From Halothiobacillus sp. (GTDB taxonomy: Bacteria; Pseudomonadota; Gammaproteobacteria; Halothiobacillales; Halothiobacillaceae), in contig JAGXIF010000003.1 in the NCBI GenBank assembly GCA_024635755.1, positions 1-46,697 of the forward strand: a stretch of 46,697 bases of DNA, read 5' to 3'. The notes under the pieces are model-generated. The model was not told where the DNA came from, searched no databases, and was given only the letters and a program-made list of their open reading frames with translations. The position numbers and the translations under genes were made by a program. Of this stretch, positions 1 to 46,697 are shown piece by piece. The stretch's first letter is position 1. Each line of letters opens with the position of its first letter.

Positions 1-123
1 ACACCACTTGCGAACCGTGCCGTGGTCCACCCCAAAGCGCGCCGCTGTCGTCCGGCTGCCGAAAAGGCCGTCCTCTCGACCTCGGACCACACGTAGCTTA
101 AATGGCAACGAATATTTAGCCAT
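1..123 (-). CDS. IS3-family transposase OrfA, N-terminus only (runs off left edge)
   Basis: The minus strand opens with ATG at 121-123 and reads MAKYSLPFKLRVV followed by a helix-turn-helix stretch ending GVDHGTVRKW, typical of the start of OrfA in the IS150 group of the IS3 family. OrfA is the DNA-binding part of the transposase and is normally joined to the DDE-domain OrfB by programmed frameshifting. Only about 41 codons are in the window, so OrfB and the other end of the element cannot be seen and intactness is unknown. Confidence 0.65.
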   Translation of the reverse strand, partial: MAKYSLPFKLRVVRGREDGLFGSRTTAARFGVDHGTVRKWC

Positions 124-129
124 AAGAAA

Positions 130-167
130 ACCCCTGTCAGTTGGATTGGTGTCCAACTTTCAGGGGT
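130..167. repeat. Nested inverted repeat between the IS end and the OrfA start
   Basis: CCCCTG (131-136) pairs with CAGGGG (161-166), and inside it AGTTGGA pairs with TCCAACT. The structure covers the bases just upstream of the OrfA ATG. In many insertion sequences such hairpins form in transcripts entering from outside and hide the ribosome binding site, limiting transposase made by read-through; that role here is inferred. Confidence 0.5.
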
Positions 168-174
168 CAGTTCA

Positions 175-505
175 TTTATCGAGCGGGGTTTTTTGTTTGC
201 ACACCATCGTCCGGATGGCATCCCAGCCCCCTTGCGCCTTGCCTTAAGGGTGGCGGGTCGCCGAAACGGGCCGGCAGGCCCCGGTCCGAGGTTCGCCGCG
301 ACACGACGTCGCGTCGAACCGTGCCCGATAGCGATCCGCCGCCCGTAAGGGCAGTCCGCAGGACCAAGGCGCCAGGGTGTCCTTCTTTTCGTCTCTTTTC
401 ATTGGACAAGCAAGAAAAGAGACTCGCGCGCTCATCGAGCGGTTGCCGAAGCCAGTGCCGACAATCAGCGCGCGAAAGCCGGGCACTCAGCCCCAAAGAC
501 ACCGC
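175..505. other. Intergenic stretch with no recognisable gene
   Basis: Open frames on both strands overlap each other here, none has a convincing ribosome binding site, and none resembles a family I know. It lies between the insertion-sequence end and the left island repeat, so before island integration it was probably the sequence downstream of ssb. GC content is high, like the backbone and unlike much of the island. Confidence 0.5.
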
Positions 506-535
506 AAAACAAAAGCCCCTGAACATCAGGGGCTT
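504..535 (-). terminator. Rho-independent terminator at the left island end
   Basis: AAGCCCCTGA (513-522), loop ACA, TCAGGGGCTT (526-535) form a perfect 10-bp stem. Read on the minus strand it is followed by TTTTGTTTTG. It would end transcripts of the CBASS operon, whose last gene stops at 731, and it contains the left attachment repeat. Confidence 0.7.
506..522. repeat. Left attachment-site repeat of the island (candidate attL)
   Basis: AAAACAAAAGCCCCTGA occurs here and again, identically and in the same orientation, at 13935-13951. The match extends imperfectly over the next 13 bases (9 of 13 identical), giving about 26 of 30. Both copies lie in rho-independent terminator hairpins. The repeats enclose about 13.4 kb containing the recombinase operon, which sits beside the other copy, as expected for site-specific integration. 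Confidence 0.65.
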
Positions 536-730
536 GGGTTGAGTTTGCAACACTATTGAGTGACGTGACTCCTAGAACGGTTGTACTTACCTTAACAAGA
601 GCGAAACACGAGCACAAGTTGCATAACAGACACTTACGATAACGCTCGCAACACATCCTCATATAATTGTGTCAGTTGGCAAAAAATAGACCGGAAGACG
701 CAACAAAACCTGTCCCCTGCCAGGAATCCA

Positions 731-1231
731 TCAGTCCGCAGCCACGGACAACGGGTACGCGCCAGCCCCGTCATGCAAGGAAACATGTAGCCCGCTCGGG
801 AACTGCTCTTGGCCCACTATGATCAGCAGGAATGCGTTTAAGCGATGTGTCGACTTCACAAACTGGTCTGACAATGTCACCAGATCTCGCCCGGATGGGC
901 GCGGGACTGGTTCAGGGTGAGTATGCCAACCTCCCAAGAATTGAAGTCCTGCCTCGAAGAACTCATCTATCTCGGCTTGTTCGGCAAAACGATCAGCGAC
1001 ATAACTCGTCCGACCGCGGCGATCGGTTGGACGCGGGCCTGAAGCATGAACAACAGATACCACGGAGGAAGACACCCTCCCGAACAATAGCCCCCCGGCC
1101 TCCCTCGACCAGAAACAACGCTGTTGATGGGTCGCGAAATGATCGGTGACCGCCTCAAAAATGCAGATCTCTTGAGAAGAGGAGCCAACCGGAAAGCGTA
1201 ACTGGCACTTCGAAGTCGACCCTGACGTCAC
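731..1231 (-). CDS. cap3: CBASS Cap3-type JAMM deconjugating protease
   Basis: The protein is about 166 aa and has the JAB/JAMM zinc-isopeptidase pattern: glutamate in EAGGLLFG (near residue 44), then GGWHTHPEPVPRPSGRD giving H103, H105, S113 and D116. In type II CBASS, Cap3 removes the CD-NTase from proteins to which Cap2 has attached it and tunes the system. It is the third gene of the minus-strand set. I place the start at the GTG whose bases overlap the Cap2 stop (GTGA), because longer versions use TTG and run deep into cap2. The family is clear and the CBASS role follows from its neighbours. Confidence 0.85.
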   Translation of the reverse strand: MTSGSTSKCQLRFPVGSSSQEICIFEAVTDHFATHQQRCFWSREAGGLLFGRVSSSVVSVVHASGPRPTDRRGRTSYVADRFAEQAEIDEFFEAGLQFLGGWHTHPEPVPRPSGRDLVTLSDQFVKSTHRLNAFLLIIVGQEQFPSGLHVSLHDGAGAYPLSVAAD

Positions 1232-3045
1232 GCTCCGCCCCCCTGAAGAGGTGGCCAACTCATCTGCCGAACTACACCACCCACCTCACCACTGCAGACG
1301 TCTTCCCACGCCTTGGTCCACTTCCCACCGGCACTTTCGAGCAGAGCTGACCGCCCGGCCCAGAAACGGACAACAGACCCTTGTTCCGCGCCTAACAGAG
1401 CGTCGAGAGCAAGCTCAGAAGAGGTCGCAATAGTCTGAGCCAACTCTATTGGGCCGTACGGCTGGTAAATGGCCCCGCAGGCAGGCTCTTGATAAATGTC
1501 AGGAGCACCAGACCAGTCGGTCACTTGCAAGCCGGGCTCTCCGAAGGAAGACATCCCACTAGCCAGTGATTCGTCGGCTGCCGCAATCAAGACTGCCTGA
1601 CCGGCACAGGCGTTAGCCTCTGTCCATGCATAGAGCACGTCGGCTGCCGGCTTATGCAACTGGTGCCACTCATCCAATGAACCTTCAGAACTCCAGCTAC
1701 CGATAGCACTGATGATCAAATCAGCATGCTGAAGCGTGTCAGGACCTTCAGCGTGGAACTCCTGCCAAGTTTTTGGGCGAGGCTCACAAAACCTCATATG
1801 GGGATAGTCGGCGAGGAGCTTCGCGGAAAGCTCGTTCGCTTTTTTTTTGCCAATGCTCTGCGCACCCAGGGGGTGCCGACCAACATTGGCCCAACTCAAT
1901 GCATCGGGATCAACCAGCGTGATCCCCCCAACACCCGCTTGGGCCAGCATTACTGCTATTGGCGCCCCAACGGAACCACACCCCAAAACGACAACATTCT
2001 TCTTAAACAGCAAAGCCTGTCGGCTATCGCGGCCACGACCATGTATCCACGCCGGGTCAGCTCGCTCCACATCATGTCTCTTCAATGTTCCGCTCTGAAG
2101 GAAAAGCCTTGCAGCCCTTTCTGGAGGCATCCTGCCGGGACGAAACCCTTTCTCGAGGGCACTAGGCCCCCTGCGGTAAGCCCCCCAAGTGGCTTTAAGG
2201 GGCCGCCACGCGGTAACAGCCGTCAAAGCCGCACCGTGCTGGGTCCGCGCAGACAACACCACCAAGAACTGCGCTGCCTTAGTGTTCGCCGTTTTCGCCG
2301 CGACCTTCATCAATAGCCGCTCTTCCGCCTCTCCTAGGCGCCCAACCAAGTCCGTCAGGTCCGTTGGTCGCGAAGGGTATTCCGACGGCACAAGAGGCTG
2401 ATCTAAAGCCAAAAAAATCCCCTGGCGGGTTGTGAACGGGTCCGGCTTCCCAGACCTGGAAAAGTGAGAAACCCAGCGCCCGAGAGCCTCGTGAGACTCT
2501 CCAGCCAAATAAAACAGCTCCCCAGCCCAAAACACAATCTCCCGAGAGGGTCCGTCGGGATCGGAAATGAACCGGACTCGTTTCGCTGCTGGAGTTGCAG
2601 TCCAGTAAGAGAGGAGCTCCTCACGGAAATCATTCTCGCACCCACCTCCAGCACAGCCTTCATACAGCCGAAGCGCTTGCCTGAGCACATACTGGACTTG
2701 GCTTACTGGGCGAGCCGGATCCCCCTGAACTTCATTTGGTGCCGCACAAAGCACTCCGTTGTGCTCTAGGTGAGGCATGCTCAAAAACTCAGGAGCGTTC
2801 TCCAGCGCCACCTTGGGTAGGCGCCAGGGAAACTGATCACAAAGCAGCAGCTCGAACGCCACCTCGCCCCGGCTAGACTTCACTGGGACACGCCACCCAC
2901 TCCGAACTCGAATCCCTTTGAAGCGTCGGAACTCCTGCGTTTTCAGAGGCCGAATCTTGTCGGCCGACTGCATCAACCATCGTTCGACTTCGGCTACCGC
3001 TTCGCCCCAACGGGAATTGAACGACCCTCCTGTCGAGTCAGGCAT
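1228..3045 (-). CDS. cap2: CBASS Cap2-type fused E2-E1 ubiquitin-transfer-like protein
   Basis: This protein of about 605 aa has an N-terminal E2-like domain (HNGVLCAAP, candidate transfer cysteine C100), a linker, and a C-terminal ThiF/E1 adenylation domain with the nucleotide loop VVVLGCGSVGAP followed by an acidic strand, LVDPDAL. Candidate E1 cysteines lie in NACAGQ and PACGAIY. In type II CBASS, Cap2 adenylates the CD-NTase C-terminus and links it to other molecules, priming cyclic-nucleotide synthesis. The ATG at 3045 overlaps the CD-NTase stop by 8 nt; a GTG 15 nt upstream is possible. The order CD-NTase, Cap2, Cap3 is the standard arrangement. Confidence 0.9.
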   Translation of the reverse strand: MPDSTGGSFNSRWGEAVAEVERWLMQSADKIRPLKTQEFRRFKGIRVRSGWRVPVKSSRGEVAFELLLCDQFPWRLPKVALENAPEFLSMPHLEHNGVLCAAPNEVQGDPARPVSQVQYVLRQALRLYEGCAGGGCENDFREELLSYWTATPAAKRVRFISDPDGPSREIVFWAGELFYLAGESHEALGRWVSHFSRSGKPDPFTTRQGIFLALDQPLVPSEYPSRPTDLTDLVGRLGEAEERLLMKVAAKTANTKAAQFLVVLSARTQHGAALTAVTAWRPLKATWGAYRRGPSALEKGFRPGRMPPERAARLFLQSGTLKRHDVERADPAWIHGRGRDSRQALLFKKNVVVLGCGSVGAPIAVMLAQAGVGGITLVDPDALSWANVGRHPLGAQSIGKKKANELSAKLLADYPHMRFCEPRPKTWQEFHAEGPDTLQHADLIISAIGSWSSEGSLDEWHQLHKPAADVLYAWTEANACAGQAVLIAAADESLASGMSSFGEPGLQVTDWSGAPDIYQEPACGAIYQPYGPIELAQTIATSSELALDALLGAEQGSVVRFWAGRSALLESAGGKWTKAWEDVCSGEVGGVVRQMSWPPLQGGGA

Positions 3046-4240
3046 GCCTGTTGCTGCCACCTAGCTTCACTGCTTCTTTTCCACCCGAGTCATTCAACAG
3101 GCCGTGATCCAAAACTCTGGTCCCGTCCTCTGAGACCAAGTCACCATCCATGGGAATCCGCTCCCCGAACGCCACGGCTAACCTTCCGAGCGCCGCTTCG
3201 GGATCGTCCGTTTCCTTCATCGCTGACGCCAAGTCCCAATGAAGCGATTGCGCAGCGCAGATGTACGCTTGACGATCTTCTGGCGACCACCCTTCGTCGA
3301 GGTACGCTCCCTCGACGACAGGGTTCTTCACCCGATCAGCGAGAACTTTGGGGAGCCGAGACGCAACAGCCAGCAAGGCCAAGTCATCACGATTCTCAGG
3401 GAGCTCACTGCCCTCCTCTTCGTAGGTGGTCACGACGGATGACATCAAAGCAATGGAGGCCAAACCACACGACTCCCATTGGGAGTCACGCCAGCCTTTC
3501 AAATATCGACACTGCCTACGCAGTTGCGCGCCATGGCCGTGCACAGCATCTTTAAACCAAGACTCCAGCTTACGAGGGTCGGACTCCTTCCAGCCCTCAT
3601 CCCGATGGGCCAACATGATCCGGTCTGAGGCCAGGTCGCGATAGACGGCTTCGTTAAGCTCAAAGTCAGCGCTGTCGGCCTTTACCGCTTCATTTAACGC
3701 CTCGTTCAACTCATAGAACTCGGCGTCTGGGACAGCGTAAAGCGCGACGTCCATGTGTTCATCACGGGACAACTGCACACGAACGCACGACGACTTATCA
3801 CTGTTCAGCTCCCACCCTTCACGCTTACAGAAAGGCCGAAGCACCGCCTCCACCGCCTCAAAGTACCCGGCGCTCATGAGGGCTGGATGTGAAGCCCCAT
3901 TACCCTGGAGGAATGACACAGGTAAAAACATGCCATCATCCAGATCAATTTGTTGGGGAGGCGTTTTCTCTGCGGAAATGTGCGTGTGATAGGCGAAGCT
4001 GCCCTGCATTCTGAACTTCGGACGAAGCGAATATGGCGGATCGAAGCTCTCGTGAATCTCGAAAAGCTGTTCAGGCGAGACCACATCCGACCAATTGCGG
4101 AGAGCATCGCGAAGCTCCCTGCGAATCTTGTCACGAGCCAACCTCAGTCGCTTCTCAGACTGATCGTCAACCTGCAGGGCCTGTTGGTACCCATCCTTGT
4201 CCCCTCTACCTCTAAAGACGCCATCCAAATTGAGTCCCAT
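3038..4240 (-). CDS. cdn: CBASS CD-NTase (DncV/cGAS-like nucleotidyltransferase)
   Basis: About 400 aa. The nucleotidyltransferase signature is visible: QGSFAYHTHI (G80-S81), then IDLDDGMFLP carrying the metal aspartates D99 and D101, with a third candidate, D164, in HMDVALY. The spacing and DDG context resemble DncV-like enzymes, which make cyclic di- or trinucleotides when phage infection is sensed. The C-terminus ends GGSNRHA, the end that Cap2 would activate. I chose the ATG at 4240 because GGAGGAA lies just upstream at normal spacing; an ATG at 4255 would put this site inside the gene. The exact nucleotide product cannot be told from sequence. Confidence 0.88.
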   Translation of the reverse strand: MGLNLDGVFRGRGDKDGYQQALQVDDQSEKRLRLARDKIRRELRDALRNWSDVVSPEQLFEIHESFDPPYSLRPKFRMQGSFAYHTHISAEKTPPQQIDLDDGMFLPVSFLQGNGASHPALMSAGYFEAVEAVLRPFCKREGWELNSDKSSCVRVQLSRDEHMDVALYAVPDAEFYELNEALNEAVKADSADFELNEAVYRDLASDRIMLAHRDEGWKESDPRKLESWFKDAVHGHGAQLRRQCRYLKGWRDSQWESCGLASIALMSSVVTTYEEEGSELPENRDDLALLAVASRLPKVLADRVKNPVVEGAYLDEGWSPEDRQAYICAAQSLHWDLASAMKETDDPEAALGRLAVAFGERIPMDGDLVSEDGTRVLDHGLLNDSGGKEAVKLGGSNRHA

Positions 4241-4324
4241 AGCCACTTCCTCCATCGACTTCGGTTAGCCTAGCAATCCATAATACTCACCATCTGGACA
4301 ATTTGAACCCAAGAGACGCTAAGC

Positions 4325-4972
4325 ATGTATCACCTACTTCCTATTAGACGAGCCATAATATGGTTTTTTTTATTGTGCCTAGTATTTTTCCTGATCGCTG
4401 CACACTTTTCCAAGCCAGAAGGGTGGCTTGAGCCCCTGAAGCTGGGATCGCTTGTCGTGGCAGGAATGACAGGGCTAGTTTTATTTTTTGGAGAATCAAG
4501 AGCCTTCCCATGGGTAATAAAATACACACCACTAAAGACCTTATTCCCATACATCGAGGGAGAGTGGGCAGTCCTTATACAATCAAACTGGAAAAAGGTC
4601 AGAGAAATTAATGACTTAGCAGACAACGAAGAACAAACATCAGATCCAAAAACGGCAAAGGCAACTATAAAAGCACGGCTGTTCTCAGTCACATTGCTGC
4701 TTGAAACGGACGACAAATACTCCGAATCCGAAACAATTTTCGCAATACCAGAGAGAAACAAGAAGAACGGCAACACCCGATTGCATTACATCTATCACAA
4801 CGAAACACGCAACCCGGAAGAAACCGACTGCAGCCGACACTATGGCGCGGCGTATCTCGACACAAAAGCCCCAAGCACCATGCCGAAAAGATTAGAGGGG
4901 GTGTATTGGACAAACAGAAGCTGGCACAAGGGGCTAAACACTGCCGGAAGCATTTCCTTTCATCGAGAATAG
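4325..4972 (+). CDS. cap15: CBASS Cap15-like membrane effector (2TM plus beta-barrel)
   Basis: 215 aa. Two hydrophobic segments (about residues 8-28 and 38-57) precede a beta-rich soluble part beginning FPYIEGEW. Later come LHYIYHNE, HYGAAYLD, LEGVYW and NTAGSISFHR, the recurring pattern of the SMODS-associated 2TM beta-strand-rich (Cap15) family. Known Cap15 binds the cyclic nucleotide in its barrel, oligomerises and disrupts the inner membrane, killing the infected cell. It is unusual in being transcribed away from the other CBASS genes, with 84 bp between starts. Base composition is AT-rich compared with the backbone. Assignment rests on pattern and context. Confidence 0.8.
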   Translation: MYHLLPIRRAIIWFFLLCLVFFLIAAHFSKPEGWLEPLKLGSLVVAGMTGLVLFFGESRAFPWVIKYTPLKTLFPYIEGEWAVLIQSNWKKVREINDLADNEEQTSDPKTAKATIKARLFSVTLLLETDDKYSESETIFAIPERNKKNGNTRLHYIYHNETRNPEETDCSRHYGAAYLDTKAPSTMPKRLEGVYWTNRSWHKGLNTAGSISFHRE

Positions 4973-5046
4973 AAATTATTGTCAGGGACAAGGCGGTTTG
5001 AATCGCCCCGACAGCCTTGATTCCGCCTTCCTAAGGCCACCAGCCA

Positions 5047-5541
5047 TCAGTTATTAGGCTCCGGCAACCGACGACCTCGTCGCCAATCCCACGGCGAGAT
5101 AAACTCTCCACGCCAAATGCCTTTAGCAGACGATTTTGCCGCCTCCTCGTCCTTAACATACCGCACAGTATAGTAGCGATAGGCAATGGCCCAGCCTTCT
5201 CGAACCATTTCTCGATTGATGTTGACGCCATCTCTAAAGCATGTGCCAATCAATCGATCGTAATCATCCCTGTCGTGAAATTCGCAACGAACGTCCTCTC
5301 CTGAGAGGAGATTTGTCAATGCCAAAGTGGCTTGCTCTCCACAACGCCACTCCTCACCACTAGCATCTCTGCAAAACTGACCAGATTCTGGGGAGTCAAT
5401 CCCCCCAAGGCGGACTCGCGTACCCTCGACATCGATCGTATCCCCATCGACGACATGCGCCTGCCCGGAAACCGCACCATCTCCGGATAACGAAAACAAC
5501 AGGGCGATCGCTTGAAAAAGATTCGATAACAAAATACTCAT
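5047..5541 (-). CDS. Exported thermonuclease-like (SNase) nuclease
   Basis: 164 aa with a hydrophobic N-terminus (residues 1-20, signal peptide or anchor) followed by a staphylococcal-nuclease fold. VVDGDT carries metal-site aspartates, VRLGGIDSPE carries the catalytic arginine and glutamate (R44, E52), and DYDRLIG the second arginine (R96). Four cysteines could form disulfides outside the cytoplasm. Family members cut DNA and RNA with calcium. It lies 33 bp downstream of the membrane nuclease gene on the same strand, so the two are probably co-transcribed. Whether it serves nutrition, defence or DNA uptake cannot be decided. Confidence 0.85.
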   Translation of the reverse strand: MSILLSNLFQAIALLFSLSGDGAVSGQAHVVDGDTIDVEGTRVRLGGIDSPESGQFCRDASGEEWRCGEQATLALTNLLSGEDVRCEFHDRDDYDRLIGTCFRDGVNINREMVREGWAIAYRYYTVRYVKDEEAAKSSAKGIWRGEFISPWDWRRGRRLPEPNN

Positions 5542-5574
5542 GCCCCGTTAATGATCACGCGGCCCACAGAACCA

Positions 5575-6660
5575 TCAAAGCACTTGCAACTGGCCTCTAC
5601 TTGTAATCTCTATCTGCGCCACGCCTTTGTATGAGGCAACCTCCCCAATCACACAGACATTTTCGCCAGGCAGAGTCTCCAAAAAATTCTCAAAAGTCTT
5701 GTCGACTTCGCCCCAGACCACTACTGCGAGCCTATCGCTATTAGGGAACTGCCGCCCTATGTTTATCCAGATAGGCGCACCGTCCAAGTCAGGGCGCGCC
5801 GAAACCTCCACAACTGGACCACTGGCAGCCACCTCTTGGCCAACGAACTCAGACACACGCCGCCAATGCAGCGGACTTCCGCAGTCAGTGCCAGCAGAAG
5901 AGGCAGCAGTTTGCGTTCCGGCCCGCAAGGACTTTTCGCCGGTAAAATCAGCGGGAGGCCCTTGGACCAATATGAAGGCAACAGCGACTATTAAGAAAAC
6001 CAAGGCCCAGATAGTCGTCTTCATAACATGAGAATCTTTTTTAAGGGTATGGATTTGCGATCGTGCGACATCAAGATCGGCCAACTCTTTTTTGTCGCCT
6101 CCTGTCAGTGCGCCAGATTTTGATTCTTCAAGCTGTTCTAGGACTGCGTCCTTTTCTTCCTGAAGCTGCCGAACTGTGGCAGAAGACCCTCCATCCTGAC
6201 GTCGGTGAATTTCATTTTCTAGTTTTTTCACCCTCTTGAGCAAGGAAGAAACATGCTCGGTTTTTGCTCTTTCGTTCCGCAAAAGTAGAGAGATGTGCTT
6301 GGAGCATCTTTCGGGCCTATCTCTCACATCCCGATTCGCGAATCTGATAACGACCCAGCCCTGTGAGACGAGAGAGGCCTCACGTCTCTGCCAATCCAGG
6401 AACTCTCGGTGGGTCATACCTGAGCCAACACCGCGCTTATCATAGCCATCAACTTCAATCGCAATTCTGACCGACTCGCCTTCTTCAATGGCGAAGTCAA
6501 TAAACCGCTGCCTGCCGTCGATATCTGTTATGGGGCGCTGTGCAGAGAGGCGCCCCCAGTCAAGATGCTCTACCTTGGGAAGAACGGAATTTGCGAAAAG
6601 AATCTCGTACTGGTTGCCGACTTTTCCCTTGTTTTTCCTTAGCCATAAATCAGCGTTCAT
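5575..6660 (-). CDS. Membrane-anchored PD-(D/E)XK nuclease with coiled coil and OB-fold domain
   Basis: 361 aa in four parts. Residues 1-130 resemble DUF559/Vsr-type endonucleases: D55 in RFIDFA, E69 and D71 in AIEVDGY, then QGWVVIRF. Residues about 135-210 are charged and probably coiled-coil. Residues about 215-234 are one membrane helix with lysines before it, so the nuclease should face the cytoplasm. Residues 265-361 form a beta-rich OB-like domain (EFVGQEVAASGPV, INIGRQFPNSD, VVVWGE, YKGVAQIEITS) of a kind I associate with SNase-type proteins. That domain would be periplasmic, where the adjacent exported thermonuclease acts. The combination is not one I can match to a named system. Confidence 0.7.
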   Translation of the reverse strand: MNADLWLRKNKGKVGNQYEILFANSVLPKVEHLDWGRLSAQRPITDIDGRQRFIDFAIEEGESVRIAIEVDGYDKRGVGSGMTHREFLDWQRREASLVSQGWVVIRFANRDVRDRPERCSKHISLLLRNERAKTEHVSSLLKRVKKLENEIHRRQDGGSSATVRQLQEEKDAVLEQLEESKSGALTGGDKKELADLDVARSQIHTLKKDSHVMKTTIWALVFLIVAVAFILVQGPPADFTGEKSLRAGTQTAASSAGTDCGSPLHWRRVSEFVGQEVAASGPVVEVSARPDLDGAPIWINIGRQFPNSDRLAVVVWGEVDKTFENFLETLPGENVCVIGEVASYKGVAQIEITSRGQLQVL

Positions 6661-6679
6661 TCCGCGGTCTCTCGTCTAT

Positions 6680-6802
6680 CTATTTACAAGCAGGATCAAC
6701 GTCTGGCGGCATTTCTCCCGTTTCCTCTATATATTCGATCTCCGCCCGAAGTCGACGCAATTGCCGCGTAGCCTCCGCTTTGGTATTATAAGGCAGTGTC
6801 AC
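6680..6802 (-). CDS. Possible 40-aa small protein upstream of the membrane nuclease
   Basis: A GTG-started frame encodes 40 residues including YNTKAEATRQLRRLRAEI and ending DVDPACK before TAG. It reads like a real small protein: one charged amphipathic helix, then a proline/aspartate-rich tail. It ends 19 bp before the membrane nuclease start and is preceded in frame by a stop. No strong ribosome binding site is visible and no family is recognised. It could be a regulator or partner of the nuclease pair, or a fragment of an older gene. Confidence 0.35.
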   Translation of the reverse strand: MTLPYNTKAEATRQLRRLRAEIEYIEETGEMPPDVDPACK

Positions 6803-6834
6803 ATAATGTGGTCACCGATTACTTTGTTGCCTCG

Positions 6835-7236
6835 TTAATCCATCACGTCATACCCATAAAACTTATAAAGAAGCGACCTAACACTGTCTGTAATTAGCTC
6901 CTTGTCCGACACCCTTAGCCGCGGAAAGAACTTACCCTTAAAATCCTCAACATCATCACAGTGACTTCTGTTCATGCTGTCAAATGGTTTCCCGTGAGTA
7001 AAGTAATTGTATCTCGCATGGCCACAATCAGATGCCGCGTTCATAATGGAATCAAGTTTTTTCTTGATTTCTTTTGTGCTTTGAAATGGCGCCAGAGGGA
7101 GCTTTCCAGTGTACTCTCTTTTCATTTCGTGGCTGAAATTATCCAAAACGGCCCTCGTCGCGGGAGAAATAGACGAGTGCGCCAAGGATGAAAACGTCGA
7201 TAAAAGAAGAAAAAAGCCTATTGTGATTTTTTTCAC
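6835..7236 (-). CDS. Small exported protein of unknown function
   Basis: About 133 aa. Starting at the GTG at 7236 the protein begins KKITIGFFLLLSTFSSLAHS, a textbook signal peptide. GGAGGG lies just upstream of this GTG, whereas the ATG four codons earlier overlaps that site and has none of its own. The mature part is polar and carries two cysteines (SDCGHARYN and RSHCDDVEDF) that could form a periplasmic disulfide. I recognise no family. It is AT-rich like neighbouring cargo and unlike the backbone. Confidence 0.6.
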   Translation of the reverse strand: MKKITIGFFLLLSTFSSLAHSSISPATRAVLDNFSHEMKREYTGKLPLAPFQSTKEIKKKLDSIMNAASDCGHARYNYFTHGKPFDSMNRSHCDDVEDFKGKFFPRLRVSDKELITDSVRSLLYKFYGYDVMD

Positions 7237-7429
7237 TTTACCCTCCATGCGTGAAATAGGGAATCTCGTTGTGGTAAACCACTTTCGCAGGAAATGCTGG
7301 AAGGCTCAACTTGCAAGTGCAACACAACGGGCGGCCGGTTTCAGTCGGTTGGGCGGCAAACCGCGGCAAGCCATCTTGTCAGCGGGTGGAAATGCTTTCG
7401 AGTAGGCCGGATCGAGTCGACACCGCCTC

Positions 7430-7660
7430 AGTCCGTATTCCCCCCGATCCATCGCTGGCAACGGCCGATTCAGATCGCGGTCGCCCAAACCTCGAGCGTA
7501 CGCGTTGCACTGCCACCGAACGAACTACTCCAACAGGTTCTCGTTCTCCTGCCGCAGCCGCTCGTTCTCCGCCTTCTAGACGTGCCAGGCGCTCCTTGGT
7601 GAGCTTGTAGGCGTCCTTGATCCTGGCGTGCCGATGGGAAGGGTCCGTCGGGATGGACGA
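7430..7660 (-). pseudogene. Decayed copy of the ginD 3' half
   Basis: This segment matches the 3' part of ginD (8588-8992) closely over long runs, for example GTACGCGTTG, CCACCGAACGAACT and GTGAGCTTGTAGGCGTCCTT. It contains an extra G in the run near 7441-7446, an in-frame stop, and a deletion of the stretch matching about 8745-8810. No intact frame remains. It looks like the scar of an earlier island of the same family, or of an internal duplication. Confidence 0.7.
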
Positions 7661-8014
7661 GCACTGAGAACCGGCTTACAGACATACCAAAGAAAAACGC
7701 ACTGCCCGAACGCACCTCAAGCCGTCAACAAGCCCTGCGCCAATCTCCATGTCACTACCCATCCGGTGACATGGCGTCACTCTATGGCCCGCATGGTGGA
7801 GTGCTTTACGGTGTAACCGCCACCTGCAGGTGACTCCCTGCGAATGTCCTCCGGCATCTCTTGACCAGAAGATCCGAGTTTTTGTTTGACAGCAGACGGC
7901 TGAAAATCCATTAACGGTGACGAAATTGAAACCCTAAAAGACTAAACCTCTGTGTTCGGATTGTCTCCCCTGAACGATTTTATTGACATTACTCATGTAA
8001 ACCTCATTCATCAC
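7661..8014. other. Intergenic stretch without a gene
   Basis: I see no credible coding frame. Short palindromic runs occur around 7757-7780 (GTCAC ... GTGACATGGCGTCAC). The left part continues from the decayed ginD copy and the right part ends at the stop of the lipoprotein gene. Confidence 0.4.
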
Positions 8015-8398
8015 TCATCGCCCCCAGCGCTTCTCAATGACATACGTTAACCCATATTGCTCGCGGTTTTTGTCCACCACATCTTGAACAGCGTAGCCTG
8101 GCAGTAGCCGGAAATTATTTCTTCCCATGCAGTTCCGATACATGCCGAATATTTGGGCCTGGTTCGAAAACCCAATAGTTTCATACCTATCACGTATAAC
8201 TGACATGCAATGGAGGTCCGCCCGCTCCCAATACATAAAGAATTGTTCTTCCTGATCTGGAGGGATTACTGACTTATCTACTAGTTCGAAATTCTGAAAT
8301 CTAGGGAAAGAATCGCGGTCACCACCGCCCCCTGCGGAATAAAGTGCCGAACAGCCAGACATTATTATAAATCCGAAAATAATTAATATAAACCTCAT
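8015..8398 (-). CDS. Small lipoprotein of unknown function
   Basis: About 127 aa. From the ATG at 8398 the protein starts MRFILIIFGFIIMSGCSAL, a signal peptide with a lipobox-like IMSGC, so it should be lipid-anchored. AAGGAG seven bases upstream supports this start over a longer frame. The mature part contains two further cysteines, ADLHCMSVI and YRNCMGRN. No family is recognised. It is AT-rich island cargo between two decayed ginD fragments and may have been acquired with them. Confidence 0.6.
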   Translation of the reverse strand: MRFILIIFGFIIMSGCSALYSAGGGGDRDSFPRFQNFELVDKSVIPPDQEEQFFMYWERADLHCMSVIRDRYETIGFSNQAQIFGMYRNCMGRNNFRLLPGYAVQDVVDKNREQYGLTYVIEKRWGR

Positions 8399-8530
8399 GC
8401 ACTTCTCCTTATTTTTGCGTTGGATCATCGTTGCCGCAAAAGCGGGCGTGTCATATGAAAAAGAAAATTGCGAGATAACTCCGCGTCACCCAAACTTGCC
8501 CACAGATAGAAACCGGCAGGCCAACTTCGG

Positions 8531-8566
8531 TTGCCTCAAAAATGGCACCGAACGATTACTCCAACA
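8531..8566 (-). pseudogene. Second short ginD-like fragment
   Basis: ACCGAACGA ... TACTCCAACAGG repeats the sequence found in the decayed copy at 7511-7535. It is closer to that copy than to the intact ginD at 8663-8690. It is only about 35 bp and lies just beyond the 3' end of ginD. Confidence 0.45.
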
Positions 8567-8587
8567 GGCGATCCGAAAAAACAAAGG

Positions 8588-8992
8588 CTAATCCGTATTC
8601 CCCCGATCGATCGATGGCAACGACCGATTCAGATCCCGATCGCTCAAACCTCTAGCGTACGCGTTGTACTGCCACCGAACGAACTGCTCCAAGAGGTTTG
8701 CATTCTCCTGCCGCAGCCGTTCGTTCTCTGCCTCCAAACGCGCCAGGCGCTCTGCAGCCGCTTTCATCGTAGGCGGCAGGGATAGGGACTCATCCGCTTC
8801 CTTCAGACGCTCTTTGGTGAGCTTGTAGGCGTCCTTGATCCTGGCATGCCGGTGGAGGGTCTGTCGGGACGGACGAGTGCCGAGAATCGGCTCACAGGCG
8901 TCACACAGCCGATCCCAGGTAAGCTTGTCCCGCCATCCATCGAGAAGCCCGACGACGGCCTCGATGTCACGATCCGTCAGATGACGAGCCAT
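8588..8992 (-). CDS. ginD: Small coiled-coil protein of the GInt recombination operon (GinD-like)
   Basis: 134 aa. An N-terminal helical region with HTH-like character (TWDRLCDACEPILGTRPSRQTLHRH) is followed by a coiled coil (about residues 75-105, AAERLARLEAENERLRQENA) and a basic tail. It follows three tyrosine recombinases and overlaps the end of ginC by 26 nt. Small proteins of this kind accompany recombinase sets in Tn554 (TnpC) and in GInt islands (GinD), where they are needed for or influence recombination. Assignment rests mainly on position and architecture. Confidence 0.7.
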   Translation of the reverse strand: MARHLTDRDIEAVVGLLDGWRDKLTWDRLCDACEPILGTRPSRQTLHRHARIKDAYKLTKERLKEADESLSLPPTMKAAAERLARLEAENERLRQENANLLEQFVRWQYNAYARGLSDRDLNRSLPSIDRGNTD

Positions 8993-11012
8993 CGCGCTTC
9001 TCCAACAGTGAGGGCATGCCGGTCAGCAAACGCCGTTCCTCTTCGCTGATCTCTCCGCGAGAAGCCTTGGCCTCGACCGCCCGCCGATGGGGACTGAACT
9101 CGTTGGGGTTTCTGAGCCTGATCATGGCCCCGTTGGGGACATCCGGGTCTTCATAGATGCGGATCAACTCCCGGTAGCGGATCTGGGCTTGCTTATGAAC
9201 TTCGTACCACCGATCAGCGCCCGCAGTTCCCTCGGCGATCTCTTCTTCAGCCCGTTCCACCTGGGAATCGACAATCCCGTAGAGCTCCTTGATCCGGTCG
9301 ATGCGCCGGTCGCCTTTCACGCATACGTGCTCGGTGCAGTTGATGCAATCTCTGAAGCGCTGACACGGCGACATCGAGAAGTCATGACCACAAAAGCCGA
9401 ACTCCGTGACGTGAGCTGTCGGCATTTCCAAGGCATTGAACTCCTGGGTTGTCATCGGGAGCTTCCTGGCCACCTGTTCGGCAAGCTCTCCCGTCGTTAG
9501 GTCAGTCCGCAGAGCCGGATCGTGTTGTCGAACCATGTCGGCCAACTCGAATTCGTCCATGTGGTCATAGACGCGGTTCTGCCGCATGTCAGCCCGCCCT
9601 GCCCAACGTGCGATTTCTGCTTGGCCCAACCCGCCACGCTGGCTCATGGTGTCGAGCAAATGTCGGAACTGATGGCTCGTCACCTTCAAAGGGGACAATC
9701 GCCCCTTATTCAATCCATGCCGCTCGAAGATGGATTGGGCAACCTCTGATCGCGATCCCAGTTCGTCGTTGAGCATGTTCGCGGTCGGCCTCCAGACTCG
9801 GTAGGGGTTCGCCCCCATGTCCGTACGCAACTGAAGGTCTTGGAAGCAAAACAAGGCTTCCGAGTACCGAAGATCATAACCTTCGTTGAAAATGGGAAAC
9901 CCTTTTGGAAGCCGTGTGCGCACCAATTGGCTCAAGTCCCACAAAGTATTCCCACCATCCCTCGAAGATAATCCGAGAGCTTTAAGTCGTCCCTTCTTGT
10001 AGTGGGCAGACCCCTCTATTGCCAGCGCGTCTACTGACTCCTTGAAGCTCAACGGCTGATCCGTCGGCACATCTGGGCACCCTGAATGTCGATAGAACTC
10101 ATCAGGATGATGCTCGAGCCAAGCAGCGATCCGCCTCCCCTCCTCCGTCAATTCCTTCAACCGCCGGATGGCCTCCTGAGCGATTTCCACCATCGGATCA
10201 GGAATCCACTTGATGAACGGGTTCGCTCCCTTTCTAGGCGTGAACCGCCAGCCGTAGGCCATACTTCCATTTCGCTTTTTCTCCCAGACTTCACAATCCA
10301 CTGGGAGAGAAAGAATCTCGGAGACGCGTGAGGGCGCGCATAACAGAAGCGCCACCGTACACGTCGTGAAAATATCTCTGGGTTCTCTCGGATTGCTGGC
10401 GAATAGCGAGGCAAGAACATCCAACGCCTCTTGATCAGGGAGTTTCCTTTCCCGCTCCTGCTTGGCCTTCTTCCCGGTTCGGACGGTGTCTCGGGGTCGC
10501 GGAAGAGGGTTCTTCCAGTCCAAGCGGGCCGATATAAAACCGTACTCCCCAATGAAGCCGATCAATTTTACCAGTCCCCCACCAACTCGGTTCGCCCGAC
10601 TTGGCCAATAGCGTTCCCCGGCAATCACTCCCGCTCGATCAGCCACGGCATGATTGAGGCCCGACAAATCTGAACTTCCGGTCACGTCGACCAAGGCTCT
10701 CTCAAGAACCCGGAGCGCGGGAATCTCAAGCATCGAGGTCGTGGGGCGAACGCCTTGCTGATAACGGAAGTAGGCCTTGGCAAAATCCTTGAAAGGCTGA
10801 GAAAGCGGGTGAGCGACGACAGCATCCGCGCGCGGCCTAGTCGACTGGTCCAAGTTGCTAAACGTGACACCGACTTCACGCCAATAATCATCATCCCATT
10901 TCAGATCGGCCCCAAAGACAGTCAGATCGTCGCGGCAATGTTGGATGAACTCATCGACGCGCTCCTTCGCATCAAGTTCCGGCCGAGGGACAAAGCGAAC
11001 AACCTCACCCAT
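8967..11012 (-). CDS. ginC: Tyrosine recombinase, third of the operon (GinC-like)
   Basis: About 681 aa, much longer than a phage integrase. Tyrosine-recombinase residues are visible: the arginine of LCAPSRVSEILSLP, HQFRH in the HxxR box, and the nucleophile candidate in QNRVYDHMDEF. A C-terminal cysteine cluster (CGHDFSMSPCQRFRDCINC and a further C) resembles a zinc-binding knuckle. ATG at 11012 overlaps the ginB stop by 8 nt; a GTG at 11042 is possible. The three recombinases are mutually dissimilar and presumably act together on the attachment sites. Confidence 0.8.
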   Translation of the reverse strand: MGEVVRFVPRPELDAKERVDEFIQHCRDDLTVFGADLKWDDDYWREVGVTFSNLDQSTRPRADAVVAHPLSQPFKDFAKAYFRYQQGVRPTTSMLEIPALRVLERALVDVTGSSDLSGLNHAVADRAGVIAGERYWPSRANRVGGGLVKLIGFIGEYGFISARLDWKNPLPRPRDTVRTGKKAKQERERKLPDQEALDVLASLFASNPREPRDIFTTCTVALLLCAPSRVSEILSLPVDCEVWEKKRNGSMAYGWRFTPRKGANPFIKWIPDPMVEIAQEAIRRLKELTEEGRRIAAWLEHHPDEFYRHSGCPDVPTDQPLSFKESVDALAIEGSAHYKKGRLKALGLSSRDGGNTLWDLSQLVRTRLPKGFPIFNEGYDLRYSEALFCFQDLQLRTDMGANPYRVWRPTANMLNDELGSRSEVAQSIFERHGLNKGRLSPLKVTSHQFRHLLDTMSQRGGLGQAEIARWAGRADMRQNRVYDHMDEFELADMVRQHDPALRTDLTTGELAEQVARKLPMTTQEFNALEMPTAHVTEFGFCGHDFSMSPCQRFRDCINCTEHVCVKGDRRIDRIKELYGIVDSQVERAEEEIAEGTAGADRWYEVHKQAQIRYRELIRIYEDPDVPNGAMIRLRNPNEFSPHRRAVEAKASRGEISEEERRLLTGMPSLLEKRDGSSSDGS

Positions 11013-12585
11013 TCTCTCTAAGCCCCTCTCGACGCCGCTCACAGAGCTTTACTACCTCTGCAACCGCAATGATCGTTCGATCATTTGTGGAAGCGATCAC
11101 CTCATCCTTTGTTTGTTCGGCAGTCTGTTCCCGCTGGGACACGAGTGAATGCAAGACTTCCGCGTGCGGACCGTTCAGCCATGGTTGAAAGGCTTTGCAG
11201 GTGTAACAAGCGATAGGCGCGAGTGCTCCACAGAAGCCATAGTGCCCACAGGTGCCAGCGCCCTTCCCATCATCAGTGCGGACGCGGCTAGTGAGATCGT
11301 CGCCTCGAATCGCGCCGCTCTCATCGTCAACAAGCATTCCGGCAAAAGCCTGGGCAAGAGGCGCAAGCTGGGAAGCCACGGCCTCGTTGATCGCATCGAC
11401 GTTCTCGGCAACGTTCTCGGTGTAGACCTTGACATTCTGCGTGTCGGAATGATCAAGAGCCTCGGCAATGGGGACGGAGCCATAGGCGGCTTCACGCGCC
11501 AGACGAGTCCCCAGCGTTCGCCGCAACCTAGTGGGAAAAACGTGCAAAGCCGACCCAGTTCGCTCGGACTGAACATTGAGCCTTTTAACGACTTCGACCA
11601 GGCGCTCGGATATAGACGAACTACGGGTGTGAAAGAGGTCCGTATGTGCCGCGGCGCGGAGCTGCTGTTTACCGTCATGCCCCCCAACGTAGGCGCTTAA
11701 GACCTCCCAATTGGGGAAAAGAGGGAGATGCGTGGCGACGGCGGGGTTCCCACCTAGATCCAGCCATCTCTTCTCCACTTCGCCGACAAGAGCCTTGATT
11801 ACCGCGCCATTCTCCACCGTCAGAGCGACTGGTCTGAACTCCTCTCGCAAAGCTCTGGCTTTTTGCTTTCTTCTCGGAACATTTAAAACGTATGCTACGG
11901 CTCCGTCAGCAATCGCTGCCTCGACAAGGTCGCCACACCGAAGATCCCCTATCTGAGACGGGCGCCTTCCTGTTGCGAGCAAGAGAATCGAGAGAGCATA
12001 ATCGGGCAGCGTTATTTTGCCGGACTCAAAGCCGTCAGCGAGAGCCAAGTGTAGCGCCTCATACTCGAGCTCGGAAAGCGGTCCTTTATAGGGATCACGC
12101 AAGGCTACAGCTTTACCCTTTCTGACTCCCCGTAAGCGCATCCCGCTCAAAACTCGAAGCACGTCTTCATCGATCCCGGGTTCCCCCCAGGAGACCCACC
12201 GCTTGAAAAAAGCGACCAAAGCACCCAGGTGATGCTCTCTCGAAGAGTCCAAAGTAGATCGATAACTGAGCACAATGGCAGGCGTGATGTGCCGAAGCGC
12301 GATGGAGGACTCAGAACCGTGACAAGCGTGCCCCACTAACCCTTTGAATTTTTCGACCACCGACCTCGTGGTGTGCGCGGCGTAATCTCGTGCTTGGCGC
12401 GCTAATGCTCGACGGAACCCGCTAAACAAGGGTTCTCCCAGCAAGACGGCTGTCCACTCCATTGAAAGGCTCACGTCACGCGACAACTTCCACCGGTTAG
12501 AGTCGGGATCAAACTCGTACCCATCTCGCGAAATCCACGGCTCACTTCTGACTACTAAGGGAAATTGCTTGTCACTCCTTGGCAT
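11005..12585 (-). CDS. ginB: Tyrosine recombinase, second of the operon (GinB-like)
   Basis: 526 aa. The first catalytic arginine lies in LLATGRRPSQIGDLR. The HxxR region is altered, reading HVFPTRLRRTLGTR, and is followed by DHSDTQNVKVYTENV with the candidate nucleophilic tyrosine. A C-terminal cysteine cluster (CGHYGFCGALAPIACYTC) mirrors that in ginC. It starts 2 nt after the ginA stop and overlaps ginC, so translation of the set is probably coupled. In the GInt and Tn554 families, several tyrosine recombinases are jointly required. Confidence 0.8.
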   Translation of the reverse strand: MPRSDKQFPLVVRSEPWISRDGYEFDPDSNRWKLSRDVSLSMEWTAVLLGEPLFSGFRRALARQARDYAAHTTRSVVEKFKGLVGHACHGSESSIALRHITPAIVLSYRSTLDSSREHHLGALVAFFKRWVSWGEPGIDEDVLRVLSGMRLRGVRKGKAVALRDPYKGPLSELEYEALHLALADGFESGKITLPDYALSILLLATGRRPSQIGDLRCGDLVEAAIADGAVAYVLNVPRRKQKARALREEFRPVALTVENGAVIKALVGEVEKRWLDLGGNPAVATHLPLFPNWEVLSAYVGGHDGKQQLRAAAHTDLFHTRSSSISERLVEVVKRLNVQSERTGSALHVFPTRLRRTLGTRLAREAAYGSVPIAEALDHSDTQNVKVYTENVAENVDAINEAVASQLAPLAQAFAGMLVDDESGAIRGDDLTSRVRTDDGKGAGTCGHYGFCGALAPIACYTCKAFQPWLNGPHAEVLHSLVSQREQTAEQTKDEVIASTNDRTIIAVAEVVKLCERRREGLRENG

Positions 12586-12587
12586 CT

Positions 12588-13853
12588 TTAGCCCCCCCTA
12601 GTCGGTCGTTCTTGCAGCGTTAGCATTGCCTCGCGTGCCTTTTCCTCCGTGTGGCGCCGGGTATAAATGGCCGCAGTCCCTGAACCTTCCTTCCAGCCCA
12701 TGAGGTTGCACCGCATCTTTTGCTCTTGAGCTTCGCCAATACCCTGCCTGTCGGCTAAACGAGAGAAATTGTCATTACTCGTATGTCTCAGCACATGGGG
12801 GCACAACGAATTGAGATCTATGCCAGCAGCTCCCCTGATCCTCGCTACAACCTTCTGCAAGCCACCGGATGTCAACGGAAGGCCAAGATGGCGGCCTTTC
12901 TTGTGCGTGATCAAAAGGAAGGGATGACGTCGAGCTTCACGGATTTGATGTCGATCCTCCATGACGTATCGGTACACCTTGTCACTAAGGGCTGGAGCCA
13001 ACGGAAGACGACGATCAAGGGTCTTCGCCTTTGGTTGGTTTGCCCTGGGGTCCTCCGCATCGTCACTTCGGCGAGGGATGACCACTTCATTGCGCTGGAA
13101 GTCGAAGTCGGAGACTTTGAGAGCCAGAAGCTCACCATGGCGAATCCCGAGAAACAGCAGGAGCCAGATGATCAGCTCATTTCGGCGCTGAACCTCCGGC
13201 TGGAAGGGGTTTTCTTCGGCCCCAAGCTCAACAAGAGCAAGGAGTTGCTTCTGGACACCTTCGTTTAGCCCGCGCCGGGCATTAAGCGTTGACTGCCTCG
13301 GACGAGGTGGGCGAAGGGCTAGCAACCGAGAGGACATCCGCCTGATTTGCTCATAACTCGCTTCATCAACCTGCCTAGCATTCCTCTCGACAAGCCGTTG
13401 AGACATCCATTCGAGAAACTTGGCGATGTATGTAAGCCGAATGTACTGCGTGTCACGGGAAACACGCGGATCAGGCACCACCACCGGAGAACGAGCGGAC
13501 TCCTTACCAAGCGCCCTAGATGACAATCGAACAACGGCGGACGACTTGGCACGCTTTCTCGGCTGTCGCTTTGTCTTCTGCACGAATGAGCGAAGCGACT
13601 CGGCCTCCTGGTCGCTCAAGAATTGCCGGCGAGCGAGCCGATAAGCCAACTCAAGATCGTTTTCTTCCGCCCAGGCGTAGAGCACCCTAATCGCATCAAG
13701 GTTCGCCTTGATCGTGTTCGCTGCCTTACTTGCGTTCCGAATCTGCGTGGTGGCAAACAACGTGGCGTAGAAGTCAGGGATTCCGTCCGAGCCGAGCAGC
13801 AGGGGATACCGCTCTCCGTCAACGAACTTCGCCATCTTGATCGCGTAGGGCAA
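12588..13853 (-). CDS. ginA: Tyrosine recombinase, first of the operon (GinA-like)
   Basis: About 421 aa with the clearest catalytic set: the arginine in FLGIRHGELLAL, HVLRHTSND as HxxR, and the tyrosine in GTAAIYTRRH. I place the start at TTG 13853 because a perfect GGAGG lies 7 nt upstream. An ATG at 13835 or a TTG at 13871 are alternatives. It is promoter-proximal in the operon and starts about 80 bp from the right attachment repeat, so recombinase genes lie at one island end as in GInts. Start confidence is low, family confidence high. Confidence 0.8.
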   Translation of the reverse strand: MPYAIKMAKFVDGERYPLLLGSDGIPDFYATLFATTQIRNASKAANTIKANLDAIRVLYAWAEENDLELAYRLARRQFLSDQEAESLRSFVQKTKRQPRKRAKSSAVVRLSSRALGKESARSPVVVPDPRVSRDTQYIRLTYIAKFLEWMSQRLVERNARQVDEASYEQIRRMSSRLLALRPPRPRQSTLNARRGLNEGVQKQLLALVELGAEENPFQPEVQRRNELIIWLLLFLGIRHGELLALKVSDFDFQRNEVVIPRRSDDAEDPRANQPKAKTLDRRLPLAPALSDKVYRYVMEDRHQIREARRHPFLLITHKKGRHLGLPLTSGGLQKVVARIRGAAGIDLNSLCPHVLRHTSNDNFSRLADRQGIGEAQEQKMRCNLMGWKEGSGTAAIYTRRHTEEKAREAMLTLQERPTRGG

Positions 13854-13932
13854 CTCGCTGCCTCCAATCAATGCAACACATCTACAAGGTAGTAGCTAAG
13901 CACAGAAAGTCAACACAAAACGCAACGTCCAG

Positions 13933-13964
13933 AAAAAACAAAAGCCCCTGATGAACAGAGGCTT
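13933..13964 (-). terminator. Rho-independent terminator of ssb
   Basis: On the minus strand AAGCCTCTG, loop TTCAT, CAGGGGCTT form a 9-bp stem with one G-U pair, followed by TTGTTTTTT. It sits 37 bp past the ssb stop and carries the island attachment repeat. Confidence 0.75.
13935..13951. repeat. Right attachment-site repeat of the island (candidate attR)
   Basis: This is the identical copy of the 17-bp repeat at 506-522, lying between ginA and ssb. It falls in the 5' arm and T-tract of the ssb terminator hairpin. Spaced matches continue beyond it (GGCTT, then TGC.ACA at the same distance in both copies). Confidence 0.65.
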
Positions 13965-14000
13965 AGAACTAATATGCGACAAATAAGGCAGAGGTAACCT

Positions 14001-14543
14001 TCAGAACGGAATATCGTCCTCGCCGAAGCCATCGTCGATGGACTTGGCCGGGCGCTGGTCCTGGGCCGGCGGCGGCGGCGGCGCACCGTAGTCGGACTGG
14101 CCACCACCAGCGGCGCCTTGACCGCCGCCATAGCCACCCTGGCCACCACCTTGGCTAGCCTGACCGCCGCCGTAGCCGCCGCCCTGGCCGCCACCGGCAC
14201 CCGGACGACCGCCGAGCATCTGCATCTCGTTGGCGACGATCTCGGTGGTGTAGCGGTCCTGGCCGTCCTGGCCCTGCCACTTGCGGGTCTGCAGGCGACC
14301 CTCGATGTAGACCTGACTGCCCTTCTTCAGGTACTCGCCGGCGATCTCGGCGAGCTTGCCGAAGAAGACGATGCGGTGCCACTCGGTGTTCTCGCGGTTC
14401 TCACCGGTGTTCTTGTCGCGCCATTGCTCGGAGGTGGCCACGCGGATGTTGGTGACCTGGCCGCCGGACGGCAGGTAACGGACATCCGGGTCGACCCCGA
14501 GGTTGCCGATGATGATTGCCTTGTTCACACCGCGGCTTGCCAT
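14001..14543 (-). CDS. ssb: Single-stranded DNA-binding protein SSB
   Basis: 180 aa. The N-terminal OB-fold starts [15 protein letters not shown] and includes [13 protein letters not shown] and [10 protein letters not shown]. Then come a Gly/Gln-rich linker (about residues 118-150), a proline run, and the acidic tip [11 protein letters not shown] that recruits repair and replication partners. The start at 14543 is preceded by AAGGAG; a longer frame upstream lacks this. It protects single-stranded DNA in replication and repair. It is divergent from uvrA, an arrangement common in gammaproteobacteria. I see no canonical LexA box in the 195-bp gap. Confidence 0.97.
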
Positions 14544-14738
14544 ATTCAAACTCCTTCGTGATTCCTGCCGGCCGGTGACTCCAGCGGCCACCTGCGCAAA
14601 GGCACACTATAAAGCATTCACCCCCGGCCAACGAGATCGGGGCACATTCGGCTACACTACTCGGTTCCGCGTCCCGCGGAGAAGCGACATCCCTGCCCGG
14701 CAAGCGGGCACATTCAAACAACGAAGCACCCCAACACC

Positions 14739-17576
<2,838 letters not shown>

Positions 17577-17589
17577 TCAACCACGACAC

Positions 17590-17720
17590 CTGTGGGTCGG
17601 GATTCAGCCCGACAATCCGCGGGAAGATCGGACCGAACGATAGGAGCGCCTCCAGGCACGATCCGCTCATGCCAACTCGAGGCGGCTCCACCTGCTTTCG
17701 CGGCTAAAGCCGCTCCTACC
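17590..17720. repeat. REP-like palindromic repeats
   Basis: Three units lie between uvrA and the next gene: GTCGGGATTCAGCCCGAC (17596-17613), a degenerate TAGGAGCGCCTCCAGG near 17641, and TTTCGCGGCTAAAGCCGCTC near 17696. The last two face each other, as in a BIME. The GTAGGAGCGGCTTTAGCCGCG consensus is widespread in gammaproteobacteria, where RAYT transposases mobilise REPs. No such transposase is in the window. Confidence 0.6.
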
Positions 17721-17758
17721 ATCCGAACCCGCGCAAAGTGCGAGCTTGCCTGACAAGC

Positions 17759-17797
17759 AAAACCCGACCGTAGGCGCGTGGCCTGCGGTCGGGTTTC
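17759..17797. terminator. Bidirectional terminator between uvrA and the PRC-barrel gene
   Basis: ACCCGACCG-TAGGC, loop, CCTGCGGTCGGGT forms a strong stem. It is flanked by TTTCTC on the plus side and by TTTTGCTTG on the minus side. It lies between two convergent genes, uvrA and the PRC-barrel gene. Confidence 0.7.
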
Positions 17798-17874
17798 TCA
17801 GCCGATACTGGTAATGGAAGGGGACTGCCGCTGGCGCGGCCTTCGCGAGCGGGGCTCGCTCCCCACGCGGCAGG

Positions 17875-18417
17875 TTACTCGAGCGTGCGCTGCAGGCTCT
17901 CGAGCACGTCGCGGGTCTTCTCCTTGGTCTTGTCGATGACGTTGGAGGTGGTGTCCTTGGTGGCCTGCCAGGCACTGGCAGCCCCGGACTTGGTGTTGGA
18001 CCAAATGTTGGCGGCGGCTCCCTTGGTCTGGGCCCACCAGTCGTTGTCGACACGCGGATAGTCGCGCACCTGGTCGAGGTCCTCGTTGAGGAACACGGCG
18101 TAGGAGACGCGATCGAGCTGGTCGCCGGAGCGGGTCGCCACCGAGAACTGCTGCACCTCGACGAAGCGGTAATCGTTATCGCTCACGCCGTCGAGGTCAT
18201 CGTCCAGTTCGATCACCAGCCCGTGGACCTTCATGTTCTCGGCCACCAGCACGTCATCGACCTCGCCCACCTCGCGGTTGCGATCGGTGGCCAGAAAGAC
18301 GTCGGCCCCGATCAGGGCATCCATCGAATACAGTCCTTCCGGCGCGTTTTCCGCCAGCGCGGATTGGGACAGCGTCACGGCAATGGCTCCGGCCAACAGG
18401 GTGTTCATGCGATTCAT
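17875..18417 (-). CDS. Exported PRC-barrel-like protein
   Basis: 180 aa. A signal peptide (cut after SQSALA) is followed by a PRC-barrel-like stretch (YSMDALIGADVF, REVGEVDDVLV, VHGLVIEL, YRFVEV). The C-terminal third is an amphipathic helix rich in K, T, A and W. PRC barrels are small beta modules seen in RimM, photosynthetic reaction-centre H subunits and stress proteins. AGGAGAG lies upstream of the ATG. The specific role is unknown. Confidence 0.65.
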   Translation of the reverse strand: MNRMNTLLAGAIAVTLSQSALAENAPEGLYSMDALIGADVFLATDRNREVGEVDDVLVAENMKVHGLVIELDDDLDGVSDNDYRFVEVQQFSVATRSGDQLDRVSYAVFLNEDLDQVRDYPRVDNDWWAQTKGAAANIWSNTKSGAASAWQATKDTTSNVIDKTKEKTRDVLESLQRTLE

Positions 18418-18438
18418 TGGATCTCTCCTGGTTGATTG

Positions 18439-18780
18439 TTATTCGCTCTCGGCGCACTCGACGCAGCGCGTAACGCTCGCATCGCTCTGGAGTCGGCGAA
18501 ACGGAATTGGTTCCCCGCAGACGAAACAGTCGCCGTACTCATCGTTTTCCATCCGCCGAAGGGCCCCTTCGACGCGGCCGAGTTCGCGCTCCCACCGAGC
18601 GCGGAGGGCCCGGGCCATCTCACGACCTTGCTGCGCCTCCACGCGCGACAGCTGACTCTGGCATGAATTGTCGATTTCCACCCGTTCGGCGGACTCGGCG
18701 CCGCCGATCAGCAGTTGTCGCAGCGCCTCACGGCTTTCGACCAACTGATCGTGAAGCGCCTGGCGTGGGGCTTCATCCAT
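18439..18780 (-). CDS. DksA/TraR-family zinc-finger protein
   Basis: 113 aa from the ATG at 18780; a longer frame would overlap the upstream dsrE-like gene. An N-terminal helical hairpin precedes a C4 zinc finger, CFVC (C85, C88) and CVEC (C106, C109), preceded by MENDEYGDC as in DksA relatives. DksA-type proteins enter the RNA polymerase secondary channel and alter initiation. The coiled-coil tip aspartates of true DksA are not evident and the protein is shorter than the usual 151 aa, so it is a paralogue. It follows the dsrE-like gene by 7 bp. Confidence 0.8.
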   Translation of the reverse strand: MDEAPRQALHDQLVESREALRQLLIGGAESAERVEIDNSCQSQLSRVEAQQGREMARALRARWERELGRVEGALRRMENDEYGDCFVCGEPIPFRRLQSDASVTRCVECAESE

Positions 18781-18787
18781 CGGGCTG

Positions 18788-19285
18788 TCAATCGATCTTG
18801 ATCTTGGCGTAGCCGCGCTGGGCGTAGGCCGCGGCGGTGACGAAGGTATTGCCCACCTCGACCAGCGGCTCGACCAGGTCGGCCTGGGTAATGCCCGAGC
18901 GACGGCTGGCAATCGAGCAGACCTCCATGCGCTCGACGCCCGCCAGGGCGTGCAACTCGGCCAGCCGGGCGTGGATCTGCAGGATCGTCTGGGCGTGCTC
19001 CATGCTCCGGTCGGGGGCATCGCGGGTCAGCAGTCGCACCGATCCGCCGCGAAAGCCGAATACCATCCGTGGCGTCACGCCCTGGCCCTCGAGATCCCGA
19101 TACGTCTGTTCGATCACGCCCAGCCGAGCAAGCAGCTTCTCAGGGTCCGACAGGGTAACGTCCCAGAGGATGCGGCCTTCCTCGATTCCTTGCAGGGCAT
19201 GGGCATCATCGGGCCGGGGCACGTCGGCAGACAGCGTGACCCCCGGCAGCAGGCAGATCATCAGACCCAGCATGAATCGGCGCAT
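18788..19285 (-). CDS. Exported DsrE-family protein
   Basis: About 165 aa with a signal peptide (RRFMLGLMICLLPGVTLSA). It has a DsrE-like fold: LWDVTLSDPEKL, VTPRMVFGFRGGSVRLLT, and a C-terminal LVEVGNTFVTAAAYAQRGYAKI. One cysteine remains in MEVCSIASRRSG. DsrE-type proteins carry sulfane sulfur or act as scaffolds in sulfur metabolism; exported forms are poorly understood. AAGGAGG is correctly spaced for the ATG at 19285 but too close for the ATG at 19291. It forms a pair with the DksA-like gene. Confidence 0.7.
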   Translation of the reverse strand: MRRFMLGLMICLLPGVTLSADVPRPDDAHALQGIEEGRILWDVTLSDPEKLLARLGVIEQTYRDLEGQGVTPRMVFGFRGGSVRLLTRDAPDRSMEHAQTILQIHARLAELHALAGVERMEVCSIASRRSGITQADLVEPLVEVGNTFVTAAAYAQRGYAKIKID

Positions 19286-19559
19286 GGCCATGTCCTCCTT
19301 GTGCAAGATGGCGAGACGTCCAACCAGTAAAGCCCATCGGGGCGGCAATGCAAGCAATTGATTCTTGGTCGGCTCGTGACCTGCGTGAGGGCGGTCGCTT
19401 CATTCTGGCCGACTGGCACCGACCGGGCGACATCTCGTCGATCCGGACAGCCGTCAACGCACCCCGGGGCCGGCCCGATTCCACTCGCCTCACACGTCGG
19501 CGGACGATCGCCTTGCCGGCCCGAAGCGCTGCGAATGTCCGTACGAAGAGGCAGGCACG
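19286..19559. other. Upstream region of the DsrE gene, no gene seen
   Basis: This stretch holds the presumed promoter of the dsrE-like/DksA-like pair. I cannot pick a clear -35/-10 pair. Overlapping frames here have no ribosome binding site. Confidence 0.4.
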
Positions 19560-19593
19560 AAAAAGCCGCCCGCGGATCTCGTCCGGGGCGGCT
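19560..19593 (-). terminator. Terminator of the exported MBL-fold gene
   Basis: On the minus strand AGCCGCCC (19593-19586), a 14-nt loop and GGGCGGCT (19571-19564) are followed by TTTTC. It begins 27 bp after the gene's stop. Confidence 0.65.
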
Positions 19594-19619
19594 CGTCTGG
19601 CGAGCGGTTTGTCAGCCGA

Positions 19620-20663
19620 TCAGAACTCGAATTCCATCTGCTGGAAGACGCGCCCGGCATTCTGGCCCGCGAGTTCATCGAAGGTGTGCCAGTGGGAGAA
19701 CTGGCTCTGGTCGAGCTCGTAGGCATCCTGCAGGGAGCCGCCCTCGTCGATGATTCGGCCGATCTCGGTGCGCAGGAACACGAGGTAGTCCTTGGTGTAG
19801 TGCTCGACGGTTTCCAGATCGGTCGGGGTGCCGTGGCCCGGGATGATGGTCTTGCCCTCGGCGACCGAGGCGAACTTCGGCCAGGTCTCGAGCCAGGCGG
19901 CCGTATCGGTGTACTCGAATATCGGCAGCATGCGGATATTGAAGGCCATGTCGCCGGCGATCACCACGTCACGCTCGGGGATGACCACCGAGATGTCGCC
20001 CGGGGAGTGGGCCTCGCCGAAGTAGATCACCTGCGCGGTCATGTCGCCCAGGTCGAGCTCGATACGGTCCTCGAAGGTGCGGCTCATCGGCACGTATTCG
20101 GTGCCTTCGGCCTTCTCCTTGGCGATGTCCTTGAGCTGGGCGACGTAGGCGGCGGCGTGGCCATCGTAGTACTCAGCGGCATCGACGTGACCGATCACCT
20201 CGGCACCCTGGTCGATCCAGTAGCCGGTCGCCATGGAGGCGTGCAGCTGGCCATTCTCGTTGACCACGTACTTGACCGGCACGTCGGTGCGCTTCTTGAT
20301 CTCCTCGTGCAGGGCCTCGGCCAGCTGGTAGGAGGCGCCGGCATTCATGACCAGCACGGCGTCCTCGCCGATCACGAACGAGAGGTTGTTGTTGTGCAGC
20401 GAGTTCTCGTAGGTGTACGGCTGGGTCGCGCCGATCGCCGACCAGACGTCATCCGCGACCTTTTGCGGCATGTCGTAGAGCATCGAGTCCGGTGCCTTGT
20501 CGGGCGGGTTGTCGTCTTGTGCGACCGCCGGGCCGGCGAACAGTCCGCCAGCGGCAAATGCCAGCGCCACGCCCCCGGCCAGCCCCCGGGCGCGTTGACG
20601 ACTCTCTGTGATCCAGTCACTCAGCATGGCTTTGACTCCGTGATTGATCGAGGTGTATTTCAT
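19620..20663 (-). CDS. Exported metallo-beta-lactamase-fold protein with altered metal motif
   Basis: 347 aa with a basic N-terminus and a signal peptide ending near GPAVAQ. The fold is clear: VIGEDAVLVMNAGASYQLAEAL, then AHSPGDISVVIPERDVVIAGD, and IIPGHGTP near the end. The first zinc motif, HxHxDH, is not there; the equivalent stretch reads NENGQLHASMATGYW. Exported relatives are found with quinoprotein and sulfur-oxidation systems, but I would not name this SoxH. It may bind a different metal set or substrate. It is a single-gene unit ending in a terminator. Confidence 0.75.
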   Translation of the reverse strand: MKYTSINHGVKAMLSDWITESRQRARGLAGGVALAFAAGGLFAGPAVAQDDNPPDKAPDSMLYDMPQKVADDVWSAIGATQPYTYENSLHNNNLSFVIGEDAVLVMNAGASYQLAEALHEEIKKRTDVPVKYVVNENGQLHASMATGYWIDQGAEVIGHVDAAEYYDGHAAAYVAQLKDIAKEKAEGTEYVPMSRTFEDRIELDLGDMTAQVIYFGEAHSPGDISVVIPERDVVIAGDMAFNIRMLPIFEYTDTAAWLETWPKFASVAEGKTIIPGHGTPTDLETVEHYTKDYLVFLRTEIGRIIDEGGSLQDAYELDQSQFSHWHTFDELAGQNAGRVFQQMEFEF

Positions 20664-20775
20664 TAGATAACTAACTGTCGCGCTTGTTCACCCATAAAGG
20701 CAAGGGATTTACCCATTCATTTTTTAATTCGAGACAACATCCATTGATTGTTTCCCGTTGGTGAAGGCCCAAGGA

Positions 20776-21759
20776 TCAGTTCCAGTCCAGGTTGCCGCGG
20801 GTCTTCCAGTACACCTCCGGCCGTTCGGCCAGACGATCGAGCCGCCCGATGTCATCGGCGGACAAGCGGATGTCCAGCGCCCGGCAATTGGCATCGAGCT
20901 GCTCGACGGTGCCCGCGCCAGAAAGCACCATGTCCACCCAGGGACGGGCCAGCAGCGCGGCCATGGCGACGGCATCGCGGGTCGCCCCGTGTCGCCCGGC
21001 GACCCGGTCGAGAACGTCCAGGCGCTCAGCGTCCTCGGGACGCTGGTTGCGCGCAGTCAACCGGCCGTTGGCCACCGCCTCCTTGATGATCACCGCCATG
21101 CCGGACTCGCTGGCCACCTCGAGCATAGACATGCTCGACGGCTCGAGCAGGTTGCAGGTCGCCTGAACGGCATCGAACAGCGGTCGGCCATCGATCTGGA
21201 CTGCCATGGCCCGTTCCAGTGTCCGGGCCTGGGCCGGGCCGCTGGTGGTCAGGCCGATCGCCACGCCCTGCTCGCGCAACTCGGCCAATCGCCCGAGCAC
21301 CTCGGCATTGTCCAGCACGCCGGAATCGAGGGTGGCCGAGTGGATCTGGTAGAGCGCCGGCGACACGCCCAGCGCCTCGCGCGTCTCCCGCCACTGGCGG
21401 TCGAGCACCTCGAGGGTGTGCGACTTGATCTCGTGGACCTCGGCATCGACCTTCCAGCCGGCGGTGTAAGTGTAGCCCCACTTCGAGCCCACGGTGGGGC
21501 GCTGGTCGGCGGGTCGCTCGGCCAGCCAGTCGCCGAGGAAGGCCTCGGCCCGGCCGTAGGAACGCGCGGCATCGACGTAGCGCAGGCCGCGCTGCCAGGC
21601 GGCATCCAGCATGGCGTGGCAATGGGCGCGCATGGCGTCGACATCCCGCTCGCCGGGCATGTCCGCCCCGTGGCCCAGGTTGATATAGCCGGGCCGGCCG
21701 AGAGCGGCCAGCCCCAGTCCGATGCGCGGCTGCGGCAGAGTCAAACGCTTTTCCGACAT
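20776..21759 (-). CDS. Aldo/keto reductase
   Basis: 327 aa from the ATG at 21759. TIM-barrel AKR residues are present: D and Y in YVDAARSYGRAE, K in VGSKWGYTY, H in LYQIHSATL. C-terminal cofactor-binding features include VLSGAGTVEQLDAN. AKRs reduce aldehydes and ketones with NADPH. The substrate cannot be predicted. It is divergent from psiE with about 100 bp between starts. Confidence 0.88.
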   Translation of the reverse strand: MSEKRLTLPQPRIGLGLAALGRPGYINLGHGADMPGERDVDAMRAHCHAMLDAAWQRGLRYVDAARSYGRAEAFLGDWLAERPADQRPTVGSKWGYTYTAGWKVDAEVHEIKSHTLEVLDRQWRETREALGVSPALYQIHSATLDSGVLDNAEVLGRLAELREQGVAIGLTTSGPAQARTLERAMAVQIDGRPLFDAVQATCNLLEPSSMSMLEVASESGMAVIIKEAVANGRLTARNQRPEDAERLDVLDRVAGRHGATRDAVAMAALLARPWVDMVLSGAGTVEQLDANCRALDIRLSADDIGRLDRLAERPEVYWKTRGNLDWN

Positions 21760-21860
21760 GACAGGGTCTCGATCCCTTGATGACAAGTGGGTTATAAGGG
21801 GCTTGGCAATCCAACCCCGGCGGGGCAAAGTCCCGCCTCATTCAGACACGAGAGGCTAGC

Positions 21861-22289
21861 ATGCACCGGTTTCGTCTTACCCATCCGCTCAACGGCCTAG
21901 TCAAGGGACTGGAGTTGTTCGGCCTGATGGTCATCCTGCTGGCGACCTTCGTTGCCTCCGGACAGGACGTGGCCCAGATGATCGCGGACCGTCGTGTCGA
22001 CCTGTCCGACCTGCTGCTGTTGTTCCTCTACCTCGAGGTGCTGGCGATGATCGGCGCCTACCTGCAGACCGGGCGCCTGCCGGTCCGCTTCCCGATCTAT
22101 ATCGGCATCATCGCCCTGGCGCGGTACCTGGTGATCGAGATCAAGGACCTGGAAACCTGGAAGATGCTCGCGGTGGGCGTCACCATGCTGCTCCTGGCGG
22201 CGACGGTGCTCGCCCTGCGCTACGGGCACCTCAAGCTGCCGTACCCGGAAAACGATGCGGAGCGCGAGCGCATCGGCAAGGACGACTGA
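21861..22289 (+). CDS. psiE: PsiE-family inner-membrane protein
   Basis: 142 aa with four membrane segments: LELFGLMVILLATFVASG, DLLLLFLYLEVLAMIGAY, FPIYIGIIALARYLVIEI and MLAVGVTMLLLAATVLAL. These match the PsiE family, a phosphate-starvation-induced protein of unknown biochemistry. It converges on phoU, and ppk is nearby, which fits phosphate-related control. A stem-loop terminator follows. Confidence 0.85.
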   Translation: MHRFRLTHPLNGLVKGLELFGLMVILLATFVASGQDVAQMIADRRVDLSDLLLLFLYLEVLAMIGAYLQTGRLPVRFPIYIGIIALARYLVIEIKDLETWKMLAVGVTMLLLAATVLALRYGHLKLPYPENDAERERIGKDD

Positions 22290-22303
22290 CCCCAAAACGG
22301 CAA

Positions 22304-22326
22304 AAAGCCGGCTGGGTGCCGGCTTT
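22304..22326. terminator. Stem-loop terminator between psiE and phoU
   Basis: AAAGCCGGC, loop TGGGT, GCCGGCTTT gives a 9-bp stem, with A-rich sequence on one side and TTTCCTC on the other. It can serve both convergent genes. Confidence 0.75.
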
Positions 22327-22363
22327 CCTCAGTCAATCAGCCTATCAGTGATCAAGTCAGCGC

Positions 22364-23086
22364 TCAGATCTGGGTGCGCTCCTTGTCATCGCCGCGATCC
22401 TGGCGGCAGACACCCACGCCGCGCTGCTGGAAGATCACGTACTCGGCGATATTGGCGCAGTGGTCACCGATCCGTTCGATCGCCCGCATGCAGTAGAGCA
22501 TCCGCAGGCTCAGGTCGACGGAATCCGGATTTTTCGCCATGTACTCGAGCAATACCTCGTGGACGGCGTTGTACTCGTGGTTGACGTGTGCGTCGCGACG
22601 GATGATTTCCTCGGCGGCGACGCAGTCCTGGCGAACGAAGGCGTCCAGCGCGTCGTGCAGCATGCCCTTGACGATCCGTCCCATGACACGGAAGTGCGTG
22701 GCGAAGGCGGTTGTCTGCAGGGTGGGTCCCACTTCTTCCGCGATGCGCGCCAGTTTCTCCGACTTGTCGCCGATGCGCTCCAGATCGGTGATCGCCTTGA
22801 CGATCGCCATGATCGCGCGCAAGTCGCTCGCGGTCGGGGCATAGCGGGCGATAATGTGGATGGAGAGCTCGTCGATCGACGTCTCCAGCCGGTCAATCTC
22901 GTAGTCCTGCTCCATCGCCACCCGGCCACGCTCGGCATCGCCGTCGAGCAAGTAAGCCAGGGCGTCGCCGAAATGCTGTTCGGCCACACCGCCCATGTTC
23001 ATCAGGAGCGAACGCAGGGCGTTGAGGTCATCGTCGTAGCGGGTCAGGGTATGCGGGGTCAGGTTGGGGGTGTCTTGCTGGCTCAT
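22364..23086 (-). CDS. phoU: PhoU phosphate-signalling protein
   Basis: 240 aa from the ATG at 23086. Two three-helix PhoU repeats carry the metal-cluster motifs ITDLERIGDKSEKLAR and AIERIGDHCANIAEY. PhoU links the Pst transporter to PhoR and restrains phosphate uptake and the Pho regulon. No pst or phoBR genes are in view. It is divergent from ppk across 238 bp. Only isolated CTGTCAT-like half sites are seen there, not a full Pho box. Confidence 0.93.
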   Translation of the reverse strand: MSQQDTPNLTPHTLTRYDDDLNALRSLLMNMGGVAEQHFGDALAYLLDGDAERGRVAMEQDYEIDRLETSIDELSIHIIARYAPTASDLRAIMAIVKAITDLERIGDKSEKLARIAEEVGPTLQTTAFATHFRVMGRIVKGMLHDALDAFVRQDCVAAEEIIRRDAHVNHEYNAVHEVLLEYMAKNPDSVDLSLRMLYCMRAIERIGDHCANIAEYVIFQQRGVGVCRQDRGDDKERTQI

Positions 23087-23324
23087 TGGCTTGGAATCTC
23101 CTGATAGACGGCCATGGCACACGGCGCCGGCTTGTCTCGGCCCGGCTGCTAGGGTTTACTCGTGGCATGCGGGGGCGTTTGCGACGCGCGCTCGAACAAC
23201 CCGGTAACGATTCATTGGACGGACGGCTTAATGCCGCTGTCATGGCGACCGGGCAAACTGGCCTGGCCGCCGGGCGCGCGCCGGCCAAACGCGCATACTG
23301 TAACCGACTTTAAGTTGCGAAATA

Positions 23325-25400
23325 ATGACGAACACCAGCAATACCCCTTTCCCCTTCATCAATCGCGAACTCAGTCTGCTCGGATTCAATCGCCGGGTAT
23401 TCGAGCTCGCCCAGGACCCGGGCGTGCCGCTACTCGAGCGCTTGAAGTTCTTGTGCATCTCCTCGTCGAACTTAGACGAATTCTTCGAGGTGCGCGTCGG
23501 CACGCTCACCCAGCAGATCCGCGCCGGAATCAGCCGTCCGGATGACGCCGGCCTTTCCCCGCAGACGCAGCTGGACCTGGTACTCGAGCAGGCCCACTCC
23601 TTGGTGCATGACCAGTACGAGGCGCTCAACCGGGATCTCATCCCGGCGCTGGCCGAAGAGAACATCCACTTTCTGCGCCGCACCCACTGGACCGAGGCGC
23701 AGGCGCTGTGGGTCAAGCAGTACTTCCGCCGCGAGCTGTTGCCGCTGCTGACGCCGCTGGGCCTCGACCCGTCGCACCCGTTCCCGCGCATTCTCAACAA
23801 GTCGCTGAACTTCATTGTCTCGCTGGAAGGCAACGACGATTTCGGCCGCGAGGCCTGGCTGGCAATCGTGCAGGCCCCGCGGGCGCTGCCTCGCATCATC
23901 CAGATGGACGAGGACGCCGCCGAGGGACCGGCCGCCTTCGTCTTCCTCAGTTCGATCATCCACGCCCACGTCCATGAACTGTTCCCCGGGATGACTGTCA
24001 CCGGCTGCTACCAGTTCCGCGTCACCCGCAACAGCGACCTGTCGGTGGACGTCGACGACGACGAGGACCTGCTGCAGACCTTGCAGGGCGGGCTGTTCGA
24101 GCGCAATTACGGCAACGCGCTGCGTCTGGAGGTGGCCGATAACTGCCCCCGGGACATGATCGAATTCCTCTGCGAGCGCTTCGCCCTTGACCAGCGACAG
24201 GTGTTCCAGGTCCGCGGGCCGGTCAACCTGCACCGCCTGATGTCGCTGCCCAACCTGATCGATCGTCCCGAACTCAAGGACCCGCCCTTCACGCCGCGTC
24301 TCGACCCCGAGTTCGACCCGGACCGCAACATCTTCGAGACCATCGCCCAGCAGGGCAGCGCACTACTGCATCACCCGTACCAGTCGTTCATGCCGGTGGT
24401 GGAGTTCATTCGCCAGGCAGCCACCGACCCCCGGGTGGTGGCCATCAAGATGACCCTCTACCGCACAGGCCGCGACTCGGCGATCGTGGATGCACTCGAA
24501 GCAGCGGCCCGCGCCGGCAAGGAAGTCACCGCGGTGGTCGAGTTGCGCGCCCGGTTCGACGAGGAGGCGAACATCAACATCACCACCCGGCTGCAGAAGG
24601 CCGGGGCATACGTCGCCTACGGGATCGTCGGCTACAAGACGCACGCCAAGATGGCGTTGGTGGTGCGCCGCGACGGCAATCGCCTCAAGCGCTTCGTTCA
24701 CCTGGGGACGGGCAACTATCACCCGGGCACGGCCCGGCTGTACACCGACTTCGGCATGATGACCGATGATCGTTTCATCGGCGAGGACGTCAACAAGCTG
24801 TTCATGCAGCTGACCGGCCTGGGGCGCGGCATTCGCATGAAGCGCCTGCTGCAATCGCCGTTCACTCTGCACGACGGCATGATCGAGCGCATTCGCCGCG
24901 AGACCAGCCATGCCCGCGCCGGCCGCAAGGGGCTGATCCGAGCCAAGATGAATGCCCTGATAGAGCGCCGCGTGATCGAGGCGCTCTACGAAGCCTCGCA
25001 GGCGGGCGTGACCATCGAGTTGATCGTCCGCGGTGTCTGCTGCCTCCAGCCGGGCGTCCCGGGCGTCTCAGAGAACATCCACGTCCGTTCGGTCATGGGC
25101 CGCTTTCTCGAACACCCGCGCGTGTTCTACTTCCACAACGACGGCGAGGAGGAGCTGTTCCTCTCTTCCGCCGACTGGATGCCGCGCAACTTCTTCGCGC
25201 GGGTGGAGACCGCTTTCCCGGTCGATCCCCCGGAAATCCGCGCCCGGGTGATCGACGAGGCCTTCGACCGCTATATCGCCGACAACACGGGTGCCTGGGA
25301 GCTGACTGCCGAGGGTGAATACCGACGCATCTCGCCGTCCAAGGGCGAAAAGCCGTTCAATGCCCAGCACTCGCTGATCACAGATCTGGGCAAGGGCTGA
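23325..25400 (+). CDS. ppk1: Polyphosphate kinase 1
   Basis: 691 aa, normal length. It starts FINRELSLLGFNRRV as in PPK1. Further motifs are RFDEEANI, VGYKTHAKMALVVRR, HLGTGNYHPGTARLYTD with the phosphorylated-histidine region, and FHNDGEEELFLSSADWMPRN with the second conserved histidine. It polymerises ATP phosphate into polyphosphate at the inner membrane. The neighbourhood with phoU and psiE forms a phosphate group. Confidence 0.96.
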   Translation: MTNTSNTPFPFINRELSLLGFNRRVFELAQDPGVPLLERLKFLCISSSNLDEFFEVRVGTLTQQIRAGISRPDDAGLSPQTQLDLVLEQAHSLVHDQYEALNRDLIPALAEENIHFLRRTHWTEAQALWVKQYFRRELLPLLTPLGLDPSHPFPRILNKSLNFIVSLEGNDDFGREAWLAIVQAPRALPRIIQMDEDAAEGPAAFVFLSSIIHAHVHELFPGMTVTGCYQFRVTRNSDLSVDVDDDEDLLQTLQGGLFERNYGNALRLEVADNCPRDMIEFLCERFALDQRQVFQVRGPVNLHRLMSLPNLIDRPELKDPPFTPRLDPEFDPDRNIFETIAQQGSALLHHPYQSFMPVVEFIRQAATDPRVVAIKMTLYRTGRDSAIVDALEAAARAGKEVTAVVELRARFDEEANINITTRLQKAGAYVAYGIVGYKTHAKMALVVRRDGNRLKRFVHLGTGNYHPGTARLYTDFGMMTDDRFIGEDVNKLFMQLTGLGRGIRMKRLLQSPFTLHDGMIERIRRETSHARAGRKGLIRAKMNALIERRVIEALYEASQAGVTIELIVRGVCCLQPGVPGVSENIHVRSVMGRFLEHPRVFYFHNDGEEELFLSSADWMPRNFFARVETAFPVDPPEIRARVIDEAFDRYIADNTGAWELTAEGEYRRISPSKGEKPFNAQHSLITDLGKG

Positions 25401-25582
25401 GACCGCCCGACGACGGAACCCGGCGGAAAGGCGGTGCCGTACCGTTCTCACTCGCCCCCGAGAGGCATTACCCGATGGGCAATGCGCTCTTGCCCCCGGC
25501 CGTGACCGGCCCTTGGGGGCTTGTGCAGCGGATGCGATACTCTTTGCACTCGTTATCTTCGCACCCAGGCTCATCCTCTCTC

Positions 25583-25819
25583 ATGCTCAAGCTACTGTTC
25601 TGGCTCGTCATCGCCCTGATCGTCGGGCTGTTCTTCGCCATTCGCCAGGCCAATCGTGCCCGCGCCGCCCAGACCGAGGAGCGCGAAACCCAGGCGCTCG
25701 AATCCGTGCGCTGTGCCCAGTGCGGGGTTTTCGTTCCCGAGGCCAAGGCCGTCCGACGCGACGGGCAGGATTTCTGCAGCTGGGAGCACGCCGAACAGTG
25801 GCACCAGGAGCATCGGTGA
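25583..25819 (+). CDS. PP0621-family small membrane protein with cysteine motif
   Basis: 78 aa from the ATG at 25583 (MLKLLFWLVIALIVG); a longer frame upstream is not supported. One N-terminal membrane helix is followed by a short coil and CAQCGVFVP...FCSWEH, a treble-clef-like zinc motif. Proteins of this type are often directly upstream of pilS. Its stop overlaps the pilS start by 4 nt, so translation is coupled. The function is unknown. Confidence 0.85.
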   Translation: MLKLLFWLVIALIVGLFFAIRQANRARAAQTEERETQALESVRCAQCGVFVPEAKAVRRDGQDFCSWEHAEQWHQEHR

Positions 25820-27450
25820 TCCAGCCAGCCGGCGCGGAAAACTGGCGTGGACTGCGGCTGGCCAACGCCTACCGCCTGCTGCTCGCGCTGGCCCTGACCG
25901 CCGCCGCCCTGACCGAGCGGGGGCCGGCGCTCTTCGGCCAGGCCGATGCCTCGCTGTTCATGGTCACCGCCTGGGGCTACCTGTTCCTGGCGATGGTCTT
26001 CGAGTGGCTGCTGGAACTGCAGCTGCTGCCATTCCGCCCCCAGGCCCACCTGCACACCCTCGGCGACCTGGGTGCCCTGCTGCTGATCGCGCATGCCTCG
26101 GGCGGCCCCGAGGGACCGATCGCACTGGCACTGGTGATCGCCGTGGGCATCGCGGCGGTCCTTCACGGCGGCCGTGCCGCCGCCGGCTACGCCACCCTAG
26201 CGGTGCTGCTGGTCCTCGGCGAGGCCATCTACGCTTCCCTGGTCCAGGCCGATGCCAACCACTTGACCAACTCCGGCTTTCTCGGCGCAGCCTTGCTGCT
26301 GATCACCGTTCTGGTGATCGCCTTCGAACGTCGGGCGACCGTCTGGCAGCACCATTCGCAGGCCCGCGAGCAGGAGGTGCGCTACCTCTCCGAGCTGGCG
26401 CTGCGCGTGATCGAGCAGACCGACAATGGCATCGTGGTCTCCGATCCGGAAGGCAACATCGAGTACATCAATGCCGCGGCGAAGCAGCTGCTCGCCGCCT
26501 CCGGCCATGAAAAACGCGAGGAGACCGCCCGGCTGCCCGACCTCCACCCCGGCGTCTGCGATGCCCTGCGCGCGTGGCATAGCGGCCAGGGACGCCAGCA
26601 GGAGGACTTCGACCGCCCCAAGCGCCTGCGTGCGCAATTCCACCGCATCGAGACGGCCCTGGGGCCGCGCGCCCTGATTGTCCTGCTGGACTTGAGCGAG
26701 GAGGACGACCGGGTGCGTCGCGACAAGCTTGCCGCCCTCGGCCGCATGATCGCCTCGATCGCCCACGAGGTCAGGAACCCACTTTCCTCGATCCGCCAGG
26801 CCGCCGAACTGCTGCCGGAGTCGAGGACCGCCGCCGAGCGGGAACAGCTCACGGGGATCATCACCCGCCACAGCGACCGCATCAATCGACTGGTGGAGGA
26901 CGTGCTGGGTGCCGCGCGCGCCCCGGCAGTCCATCCGCAGACCCTCGACCTGAACGACTGGCTGGCCGATTTCGTCGCCAGCCGTCAGCAGCATGACCGA
27001 GCCGAGCAACGGGCATGCGCCCTGCGGATGGCGCCGAGCAGCGAGCCGGCCATGGCGCGGACCGATACCACCCACCTGTGGCAGATCATGGACAATCTCT
27101 GTGACAATGCCGAACGCCACGGACAACCGGCGCAAGGCCCGATCGAGCTGGCCATCCGGGTCGCCCCTGCCGACACCGCCGGCTGGCAGGTGCGGGTCTG
27201 CGACAACGGGCCGCGGATCGATCCGACGACCCGAAGCGCCCTGTTCGAGCCGTTCTTCACCACCCATTCGCAGGGGACCGGACTGGGACTGTTCGTCTCC
27301 CGGGAACTGGCGCTGGCAAACCAGGGAGACCTGGTGCTCGACGAGAGCGAGCGGCCCACCAACGGGGGCGGCAACTGCTTCGTGTTGACCCTGCCGGCGG
27401 CAGACGAGGCAGAGCAAGCCCGCCAGACAAGAAGGGAAGGGACAACCTGA
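25816..27450 (+). CDS. pilS: PilS-like sensor histidine kinase
   Basis: 544 aa starting at a GTG that overlaps the previous stop (GTGA). The N-terminus has about six membrane helices as in PilS. A PAS domain follows (VIEQTDNGIVVSDPEGNIEYIN), then HisKA with the phosphoacceptor in ASIAHEVRNPLSSIRQ and an HATPase with DNLCDNAERHG and GTGLGLFVSREL. PilS controls type IV pilin expression through PilR; no pilin gene lies in this window. The stop overlaps pilR by one base. Confidence 0.9.
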   Translation: MIQPAGAENWRGLRLANAYRLLLALALTAAALTERGPALFGQADASLFMVTAWGYLFLAMVFEWLLELQLLPFRPQAHLHTLGDLGALLLIAHASGGPEGPIALALVIAVGIAAVLHGGRAAAGYATLAVLLVLGEAIYASLVQADANHLTNSGFLGAALLLITVLVIAFERRATVWQHHSQAREQEVRYLSELALRVIEQTDNGIVVSDPEGNIEYINAAAKQLLAASGHEKREETARLPDLHPGVCDALRAWHSGQGRQQEDFDRPKRLRAQFHRIETALGPRALIVLLDLSEEDDRVRRDKLAALGRMIASIAHEVRNPLSSIRQAAELLPESRTAAEREQLTGIITRHSDRINRLVEDVLGAARAPAVHPQTLDLNDWLADFVASRQQHDRAEQRACALRMAPSSEPAMARTDTTHLWQIMDNLCDNAERHGQPAQGPIELAIRVAPADTAGWQVRVCDNGPRIDPTTRSALFEPFFTTHSQGTGLGLFVSRELALANQGDLVLDESERPTNGGGNCFVLTLPAADEAEQARQTRREGTT

Positions 27451-28835
27451 TGGATCAATGCCTGATCGTGGATGACGAGCCGGATATCCGCACCCTGGTC
27501 GCCCTGTTCATGAAGCGCGAGGGGGTGGACACCTTGCAGGCGGCCACCCTGGCCGAGGCACGCCAGCAGCTCGATCGACACGCCGGACGCATCGATCTGT
27601 GCCTGGCCGACATGCGCCTGCCCGATGGCGATGGCCTCGACCTGGTGGACGAACTCCACGTCTCCATGCCCGACCTGCCGGTGGCGGTGATCACTGCCCA
27701 CGGGCAGGTCGAGGCGGCAGTGCGGGCACTCAAGGCGGGCGCCTTCGACTTCATCAACAAGCCGATCGAGCAGGACACGTTGCGGCGCCTGCTTCGCGAT
27801 GCGCGCAATCTCCAGCCGCCGGACAGCTCCCCGAGCGATCCCTCCGCCGGACAGCCGAATCGATCCGGCCGACAAGCCCCGTTGCCGGACGTCGATTCGC
27901 CGCTCACCGGTCGTTCGCGCCCCATGCAGCATCTGCGCGAGATGATCGGCCGGCTGGCCCGCTCGCAGGCGCCGATCTTCATTCAAGGCGAGTCCGGCAC
28001 CGGCAAGGAATTGGTCGCGCGCGAGATCCACCGCCACAGCAGCCGGGCCGGCGGGCCGTTCGTGCCGGTCAACTGCGGCGCGATCCCGGGCGAGCTGATC
28101 GAGTCCGAGCTTTTCGGGCATCACAAGGGCGCCTTCACCGGCGCCAGCAGCGACAAGCCGGGGCTGTTCCGTGCCGCCGAGGGGGGGACGCTATTTCTCG
28201 ACGAGATCGCCGAACTGCCGCTCAGCCTCCAGGTCAGCCTGCTGCGAGTCCTGCAGGAGCGGCGGGTGCGGCCGGTAGGCTCCACCACCGAAGTGCCGGT
28301 GGACGTGCGCATCGTCTCGGCCTCGCACCAGGACCTCAATCAGGCGGTCCGGGAGGGGCGTTTCCGCCAGGATCTGTTCTTTCGACTCAACGTCATCGGC
28401 CTGCGGGTGCCGCCGCTGCGCGAGCGCCTCGACGATCTGCCCGAATTGGCCGAGTCCATCGTCGCCCGGCTGGCCGAACGCGATGCGCGCCCCGTCCCCG
28501 CCATCGATCCACCGGTGATCCAGCGCCTGGCAACGCAGGCCTTTCCCGGCAACGTGCGTGAACTGGAAAACCTGCTGGAGCGGGCCATGGCATTGACCGA
28601 CGGCGACCGCATCACCGCCGAGGTGGTCGCCGTGGATCCCATGATGAGCGGCGAGGATGACGGCGGCTCGTCGGTGCTGGCCGCCTGCCCGGGCTTCATC
28701 CCGGAGAATGACGAACAGCGCGAGATCATTCACGCCCTGCAGCAGACACACTGGAACCGCAGCGAGGCCGCCCGTCAACTCGGCCTGACTTTGCGCCAAT
28801 TGCGCTACCGGCTGCAGAAGTGGGGGGTCGAATGA
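27450..28835 (+). CDS. pilR: PilR-like sigma-54-dependent response regulator
   Basis: 461 aa. The receiver domain has D54 as phosphoacceptor (LADMRLPDGDG). The AAA+ domain has Walker A GESGTGKE, the sigma-54-contact loop GAFTGAS and Walker B TLFLDEI. The C-terminal Fis-type HTH reads WNRSEAARQLGLTLRQLRYRL. It would activate sigma-54 promoters, classically pilA, on phosphorylation by PilS. Confidence 0.93.
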   Translation: MDQCLIVDDEPDIRTLVALFMKREGVDTLQAATLAEARQQLDRHAGRIDLCLADMRLPDGDGLDLVDELHVSMPDLPVAVITAHGQVEAAVRALKAGAFDFINKPIEQDTLRRLLRDARNLQPPDSSPSDPSAGQPNRSGRQAPLPDVDSPLTGRSRPMQHLREMIGRLARSQAPIFIQGESGTGKELVAREIHRHSSRAGGPFVPVNCGAIPGELIESELFGHHKGAFTGASSDKPGLFRAAEGGTLFLDEIAELPLSLQVSLLRVLQERRVRPVGSTTEVPVDVRIVSASHQDLNQAVREGRFRQDLFFRLNVIGLRVPPLRERLDDLPELAESIVARLAERDARPVPAIDPPVIQRLATQAFPGNVRELENLLERAMALTDGDRITAEVVAVDPMMSGEDDGGSSVLAACPGFIPENDEQREIIHALQQTHWNRSEAARQLGLTLRQLRYRLQKWGVE

Positions 28836-28938
28836 GCCGACCATCCGGTTTGCCCGCGCCGATAGCGGCCCGAGGGTCTACGCTCGGTCGTGTCTGATAG
28901 AGAGTATGACTATGCAACTCACCGACCGGAGGTGGCCC

Positions 28939-29484
28939 ATGACCCGTCTTTCCCTGCTGCGCCGAGCAGCCTCGCTGCTATGCGCCATCACTCTGGCCCT
29001 GCCTCTCGCCGCGTCGGCGGCCCCGTCATCCGACCTCGCCCCGGGCTTCACCTGGGACGACGTCACCGGCATCCAGAACAAGGACGAGATCAAGGTCGTC
29101 TACGGGGTCAAGCAGGACGAATGGGAGGCCGGCGTCGGCAAGGCGCTCTACTACGCGCGCGGCCTGTTCCAGAGCTACGACGCCCTGGGCGTGAAGGAAA
29201 AGAACATCGACGTGCACCTCGTCCTGCATGGCGAGGCGGGCTACTGGCTGCTGAATGACGATGCCTATCGCGCCGAGAAGAACCAGCTGACCGGCAATCC
29301 CAACGCCCATATCGTCAAGCAGCTGATCGACCACGGCACCCACATCGAGGCCTGCTACGAGACGCTCAAGGCGTTCGGCTGGCACAAGGACGACCTGCTG
29401 CCCGGCGTCGAGGTGGTCCATGACGCCTACTCGCGCATCATCGACCTGCAGAGCCGCGGCTACGCCTACATCCCGTTCTTCTGA
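28939..29484 (+). CDS. Exported DsrE-family protein
   Basis: 181 aa from the ATG at 28939, which is preceded by GGAGG. The signal peptide ends near AASAAPS. The mature part has the DsrE/YchN-like pattern (IKVVYGVKQDEWEAGVGKALYYARGLFQSYDAL, IDVHLVLHGEAGYWLLND) and one cysteine, EACYETL. It is a second exported DsrE protein in the window and points to periplasmic sulfur chemistry. It converges on sixA with a 13-bp gap. Confidence 0.75.
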   Translation: MTRLSLLRRAASLLCAITLALPLAASAAPSSDLAPGFTWDDVTGIQNKDEIKVVYGVKQDEWEAGVGKALYYARGLFQSYDALGVKEKNIDVHLVLHGEAGYWLLNDDAYRAEKNQLTGNPNAHIVKQLIDHGTHIEACYETLKAFGWHKDDLLPGVEVVHDAYSRIIDLQSRGYAYIPFF

Positions 29485-29497
29485 GAAGGGAGGCCAG

Positions 29498-30004
29498 CTA
29501 CTCCGCGAGGCGGCGAAGCACGGCCGGCGGCAGGGACCAGACCAGCTTGCCATTGCCATATCCCACGGCATTGTCGAAGCGGATCAGCATCATGCCGCCC
29601 TTCTTCAGGGGCATGTTGCCCTCGGAACGACCGCTGACCAGGCACTCGCAGATTTGCCCCAGCATCGGCTCGTGGCCGACGACTGCCATGCCGTCGATTC
29701 GCGGTTGCTTGCGCAGCCACTCGATCGCGGTGCTGATGGGGGCATCCGGCGAGAAGGCGCCCTCCCGCTCGGCCTCACGTACCTCCAGTGCGGGGGACAC
29801 GATCTCGGCGGTCTGGACCGCGCGCATCGCCGGGCTGGTGATCAGCCGCTCGATCGGCAGCGCCAAGGTGGTCAATCCACGCGCGGCCATCTGCATCCGC
29901 TCGATGCCGCGCTTGGTCAGCGGGCGCTGCTCGTCCGGCAGTTCTTCCCCGGCAAAATCCTCGCGGCTCTGTGCCGCGGCGTGTCGGATGATCAACAGAT
30001 CCAT
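29498..30004 (-). CDS. sixA: SixA-type phosphohistidine phosphatase
   Basis: 168 aa histidine phosphatase with the RH motif LLIIRHAAAQ (catalytic H8), ITSPAMRAVQTAEIV, and the second catalytic histidine in VVGHEPML. SixA removes phosphate from histidines of signalling or PTS-type proteins. The length is close to the E. coli enzyme. Confidence 0.88.
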   Translation of the reverse strand: MDLLIIRHAAAQSREDFAGEELPDEQRPLTKRGIERMQMAARGLTTLALPIERLITSPAMRAVQTAEIVSPALEVREAEREGAFSPDAPISTAIEWLRKQPRIDGMAVVGHEPMLGQICECLVSGRSEGNMPLKKGGMMLIRFDNAVGYGNGKLVWSLPPAVLRRLAE

Positions 30005-30186
30005 GCTTCAATTACTCGCTGGCCGACCCGTTGGGCGGCATGGGCAAAATGGTCGGGGCAGATGCTGCACCGGGCAGTGCTACCCGATTATGACAATATG
30101 ACGCCAAAGTGGTGGACACCCCCGGCACGCCGAGGTTCGTCTGCGCTATAGTTGAGCCCGCACTCGTTTCACTTTGAGGAGACCGC

Positions 30187-30726
30187 ATGGAAGGCAGTCA
30201 ACAACAGGGAACGGCCAAACGCCGCACGTCGACCCGAGCGCAGCGCTCGGCCGGGCCGCAGGGCACGCAACTCTTCCAGGCCGATGAACTGCGCCAACAG
30301 GCCCAGCACGCCGAGCCGGGTTCCAGCGAGCGGGCCTCGGTGGCCGAGCCCGTGCTCGAGGGTAACAGCCCGGGCATCGAGGGGCAGCGCCACACCTTGC
30401 GCGCCGGGCGACAGACGATCGGCCGACGCGGGGACAACGACATCATCGTCGACGATGTCAGCGTGTCCTCCTCGCATGCCTGGATCCTCAATCAGCAGGG
30501 CCAGCACGTGATCATGAACATGCTGTCGACCAACGGCACCTTCGTGAACGACAAGCGCGTCCACGAGGCCACGCTCAAGCACGGCGACCGCGTCCGCCTG
30601 GGACAGGCGGAATTCACCTTCCTCACCCGCGAAGCGGGCGAGGGCCGCGTCGGGCCGCGTCACTGGCTGGTGGGCGCCCTGCTAGCCGCCGCCATATTGG
30701 CGGCGCTGTACCTGATCTTGTCCTGA
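30187..30726 (+). CDS. Tail-anchored FHA-domain protein
   Basis: 179 aa. A disordered N-terminus (1-60) precedes an FHA domain (about 64-147) with the phosphothreonine-binding features TIGRRGDND, SSSHAWI and STNGTFVN. A C-terminal membrane helix (161-178) follows. FHA domains bind phosphothreonine, so the kinase encoded immediately downstream (8-bp gap) is the natural partner. GAGGAG precedes the start. Confidence 0.85.
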   Translation: MEGSQQQGTAKRRTSTRAQRSAGPQGTQLFQADELRQQAQHAEPGSSERASVAEPVLEGNSPGIEGQRHTLRAGRQTIGRRGDNDIIVDDVSVSSSHAWILNQQGQHVIMNMLSTNGTFVNDKRVHEATLKHGDRVRLGQAEFTFLTREAGEGRVGPRHWLVGALLAAAILAALYLILS

Positions 30727-30733
30727 CCTGCTC

Positions 30734-32407
30734 GTGACCGCTCTCCCCGAACACATCGGCCGCTACCGCGTGGAGGGGGTGCTCGGCGAGGGGGCGATGT
30801 CGATCATCTATGCCGGCTTCGACCCGAGCATCAACCGCCACCTGGCGATCAAGTGCCTCAAGGACGAGGTCGCGCGCGACGCATCCTACCGACGCCGCTT
30901 TTTGACCGAGGCCCGTGCCGCCGGCACCCTGACGCACCCCAACATCGTCACCATCTACGACGTCGGACAAGCCGACGGACACCCCTACATCGCGCTCGAA
31001 CGACTGCGCGGCGAGACCCTGGCCGACCGCGTCGACCGCGAGGGCTTTCCCTCGGTCGCCGTCATCATCGACCTGGTCGGCCAGATCGCCGCGGCACTCG
31101 ACTTCGCCCACCGGCACGGCGTGGTCCATCACGACATCAAGCCGGAAAACATCATCCTGGTCGAGGGCTGGACCCACGCGAAGGTCAACGATTTCGGCGT
31201 GGCGCGAGTCGCCGACAGCGAGGAGGTGCACGACGGCACCGTCGCCGGCACCCCCGCCTACATGGCGCCGGAACAGTTGCGCGGCGCGGCGACCGATGGC
31301 CGCAGCGACCTGTTCTCGCTGGGCGTGCTGCTGTTCTGGCTCCTGACCGGGGAGAAGCCATGGCGCGAGTCGGAGATCGACCGGCTGATGGCCGAGCGCC
31401 ACGACACCCCCCAGCCCCCACTGGTCCCGCGCGACCCCGCCACGCCCCAGGTGCTGCTGGAAATCACCCGCAGCCTGCTGCAATCCGATCCCGATCAACG
31501 CTACCAGCACGGCCACGAGGTGATCGACGACCTGCGCCACGCGCGACGGGAACTCGAGCGGCTGCGGGGGGATCCGATCGCCATGCGCATCCTGCCGATG
31601 CGGGTGCGCTGGGCCGCGATCCTGGGGACGATCCTCACCCTGACGCTACTGGCCGGCCTGGCGGCCGTCTACATCAAGCAGAATCAGGCCATCACCGGGC
31701 TGGCACTCGATTACGGTGCCTCGCTGGGGCGCACCATCGCCAACGAATCGGCCGAGGATCTACTGCTCGACGATCGGGTGGCGGTGCGGGCGCTGGTCGC
31801 CGACATGGCGCGCAACGACCAGATCCGCTACCTGGCGATCGCCAACCGTCAGGGCCAGGTGATCGCCAGTGGGCGACCGGCAGAGGTGGGGACACCCTTG
31901 TCGGCCCATCCCGAGGAGCAGCAACGCTCGCTGGAAGACGGCATCGTCAACTATCGGGGCACCACCGGCCGAGCGGGACTGCAGGAAGACATGCTGCTAT
32001 TCGACGTGCCCATTCGCTACCAGTCCCATCCCATCGGCACGCTGCGCCTGGGTGTCGACAGCTCGCGTCTCGAGGCGGCCAACCGCACCACGCTCACCGC
32101 CATGCTGGCCGCCTTGCTGGCCACGCTGGTGGTGGTGCTTGGTGCCGCGTGGTGGCTATTCCAGCGCATGCTCACGCCCATAAACGTCCTGCGTGACGCC
32201 CTGCTGCACGTCGCCAGGGGCAAGTGGGGCCATCGCATTCGCCTGGTGCGCCGCGACGAGTTCGGCCGCCTGTTCGCCGCCTTCAACCTGATGAGCGAGG
32301 CCCTAGACCGTCAGCCGAGCGAGCCGCGGACAAGTCGGGACACCCGGTCCGCGCCGGTCGAGCAGGAACCCACCCGCGTGATCAAGCCCCGGGACGAGAC
32401 CCACTAA
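30734..32407 (+). CDS. Membrane Ser/Thr protein kinase with extracytoplasmic sensor and HAMP
   Basis: 557 aa from a GTG. The kinase domain (about 10-265) has a glycine loop GEGAMS, K40, the catalytic loop HHDIKPEN (D134), NDFGVA (D153) and GTPAYMAPE. A membrane helix near 291-312, a sensor region of about 135 residues, a second helix near 452-476 and a HAMP domain follow. HAMP domains usually serve histidine kinases or chemoreceptors; placing one at the C-terminus of a Hanks-type kinase is uncommon. It is co-transcribed with the FHA gene, and a PP2C phosphatase lies nearby. Confidence 0.9.
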   Translation: MTALPEHIGRYRVEGVLGEGAMSIIYAGFDPSINRHLAIKCLKDEVARDASYRRRFLTEARAAGTLTHPNIVTIYDVGQADGHPYIALERLRGETLADRVDREGFPSVAVIIDLVGQIAAALDFAHRHGVVHHDIKPENIILVEGWTHAKVNDFGVARVADSEEVHDGTVAGTPAYMAPEQLRGAATDGRSDLFSLGVLLFWLLTGEKPWRESEIDRLMAERHDTPQPPLVPRDPATPQVLLEITRSLLQSDPDQRYQHGHEVIDDLRHARRELERLRGDPIAMRILPMRVRWAAILGTILTLTLLAGLAAVYIKQNQAITGLALDYGASLGRTIANESAEDLLLDDRVAVRALVADMARNDQIRYLAIANRQGQVIASGRPAEVGTPLSAHPEEQQRSLEDGIVNYRGTTGRAGLQEDMLLFDVPIRYQSHPIGTLRLGVDSSRLEAANRTTLTAMLAALLATLVVVLGAAWWLFQRMLTPINVLRDALLHVARGKWGHRIRLVRRDEFGRLFAAFNLMSEALDRQPSEPRTSRDTRSAPVEQEPTRVIKPRDETH

Positions 32408-32425
32408 TCCGGACATATCTACCGC

Positions 32426-33430
32426 TCAGAGCTTATCCAGACGCCGTTGCAATTCGCGGGCCCGCGCCCGGTAGCTTTGCGCCGGCTCGAACTGCGGCTC
32501 GATTTCCAGCACCCGGTCCCACAGGGCAATCGCCTCGGCCAGGTCCTGGTTGCGATAGAGCAGGATCGCGCGCTGGTGATACTCGTCGACCAGTTGTTCG
32601 CGCAGCGCCTCGACCCGGGTGGCCGCGGGCTCCAGATCCGGATCAATATCCAGCGCCGCCTCATAGCGTGCCAGGGCCGCCTCGGCACGCCCCTTCGACT
32701 GCAGCTCGACGGCCTCGCTTTGCAGCCGTTCCAACCGCGGGGCGTCGCCGGAGGCCGCAGGCCGGTAGGCGGCCAGCGGCTCATCGGGCAATGCCAGAAC
32801 CGCCGCCGTCCGGCGTGACGGCACCGGCGCGGCCGACAGTTGCCTGACGGCCGGCTTCCCTTTGCCCGGCACCCCCGCCTCGTCGGCTGACGTGCTCGAG
32901 CCCGCCGTCGCCGGGCCCTCGCCGGGCAGGCGTAGGGCCTGGCCGACGCGTAGATCGGAGGGGTCGGTCGAGCCGTTGTAGCGGGCCAGGATCAGGAACA
33001 GACCGGCATCGCCGAGATGACGCGCCGCCAGCGCACTGTAGGAATCGCCGGGTTGAACGACGTAACGGTATGACGCGCGGCCCAGGACCGCTTCCGGATC
33101 GGCCTTGAGCTGGCGCATGACCGCCCGGGCGACCGCGTCCTCGGGATGGCGTTCGAGGTAGCCCGCCAGAACCTGCTCGCCCTTGGCATAGTCACCGCCC
33201 TGCAGATCGGCCAGGATGGCATTCAGCGAGCGCACAGGCGTGGCGTCATCCGACCGGGAGGGCTCGGCGGAGGCGCTCGCCTCAGCGTCATCGCGCTGGC
33301 CCTGCTTGAGCTTGTCCTCCAGCGCGCCGAGCTGGGAACAACCCGTCGAACCAAGCACAAGACCGGCGACTAGCAGGGGCAGTAACGGCCAAAAGGCTCG
33401 CATTTGGCTGCTGGGATTGTCCGACATCAT
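32426..33430 (-). CDS. LysM/TPR lipoprotein
   Basis: About 334 aa. A lipoprotein signal ends LGSTGC. An early helical repeat is followed by a LysM module (YVVQPGDSYSALAARHLGDAGLFLILARYNG ... LRVGQALRLP), a low-complexity linker, and C-terminal TPR-like helices (AALARYEAALDIDPDLEPAA, AEAIALWDRVLEIEPQFEPA). LysM binds peptidoglycan and TPRs bind proteins, so it is probably an envelope scaffold. I chose the ATG at 33430 for spacing from GAGG; other starts within 20 bp are possible. Confidence 0.8.
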   Translation of the reverse strand: MMSDNPSSQMRAFWPLLPLLVAGLVLGSTGCSQLGALEDKLKQGQRDDAEASASAEPSRSDDATPVRSLNAILADLQGGDYAKGEQVLAGYLERHPEDAVARAVMRQLKADPEAVLGRASYRYVVQPGDSYSALAARHLGDAGLFLILARYNGSTDPSDLRVGQALRLPGEGPATAGSSTSADEAGVPGKGKPAVRQLSAAPVPSRRTAAVLALPDEPLAAYRPAASGDAPRLERLQSEAVELQSKGRAEAALARYEAALDIDPDLEPAATRVEALREQLVDEYHQRAILLYRNQDLAEAIALWDRVLEIEPQFEPAQSYRARARELQRRLDKL

Positions 33431-33490
33431 CTGCATACACCTCGTCACTCGCCCGGAGAGGCGCCCCGGGCGTTGATGGCAGGAGAAAGT

Positions 33491-34297
33491 TCAGTCAAGG
33501 GAACGCCCACCCAGCCAGCGGGCCCAGAAAGGGCGCCGCGGCGGTGTGCGGGCAAGGATCAGGGCCAGGTTATCCCCGGTTTCGCCGCCCCGCCGGCCGG
33601 CCCGTTCCAGGCCGGTGCGTGTGGCGGCGAACAGGTCATCCTCGGCCAACAGGCGAGCGATCTCGGCGGTTGAGAGGGTCTCCCAGACACCGTCGCTGCA
33701 CAGGGCAAAACCCTGACCGGGGCGCAGGGCCGCGTAGCCGTGCTCCACCTCCGGCGGCTCTGCGCCGCCCAGGCCTCGCAGCAGTATGTGCTGATCGGGA
33801 TCGGCGGCCATCTGTTCGGCGGCGATCTCGCCGCGATCGACCTTCAGCCGGGCCAGGCTGTGGTCCTTCGTCATGCTCAGGCAGCGCCGACCCTGAAAGT
33901 GATAGAGCCGACTGTCGCCGACGTGGACCCAATGGGCCTGCCCGCCGCGGATCAACAGGGCCACCACAGTGGAATGGGGTTCGGCCGCGACCCAGGCGTT
34001 GCGCCGGCGGATCTCCCGATGGGCCTCCTGGCACAGGGACTCAAGAAACAGGGCACCGGGCTGGCCGCGCCACTCGCGGGCGTCCCAGAGCTCGCGGGCG
34101 GCATGGATCACGCCGGCCGAGGCCAGCTCACCGGCACCGTCGCCGCCCATGCCATCGGCCAGCACCATCAGGCGGGTGTCCTCGCGGGCATTGTGGAAGC
34201 AGACCAGTGCATCCTGCTGGGACGCCCGGCCACCCGGCGCGCGGCCGCAGGCCATACGCGGAAACTCCCTGATATCGATCTCGCCTTCACTGTCCAT
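33491..34297 (-). CDS. PP2C-family Ser/Thr phosphatase
   Basis: 268 aa from the ATG at 34297. PP2C motifs are visible: ASQQDALV (usually N-Q/E-D), MVLADGMGGDGAGE, HVGDSRLYHF, MTKDHSLA, LCSDGVWETL and TGDNLALIL. It is a metal-dependent phosphatase, the expected opponent of the nearby kinase. It is on the opposite strand with the LysM lipoprotein, which it precedes by about 60 bp. Confidence 0.9.
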   Translation of the reverse strand: MDSEGEIDIREFPRMACGRAPGGRASQQDALVCFHNAREDTRLMVLADGMGGDGAGELASAGVIHAARELWDAREWRGQPGALFLESLCQEAHREIRRRNAWVAAEPHSTVVALLIRGGQAHWVHVGDSRLYHFQGRRCLSMTKDHSLARLKVDRGEIAAEQMAADPDQHILLRGLGGAEPPEVEHGYAALRPGQGFALCSDGVWETLSTAEIARLLAEDDLFAATRTGLERAGRRGGETGDNLALILARTPPRRPFWARWLGGRSLD

Positions 34298-34324
34298 GCG
34301 TCGGCCTGTCCTTGCTTTCGGGGT

Positions 34325-34385
34325 AGGGAACCTCTGCACGCCTGGCGACCCGCAGAGGCATTGGCGATTCGCGCAGAGGTTCCCT
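34325..34385. repeat. 61-bp imperfect palindrome between the PP2C and ABC-F genes
   Basis: AGGGAACCTCTGC (34325-34337) and GCAGAGGTTCCCT (34373-34385) are perfect 13-bp inverted arms. A further GCAGAGG copy lies inside at 34352-34358. There is no T-tract on either side, so it does not look like a terminator. It has the form of a REP/MITE-type repeat. Confidence 0.55.
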
Positions 34386-34426
34386 AAGTGCAGTATAGCC
34401 GGGTGGGCGCGGCCGTCGACAACACG

Positions 34427-36328
34427 TCAGCCACCGGTTTCCTGCAGAGCGAGCCATTGCTCTTCCGCCCCGGTCAGACGCGCCTTGACCTGATCACGTT
34501 CGCCCTGCAATCGCTCGACCTCCACCTCGTGCTCGCCGTCGTACAGGCCGGGGTCCGCCAGCGAGGTGTCGATGCCGGTCAACTGCTCGCCCAGCCGTTC
34601 GACCTCGGCCTCGGCTTTAGCGATGGCGCGCTCCTGCTGTTTGCCGGCCTTGTCCCGCGGCTTGCCCCAGCTAGACTTGTCCGCCTTGGCAGCCTTTTTC
34701 GCCGGCTTGGCGGCCGCCACCTCGTCGGCCTGCTGGCGGTTGTGCGCGCGCCGCCGTTCGGTCACGGCGCGGCGGTAATCGTCCAGATCGCCGTCAAAGG
34801 TCACCGCCTCGCCGCCACGCACCCACCAGAAGCGGTCGCAGACCAGCTCGGTGAGGCTCTTGTCGTGCGAGATCACCAGCAAGGCCCCCTCGAACGACTG
34901 CAGCGCCTCGGCCAGCGACTCGCGCATGGCCAGGTCCAGGTGGTTGGTCGGCTCGTCGAGGATCAGGAGGTTGGGCGCCTTCCACACCAGCAGCGCCAAC
35001 GCCAGGCGGGCCTTCTCGCCACCGGAGAACGGCTCGATCGGCTCGTGGACCCGGTCGCCGACGAAACCGAAGCGGCCGAGGAAGTCGCGCCGCTTCTGCG
35101 TAGTGCCCTCGTTACCGGCGACCCGCTCGAGCGCGATCAGCGGGGTATCACGCGGGTCAAGCTGGTCGAGCTGATGCTGGGTGTAGTAACCCACCTGCAC
35201 ACCCGGAGCGACGAAGCGATCGCCCGACAGCCAGGTGTCGCCGCCCTCGGCGATCACGCGGATCAGGGTGGTCTTGCCCGCGCCGTTCGCGCCCAGCACG
35301 CCGATGCGGTCGCCGGCACGAATCTGCAGGTCGACATCGCGCAACAGTGGCTCGCCGCCATAGCCGATCGAGACGTCCTCGAGGGTCACCATCGGGTCGG
35401 GCGCGCGCTTGGGCGTCGGGAAGTAGAACGAGAAATCGTCGCGATCGGCGTGGCTCGCGGCGATCACCGGCAGGCGTTCGAGGGCCTTGACCCGGCTCTG
35501 CGCGGCACGTGCCTTGGTTGCTTGGGCACGGAACCGGTCGATAAAGCCCTGCAGGCGCTCGCGTTCCTTGGCCATTTTCGCGGCCAGGGCCTGGTTCTGC
35601 ATCAGCCGCTCGGCACGCATCTCCTCGAAGTCGCTGTAATGACCGGTGTAGAGATTGAGCGACTGGTTCTCGATGTGGGCGATATGGGTGCAGACGTGGT
35701 CGAGAAAGTCGCGGTCGTGCGAGACGACGATCAGCGTGCCAGGGTAGGCCACCAGCCAGTCGGCCAGCCAGAACACCGCGTCGAGGTCGAGATGGTTGGT
35801 GGGTTCGTCGAGCAGCAGGATGTCGGACGGCGCAATCAGCGCCCGCGCCAGGTTCAGCCGCATCCGCCAGCCGCCGGAGAAGCTCGAGACCGGTCGGTCG
35901 ATACTGTCGGCGGCAAAGCCCAGCCCGTCCAGCAGGCGCGCCGCTCGCGCCCGCGCGCTGAATCCGCCGATGGTCTCGAATTCCGGGTAGAGCTCGGCCA
36001 GCGCCATGCCATCATTCTCCGCCTCGGCGGCACGGATGGCGGTATTCAGGCGCGCGTAGTCGCCATCGCCCTCGAGGACGTAATCGACCGCCGAGGTATC
36101 GAGTGCGGGGGTTTCCTGCTCCACGGTCGCCATGCGTTGGCCGCCGGCACGCTCGATGTCGCCGGCATCGGGGGCCAGCTCGCCGGCGAACATCGCCAGC
36201 AGGCTGGACTTGCCGGTGCCGTTCTTGCCCACCAGGCCTAGACGTTGGCCCGGCAGCAGGGTGAGATCGGCGTCCTCGAGCAGCAGTTGTGGACCGCGGC
36301 GCAGGGAAACGGACTTGAGCTGGATCAT
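34427..36328 (-). CDS. yheS: ABC-F ATPase, YheS-like
   Basis: 633 aa from the ATG at 36328. Two ABC domains have Walker A loops GKNGTGKSS and GANGAGKTT, signatures FSGGWRMRLNLA and FSGGEKARLALA, and DEPTNHLDL twice. The basic linker between them is rich in K and R. The C-terminal extension is lysine-rich and coiled-coil. There is no membrane domain: ABC-F proteins act on ribosomes to resolve stalled translation. Length matches YheS (637 aa in E. coli). Confidence 0.92.
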   Translation of the reverse strand: MIQLKSVSLRRGPQLLLEDADLTLLPGQRLGLVGKNGTGKSSLLAMFAGELAPDAGDIERAGGQRMATVEQETPALDTSAVDYVLEGDGDYARLNTAIRAAEAENDGMALAELYPEFETIGGFSARARAARLLDGLGFAADSIDRPVSSFSGGWRMRLNLARALIAPSDILLLDEPTNHLDLDAVFWLADWLVAYPGTLIVVSHDRDFLDHVCTHIAHIENQSLNLYTGHYSDFEEMRAERLMQNQALAAKMAKERERLQGFIDRFRAQATKARAAQSRVKALERLPVIAASHADRDDFSFYFPTPKRAPDPMVTLEDVSIGYGGEPLLRDVDLQIRAGDRIGVLGANGAGKTTLIRVIAEGGDTWLSGDRFVAPGVQVGYYTQHQLDQLDPRDTPLIALERVAGNEGTTQKRRDFLGRFGFVGDRVHEPIEPFSGGEKARLALALLVWKAPNLLILDEPTNHLDLAMRESLAEALQSFEGALLVISHDKSLTELVCDRFWWVRGGEAVTFDGDLDDYRRAVTERRRAHNRQQADEVAAAKPAKKAAKADKSSWGKPRDKAGKQQERAIAKAEAEVERLGEQLTGIDTSLADPGLYDGEHEVEVERLQGERDQVKARLTGAEEQWLALQETGG

Positions 36329-36393
36329 CAGCCCTCCATACGGAAGGTTTGGCCGCGTGCGGGCCAAAGCGGCGCGCCGGATTTCGGCGGCAC

Positions 36394-36431
36394 CAAAAAA
36401 GAAAGCCGGGACCCCCAAAGGAGGTCCCGGC
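36394..36431 (-). terminator. Terminator of tRNA-Pro
   Basis: GCCGGGACC (36405-36413) and GGTCCCGGC (36423-36431) form a 9-bp stem. On the minus strand it is followed by TTTCTTTTTTGG. It lies 10 bp after the tRNA 3' end. Confidence 0.85.
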
Positions 36432-36440
36432 CTAAGAATA

Positions 36441-36517
36441 TGGTCGGAGTGGCAGGATTCGAACCTACGACCCCTACGTCCCGAACGTAGTGCTCTACCA
36501 GGCTGAGCTACACTCCG
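36441..36517 (-). tRNA. tRNA-Pro (anticodon CGG)
   Basis: A 77-nt cloverleaf on the minus strand. The acceptor CGGAGTG pairs with CACTCCG and is followed by encoded ACCA. The D arm has AGCTCAGCCTGGTAGAGC. The anticodon stem CTACG/CGTAG encloses loop TTCGGGA, giving CGG for codon CCG. The T arm contains GTTCGAATC. The sequence resembles E. coli proK. Confidence 0.97.
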
Positions 36518-36540
36518 ATATGACCGGTGACACCTGCGTG

Positions 36541-37524
36541 TCAGTGGTCGCGCTGAACGCTTATGTCCGCCAGGGCGGACAGGGCTCGGGAATAGGCGCT
36601 CTCCGGCAAAACCGAGAGTGCCTGCTTGGCCGCAGCGGCCTCGCGTTCAGCGAGCGCCGAAGTATACGAGAGTGCATCGGTTTGTTCAACCACTTTCAGC
36701 ACTTCGTCGATGCGGCCGGCAGACTGGGACTCGAGTGCCTCGCGCACCACCTCGGCCCCGGCTGCGTCCGCGCGCGCCATGGCGATGATCAGCGGCAGGG
36801 TGGGCTTGCCCTCGTTGAGGTCGTCGCCGACGTGCTTTCCGGTCTGGGCCTCGTCGCCGCGGTAGTCGAGCACGTCATCGATCAGCTGAAAGGCCACCCC
36901 CAGCCGATAGCCGTAATCGCCCAGGGCCGCCTCGGTCGCCGCGTCGCGATCATCGAGCACGGCGGCGAGCCGGCAGGCGGCCTCGAACAGCGTGGCGGTC
37001 TTGCGACCGATCACGTCCATGTAGCGCGCCTCGGGGACTGCCGCATCGCCGATGTTCATCAGCTGCATCACCTCGCCCTCGGCGATGCGGTTGGTGGCCG
37101 TCGCCAGGATTTCCATCACCCGCGGCCGCTCAATCTCGACCATCATTTGGAAGGCACGCGAATAGAGGAAGTCGCCGGTGAGCACCGACGCGGCGTTGCC
37201 GAACTGCGCGTTGGCGGTATTGCGGCCGCGTCGCAGGGAGGACTCGTCGACCACGTCGTCGTGCAACAGGGTGGCGGTGTGGATGAACTCGACCACCGCA
37301 GCCATCTGCGCCGACCAGCCCAAATCGACCGACTCGCCCTGCAGCGCGCGACTGGCGAGCATATGCAGCAGGGGGCGAAACCGTTTGCCGCCGGAGTGGA
37401 CGATGTAGCTGCCCAGCTGATTGATCAGGGCCACGTCCGAGCCGAGCTTGTTCATGATCAGGCCGTTGACGGCCCGCATGTCGTCGGCCATCAGCTCCCG
37501 GATCTCGTTCAACTGCATGCTCAT
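36541..37524 (-). CDS. ispB: Octaprenyl/polyprenyl diphosphate synthase
   Basis: 327 aa trans-prenyltransferase with both aspartate-rich motifs, LLHDDVVDESSLRRG and FQLIDDVLDYRGD, and the GGKRFRPLLHM start motif. It elongates farnesyl diphosphate to the ubiquinone side chain. Its length and sequence match IspB. The usual neighbours rplU-rpmA are not in view. A second ATG two codons in is also possible. Confidence 0.92.
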   Translation of the reverse strand: MSMQLNEIRELMADDMRAVNGLIMNKLGSDVALINQLGSYIVHSGGKRFRPLLHMLASRALQGESVDLGWSAQMAAVVEFIHTATLLHDDVVDESSLRRGRNTANAQFGNAASVLTGDFLYSRAFQMMVEIERPRVMEILATATNRIAEGEVMQLMNIGDAAVPEARYMDVIGRKTATLFEAACRLAAVLDDRDAATEAALGDYGYRLGVAFQLIDDVLDYRGDEAQTGKHVGDDLNEGKPTLPLIIAMARADAAGAEVVREALESQSAGRIDEVLKVVEQTDALSYTSALAEREAAAAKQALSVLPESAYSRALSALADISVQRDH

Positions 37525-37605
37525 CGGTTTCGCTCGTTCGCTCCACGGTTGCCGGCGCGCCAGTCGACGGCCGCCGCCAACCTTACACCAAGGCCCGTCG
37601 GCGGA

Positions 37606-38988
37606 CTACCGGAACCAGCGGGTGGGCAATTGCGCGGCCAGCACCTGCCGCACGGCCTCGAATTCGGCTAGATCCGGGGAGCGGCGCGGGTCGAAGCACC
37701 ACGACTCCAGCGAAGCGAGTGCCGCCAGCCAGGCCTGCGGTGCGCCGCGACGGGCGAGCCGCTCGCGGGTCATCGGGCGGACCGGATCAGGCAAGGTATT
37801 CAGCTCCAGCAGCAACTGGCGACGCAGCGCCACGGCCCCATCGGTCGCCCGCAACCGCCCGCGCGCCGCCCGCCAGGCACGCTGGCACTGCCAGCGCCGC
37901 CAGCCCCAGCGACCCGCGAGACCCAGACCGAGCGCGCCGATCACACCGACCAAAAACCAAGGCAGTGCCACCCACAACGCGGCGAGGCGACGTGTCGCGG
38001 GCTCCGCTTCCCAGACCACCTGCTCCGCGGCCAACCGGGCATAGGCAAGCTCCGTCCCCGGCTCGTCGGCGCGCGGGTCGAGGTAGGGCAGGCGCAAGGC
38101 GGGCAACTGCGCCTGACGGCGTCCGTCCGCGCCGCCATCGACCGACGGCAATAACGAGATATTCACCTGCCAGGTCGCCGCCAGCGGCGAGACCCGTTCC
38201 GCCACAGCCGAGGACGCGGCGGACTCGCTGGAGAGGGCGTGGATGTCGAGGGTGCCGAGACGCAAGCCGGGCGGGGCGACCAGTTGCGCACCGATCAGGC
38301 GCGAGAGTGCCTCCTCGGACAACCCTTCGCCACGGACGCGAAAACGCCAGCTGCCGGGCTCGCCGGCGACCAGCGGGCCGATCTCCGCCTGCTCGACGAT
38401 CAGGCCCGGGGTGACCGGCAGGTAGGACGGCAGATGCGCCGGCAACTCGACCACCTCCAGGCGGCGCGCGACCGGCACGAAGGCATACTCGCTCTGCGCC
38501 GAGCCCACCACCTCGAAGTCGATCCGGCTGAACCGCAGTCGCAGATCGCCGCCGCGCAGTGCCTGCGCGGCCCAGCGATAGTGGCGACGGTCGGCCAGTC
38601 GGCCGTCGATCTCGACCGTGTCGCGGGTCACCGCCAGCGGACGCGCATCGATGCCCTCGCCCTCGGGACGGTGGACCTCGACCTCGCGCAATTGACGCGC
38701 CGGGTCGAGGATGGTCTGGGTAACGAGGAAGACCTGGCGCTGGACCGGCTCGAGCCGGCTCACCTCCGTCGTGACGATCACGCCCTCGGGCAGGCGACCG
38801 GCCCCCGCCTGGCTGGAGACCCGGGCGACCGGGAGCAGGGGCTCGATCGCCCCGAGCTCGACCACCTCGGCAAAGCGGTCCGTTTCCCGGTCGGGCTTCG
38901 GCAGCGGGATGTCCGCCCGCACCGGGGCGGCGATCAGGGTGAGCCCGACCAGGGCCAGGAGCAGGAAACGCCGATCGAGACATCTCAT
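37606..38988 (-). CDS. batD: BatD-like exported membrane-anchored protein
   Basis: 460 aa. A signal peptide (ending PVRA) is followed by a long beta-rich extracytoplasmic part with repeated patterns (VFLVTQTILDPARQLREVEV, YRWAAQALRGGDLRLRFS). A membrane helix near 342-362 and a basic cytoplasmic tail follow. This is the BatD (oxygen-tolerance) layout. It is the last gene of the MoxR/Bat operon and overlaps batBC by 4 nt. Bat proteins help survival under envelope or oxidative stress in some bacteria; the mechanism is unclear. Confidence 0.8.
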   Translation of the reverse strand: MRCLDRRFLLLALVGLTLIAAPVRADIPLPKPDRETDRFAEVVELGAIEPLLPVARVSSQAGAGRLPEGVIVTTEVSRLEPVQRQVFLVTQTILDPARQLREVEVHRPEGEGIDARPLAVTRDTVEIDGRLADRRHYRWAAQALRGGDLRLRFSRIDFEVVGSAQSEYAFVPVARRLEVVELPAHLPSYLPVTPGLIVEQAEIGPLVAGEPGSWRFRVRGEGLSEEALSRLIGAQLVAPPGLRLGTLDIHALSSESAASSAVAERVSPLAATWQVNISLLPSVDGGADGRRQAQLPALRLPYLDPRADEPGTELAYARLAAEQVVWEAEPATRRLAALWVALPWFLVGVIGALGLGLAGRWGWRRWQCQRAWRAARGRLRATDGAVALRRQLLLELNTLPDPVRPMTRERLARRGAPQAWLAALASLESWCFDPRRSPDLAEFEAVRQVLAAQLPTRWFR

Positions 38989-40790
38989 GACCCGTCCTCC
39001 CCGGAGAGCCGCTGCTCGACCACCGACTTGTAGGGCTGCTGGCGCAACAGGCCCTCGATCGCCGGCCGAGGCCGGTCCTCGATGCGCTCGAGCTTCTTGC
39101 GCGCGCCCTGCAGCAGGCCCTCATTGAGCTGGAACGCCTCGCCGGCCTCACCCGTCCCGGAGGCCACCGGCCCGCTGCCGCCGCCCTCGCTCTCGAGGAA
39201 TTCCTCGCTCATGCGTGCGCCCTGCGTCTCGTCCAGTGGGTCGGGCTGCATGGAGTCGAAACCACGGAAACCGGGCTGCTCCTCGTCCGGCCCCTCGCGG
39301 GCGGCCTCGATCAGGGAAGCAGCCAGTAGTCTATTGCGCACCGCCGGGTCGTGCGCCGGGTCCAGCAGCAGCACGGCATCGAAGGCCGACACCGCCGCCC
39401 GGTAACGTCCGGCAAGCACCAGCGCGTTGCCGAGATTGAACAGGGCCAGCATGCGCCCCTCGTCGTCCTCGGCCAGCCAGGCCGCCGATTGCAGCCGGTC
39501 GATGGCGTGGGGGTAGTCCGCGCGACGATAGGCCGTCAGCCCGCTGCCGAGCCTAGCGGCGTAGCCGGCCGCCTGGTCGAAGGCGGCCTGGGCGCGGGCG
39601 AACTCGCCGGCCTCGAAGGCGGCCCAAGCATCGTCCAGAAGGGTCTCCTGCGCGGTAGCGTCGACCACCGGGGCGGCATGCGCCGCCGTGAACACAAGCG
39701 GTGCGGCCACGATCAACCCGACCGCCAGCACCGTGCGTCGTCGTGCCCCTGAGCCCCATTCGAACCACAGATGCAGCGCCAGGGCGATCATCGCGACCCA
39801 CAGTGCCAGCACGGCGATGGACCGATGCCGCTCGAGAGCCCCCTCCGACACCGGCGGGACCGGCAGGGCCGCCAGCTCCTCGGCGAGAAAATCGGCATCC
39901 TCGCGCAGCACCCCGGTCTGGCGCGCCACGCCGCCGGTCATTGCAGCAATCTCGACGACACGCGCGAACTGCGGCGTCGAGGTCAGCACATTGTGATCGT
40001 CGTCACGCAACGGCTGCCCCTCGCGATAGAGGCGGGCCGTCTCCCGGGCCATGGTCACGGCAAAGACCGCGATGCCCTGCTCGTCGAGCCGCTCGGCGGC
40101 CGCCAGCACCCGGCTGCCCTGTTCGCCCGCGAACTGGCGGGCATCCCCGCTGGTGATCCAGACGACCGCGCCCCCTTCCAGGGCGTCGATGCGCGCGGCC
40201 ACGGACAGCGCCCGATCGGCTCGCGCCGCCAGGCGGGTGTCGGTCAGCCCCGGCAGCTCATCGGCATAGAAGCTCAGCAGATCCGGGTCGGGACTGATCG
40301 GCAACAGCACGCCGGCCGTGTCGGAGTAGCGCATCAGCCCCATGGGGCGGCCTGGATCCGTTTCGGCGAGGAGCTCCATTAACAGGACCGCACGCCCGAT
40401 CCGGTCGGGCTCGACATCCCGGCCGGTCATGGCCGCCGAACCGTCGATCACGAACAGCACCGGCGCCCGGGCCGCGCCGGTCGTCTCGCCGGGCTCGGAC
40501 AGGCGCGGGTCGGCCAGCGCCAGGGTCGCGAACAGCCAGAACAGCAGCCACAGCGAGCGGACAAACCAAGTCCGCTGCCCCGCCGCCGAACGGCCGCCGG
40601 CAAACGCCCAGGGTCGCAGCGACGGGTCGGCGTAGCGGTCCAATCGTGCGCGACGGCGGCGTTGCCAGAGCGCCAGACCGATCGGCAACATCAACAACGC
40701 GAACGCCTCGGGGCGCGCCAGCACGGGCCAGCTGCCGGCGTGCGCCAGCAGCGACCACAGCGCGATCAGGCTGTCGACGTGTTCACCCAT
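38985..40790 (-). CDS. batB: Fused BatB/BatC: von Willebrand A domain plus TPR
   Basis: 601 aa. N-terminal membrane helices precede a VWA domain (about 90-290), a second membrane helix near 330, and a C-terminal TPR region (ETLLDDAWAAFEAGEFARAQAAFDQA, LFNLGNALVLAGRYRAAVSAFDAVLLLDP). The tail is acidic. The MIDAS motif reads VIDGSAAMTG, so the second serine of DxSxS is alanine. It combines what is BatB and BatC elsewhere. It sits 6 bp after batA. Confidence 0.85.
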   Translation of the reverse strand: MGEHVDSLIALWSLLAHAGSWPVLARPEAFALLMLPIGLALWQRRRRARLDRYADPSLRPWAFAGGRSAAGQRTWFVRSLWLLFWLFATLALADPRLSEPGETTGAARAPVLFVIDGSAAMTGRDVEPDRIGRAVLLMELLAETDPGRPMGLMRYSDTAGVLLPISPDPDLLSFYADELPGLTDTRLAARADRALSVAARIDALEGGAVVWITSGDARQFAGEQGSRVLAAAERLDEQGIAVFAVTMARETARLYREGQPLRDDDHNVLTSTPQFARVVEIAAMTGGVARQTGVLREDADFLAEELAALPVPPVSEGALERHRSIAVLALWVAMIALALHLWFEWGSGARRRTVLAVGLIVAAPLVFTAAHAAPVVDATAQETLLDDAWAAFEAGEFARAQAAFDQAAGYAARLGSGLTAYRRADYPHAIDRLQSAAWLAEDDEGRMLALFNLGNALVLAGRYRAAVSAFDAVLLLDPAHDPAVRNRLLAASLIEAAREGPDEEQPGFRGFDSMQPDPLDETQGARMSEEFLESEGGGSGPVASGTGEAGEAFQLNEGLLQGARKKLERIEDRPRPAIEGLLRQQPYKSVVEQRLSGEDGS

Positions 40791-40796
40791 GATCTT

Positions 40797-41753
40797 CTAC
40801 ACCTGCAGCCGCGCGTTGAAGCGCTGCGCCGCCAGCAGCGCGAGCAGCCCCGCGCCGAGAAACCAGCCCAGCAAGGGGTGCCGCGTCCGATGGGTCGGCT
40901 GGTCGGCGTCTACCGTCTGGTACCGCGCCATGGTCTCGGTCACCGCCATGAGGGCATCGCGGTCGCCGGCGGCAATCGCCTGCCCGCCGGACAGGCGCGC
41001 CAAGTCCTCGAGGGTGGGCTCACCACCAGCCACGCCGCCGGCAGCCGGCGCCAGGTTGATGGTGAAAAGCTCGATGTTCTCGGCACGCGCGACGGTCAAC
41101 GCCTCGGCCGGCGACATCTCGCCGCCGGTGTTCACGCCGTCGGTCCAGACCAGCAGTTGCGGTGGTGCCTCGCCGCGCTCGCGACGCTGGGCGATCTGCT
41201 CCATGGCCACCGCCAGGCCGTCGCCCAGCGCGGTGGCGCTGCCGTCGAGGCCCGGCTCGAGCTGCTCGATCCAGAAGCCGAGTACCGAATGGTCGTCGGT
41301 CTCGGGCACCAGCGTGCCGGCCGAATCGGTCACCACCAGCAGCGAAAAACGATCGCCCGGGTGCGCCTCGAGAAAGGCGAGCAGCGCCTCGCGCATCACC
41401 GTCATACGCGAGACCGGCTCGCCTTCGGCATCGCGAAAATCGCGGGCGGACATGCTGGGGCTGGCGTCGACCAGCAGGACAATCGAGCGTGCTGGCGGGT
41501 CGAGCGCGACCGACTCCCCGAGCCAGACCGGCCGGGCCAATGCCACGATCAGGCTGGCCAGGGCGGCGAACAGGAACACGATCAACCAGCGCTGACCGCC
41601 CTGTGGGCGTCCCGGCGAGTCCATCCGTCCCAAGGCCGGGTGACGCAGCAACCGCGCCGGTGGTCTCGCCAGGATGTGCCGCGACCAGGCGGGATACAAC
41701 AGCGGGAGGACGAGCAGCAACGCCAGCACCCAGGGTGAGCCGAACCCGATCAT
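40797..41753 (-). CDS. batA: BatA-like von Willebrand A protein
   Basis: 318 aa from the ATG at 41753. Two N-terminal membrane helices precede a VWA domain with an intact MIDAS motif, LLVDASPSMSARD, and VWTDGVNTGG. A C-terminal helix follows. The start overlaps the stop of the DUF4381 gene by 4 nt (ATGA). It belongs to the same membrane complex as BatB and BatD by operon logic. Confidence 0.87.
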   Translation of the reverse strand: MIGFGSPWVLALLLVLPLLYPAWSRHILARPPARLLRHPALGRMDSPGRPQGGQRWLIVFLFAALASLIVALARPVWLGESVALDPPARSIVLLVDASPSMSARDFRDAEGEPVSRMTVMREALLAFLEAHPGDRFSLLVVTDSAGTLVPETDDHSVLGFWIEQLEPGLDGSATALGDGLAVAMEQIAQRRERGEAPPQLLVWTDGVNTGGEMSPAEALTVARAENIELFTINLAPAAGGVAGGEPTLEDLARLSGGQAIAAGDRDALMAVTETMARYQTVDADQPTHRTRHPLLGWFLGAGLLALLAAQRFNARLQV

Positions 41754-42253
41754 CGCGCCACACCTCCACGCCAGACGGCGCGACGCATCGCGCGGAGTTG
41801 TTCGGCCAGTTCCGCCGGGCCGCCGGCAAGGTCCGACCCGAAGCGGGCGTGATCGAGGCGGCGCAGCCACTCCGACCAGGGCGGTGCCAACCGGTTGCGG
41901 CGAGGCGCGCGGCCACCGTGCTGCCAGCGGGCAATCGCCATCGCCGCGCGATCCTGCAACTCGCGCAGAGAGGTTTGGGCATCCGCCCGACGCGCGGCAC
42001 GCTCGAGTCGCGCCAGTGTCAGACCCAGCATCAGGTCCCGACGGCGGCGCCAGGCGTAGACAACCAAGGCGATCACGCCCAGCGCCACGACCACGACGAG
42101 CCACCGCCCGCCGGTGGATACGGCATCGATGGCCGCAGCCGACCCGCCGACTGACGGGTCCAACCAGGGAGCGGTGAAGACATCCACCAGCCGATCCGGT
42201 GCGGTCTCGGGCGGCCCGCCCTCCGGGTGACGCCAGTCGCGGTAGCCGCTCAT
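41750..42253 (-). CDS. DUF4381-family membrane protein
   Basis: 167 aa with one membrane helix (about 50-68, WLVVVVALGVIALVVYAW) and a basic helical cytoplasmic part (RRRRDLMLGLTLARLERAAR, WLRRLDHARF). DUF4381 proteins regularly sit between DUF58 and batA in gammaproteobacterial MoxR operons. Overlaps of 4 nt on both sides indicate coupling. Confidence 0.82.
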   Translation of the reverse strand: MSGYRDWRHPEGGPPETAPDRLVDVFTAPWLDPSVGGSAAAIDAVSTGGRWLVVVVALGVIALVVYAWRRRRDLMLGLTLARLERAARRADAQTSLRELQDRAAMAIARWQHGGRAPRRNRLAPPWSEWLRRLDHARFGSDLAGGPAELAEQLRAMRRAVWRGGVAR

Positions 42254-43290
42254 GTCGCTGCCCCCATAGCCCGCGCCAGGGCGACCGGCACCTCGGCCAG
42301 CCAGTCGGCCGCCTCGGCATCGGCCGAGAGCGGCAGGAACGCCGCGCCCAATGCCTCGGCCGATTCGCGCCAGTCCTCCAGACGGTCCCGCTGTCGTCGG
42401 GCAAAGTGCTCGCGCCAGCGGCGACTGCCGGTGTCCAGCCAGCGCGCGCCGCCGCTCGATTCAAAGGCGATCAGCCCCATGTCGGGCATGTCGAGCTCGA
42501 CGCGATCGGCCACGGAGACGAAGATCAGGTGATGAGAGGCGGCCAGCGGCGCCCAGTCGATCGCTCGGCCGGGACCGGTGTCGGAGAGGCAATCGGACAG
42601 CACCAAGACCACCGAGCCGGCGGGCAGGCGCTGGGCAAGCCGCTGGCGCAGCCCTGGCCAATCCACGAGGGTGGCGTCATGGCTGCTCTCACCGGCCGCA
42701 TCGGCCAGCTCCGCCAGGCGCTGCAAGATCGCGCCCTGCCCGGTCACCGGCCCAGCGGCGTGGTGACCGGGACAAAGTTGCTCACCGATGCCGTGAATCT
42801 CGACTGCGAGATTCTGACGCAGGCTGCTGGCGGCGAAGGCATGCGCGGCCAGTAGCGCCTGCGTCAGCTTGAGCCGACGATGGGTGCCAAAGCGCATCGC
42901 CGCGCCGCAGTCGACCACCAGGTGGGACTGTCGTTGGGCCGGCTCGCGATGCACGCGCACCATCGGCTCGTTGGCCCGCGCCGAAATGCGCCAGTCGATG
43001 CGCGCGGCCGGCTCGCCCGGCTGGTAGGCGCGCAGCTGCTCGAAGTCCAGCCCCTCGCCCAGGCGGCGGGCCAGCTGGTCGCCGGACAGGCGAGTGGCCG
43101 TGGGAAAGCTTTCCTGCACCAGGGCGGGCAGGCGCTCGCCGCCCGCCCAGGCCATGGCGATCTCCTCGGCCGACGGGGCGACGCCAACCCGCGGGGGGCG
43201 CGGCTGATCGCGCGGCTGCCTACGATCGATCACGCCCCGCAGGGCAGCCGTCGCCCGACCGATCAACTCCTGAGTCGCGGCTCGGATCAC
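42250..43290 (-). CDS. DUF58-family protein
   Basis: 346 aa from a GTG whose bases overlap the moxR stop. It carries the DUF58 core with DFEQLRAYQPGEPAARIDWRISAR and a degenerate VWA-like region (LVVDCGAAMRFG, LVLSDCLSD). DUF58 proteins are constant partners of MoxR ATPases; their molecular role is not known. Confidence 0.87.
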   Translation of the reverse strand: MIRAATQELIGRATAALRGVIDRRQPRDQPRPPRVGVAPSAEEIAMAWAGGERLPALVQESFPTATRLSGDQLARRLGEGLDFEQLRAYQPGEPAARIDWRISARANEPMVRVHREPAQRQSHLVVDCGAAMRFGTHRRLKLTQALLAAHAFAASSLRQNLAVEIHGIGEQLCPGHHAAGPVTGQGAILQRLAELADAAGESSHDATLVDWPGLRQRLAQRLPAGSVVLVLSDCLSDTGPGRAIDWAPLAASHHLIFVSVADRVELDMPDMGLIAFESSGGARWLDTGSRRWREHFARRQRDRLEDWRESAEALGAAFLPLSADAEAADWLAEVPVALARAMGAAT

Positions 43291-44249
43291 GGCGCCGGGA
43301 TTAGCTCGAGCAGGCGGTCGATCACCGCGTCGCGGGTCAAGCCGCTGACCATCGCGCGGGGACCGAGGATGATGCGGTGGCGCAGGGCATCGTTCGCAAG
43401 TTTGATCAGGTCGTCGGGAACGATGTAGTCACGCCCTTCGAGGAAGGCGGCCGCCCGGGCGGCCTGCACCCAGGCCAGCGCGCCACGCGGCGAGGCGCCG
43501 ACCAGCACCAGGTCGGCCAGTTCGGCGTCCAGTTCACCGACCCGGCGGGTGGCGGCCACCACGTCAACCACCCAGCGCTGCAGGGCCTCGTCGCAGCGCA
43601 CCTGGCGGACCAACTCGCGCGCGGCGAGCACCTGGTCGACGGTGATGTTCTTCGCCTCGCCCACCGGGTTGGTACCCAGCGTTCCCTCCAGGGTGCGCTT
43701 GAGGATGTCGTACTCGTCCTCGCGCTCTGGGTAGTCGAGCGAGACGTGCAGCATGAAGCGGTCCATCTGCGCCTCGGGCAGCGGGTAGGTGCCCGATTGC
43801 TCCAGCGGGTTCTGCGTGGCCATGACCAGGAACAGCTCCGGCAGGTCACGGCTGTGGCCGGCGACCGTGACTTGGCGCTCGGCCATCGCCTCGAGCAGTG
43901 CCGACTGGACCTTGGCCGGAGCGCGGTTGATCTCGTCGGCCAGCACGATCTCGTTGAACAGCGGGCCGGGCTCGAAGGTGAACTCGCGGCTTTCGGAGTG
44001 GTAGATCTCGTTGCCCAGCAGGTCCGTCGGCAGCAGGTCGGGGGTGAACTGGATGCGCTTGAAGTTCGCGTGCACGCCCTCGGCCAGCGCCTTGATCGCG
44101 GTGGTCTTGGCCAGGCCCGGCAGCCCCTCGACCAGCAGGTGGCCGCCGGTGAGCAAGCCGATGAGCAGGCGGTCGACCAGTTCGGTCTGGCCGACGATGT
44201 AGTGGCCCAGGTGGGCGCGGAGATCCTGGATGGGCATCTGTTCGCTCAT
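43287..44249 (-). CDS. moxR: MoxR-family AAA+ ATPase
   Basis: 320 aa from the ATG at 44249. Walker A is [11 protein letters not shown], Walker B is [20 protein letters not shown], and sensor regions include [23 protein letters not shown]. MoxR ATPases act as chaperones that mature or activate partner proteins, often with VWA proteins encoded beside them. The start overlaps the upstream ArsR-rhodanese stop by 4 nt, tying it to a sulfur-type regulator. Confidence 0.94.
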
Positions 44250-44947
44250 GGCTCGACTCGGCTTTTCTGCGCTTCGATTTCGGTGTCGTCGGTGCTGATG
44301 GGCAGACCCGCCAGCTTCCATTCGGGATAGCCCGGCTCGAGCCGGCGGGTGCGGAACCCGGCCTCGCGCAATCGCGCGACGGCCTCGAAGGAGAAGGTGC
44401 AGTAGGGGCCGCGGCAATAGGCGATCACCTCGCGCTCGGGGTCGAGCTCGGACATGCGGCGCTCGAGATCCTCGATCGTGACGCTCATCGCGCCGGGAAT
44501 GTGACCCGCTTCGTACTCCTCCTCGGGGCGCACGTCGATCAGCGTGACCAGTCCCTTGCGGCAGCGCTCCACCAGCTCCTCGGCGGAAACCGGCTCGAGC
44601 GCGTCCTTCTGATGCAGGTGGGCATCGACCATCTGGCGCACCTCGGCCAGATGGCGCTCGCCGACCCGACGGAACACGTCCAGCAACTCGACCACGTCAT
44701 CCGCGGCGATGGCATAGATCACCTGCTTGCCTTCCCGACGCGCCGCGACCAAGCCGGCCTGCTGCATGCGCTGCAGATGCTGCGAGGTGTTTGCGACCGA
44801 CAGGCCGGCAACCCGCGCCAGTCCATCGACCGAACGTTCCCCCTGGGCCAGGTGTTCGAGCAGCTCCAGTCGGCGCCCGTTCGAGAGCACCTTGCCCAGC
44901 CGGGCGAACTGGTCGTTCAGATCCTGTTTGAATCCGTGGCTAGTCAC
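44246..44947 (-). CDS. ArsR-family regulator fused to a rhodanese domain
   Basis: 233 aa. The N-terminal winged helix (about 10-95) has the recognition helix VANTSQHLQRMQQAGLV. The C-terminal rhodanese (about 118-215) has TLIDVRPEEEYEAGHIPGA and the catalytic-loop cysteines YCRGPYC (C178, C183). There is no cysteine in the ArsR part, so sensing through the paired cysteines known in BigR/SqrR is unlikely and the rhodanese may be the sensor. It follows the YeeE gene by 21 bp and likely binds the two dyads at 46321-46340 and 46453-46472 (inference). Confidence 0.9.
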   Translation of the reverse strand: MTSHGFKQDLNDQFARLGKVLSNGRRLELLEHLAQGERSVDGLARVAGLSVANTSQHLQRMQQAGLVAARREGKQVIYAIAADDVVELLDVFRRVGERHLAEVRQMVDAHLHQKDALEPVSAEELVERCRKGLVTLIDVRPEEEYEAGHIPGAMSVTIEDLERRMSELDPEREVIAYCRGPYCTFSFEAVARLREAGFRTRRLEPGYPEWKLAGLPISTDDTEIEAQKSRVEP

Positions 44948-44968
44948 AAGTCATATCTACCTTGCCGC

Positions 44969-46090
44969 TCAACCCGAACAACCGGCCGAGGCGGCATTAT
45001 TGGACGAACGGCGCTGGATTCGCAGCATCACCCACGCACCCAGCATGATGGCCGCCAGCGACAGCATCGAGCCGAACGCGAGGGTGGAAAAGCCGGTCAG
45101 GCCATGCCCGACGGTGCAACCCATCGCTAACACACTGCCCACGCCAACCAGCGTGGCACCCACGATCGTGCGGAACCATTCGCGCACGCTCATCGGAATG
45201 CTGAACCGCACGTCCCGGCGAACCAGCGCACTGACAAGACTGCCCAGAAAGACGCCCGCGACCGCCACGACACCAAAGGTGATGGTAGACGGACTGGTCA
45301 CATTCTGGAGGAAGTACACCACATCGCCTAGTGGCGCACTGAAGGTGAACGACTGGGTGCCCAGCCCTTCCTGGGGGTTGTTCTGCATCATCGACGCCAT
45401 GTCGGCGGCCTGGCCCGGGCCCCCGCCGGTCACCCAAAAAGCCGCACCGACCACCGTACCCATCAACAGGATGGCAAGCCACGCCAAACCGTTGCCGCGT
45501 AGCGGCAGCCAGCGCCAGCTGACAAACAGGAGCGCGGCGGCCAGCACTGCTGCCACAACTAGGTGGACCAGCATTCCGCCGCCGACGAGGGCGGCCAGAT
45601 CCTGGTGCGGGATGTCGAAGGCGGTCAGGTCGACACTCAGCCCACCGACCCAGGGCAGGAACGCGGTCTGGAAGAGACTGGTCCGTGTCATCGCGTACGC
45701 GGCAATCGCCATCACGACAATCGCGACCAACGCCTGAACGTTCCCCTGCGACGACTTGACCAGACTACGGACAGGACAGCCGCGCGCGAGCACCATGCCG
45801 ACACCGAACATGAAGCCGCCGATCAGGTAACGCCCCCAGGCGAAGTCCGGCGATCGGTAGGGTGGACGGGTCTGATCGAGATCCAGCCCGGCAATCCACT
45901 GCACCAGCGTGGTCGCCACGATTGCCACCCCGATGGCACCCAGGTAGACCGCCATGCGCCCGCCATCGCGCGAGGACATGTAGGAACTCATGCCCCCGAG
46001 CAGGCAAAAGCGCGACACCTGAGCCGCGGCGCCGAACACCACCGACAACACCAGGACATAAAGCAAATACTGGGAAATTTCCGGATCCAT
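44969..46090 (-). CDS. YeeE/YedE-family sulfur-compound transporter
   Basis: About 373 aa from the ATG at 46090. It has some ten membrane helices in two halves. Conserved cysteine motifs GCPVRSLVK in the first half and GCTVGHGLTG in the second match the thiosulfate-transporter (TsuA/YeeE) family, where these cysteines guide the sulfur anion through the membrane. It is first in the transcription unit that continues into the ArsR-rhodanese and MoxR/Bat genes. The exact substrate is not proven. Confidence 0.88.
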   Translation of the reverse strand: MDPEISQYLLYVLVLSVVFGAAAQVSRFCLLGGMSSYMSSRDGGRMAVYLGAIGVAIVATTLVQWIAGLDLDQTRPPYRSPDFAWGRYLIGGFMFGVGMVLARGCPVRSLVKSSQGNVQALVAIVVMAIAAYAMTRTSLFQTAFLPWVGGLSVDLTAFDIPHQDLAALVGGGMLVHLVVAAVLAAALLFVSWRWLPLRGNGLAWLAILLMGTVVGAAFWVTGGGPGQAADMASMMQNNPQEGLGTQSFTFSAPLGDVVYFLQNVTSPSTITFGVVAVAGVFLGSLVSALVRRDVRFSIPMSVREWFRTIVGATLVGVGSVLAMGCTVGHGLTGFSTLAFGSMLSLAAIMLGAWVMLRIQRRSSNNAASAGCSG

Positions 46091-46320
46091 CACCCGCACC
46101 CTCATTGACCGTTGACGATTCGAGAGGGTCACCCCCTCGATGGGCGGCCACGCAGGCCACCTCGCTTCTTTTCATCGTTCTTCCCTGAGCCGCGCGATGG
46201 ATCTCGCGATCTACCGTGGGCCGAGGGGCCGCATGACCCCTGGAATACCACTGCTGCGCAATGACGGCTCAAGAGAGAAACCGTCGCTCCTTGCACAAAA
46301 GGCACACAGCTCGCGACGAC

Positions 46321-46350
46321 ATTCAATCAGTCAATTGAACTTGTTGTCAA
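46321..46350 (-). promoter_or_regulatory. Promoter and ArsR-type operator for the YeeE operon
   Basis: On the minus strand TTGACA (46350-46345), an 18-nt spacer and TTGAAT form a plausible sigma-70 core. The dyad TTCAAT-N6-ATTGAA (46322-46339) overlaps the spacer and -10, as expected for a repressor that blocks polymerase. It is the less perfect of two copies. Confidence 0.65.
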
Positions 46351-46443
46351 GTCCCACCAGATCGCCTCCCGGCGCGGTCCGTCCTGATCGGGCACGACGT
46401 GGAAGCGGCGGCCTGACACCGCCAAGAGGATGCATTAACGCGC

Positions 46444-46472
46444 TTGACATTTATTCAATTGAGTAATTGAAT
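46444..46472 (+). promoter_or_regulatory. Promoter and ArsR-type operator for the MBL hydrolase
   Basis: TTGACA (46444-46449), a 17-nt spacer and TTGAAT (46467-46472). A perfect 8-4-8 dyad, ATTCAATT/AATTGAAT (46453-46472), covers the spacer and -10. It shares the TTCAAT-N6-ATTGAA core with the site at 46322-46339. The ArsR-rhodanese protein encoded at 44246-44947 is the obvious candidate binder. Confidence 0.7.
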
Positions 46473-46502
46473 GTCCTCCGTACACACCGTGGAGGACACG
46501 CA

Positions 46503-46697
46503 ATGTTCCTGATCCAGCATCCCTGCGAATTCAGCTCACTCGCCTATCTCTTCGGCTGCACCGGCAAGGGCCGGGCCATGGCCGTCGATGTGCATCTCGA
46601 CGATGTCGATACCTTTGTCGAAATGGCCGAGGAAAAGGGCGTGGACATCTGCTTCGTGGTCGACACCCACGTCCATGCGGATCACAAGACGGGCGGC
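46503..46697 (+). CDS. Metallo-beta-lactamase-fold hydrolase, probable persulfide dioxygenase (N-terminus, cut by window end)
   Basis: 65 codons are visible with no stop. It begins MFLIQHPCEFSSLAYLFGC and reaches THVHADHKTGG, the HxHxDH zinc/iron motif of the MBL fold. The short N-terminus and HADHKTGG context resemble ETHE1-like persulfide dioxygenases, often encoded with rhodaneses and YeeE transporters. GGAGG is 7 nt upstream of the ATG. The C-terminal half, including any fused rhodanese, is not visible. Confidence 0.75.
   Translation, partial: MFLIQHPCEFSSLAYLFGCTGKGRAMAVDVHLDDVDTFVEMAEEKGVDICFVVDTHVHADHKTGG

Follow-up and report, generated by a model that had tools for sequence, protein, structure and literature searches.

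A nuclease can be confined to injected DNA by anchoring it in the membrane, as described for SNIPE (PD-lambda-1; Saxton et al., Nature 2026, PMC13190303). According to the available text of that report, SNIPE joins a GIY-YIG nuclease to DUF4041, is mostly cytoplasmic apart from an N-terminal helix, and without the helix has a nuclease that is toxic to the host. Zorya and Kiwa are likewise membrane-localised defences aimed at injected DNA; they are built as a multi-subunit motor or a KwaA/KwaB lattice, and the accessible portion of the source describes for them neither an OB domain outside the membrane nor an exported nuclease (PMC12904381). Transformation is blocked by DNases encoded on mobile genetic elements (MGEs), namely by those of a Vibrio cholerae ICE and a Campylobacter prophage; like the nucleases considered here they are exported or element-borne, and the available parts of these reports describe no membrane-anchored partner for them (PMC11472951, PMC10893306). 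In Shewanella ExeM, an OB domain and a nuclease act together outside the cytoplasm within one exported polypeptide, as far as the accessible text goes (PMC6085458).

The gene described here lies in a 46,697-nucleotide stretch of DNA from Halothiobacillus sp. (GCA_024635755.1, contig JAGXIF010000003.1, positions 1 to 46,697), hereafter the window. Its product has the nuclease domain of the DUF559, MTES_1575 and Vsr-like PD-(D/E)XK proteins (PF04480, PF18741; 3hrl) and, beyond it, a membrane helix and an OB domain. YhcR is an exported nuclease with an OB region in one polypeptide. Unlike in ExeM and YhcR, the OB domain and the exported nuclease are separate proteins at this locus, and the OB domain is predicted to be tied to a cytoplasmic nuclease. 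With SNIPE, as far as it is described in the available text, the protein has in common a single inner-membrane helix predicted to tether a cytoplasmic nuclease, a variable accessory region beside a conserved nuclease, and the proposed cutting of entering DNA (PMC13190303). In contrast to SNIPE, it starts with a PD-(D/E)XK domain and has its helix in the middle, a folded OB domain is predicted outside, and an exported nuclease often adjoins. Membership of SNIPE was rejected, as scans of Pfam, NCBIfam and PADLOC found neither GIY-YIG nor DUF4041. In the papers that our literature search reached, no membrane nuclease with exchangeable exported nuclease neighbours was described, and a search for DUF559 with nuclease and transmembrane returned nothing. 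That the gene of this rare, mobile protein often has exported nucleases of several unrelated families as neighbours points to a barrier to DNA entry that has yet to be described. The features of the locus are as follows.

5575–6660, (-) strand: whole gene of the membrane-anchored DUF559 nuclease-like protein, 361 aa (ORF and Pfam DUF559)
6268–6660, (-) strand: predicted cytoplasmic PD-(D/E)XK nuclease domain, residues 1–131 (AlphaFold2, Foldseek, invariant residues)
6016–6267, (-) strand: charged, proline-free linker, probable coiled coil, residues 132–215 (composition)
5959–6015, (-) strand: single membrane helix, residues 216–234 (hydropathy, charge bias)
5578–5889, (-) strand: predicted periplasmic OB domain, residues 258–361 (AlphaFold2, Foldseek, two cysteines)
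5047–5541, (-) strand: gene 33 bp downstream for a 164-aa SNase (thermonuclease-family) protein whose export signal is weak (PF00565)
6680–6802, (-) strand: 40-aa ORF with a GTG start, a putative gene, upstream (ORF listing)

The 361-residue protein matches Pfam DUF559 (PF04480) with an E-value of 3.9e-5 and 23.9 bits, against a curated cut-off of 20.6. AlphaFold2 modelled the N-terminal domain with a mean pLDDT of 90.4, and the best match of this model in the PDB was the endonuclease-like 3hrl (Foldseek probability 1.00, E 5e-3). Nothing in the PDB was retrieved at E <= 0.001; further matches, weaker than E 5e-3, included R2 endonuclease, I-Bth0305I, Can2, TnsA and RecB. Eight residues (R52, D55, E69, D71, G72, K75, R93 and N109) are invariant in all 32 sequences of an alignment comprising the window protein and 31 relatives, from which near copies (L042, L047), a broken gene (L055), a sequence identical to L038 (L039) and one from the same genome as L046 (L015) were left out. 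For the structure alignments, 28 and 25 of these sequences were used, namely the window protein and those from genome loci. Relatives on viral contigs retain the active-site residues too, and the nuclease therefore seems to be selected for activity. By sequence, a PDB search with the whole protein yielded one chance match, profile searches of the PDB with both end domains yielded weak matches, and no family in PADLOC-DB 2.0.0 (2023) was found at E <= 0.1.

The linker is probably a coiled coil, judging by its composition: residues 131–214 contain 17 Lys or Arg and 15 Asp or Glu and no proline. Beyond the helix, the C-terminal domain was modelled as an OB fold with a mean pLDDT of 95.7. Foldseek found 68 matches to it in the PDB at E <= 0.001 (best E 4.2e-5), and the best 50 of these 68 include the OB proteins CST/Stn1, Asp- and Asn-tRNA synthetases, RPA and RecG, as well as 3f1z, an exported nucleic-acid-binding lipoprotein from Klebsiella. 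The sequence model PF01336 stays below its cut-off on the window domain (E 0.14, 12.5 bits versus 27). Exactly two cysteines are found in the OB domain of all 29 aligned sequences in which this domain is in frame, a pattern that would suit an oxidising compartment. Lysine and arginine are also richer just before the helix than just after it in 26 of the 32 sequences, which by a crude rule would place the N terminus inside and the C terminus outside; the remaining six lack this bias. Taken together, the charge bias and the cysteines favour, but do not establish, a nuclease on the cytoplasmic side and an OB domain in the periplasm.

An earlier reading of the DNA by itself, the sequence-only reading, had proposed a DUF559 nuclease with D55, E69 and D71, a single membrane helix and an OB-like domain, and had staked its proposal on the PD-(D/E)XK fold. 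All of these are borne out, the residues lying where they had been placed, the fold and the OB domain appearing in the models and the helix in the hydropathy profile. Its topology, with the nuclease inside and the OB domain outside, agrees with most of the aligned sequences and lacks the charge bias in the six mentioned. The CBASS genes that it had seen beside the pair are real (731–4972), as is the 40-aa ORF, which we did not adopt as a third component, the evidence pointing neither way.

The 164-residue product of the downstream gene, whose ORF follows on the same strand after a gap of 33 bases, is a clear SNase (PF00565: E 4.6e-16, 59.6 bits versus a cut-off of 21). The motifs GDT33, RVRL42, IDSPE48 and RLIG96, which we take to hold the catalytic residues, are all found, together with four cysteines. 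The protein matches one model in PADLOC-DB, SNc+LTD (E 3.5e-9), and a PDB sequence search at 1e-3 returned none. Gene and spacing are thus as the sequence-only reading had them; the signal peptide that it also assigned is plausible but weak by hydropathy, as the hydrophobic stretch at the N terminus has no Lys or Arg preceding it.

The membrane protein is rare. Full-length relatives occur in 2 of 398 genomes of a phylum sample, that of the window included. Among 369 genomes of the class, 20 gave matches and the window's own was the only full-length one; the others, being partial, DUF559-only or OB-only, were not counted as relatives, and in three genomes of the same genus in this sample no relative was found. 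Plasmid searches revealed relatives in Polaromonas, Vibrio, Acinetobacter and Roseomonas, including a full-length one on a Polaromonas plasmid (L012; tblastn E 6e-74), and a scan of genome contigs gave at least 30 loci, a lower bound because a single short pattern was used. Relatives are found on plasmids, islands and viral contigs. OB-only matches beside chemotaxis genes (L003, L005, L008) were set aside because of their different context. In an actinobacterial relative (L061:8989–9996), a short cysteine-bearing C-terminal domain replaces the OB domain and by eye looks like the domain at the C terminus of the EEP and EndA partners in Pseudomonas described below.

Four IMG/VR contigs (L072–L075) carry a variant with the nuclease domain and the helix and with no recognisable OB domain. 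Its genes are flanked by small genes on one side and on the other by a terminase gene, which is closest to the terminase genes of N4-like phages; superinfection-exclusion genes are known from this position. A tblastn search of 50,697 phage records with the window protein found no match, nor did one of the phage records with a viral-contig relative, and a scan of viral contigs with the window protein alone found none. On the same four contigs, a small protein with an export signal is encoded upstream of the variant and a cytoplasmic-looking protein downstream.

The window gene adjoins CBASS and recombinase genes, and the Polaromonas gene adjoins a gamma-mobile-trio element. Of eight neighbours at other loci that were picked by eye, with no null for comparison, six have matches in PADLOC, to Cas10, AbiEi, MkoA-like and both type I and other restriction-enzyme models. 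On the Acinetobacter indicus plasmid p80-1-2-tetX3 (L037:271–6908), the gene has the S gene of a type I restriction system on one side and the R gene on the other. The Polaromonas plasmid has a NUC-family gene split into two pieces (L012:1376–1939 and 9987–10499), which flank a stretch holding the gamma-mobile-trio genes, the membrane protein and an EndA gene.

We asked how often nuclease genes lie beside the membrane protein at 36 loci, comprising 30 genome loci, five plasmid relatives and the window. Four unrelated and mostly exported families were counted: SNase, NUC (PF01223), EndA and EEP. The choice of families was made with the first neighbours already known, a weakness common to all the neighbourhood tests, and export signals of neighbours were judged by hydropathy. 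A nuclease gene of these families lies within 4 kb at 14 of the 36 loci, a count that keeps some non-independent entries (W04/W05, G747/G748 and three Pseudomonas); the other 22 have none. NUC accounts for eight records, EndA and EEP for three each and SNase for one, with NUC and EndA both present in one record. Whole-genome searches of the 36 genomes or records found 27 SNase, 10 EndA and 123 EEP genes, and 26 NUC genes were found in the 35 searched for this family, the window's genome lying outside that search. Assuming uniform gene placement, 0.51 of 30 whole genomes, the window's excluded, would be expected to have a nuclease gene nearby, versus nine observed (p ~1e-9); when the three related Pseudomonas are counted once, the figure is 7 of 28 genomes (p ~4e-7). 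Flanking sequence at the 30 genome loci holds 12 nuclease genes in the 223,854 bases within 4 kb, against none in the 238,597 bases beyond (p 2e-4). By both tests the association is genuine: the membrane nuclease has exported nucleases as neighbours, and these are exchangeable.

In each of Acinetobacter HY1485, a Polaromonas MAG and Vreelandella, the genome's two NUC genes lie on either side of the membrane-protein gene. NUC is also nearby in Roseomonas, Vibrio and Acinetobacter calcoaceticus, an EEP nuclease gene adjoins in three Pseudomonas, and EndA is near on the Polaromonas plasmid. Weak cases are an intact EndA gene 3 kb away in Ignatzschineria (G756), a truncated EndA gene at the same distance in Nitrosomonas eutropha (G771) and a NUC gene behind an IS element on one Roseomonas plasmid (W05). 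Beside NUC genes at three loci (L045:7559–7801, L055:8436–8681, L060:3083–3346), a conserved protein of 80–87 aa, alike by eye, is encoded; its L060 copy has no Pfam match.

Among held-out loci, one of three evaluable ones has a nuclease gene (G924, but not G1314 or G1541); G1293 is cut by contig ends and was left unjudged, and the weak partial matches G1132 and G1332 were not counted. In G924, a Pseudomonas found by a search with the membrane protein alone, an EndA-family gene with an export-like start lies 11 bp from the membrane-protein gene. Its product shares a C-terminal domain with the EEP protein of sister Pseudomonas species (phmmer 3e-12), below threshold in both for Pfam Ada_Zn_binding, as if the catalytic domain had been swapped. 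Across 199 Pseudomonas genomes, EEP (E <= 1e-60) occurs in 15 and the membrane protein family in four, so each gene lives without the other. The nuclease partner is not obligate.

A second type of companion is a separate OB protein of 112–129 aa, found within 2.5 kb at 17 of the 36 loci, all in a Vibrio/Moraxellaceae-like branch; 16 of the 17 proteins have a clear hydrophobic start. As three loci hold both this protein and a nuclease, at least one companion is found at 28 of the 36 loci and neither at eight. A Ruegeria plasmid (L040) encodes an OB protein with an export signal (3554–3949) about 1 kb from an SNase gene (4926–5282), with no membrane protein. For a close relative on a Pseudosulfitobacter plasmid (L071), no adjoining nuclease is annotated.

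The SNase pairing itself stands alone. Only the window's SNase gene, among the 27, adjoins the membrane protein (0.09 expected), which makes it a sample of one, and we dropped the idea of a fixed two-gene system of membrane protein and SNase 33 bp apart. The sequence-only reading had made co-occurrence of the pair in other genomes decisive: the SNase pairing is found once in 36, and what recurs above chance is the membrane protein with other, mostly exported nuclease families. Recurrence with various nuclease families is more interesting than a fixed pair. The suggestion that the OB domain grips the SNase found no support. Action of the pair on DNA crossing the membrane may reasonably be proposed, and the interpretation as a whole is partly supported.

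We consider the chances about even that the locus encodes a two-sided barrier cutting DNA that crosses the envelope, SNIPE-like in its working but not SNIPE. The linker and helix would tether the DUF559 nuclease to the cytoplasmic face of the inner membrane, where it would cut DNA as it emerges and be kept off the chromosome. On the other face, the OB domain might hold DNA that is single-stranded or being threaded through, or alternatively the delivery machinery. The exported nuclease, or the exported OB protein in other lineages, would attack or handle the same DNA outside, the outer component being exchangeable. The topology, the cutting and holding of DNA, the joint action and the target, be it phage, plasmid or transforming DNA, we infer. 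The invariant active site, the modelled folds, the clustering of nuclease genes and of small OB proteins, the defence-gene neighbours, the position of the viral-contig variants and the precedent of SNIPE count for a barrier; against it count the 22 loci without a nuclease gene within 4 kb, the eight without either companion, the two of three held-out loci without a nuclease and the occurrence of EEP in Pseudomonas genomes that lack the membrane protein.

The main competing explanation keeps the same machine and gives it a different target: the pair would protect its own island by destroying transforming DNA, averting loss of the island when incoming chromosomal DNA recombines. Several of the hosts come from groups in which competence is known, among them Acinetobacter, Vibrio and Psychrobacter, and the partners here are exported nucleases of the EndA, NUC and EEP types. 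MGE-encoded DNases that block transformation are moreover established, according to the available parts of two reports (PMC11472951, PMC10893306). The relatives on viral contigs and the restriction and CRISPR neighbourhoods, however, point at least as much to defence against phage or DNA in general, and we regard protection from transformation as a serious but rather unlikely account. Distinctly unlikely, in our judgement, is that the membrane protein acts alone, in the fashion of SNIPE, which is a single protein in the available description (PMC13190303), with the nearby nucleases as separate island cargo. This would fit the 22 loci without such a gene and the occurrence of EEP without the membrane protein; yet 12 nuclease genes within 4 kb against none further out would be unexpected of loosely shared cargo, and four families with one role recur.

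Scavenging of extracellular DNA, with exported nucleases digesting environmental DNA and the membrane protein handling fragments at the inner membrane, finds a parallel in ExeM, an extracellular EEP nuclease that needs an OB-like region for activity in the accessible text (PMC6085458); it is very improbable for a protein so rare (2 of 398 genomes) and mobile, whose conserved nuclease domain on the predicted cytoplasmic side is ill-suited to nutrition. That the two window genes are neighbours by chance without a common function, as the single SNase pairing might suggest, is scarcely credible, given that they share a strand 33 bp apart and that the membrane protein recurs beside other nucleases.

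The two-sided barrier has a more specific form that we put forward tentatively and doubt more than we believe: one protein, linking a cytoplasmic nuclease to a DNA-holding domain in the periplasm, would recruit or work with any exported nuclease available. This would be a new class of barrier, acting on both faces of the inner membrane simultaneously, with entering DNA cut on both sides. Exchange of the outer catalytic family beside a fixed inner nuclease would be its signature. If true, the two-sided barrier would answer the same problem as SNIPE in a second and unrelated way, with incoming and chromosomal DNA told apart by location, and it would draw the periplasm into DNA discrimination; it may also explain part of the exported nucleases on mobile elements. 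The pairs of an SNase, NUC, EndA or EEP gene beside the same membrane protein are open to test.

Further along the window, a 691-aa protein (8967–11042) adjoins two integrase genes and matches no model in Pfam (E <= 0.01) or NCBIfam (E <= 0.001). Two small ORFs (6835–7248 and 8015–8428) have export- or lipoprotein-like starts, and Pfam, NCBIfam and PADLOC searches gave no match to them bar one chance-level PADLOC match. Two stretches are repeated between 7441–7637 and 8600–8855 (134 nt at 89% and 52 nt at 92%), so that 7294–7715 looks like a remnant copy of the ORF at 8588–8992; these repeats perhaps reflect nested or successive insertions.
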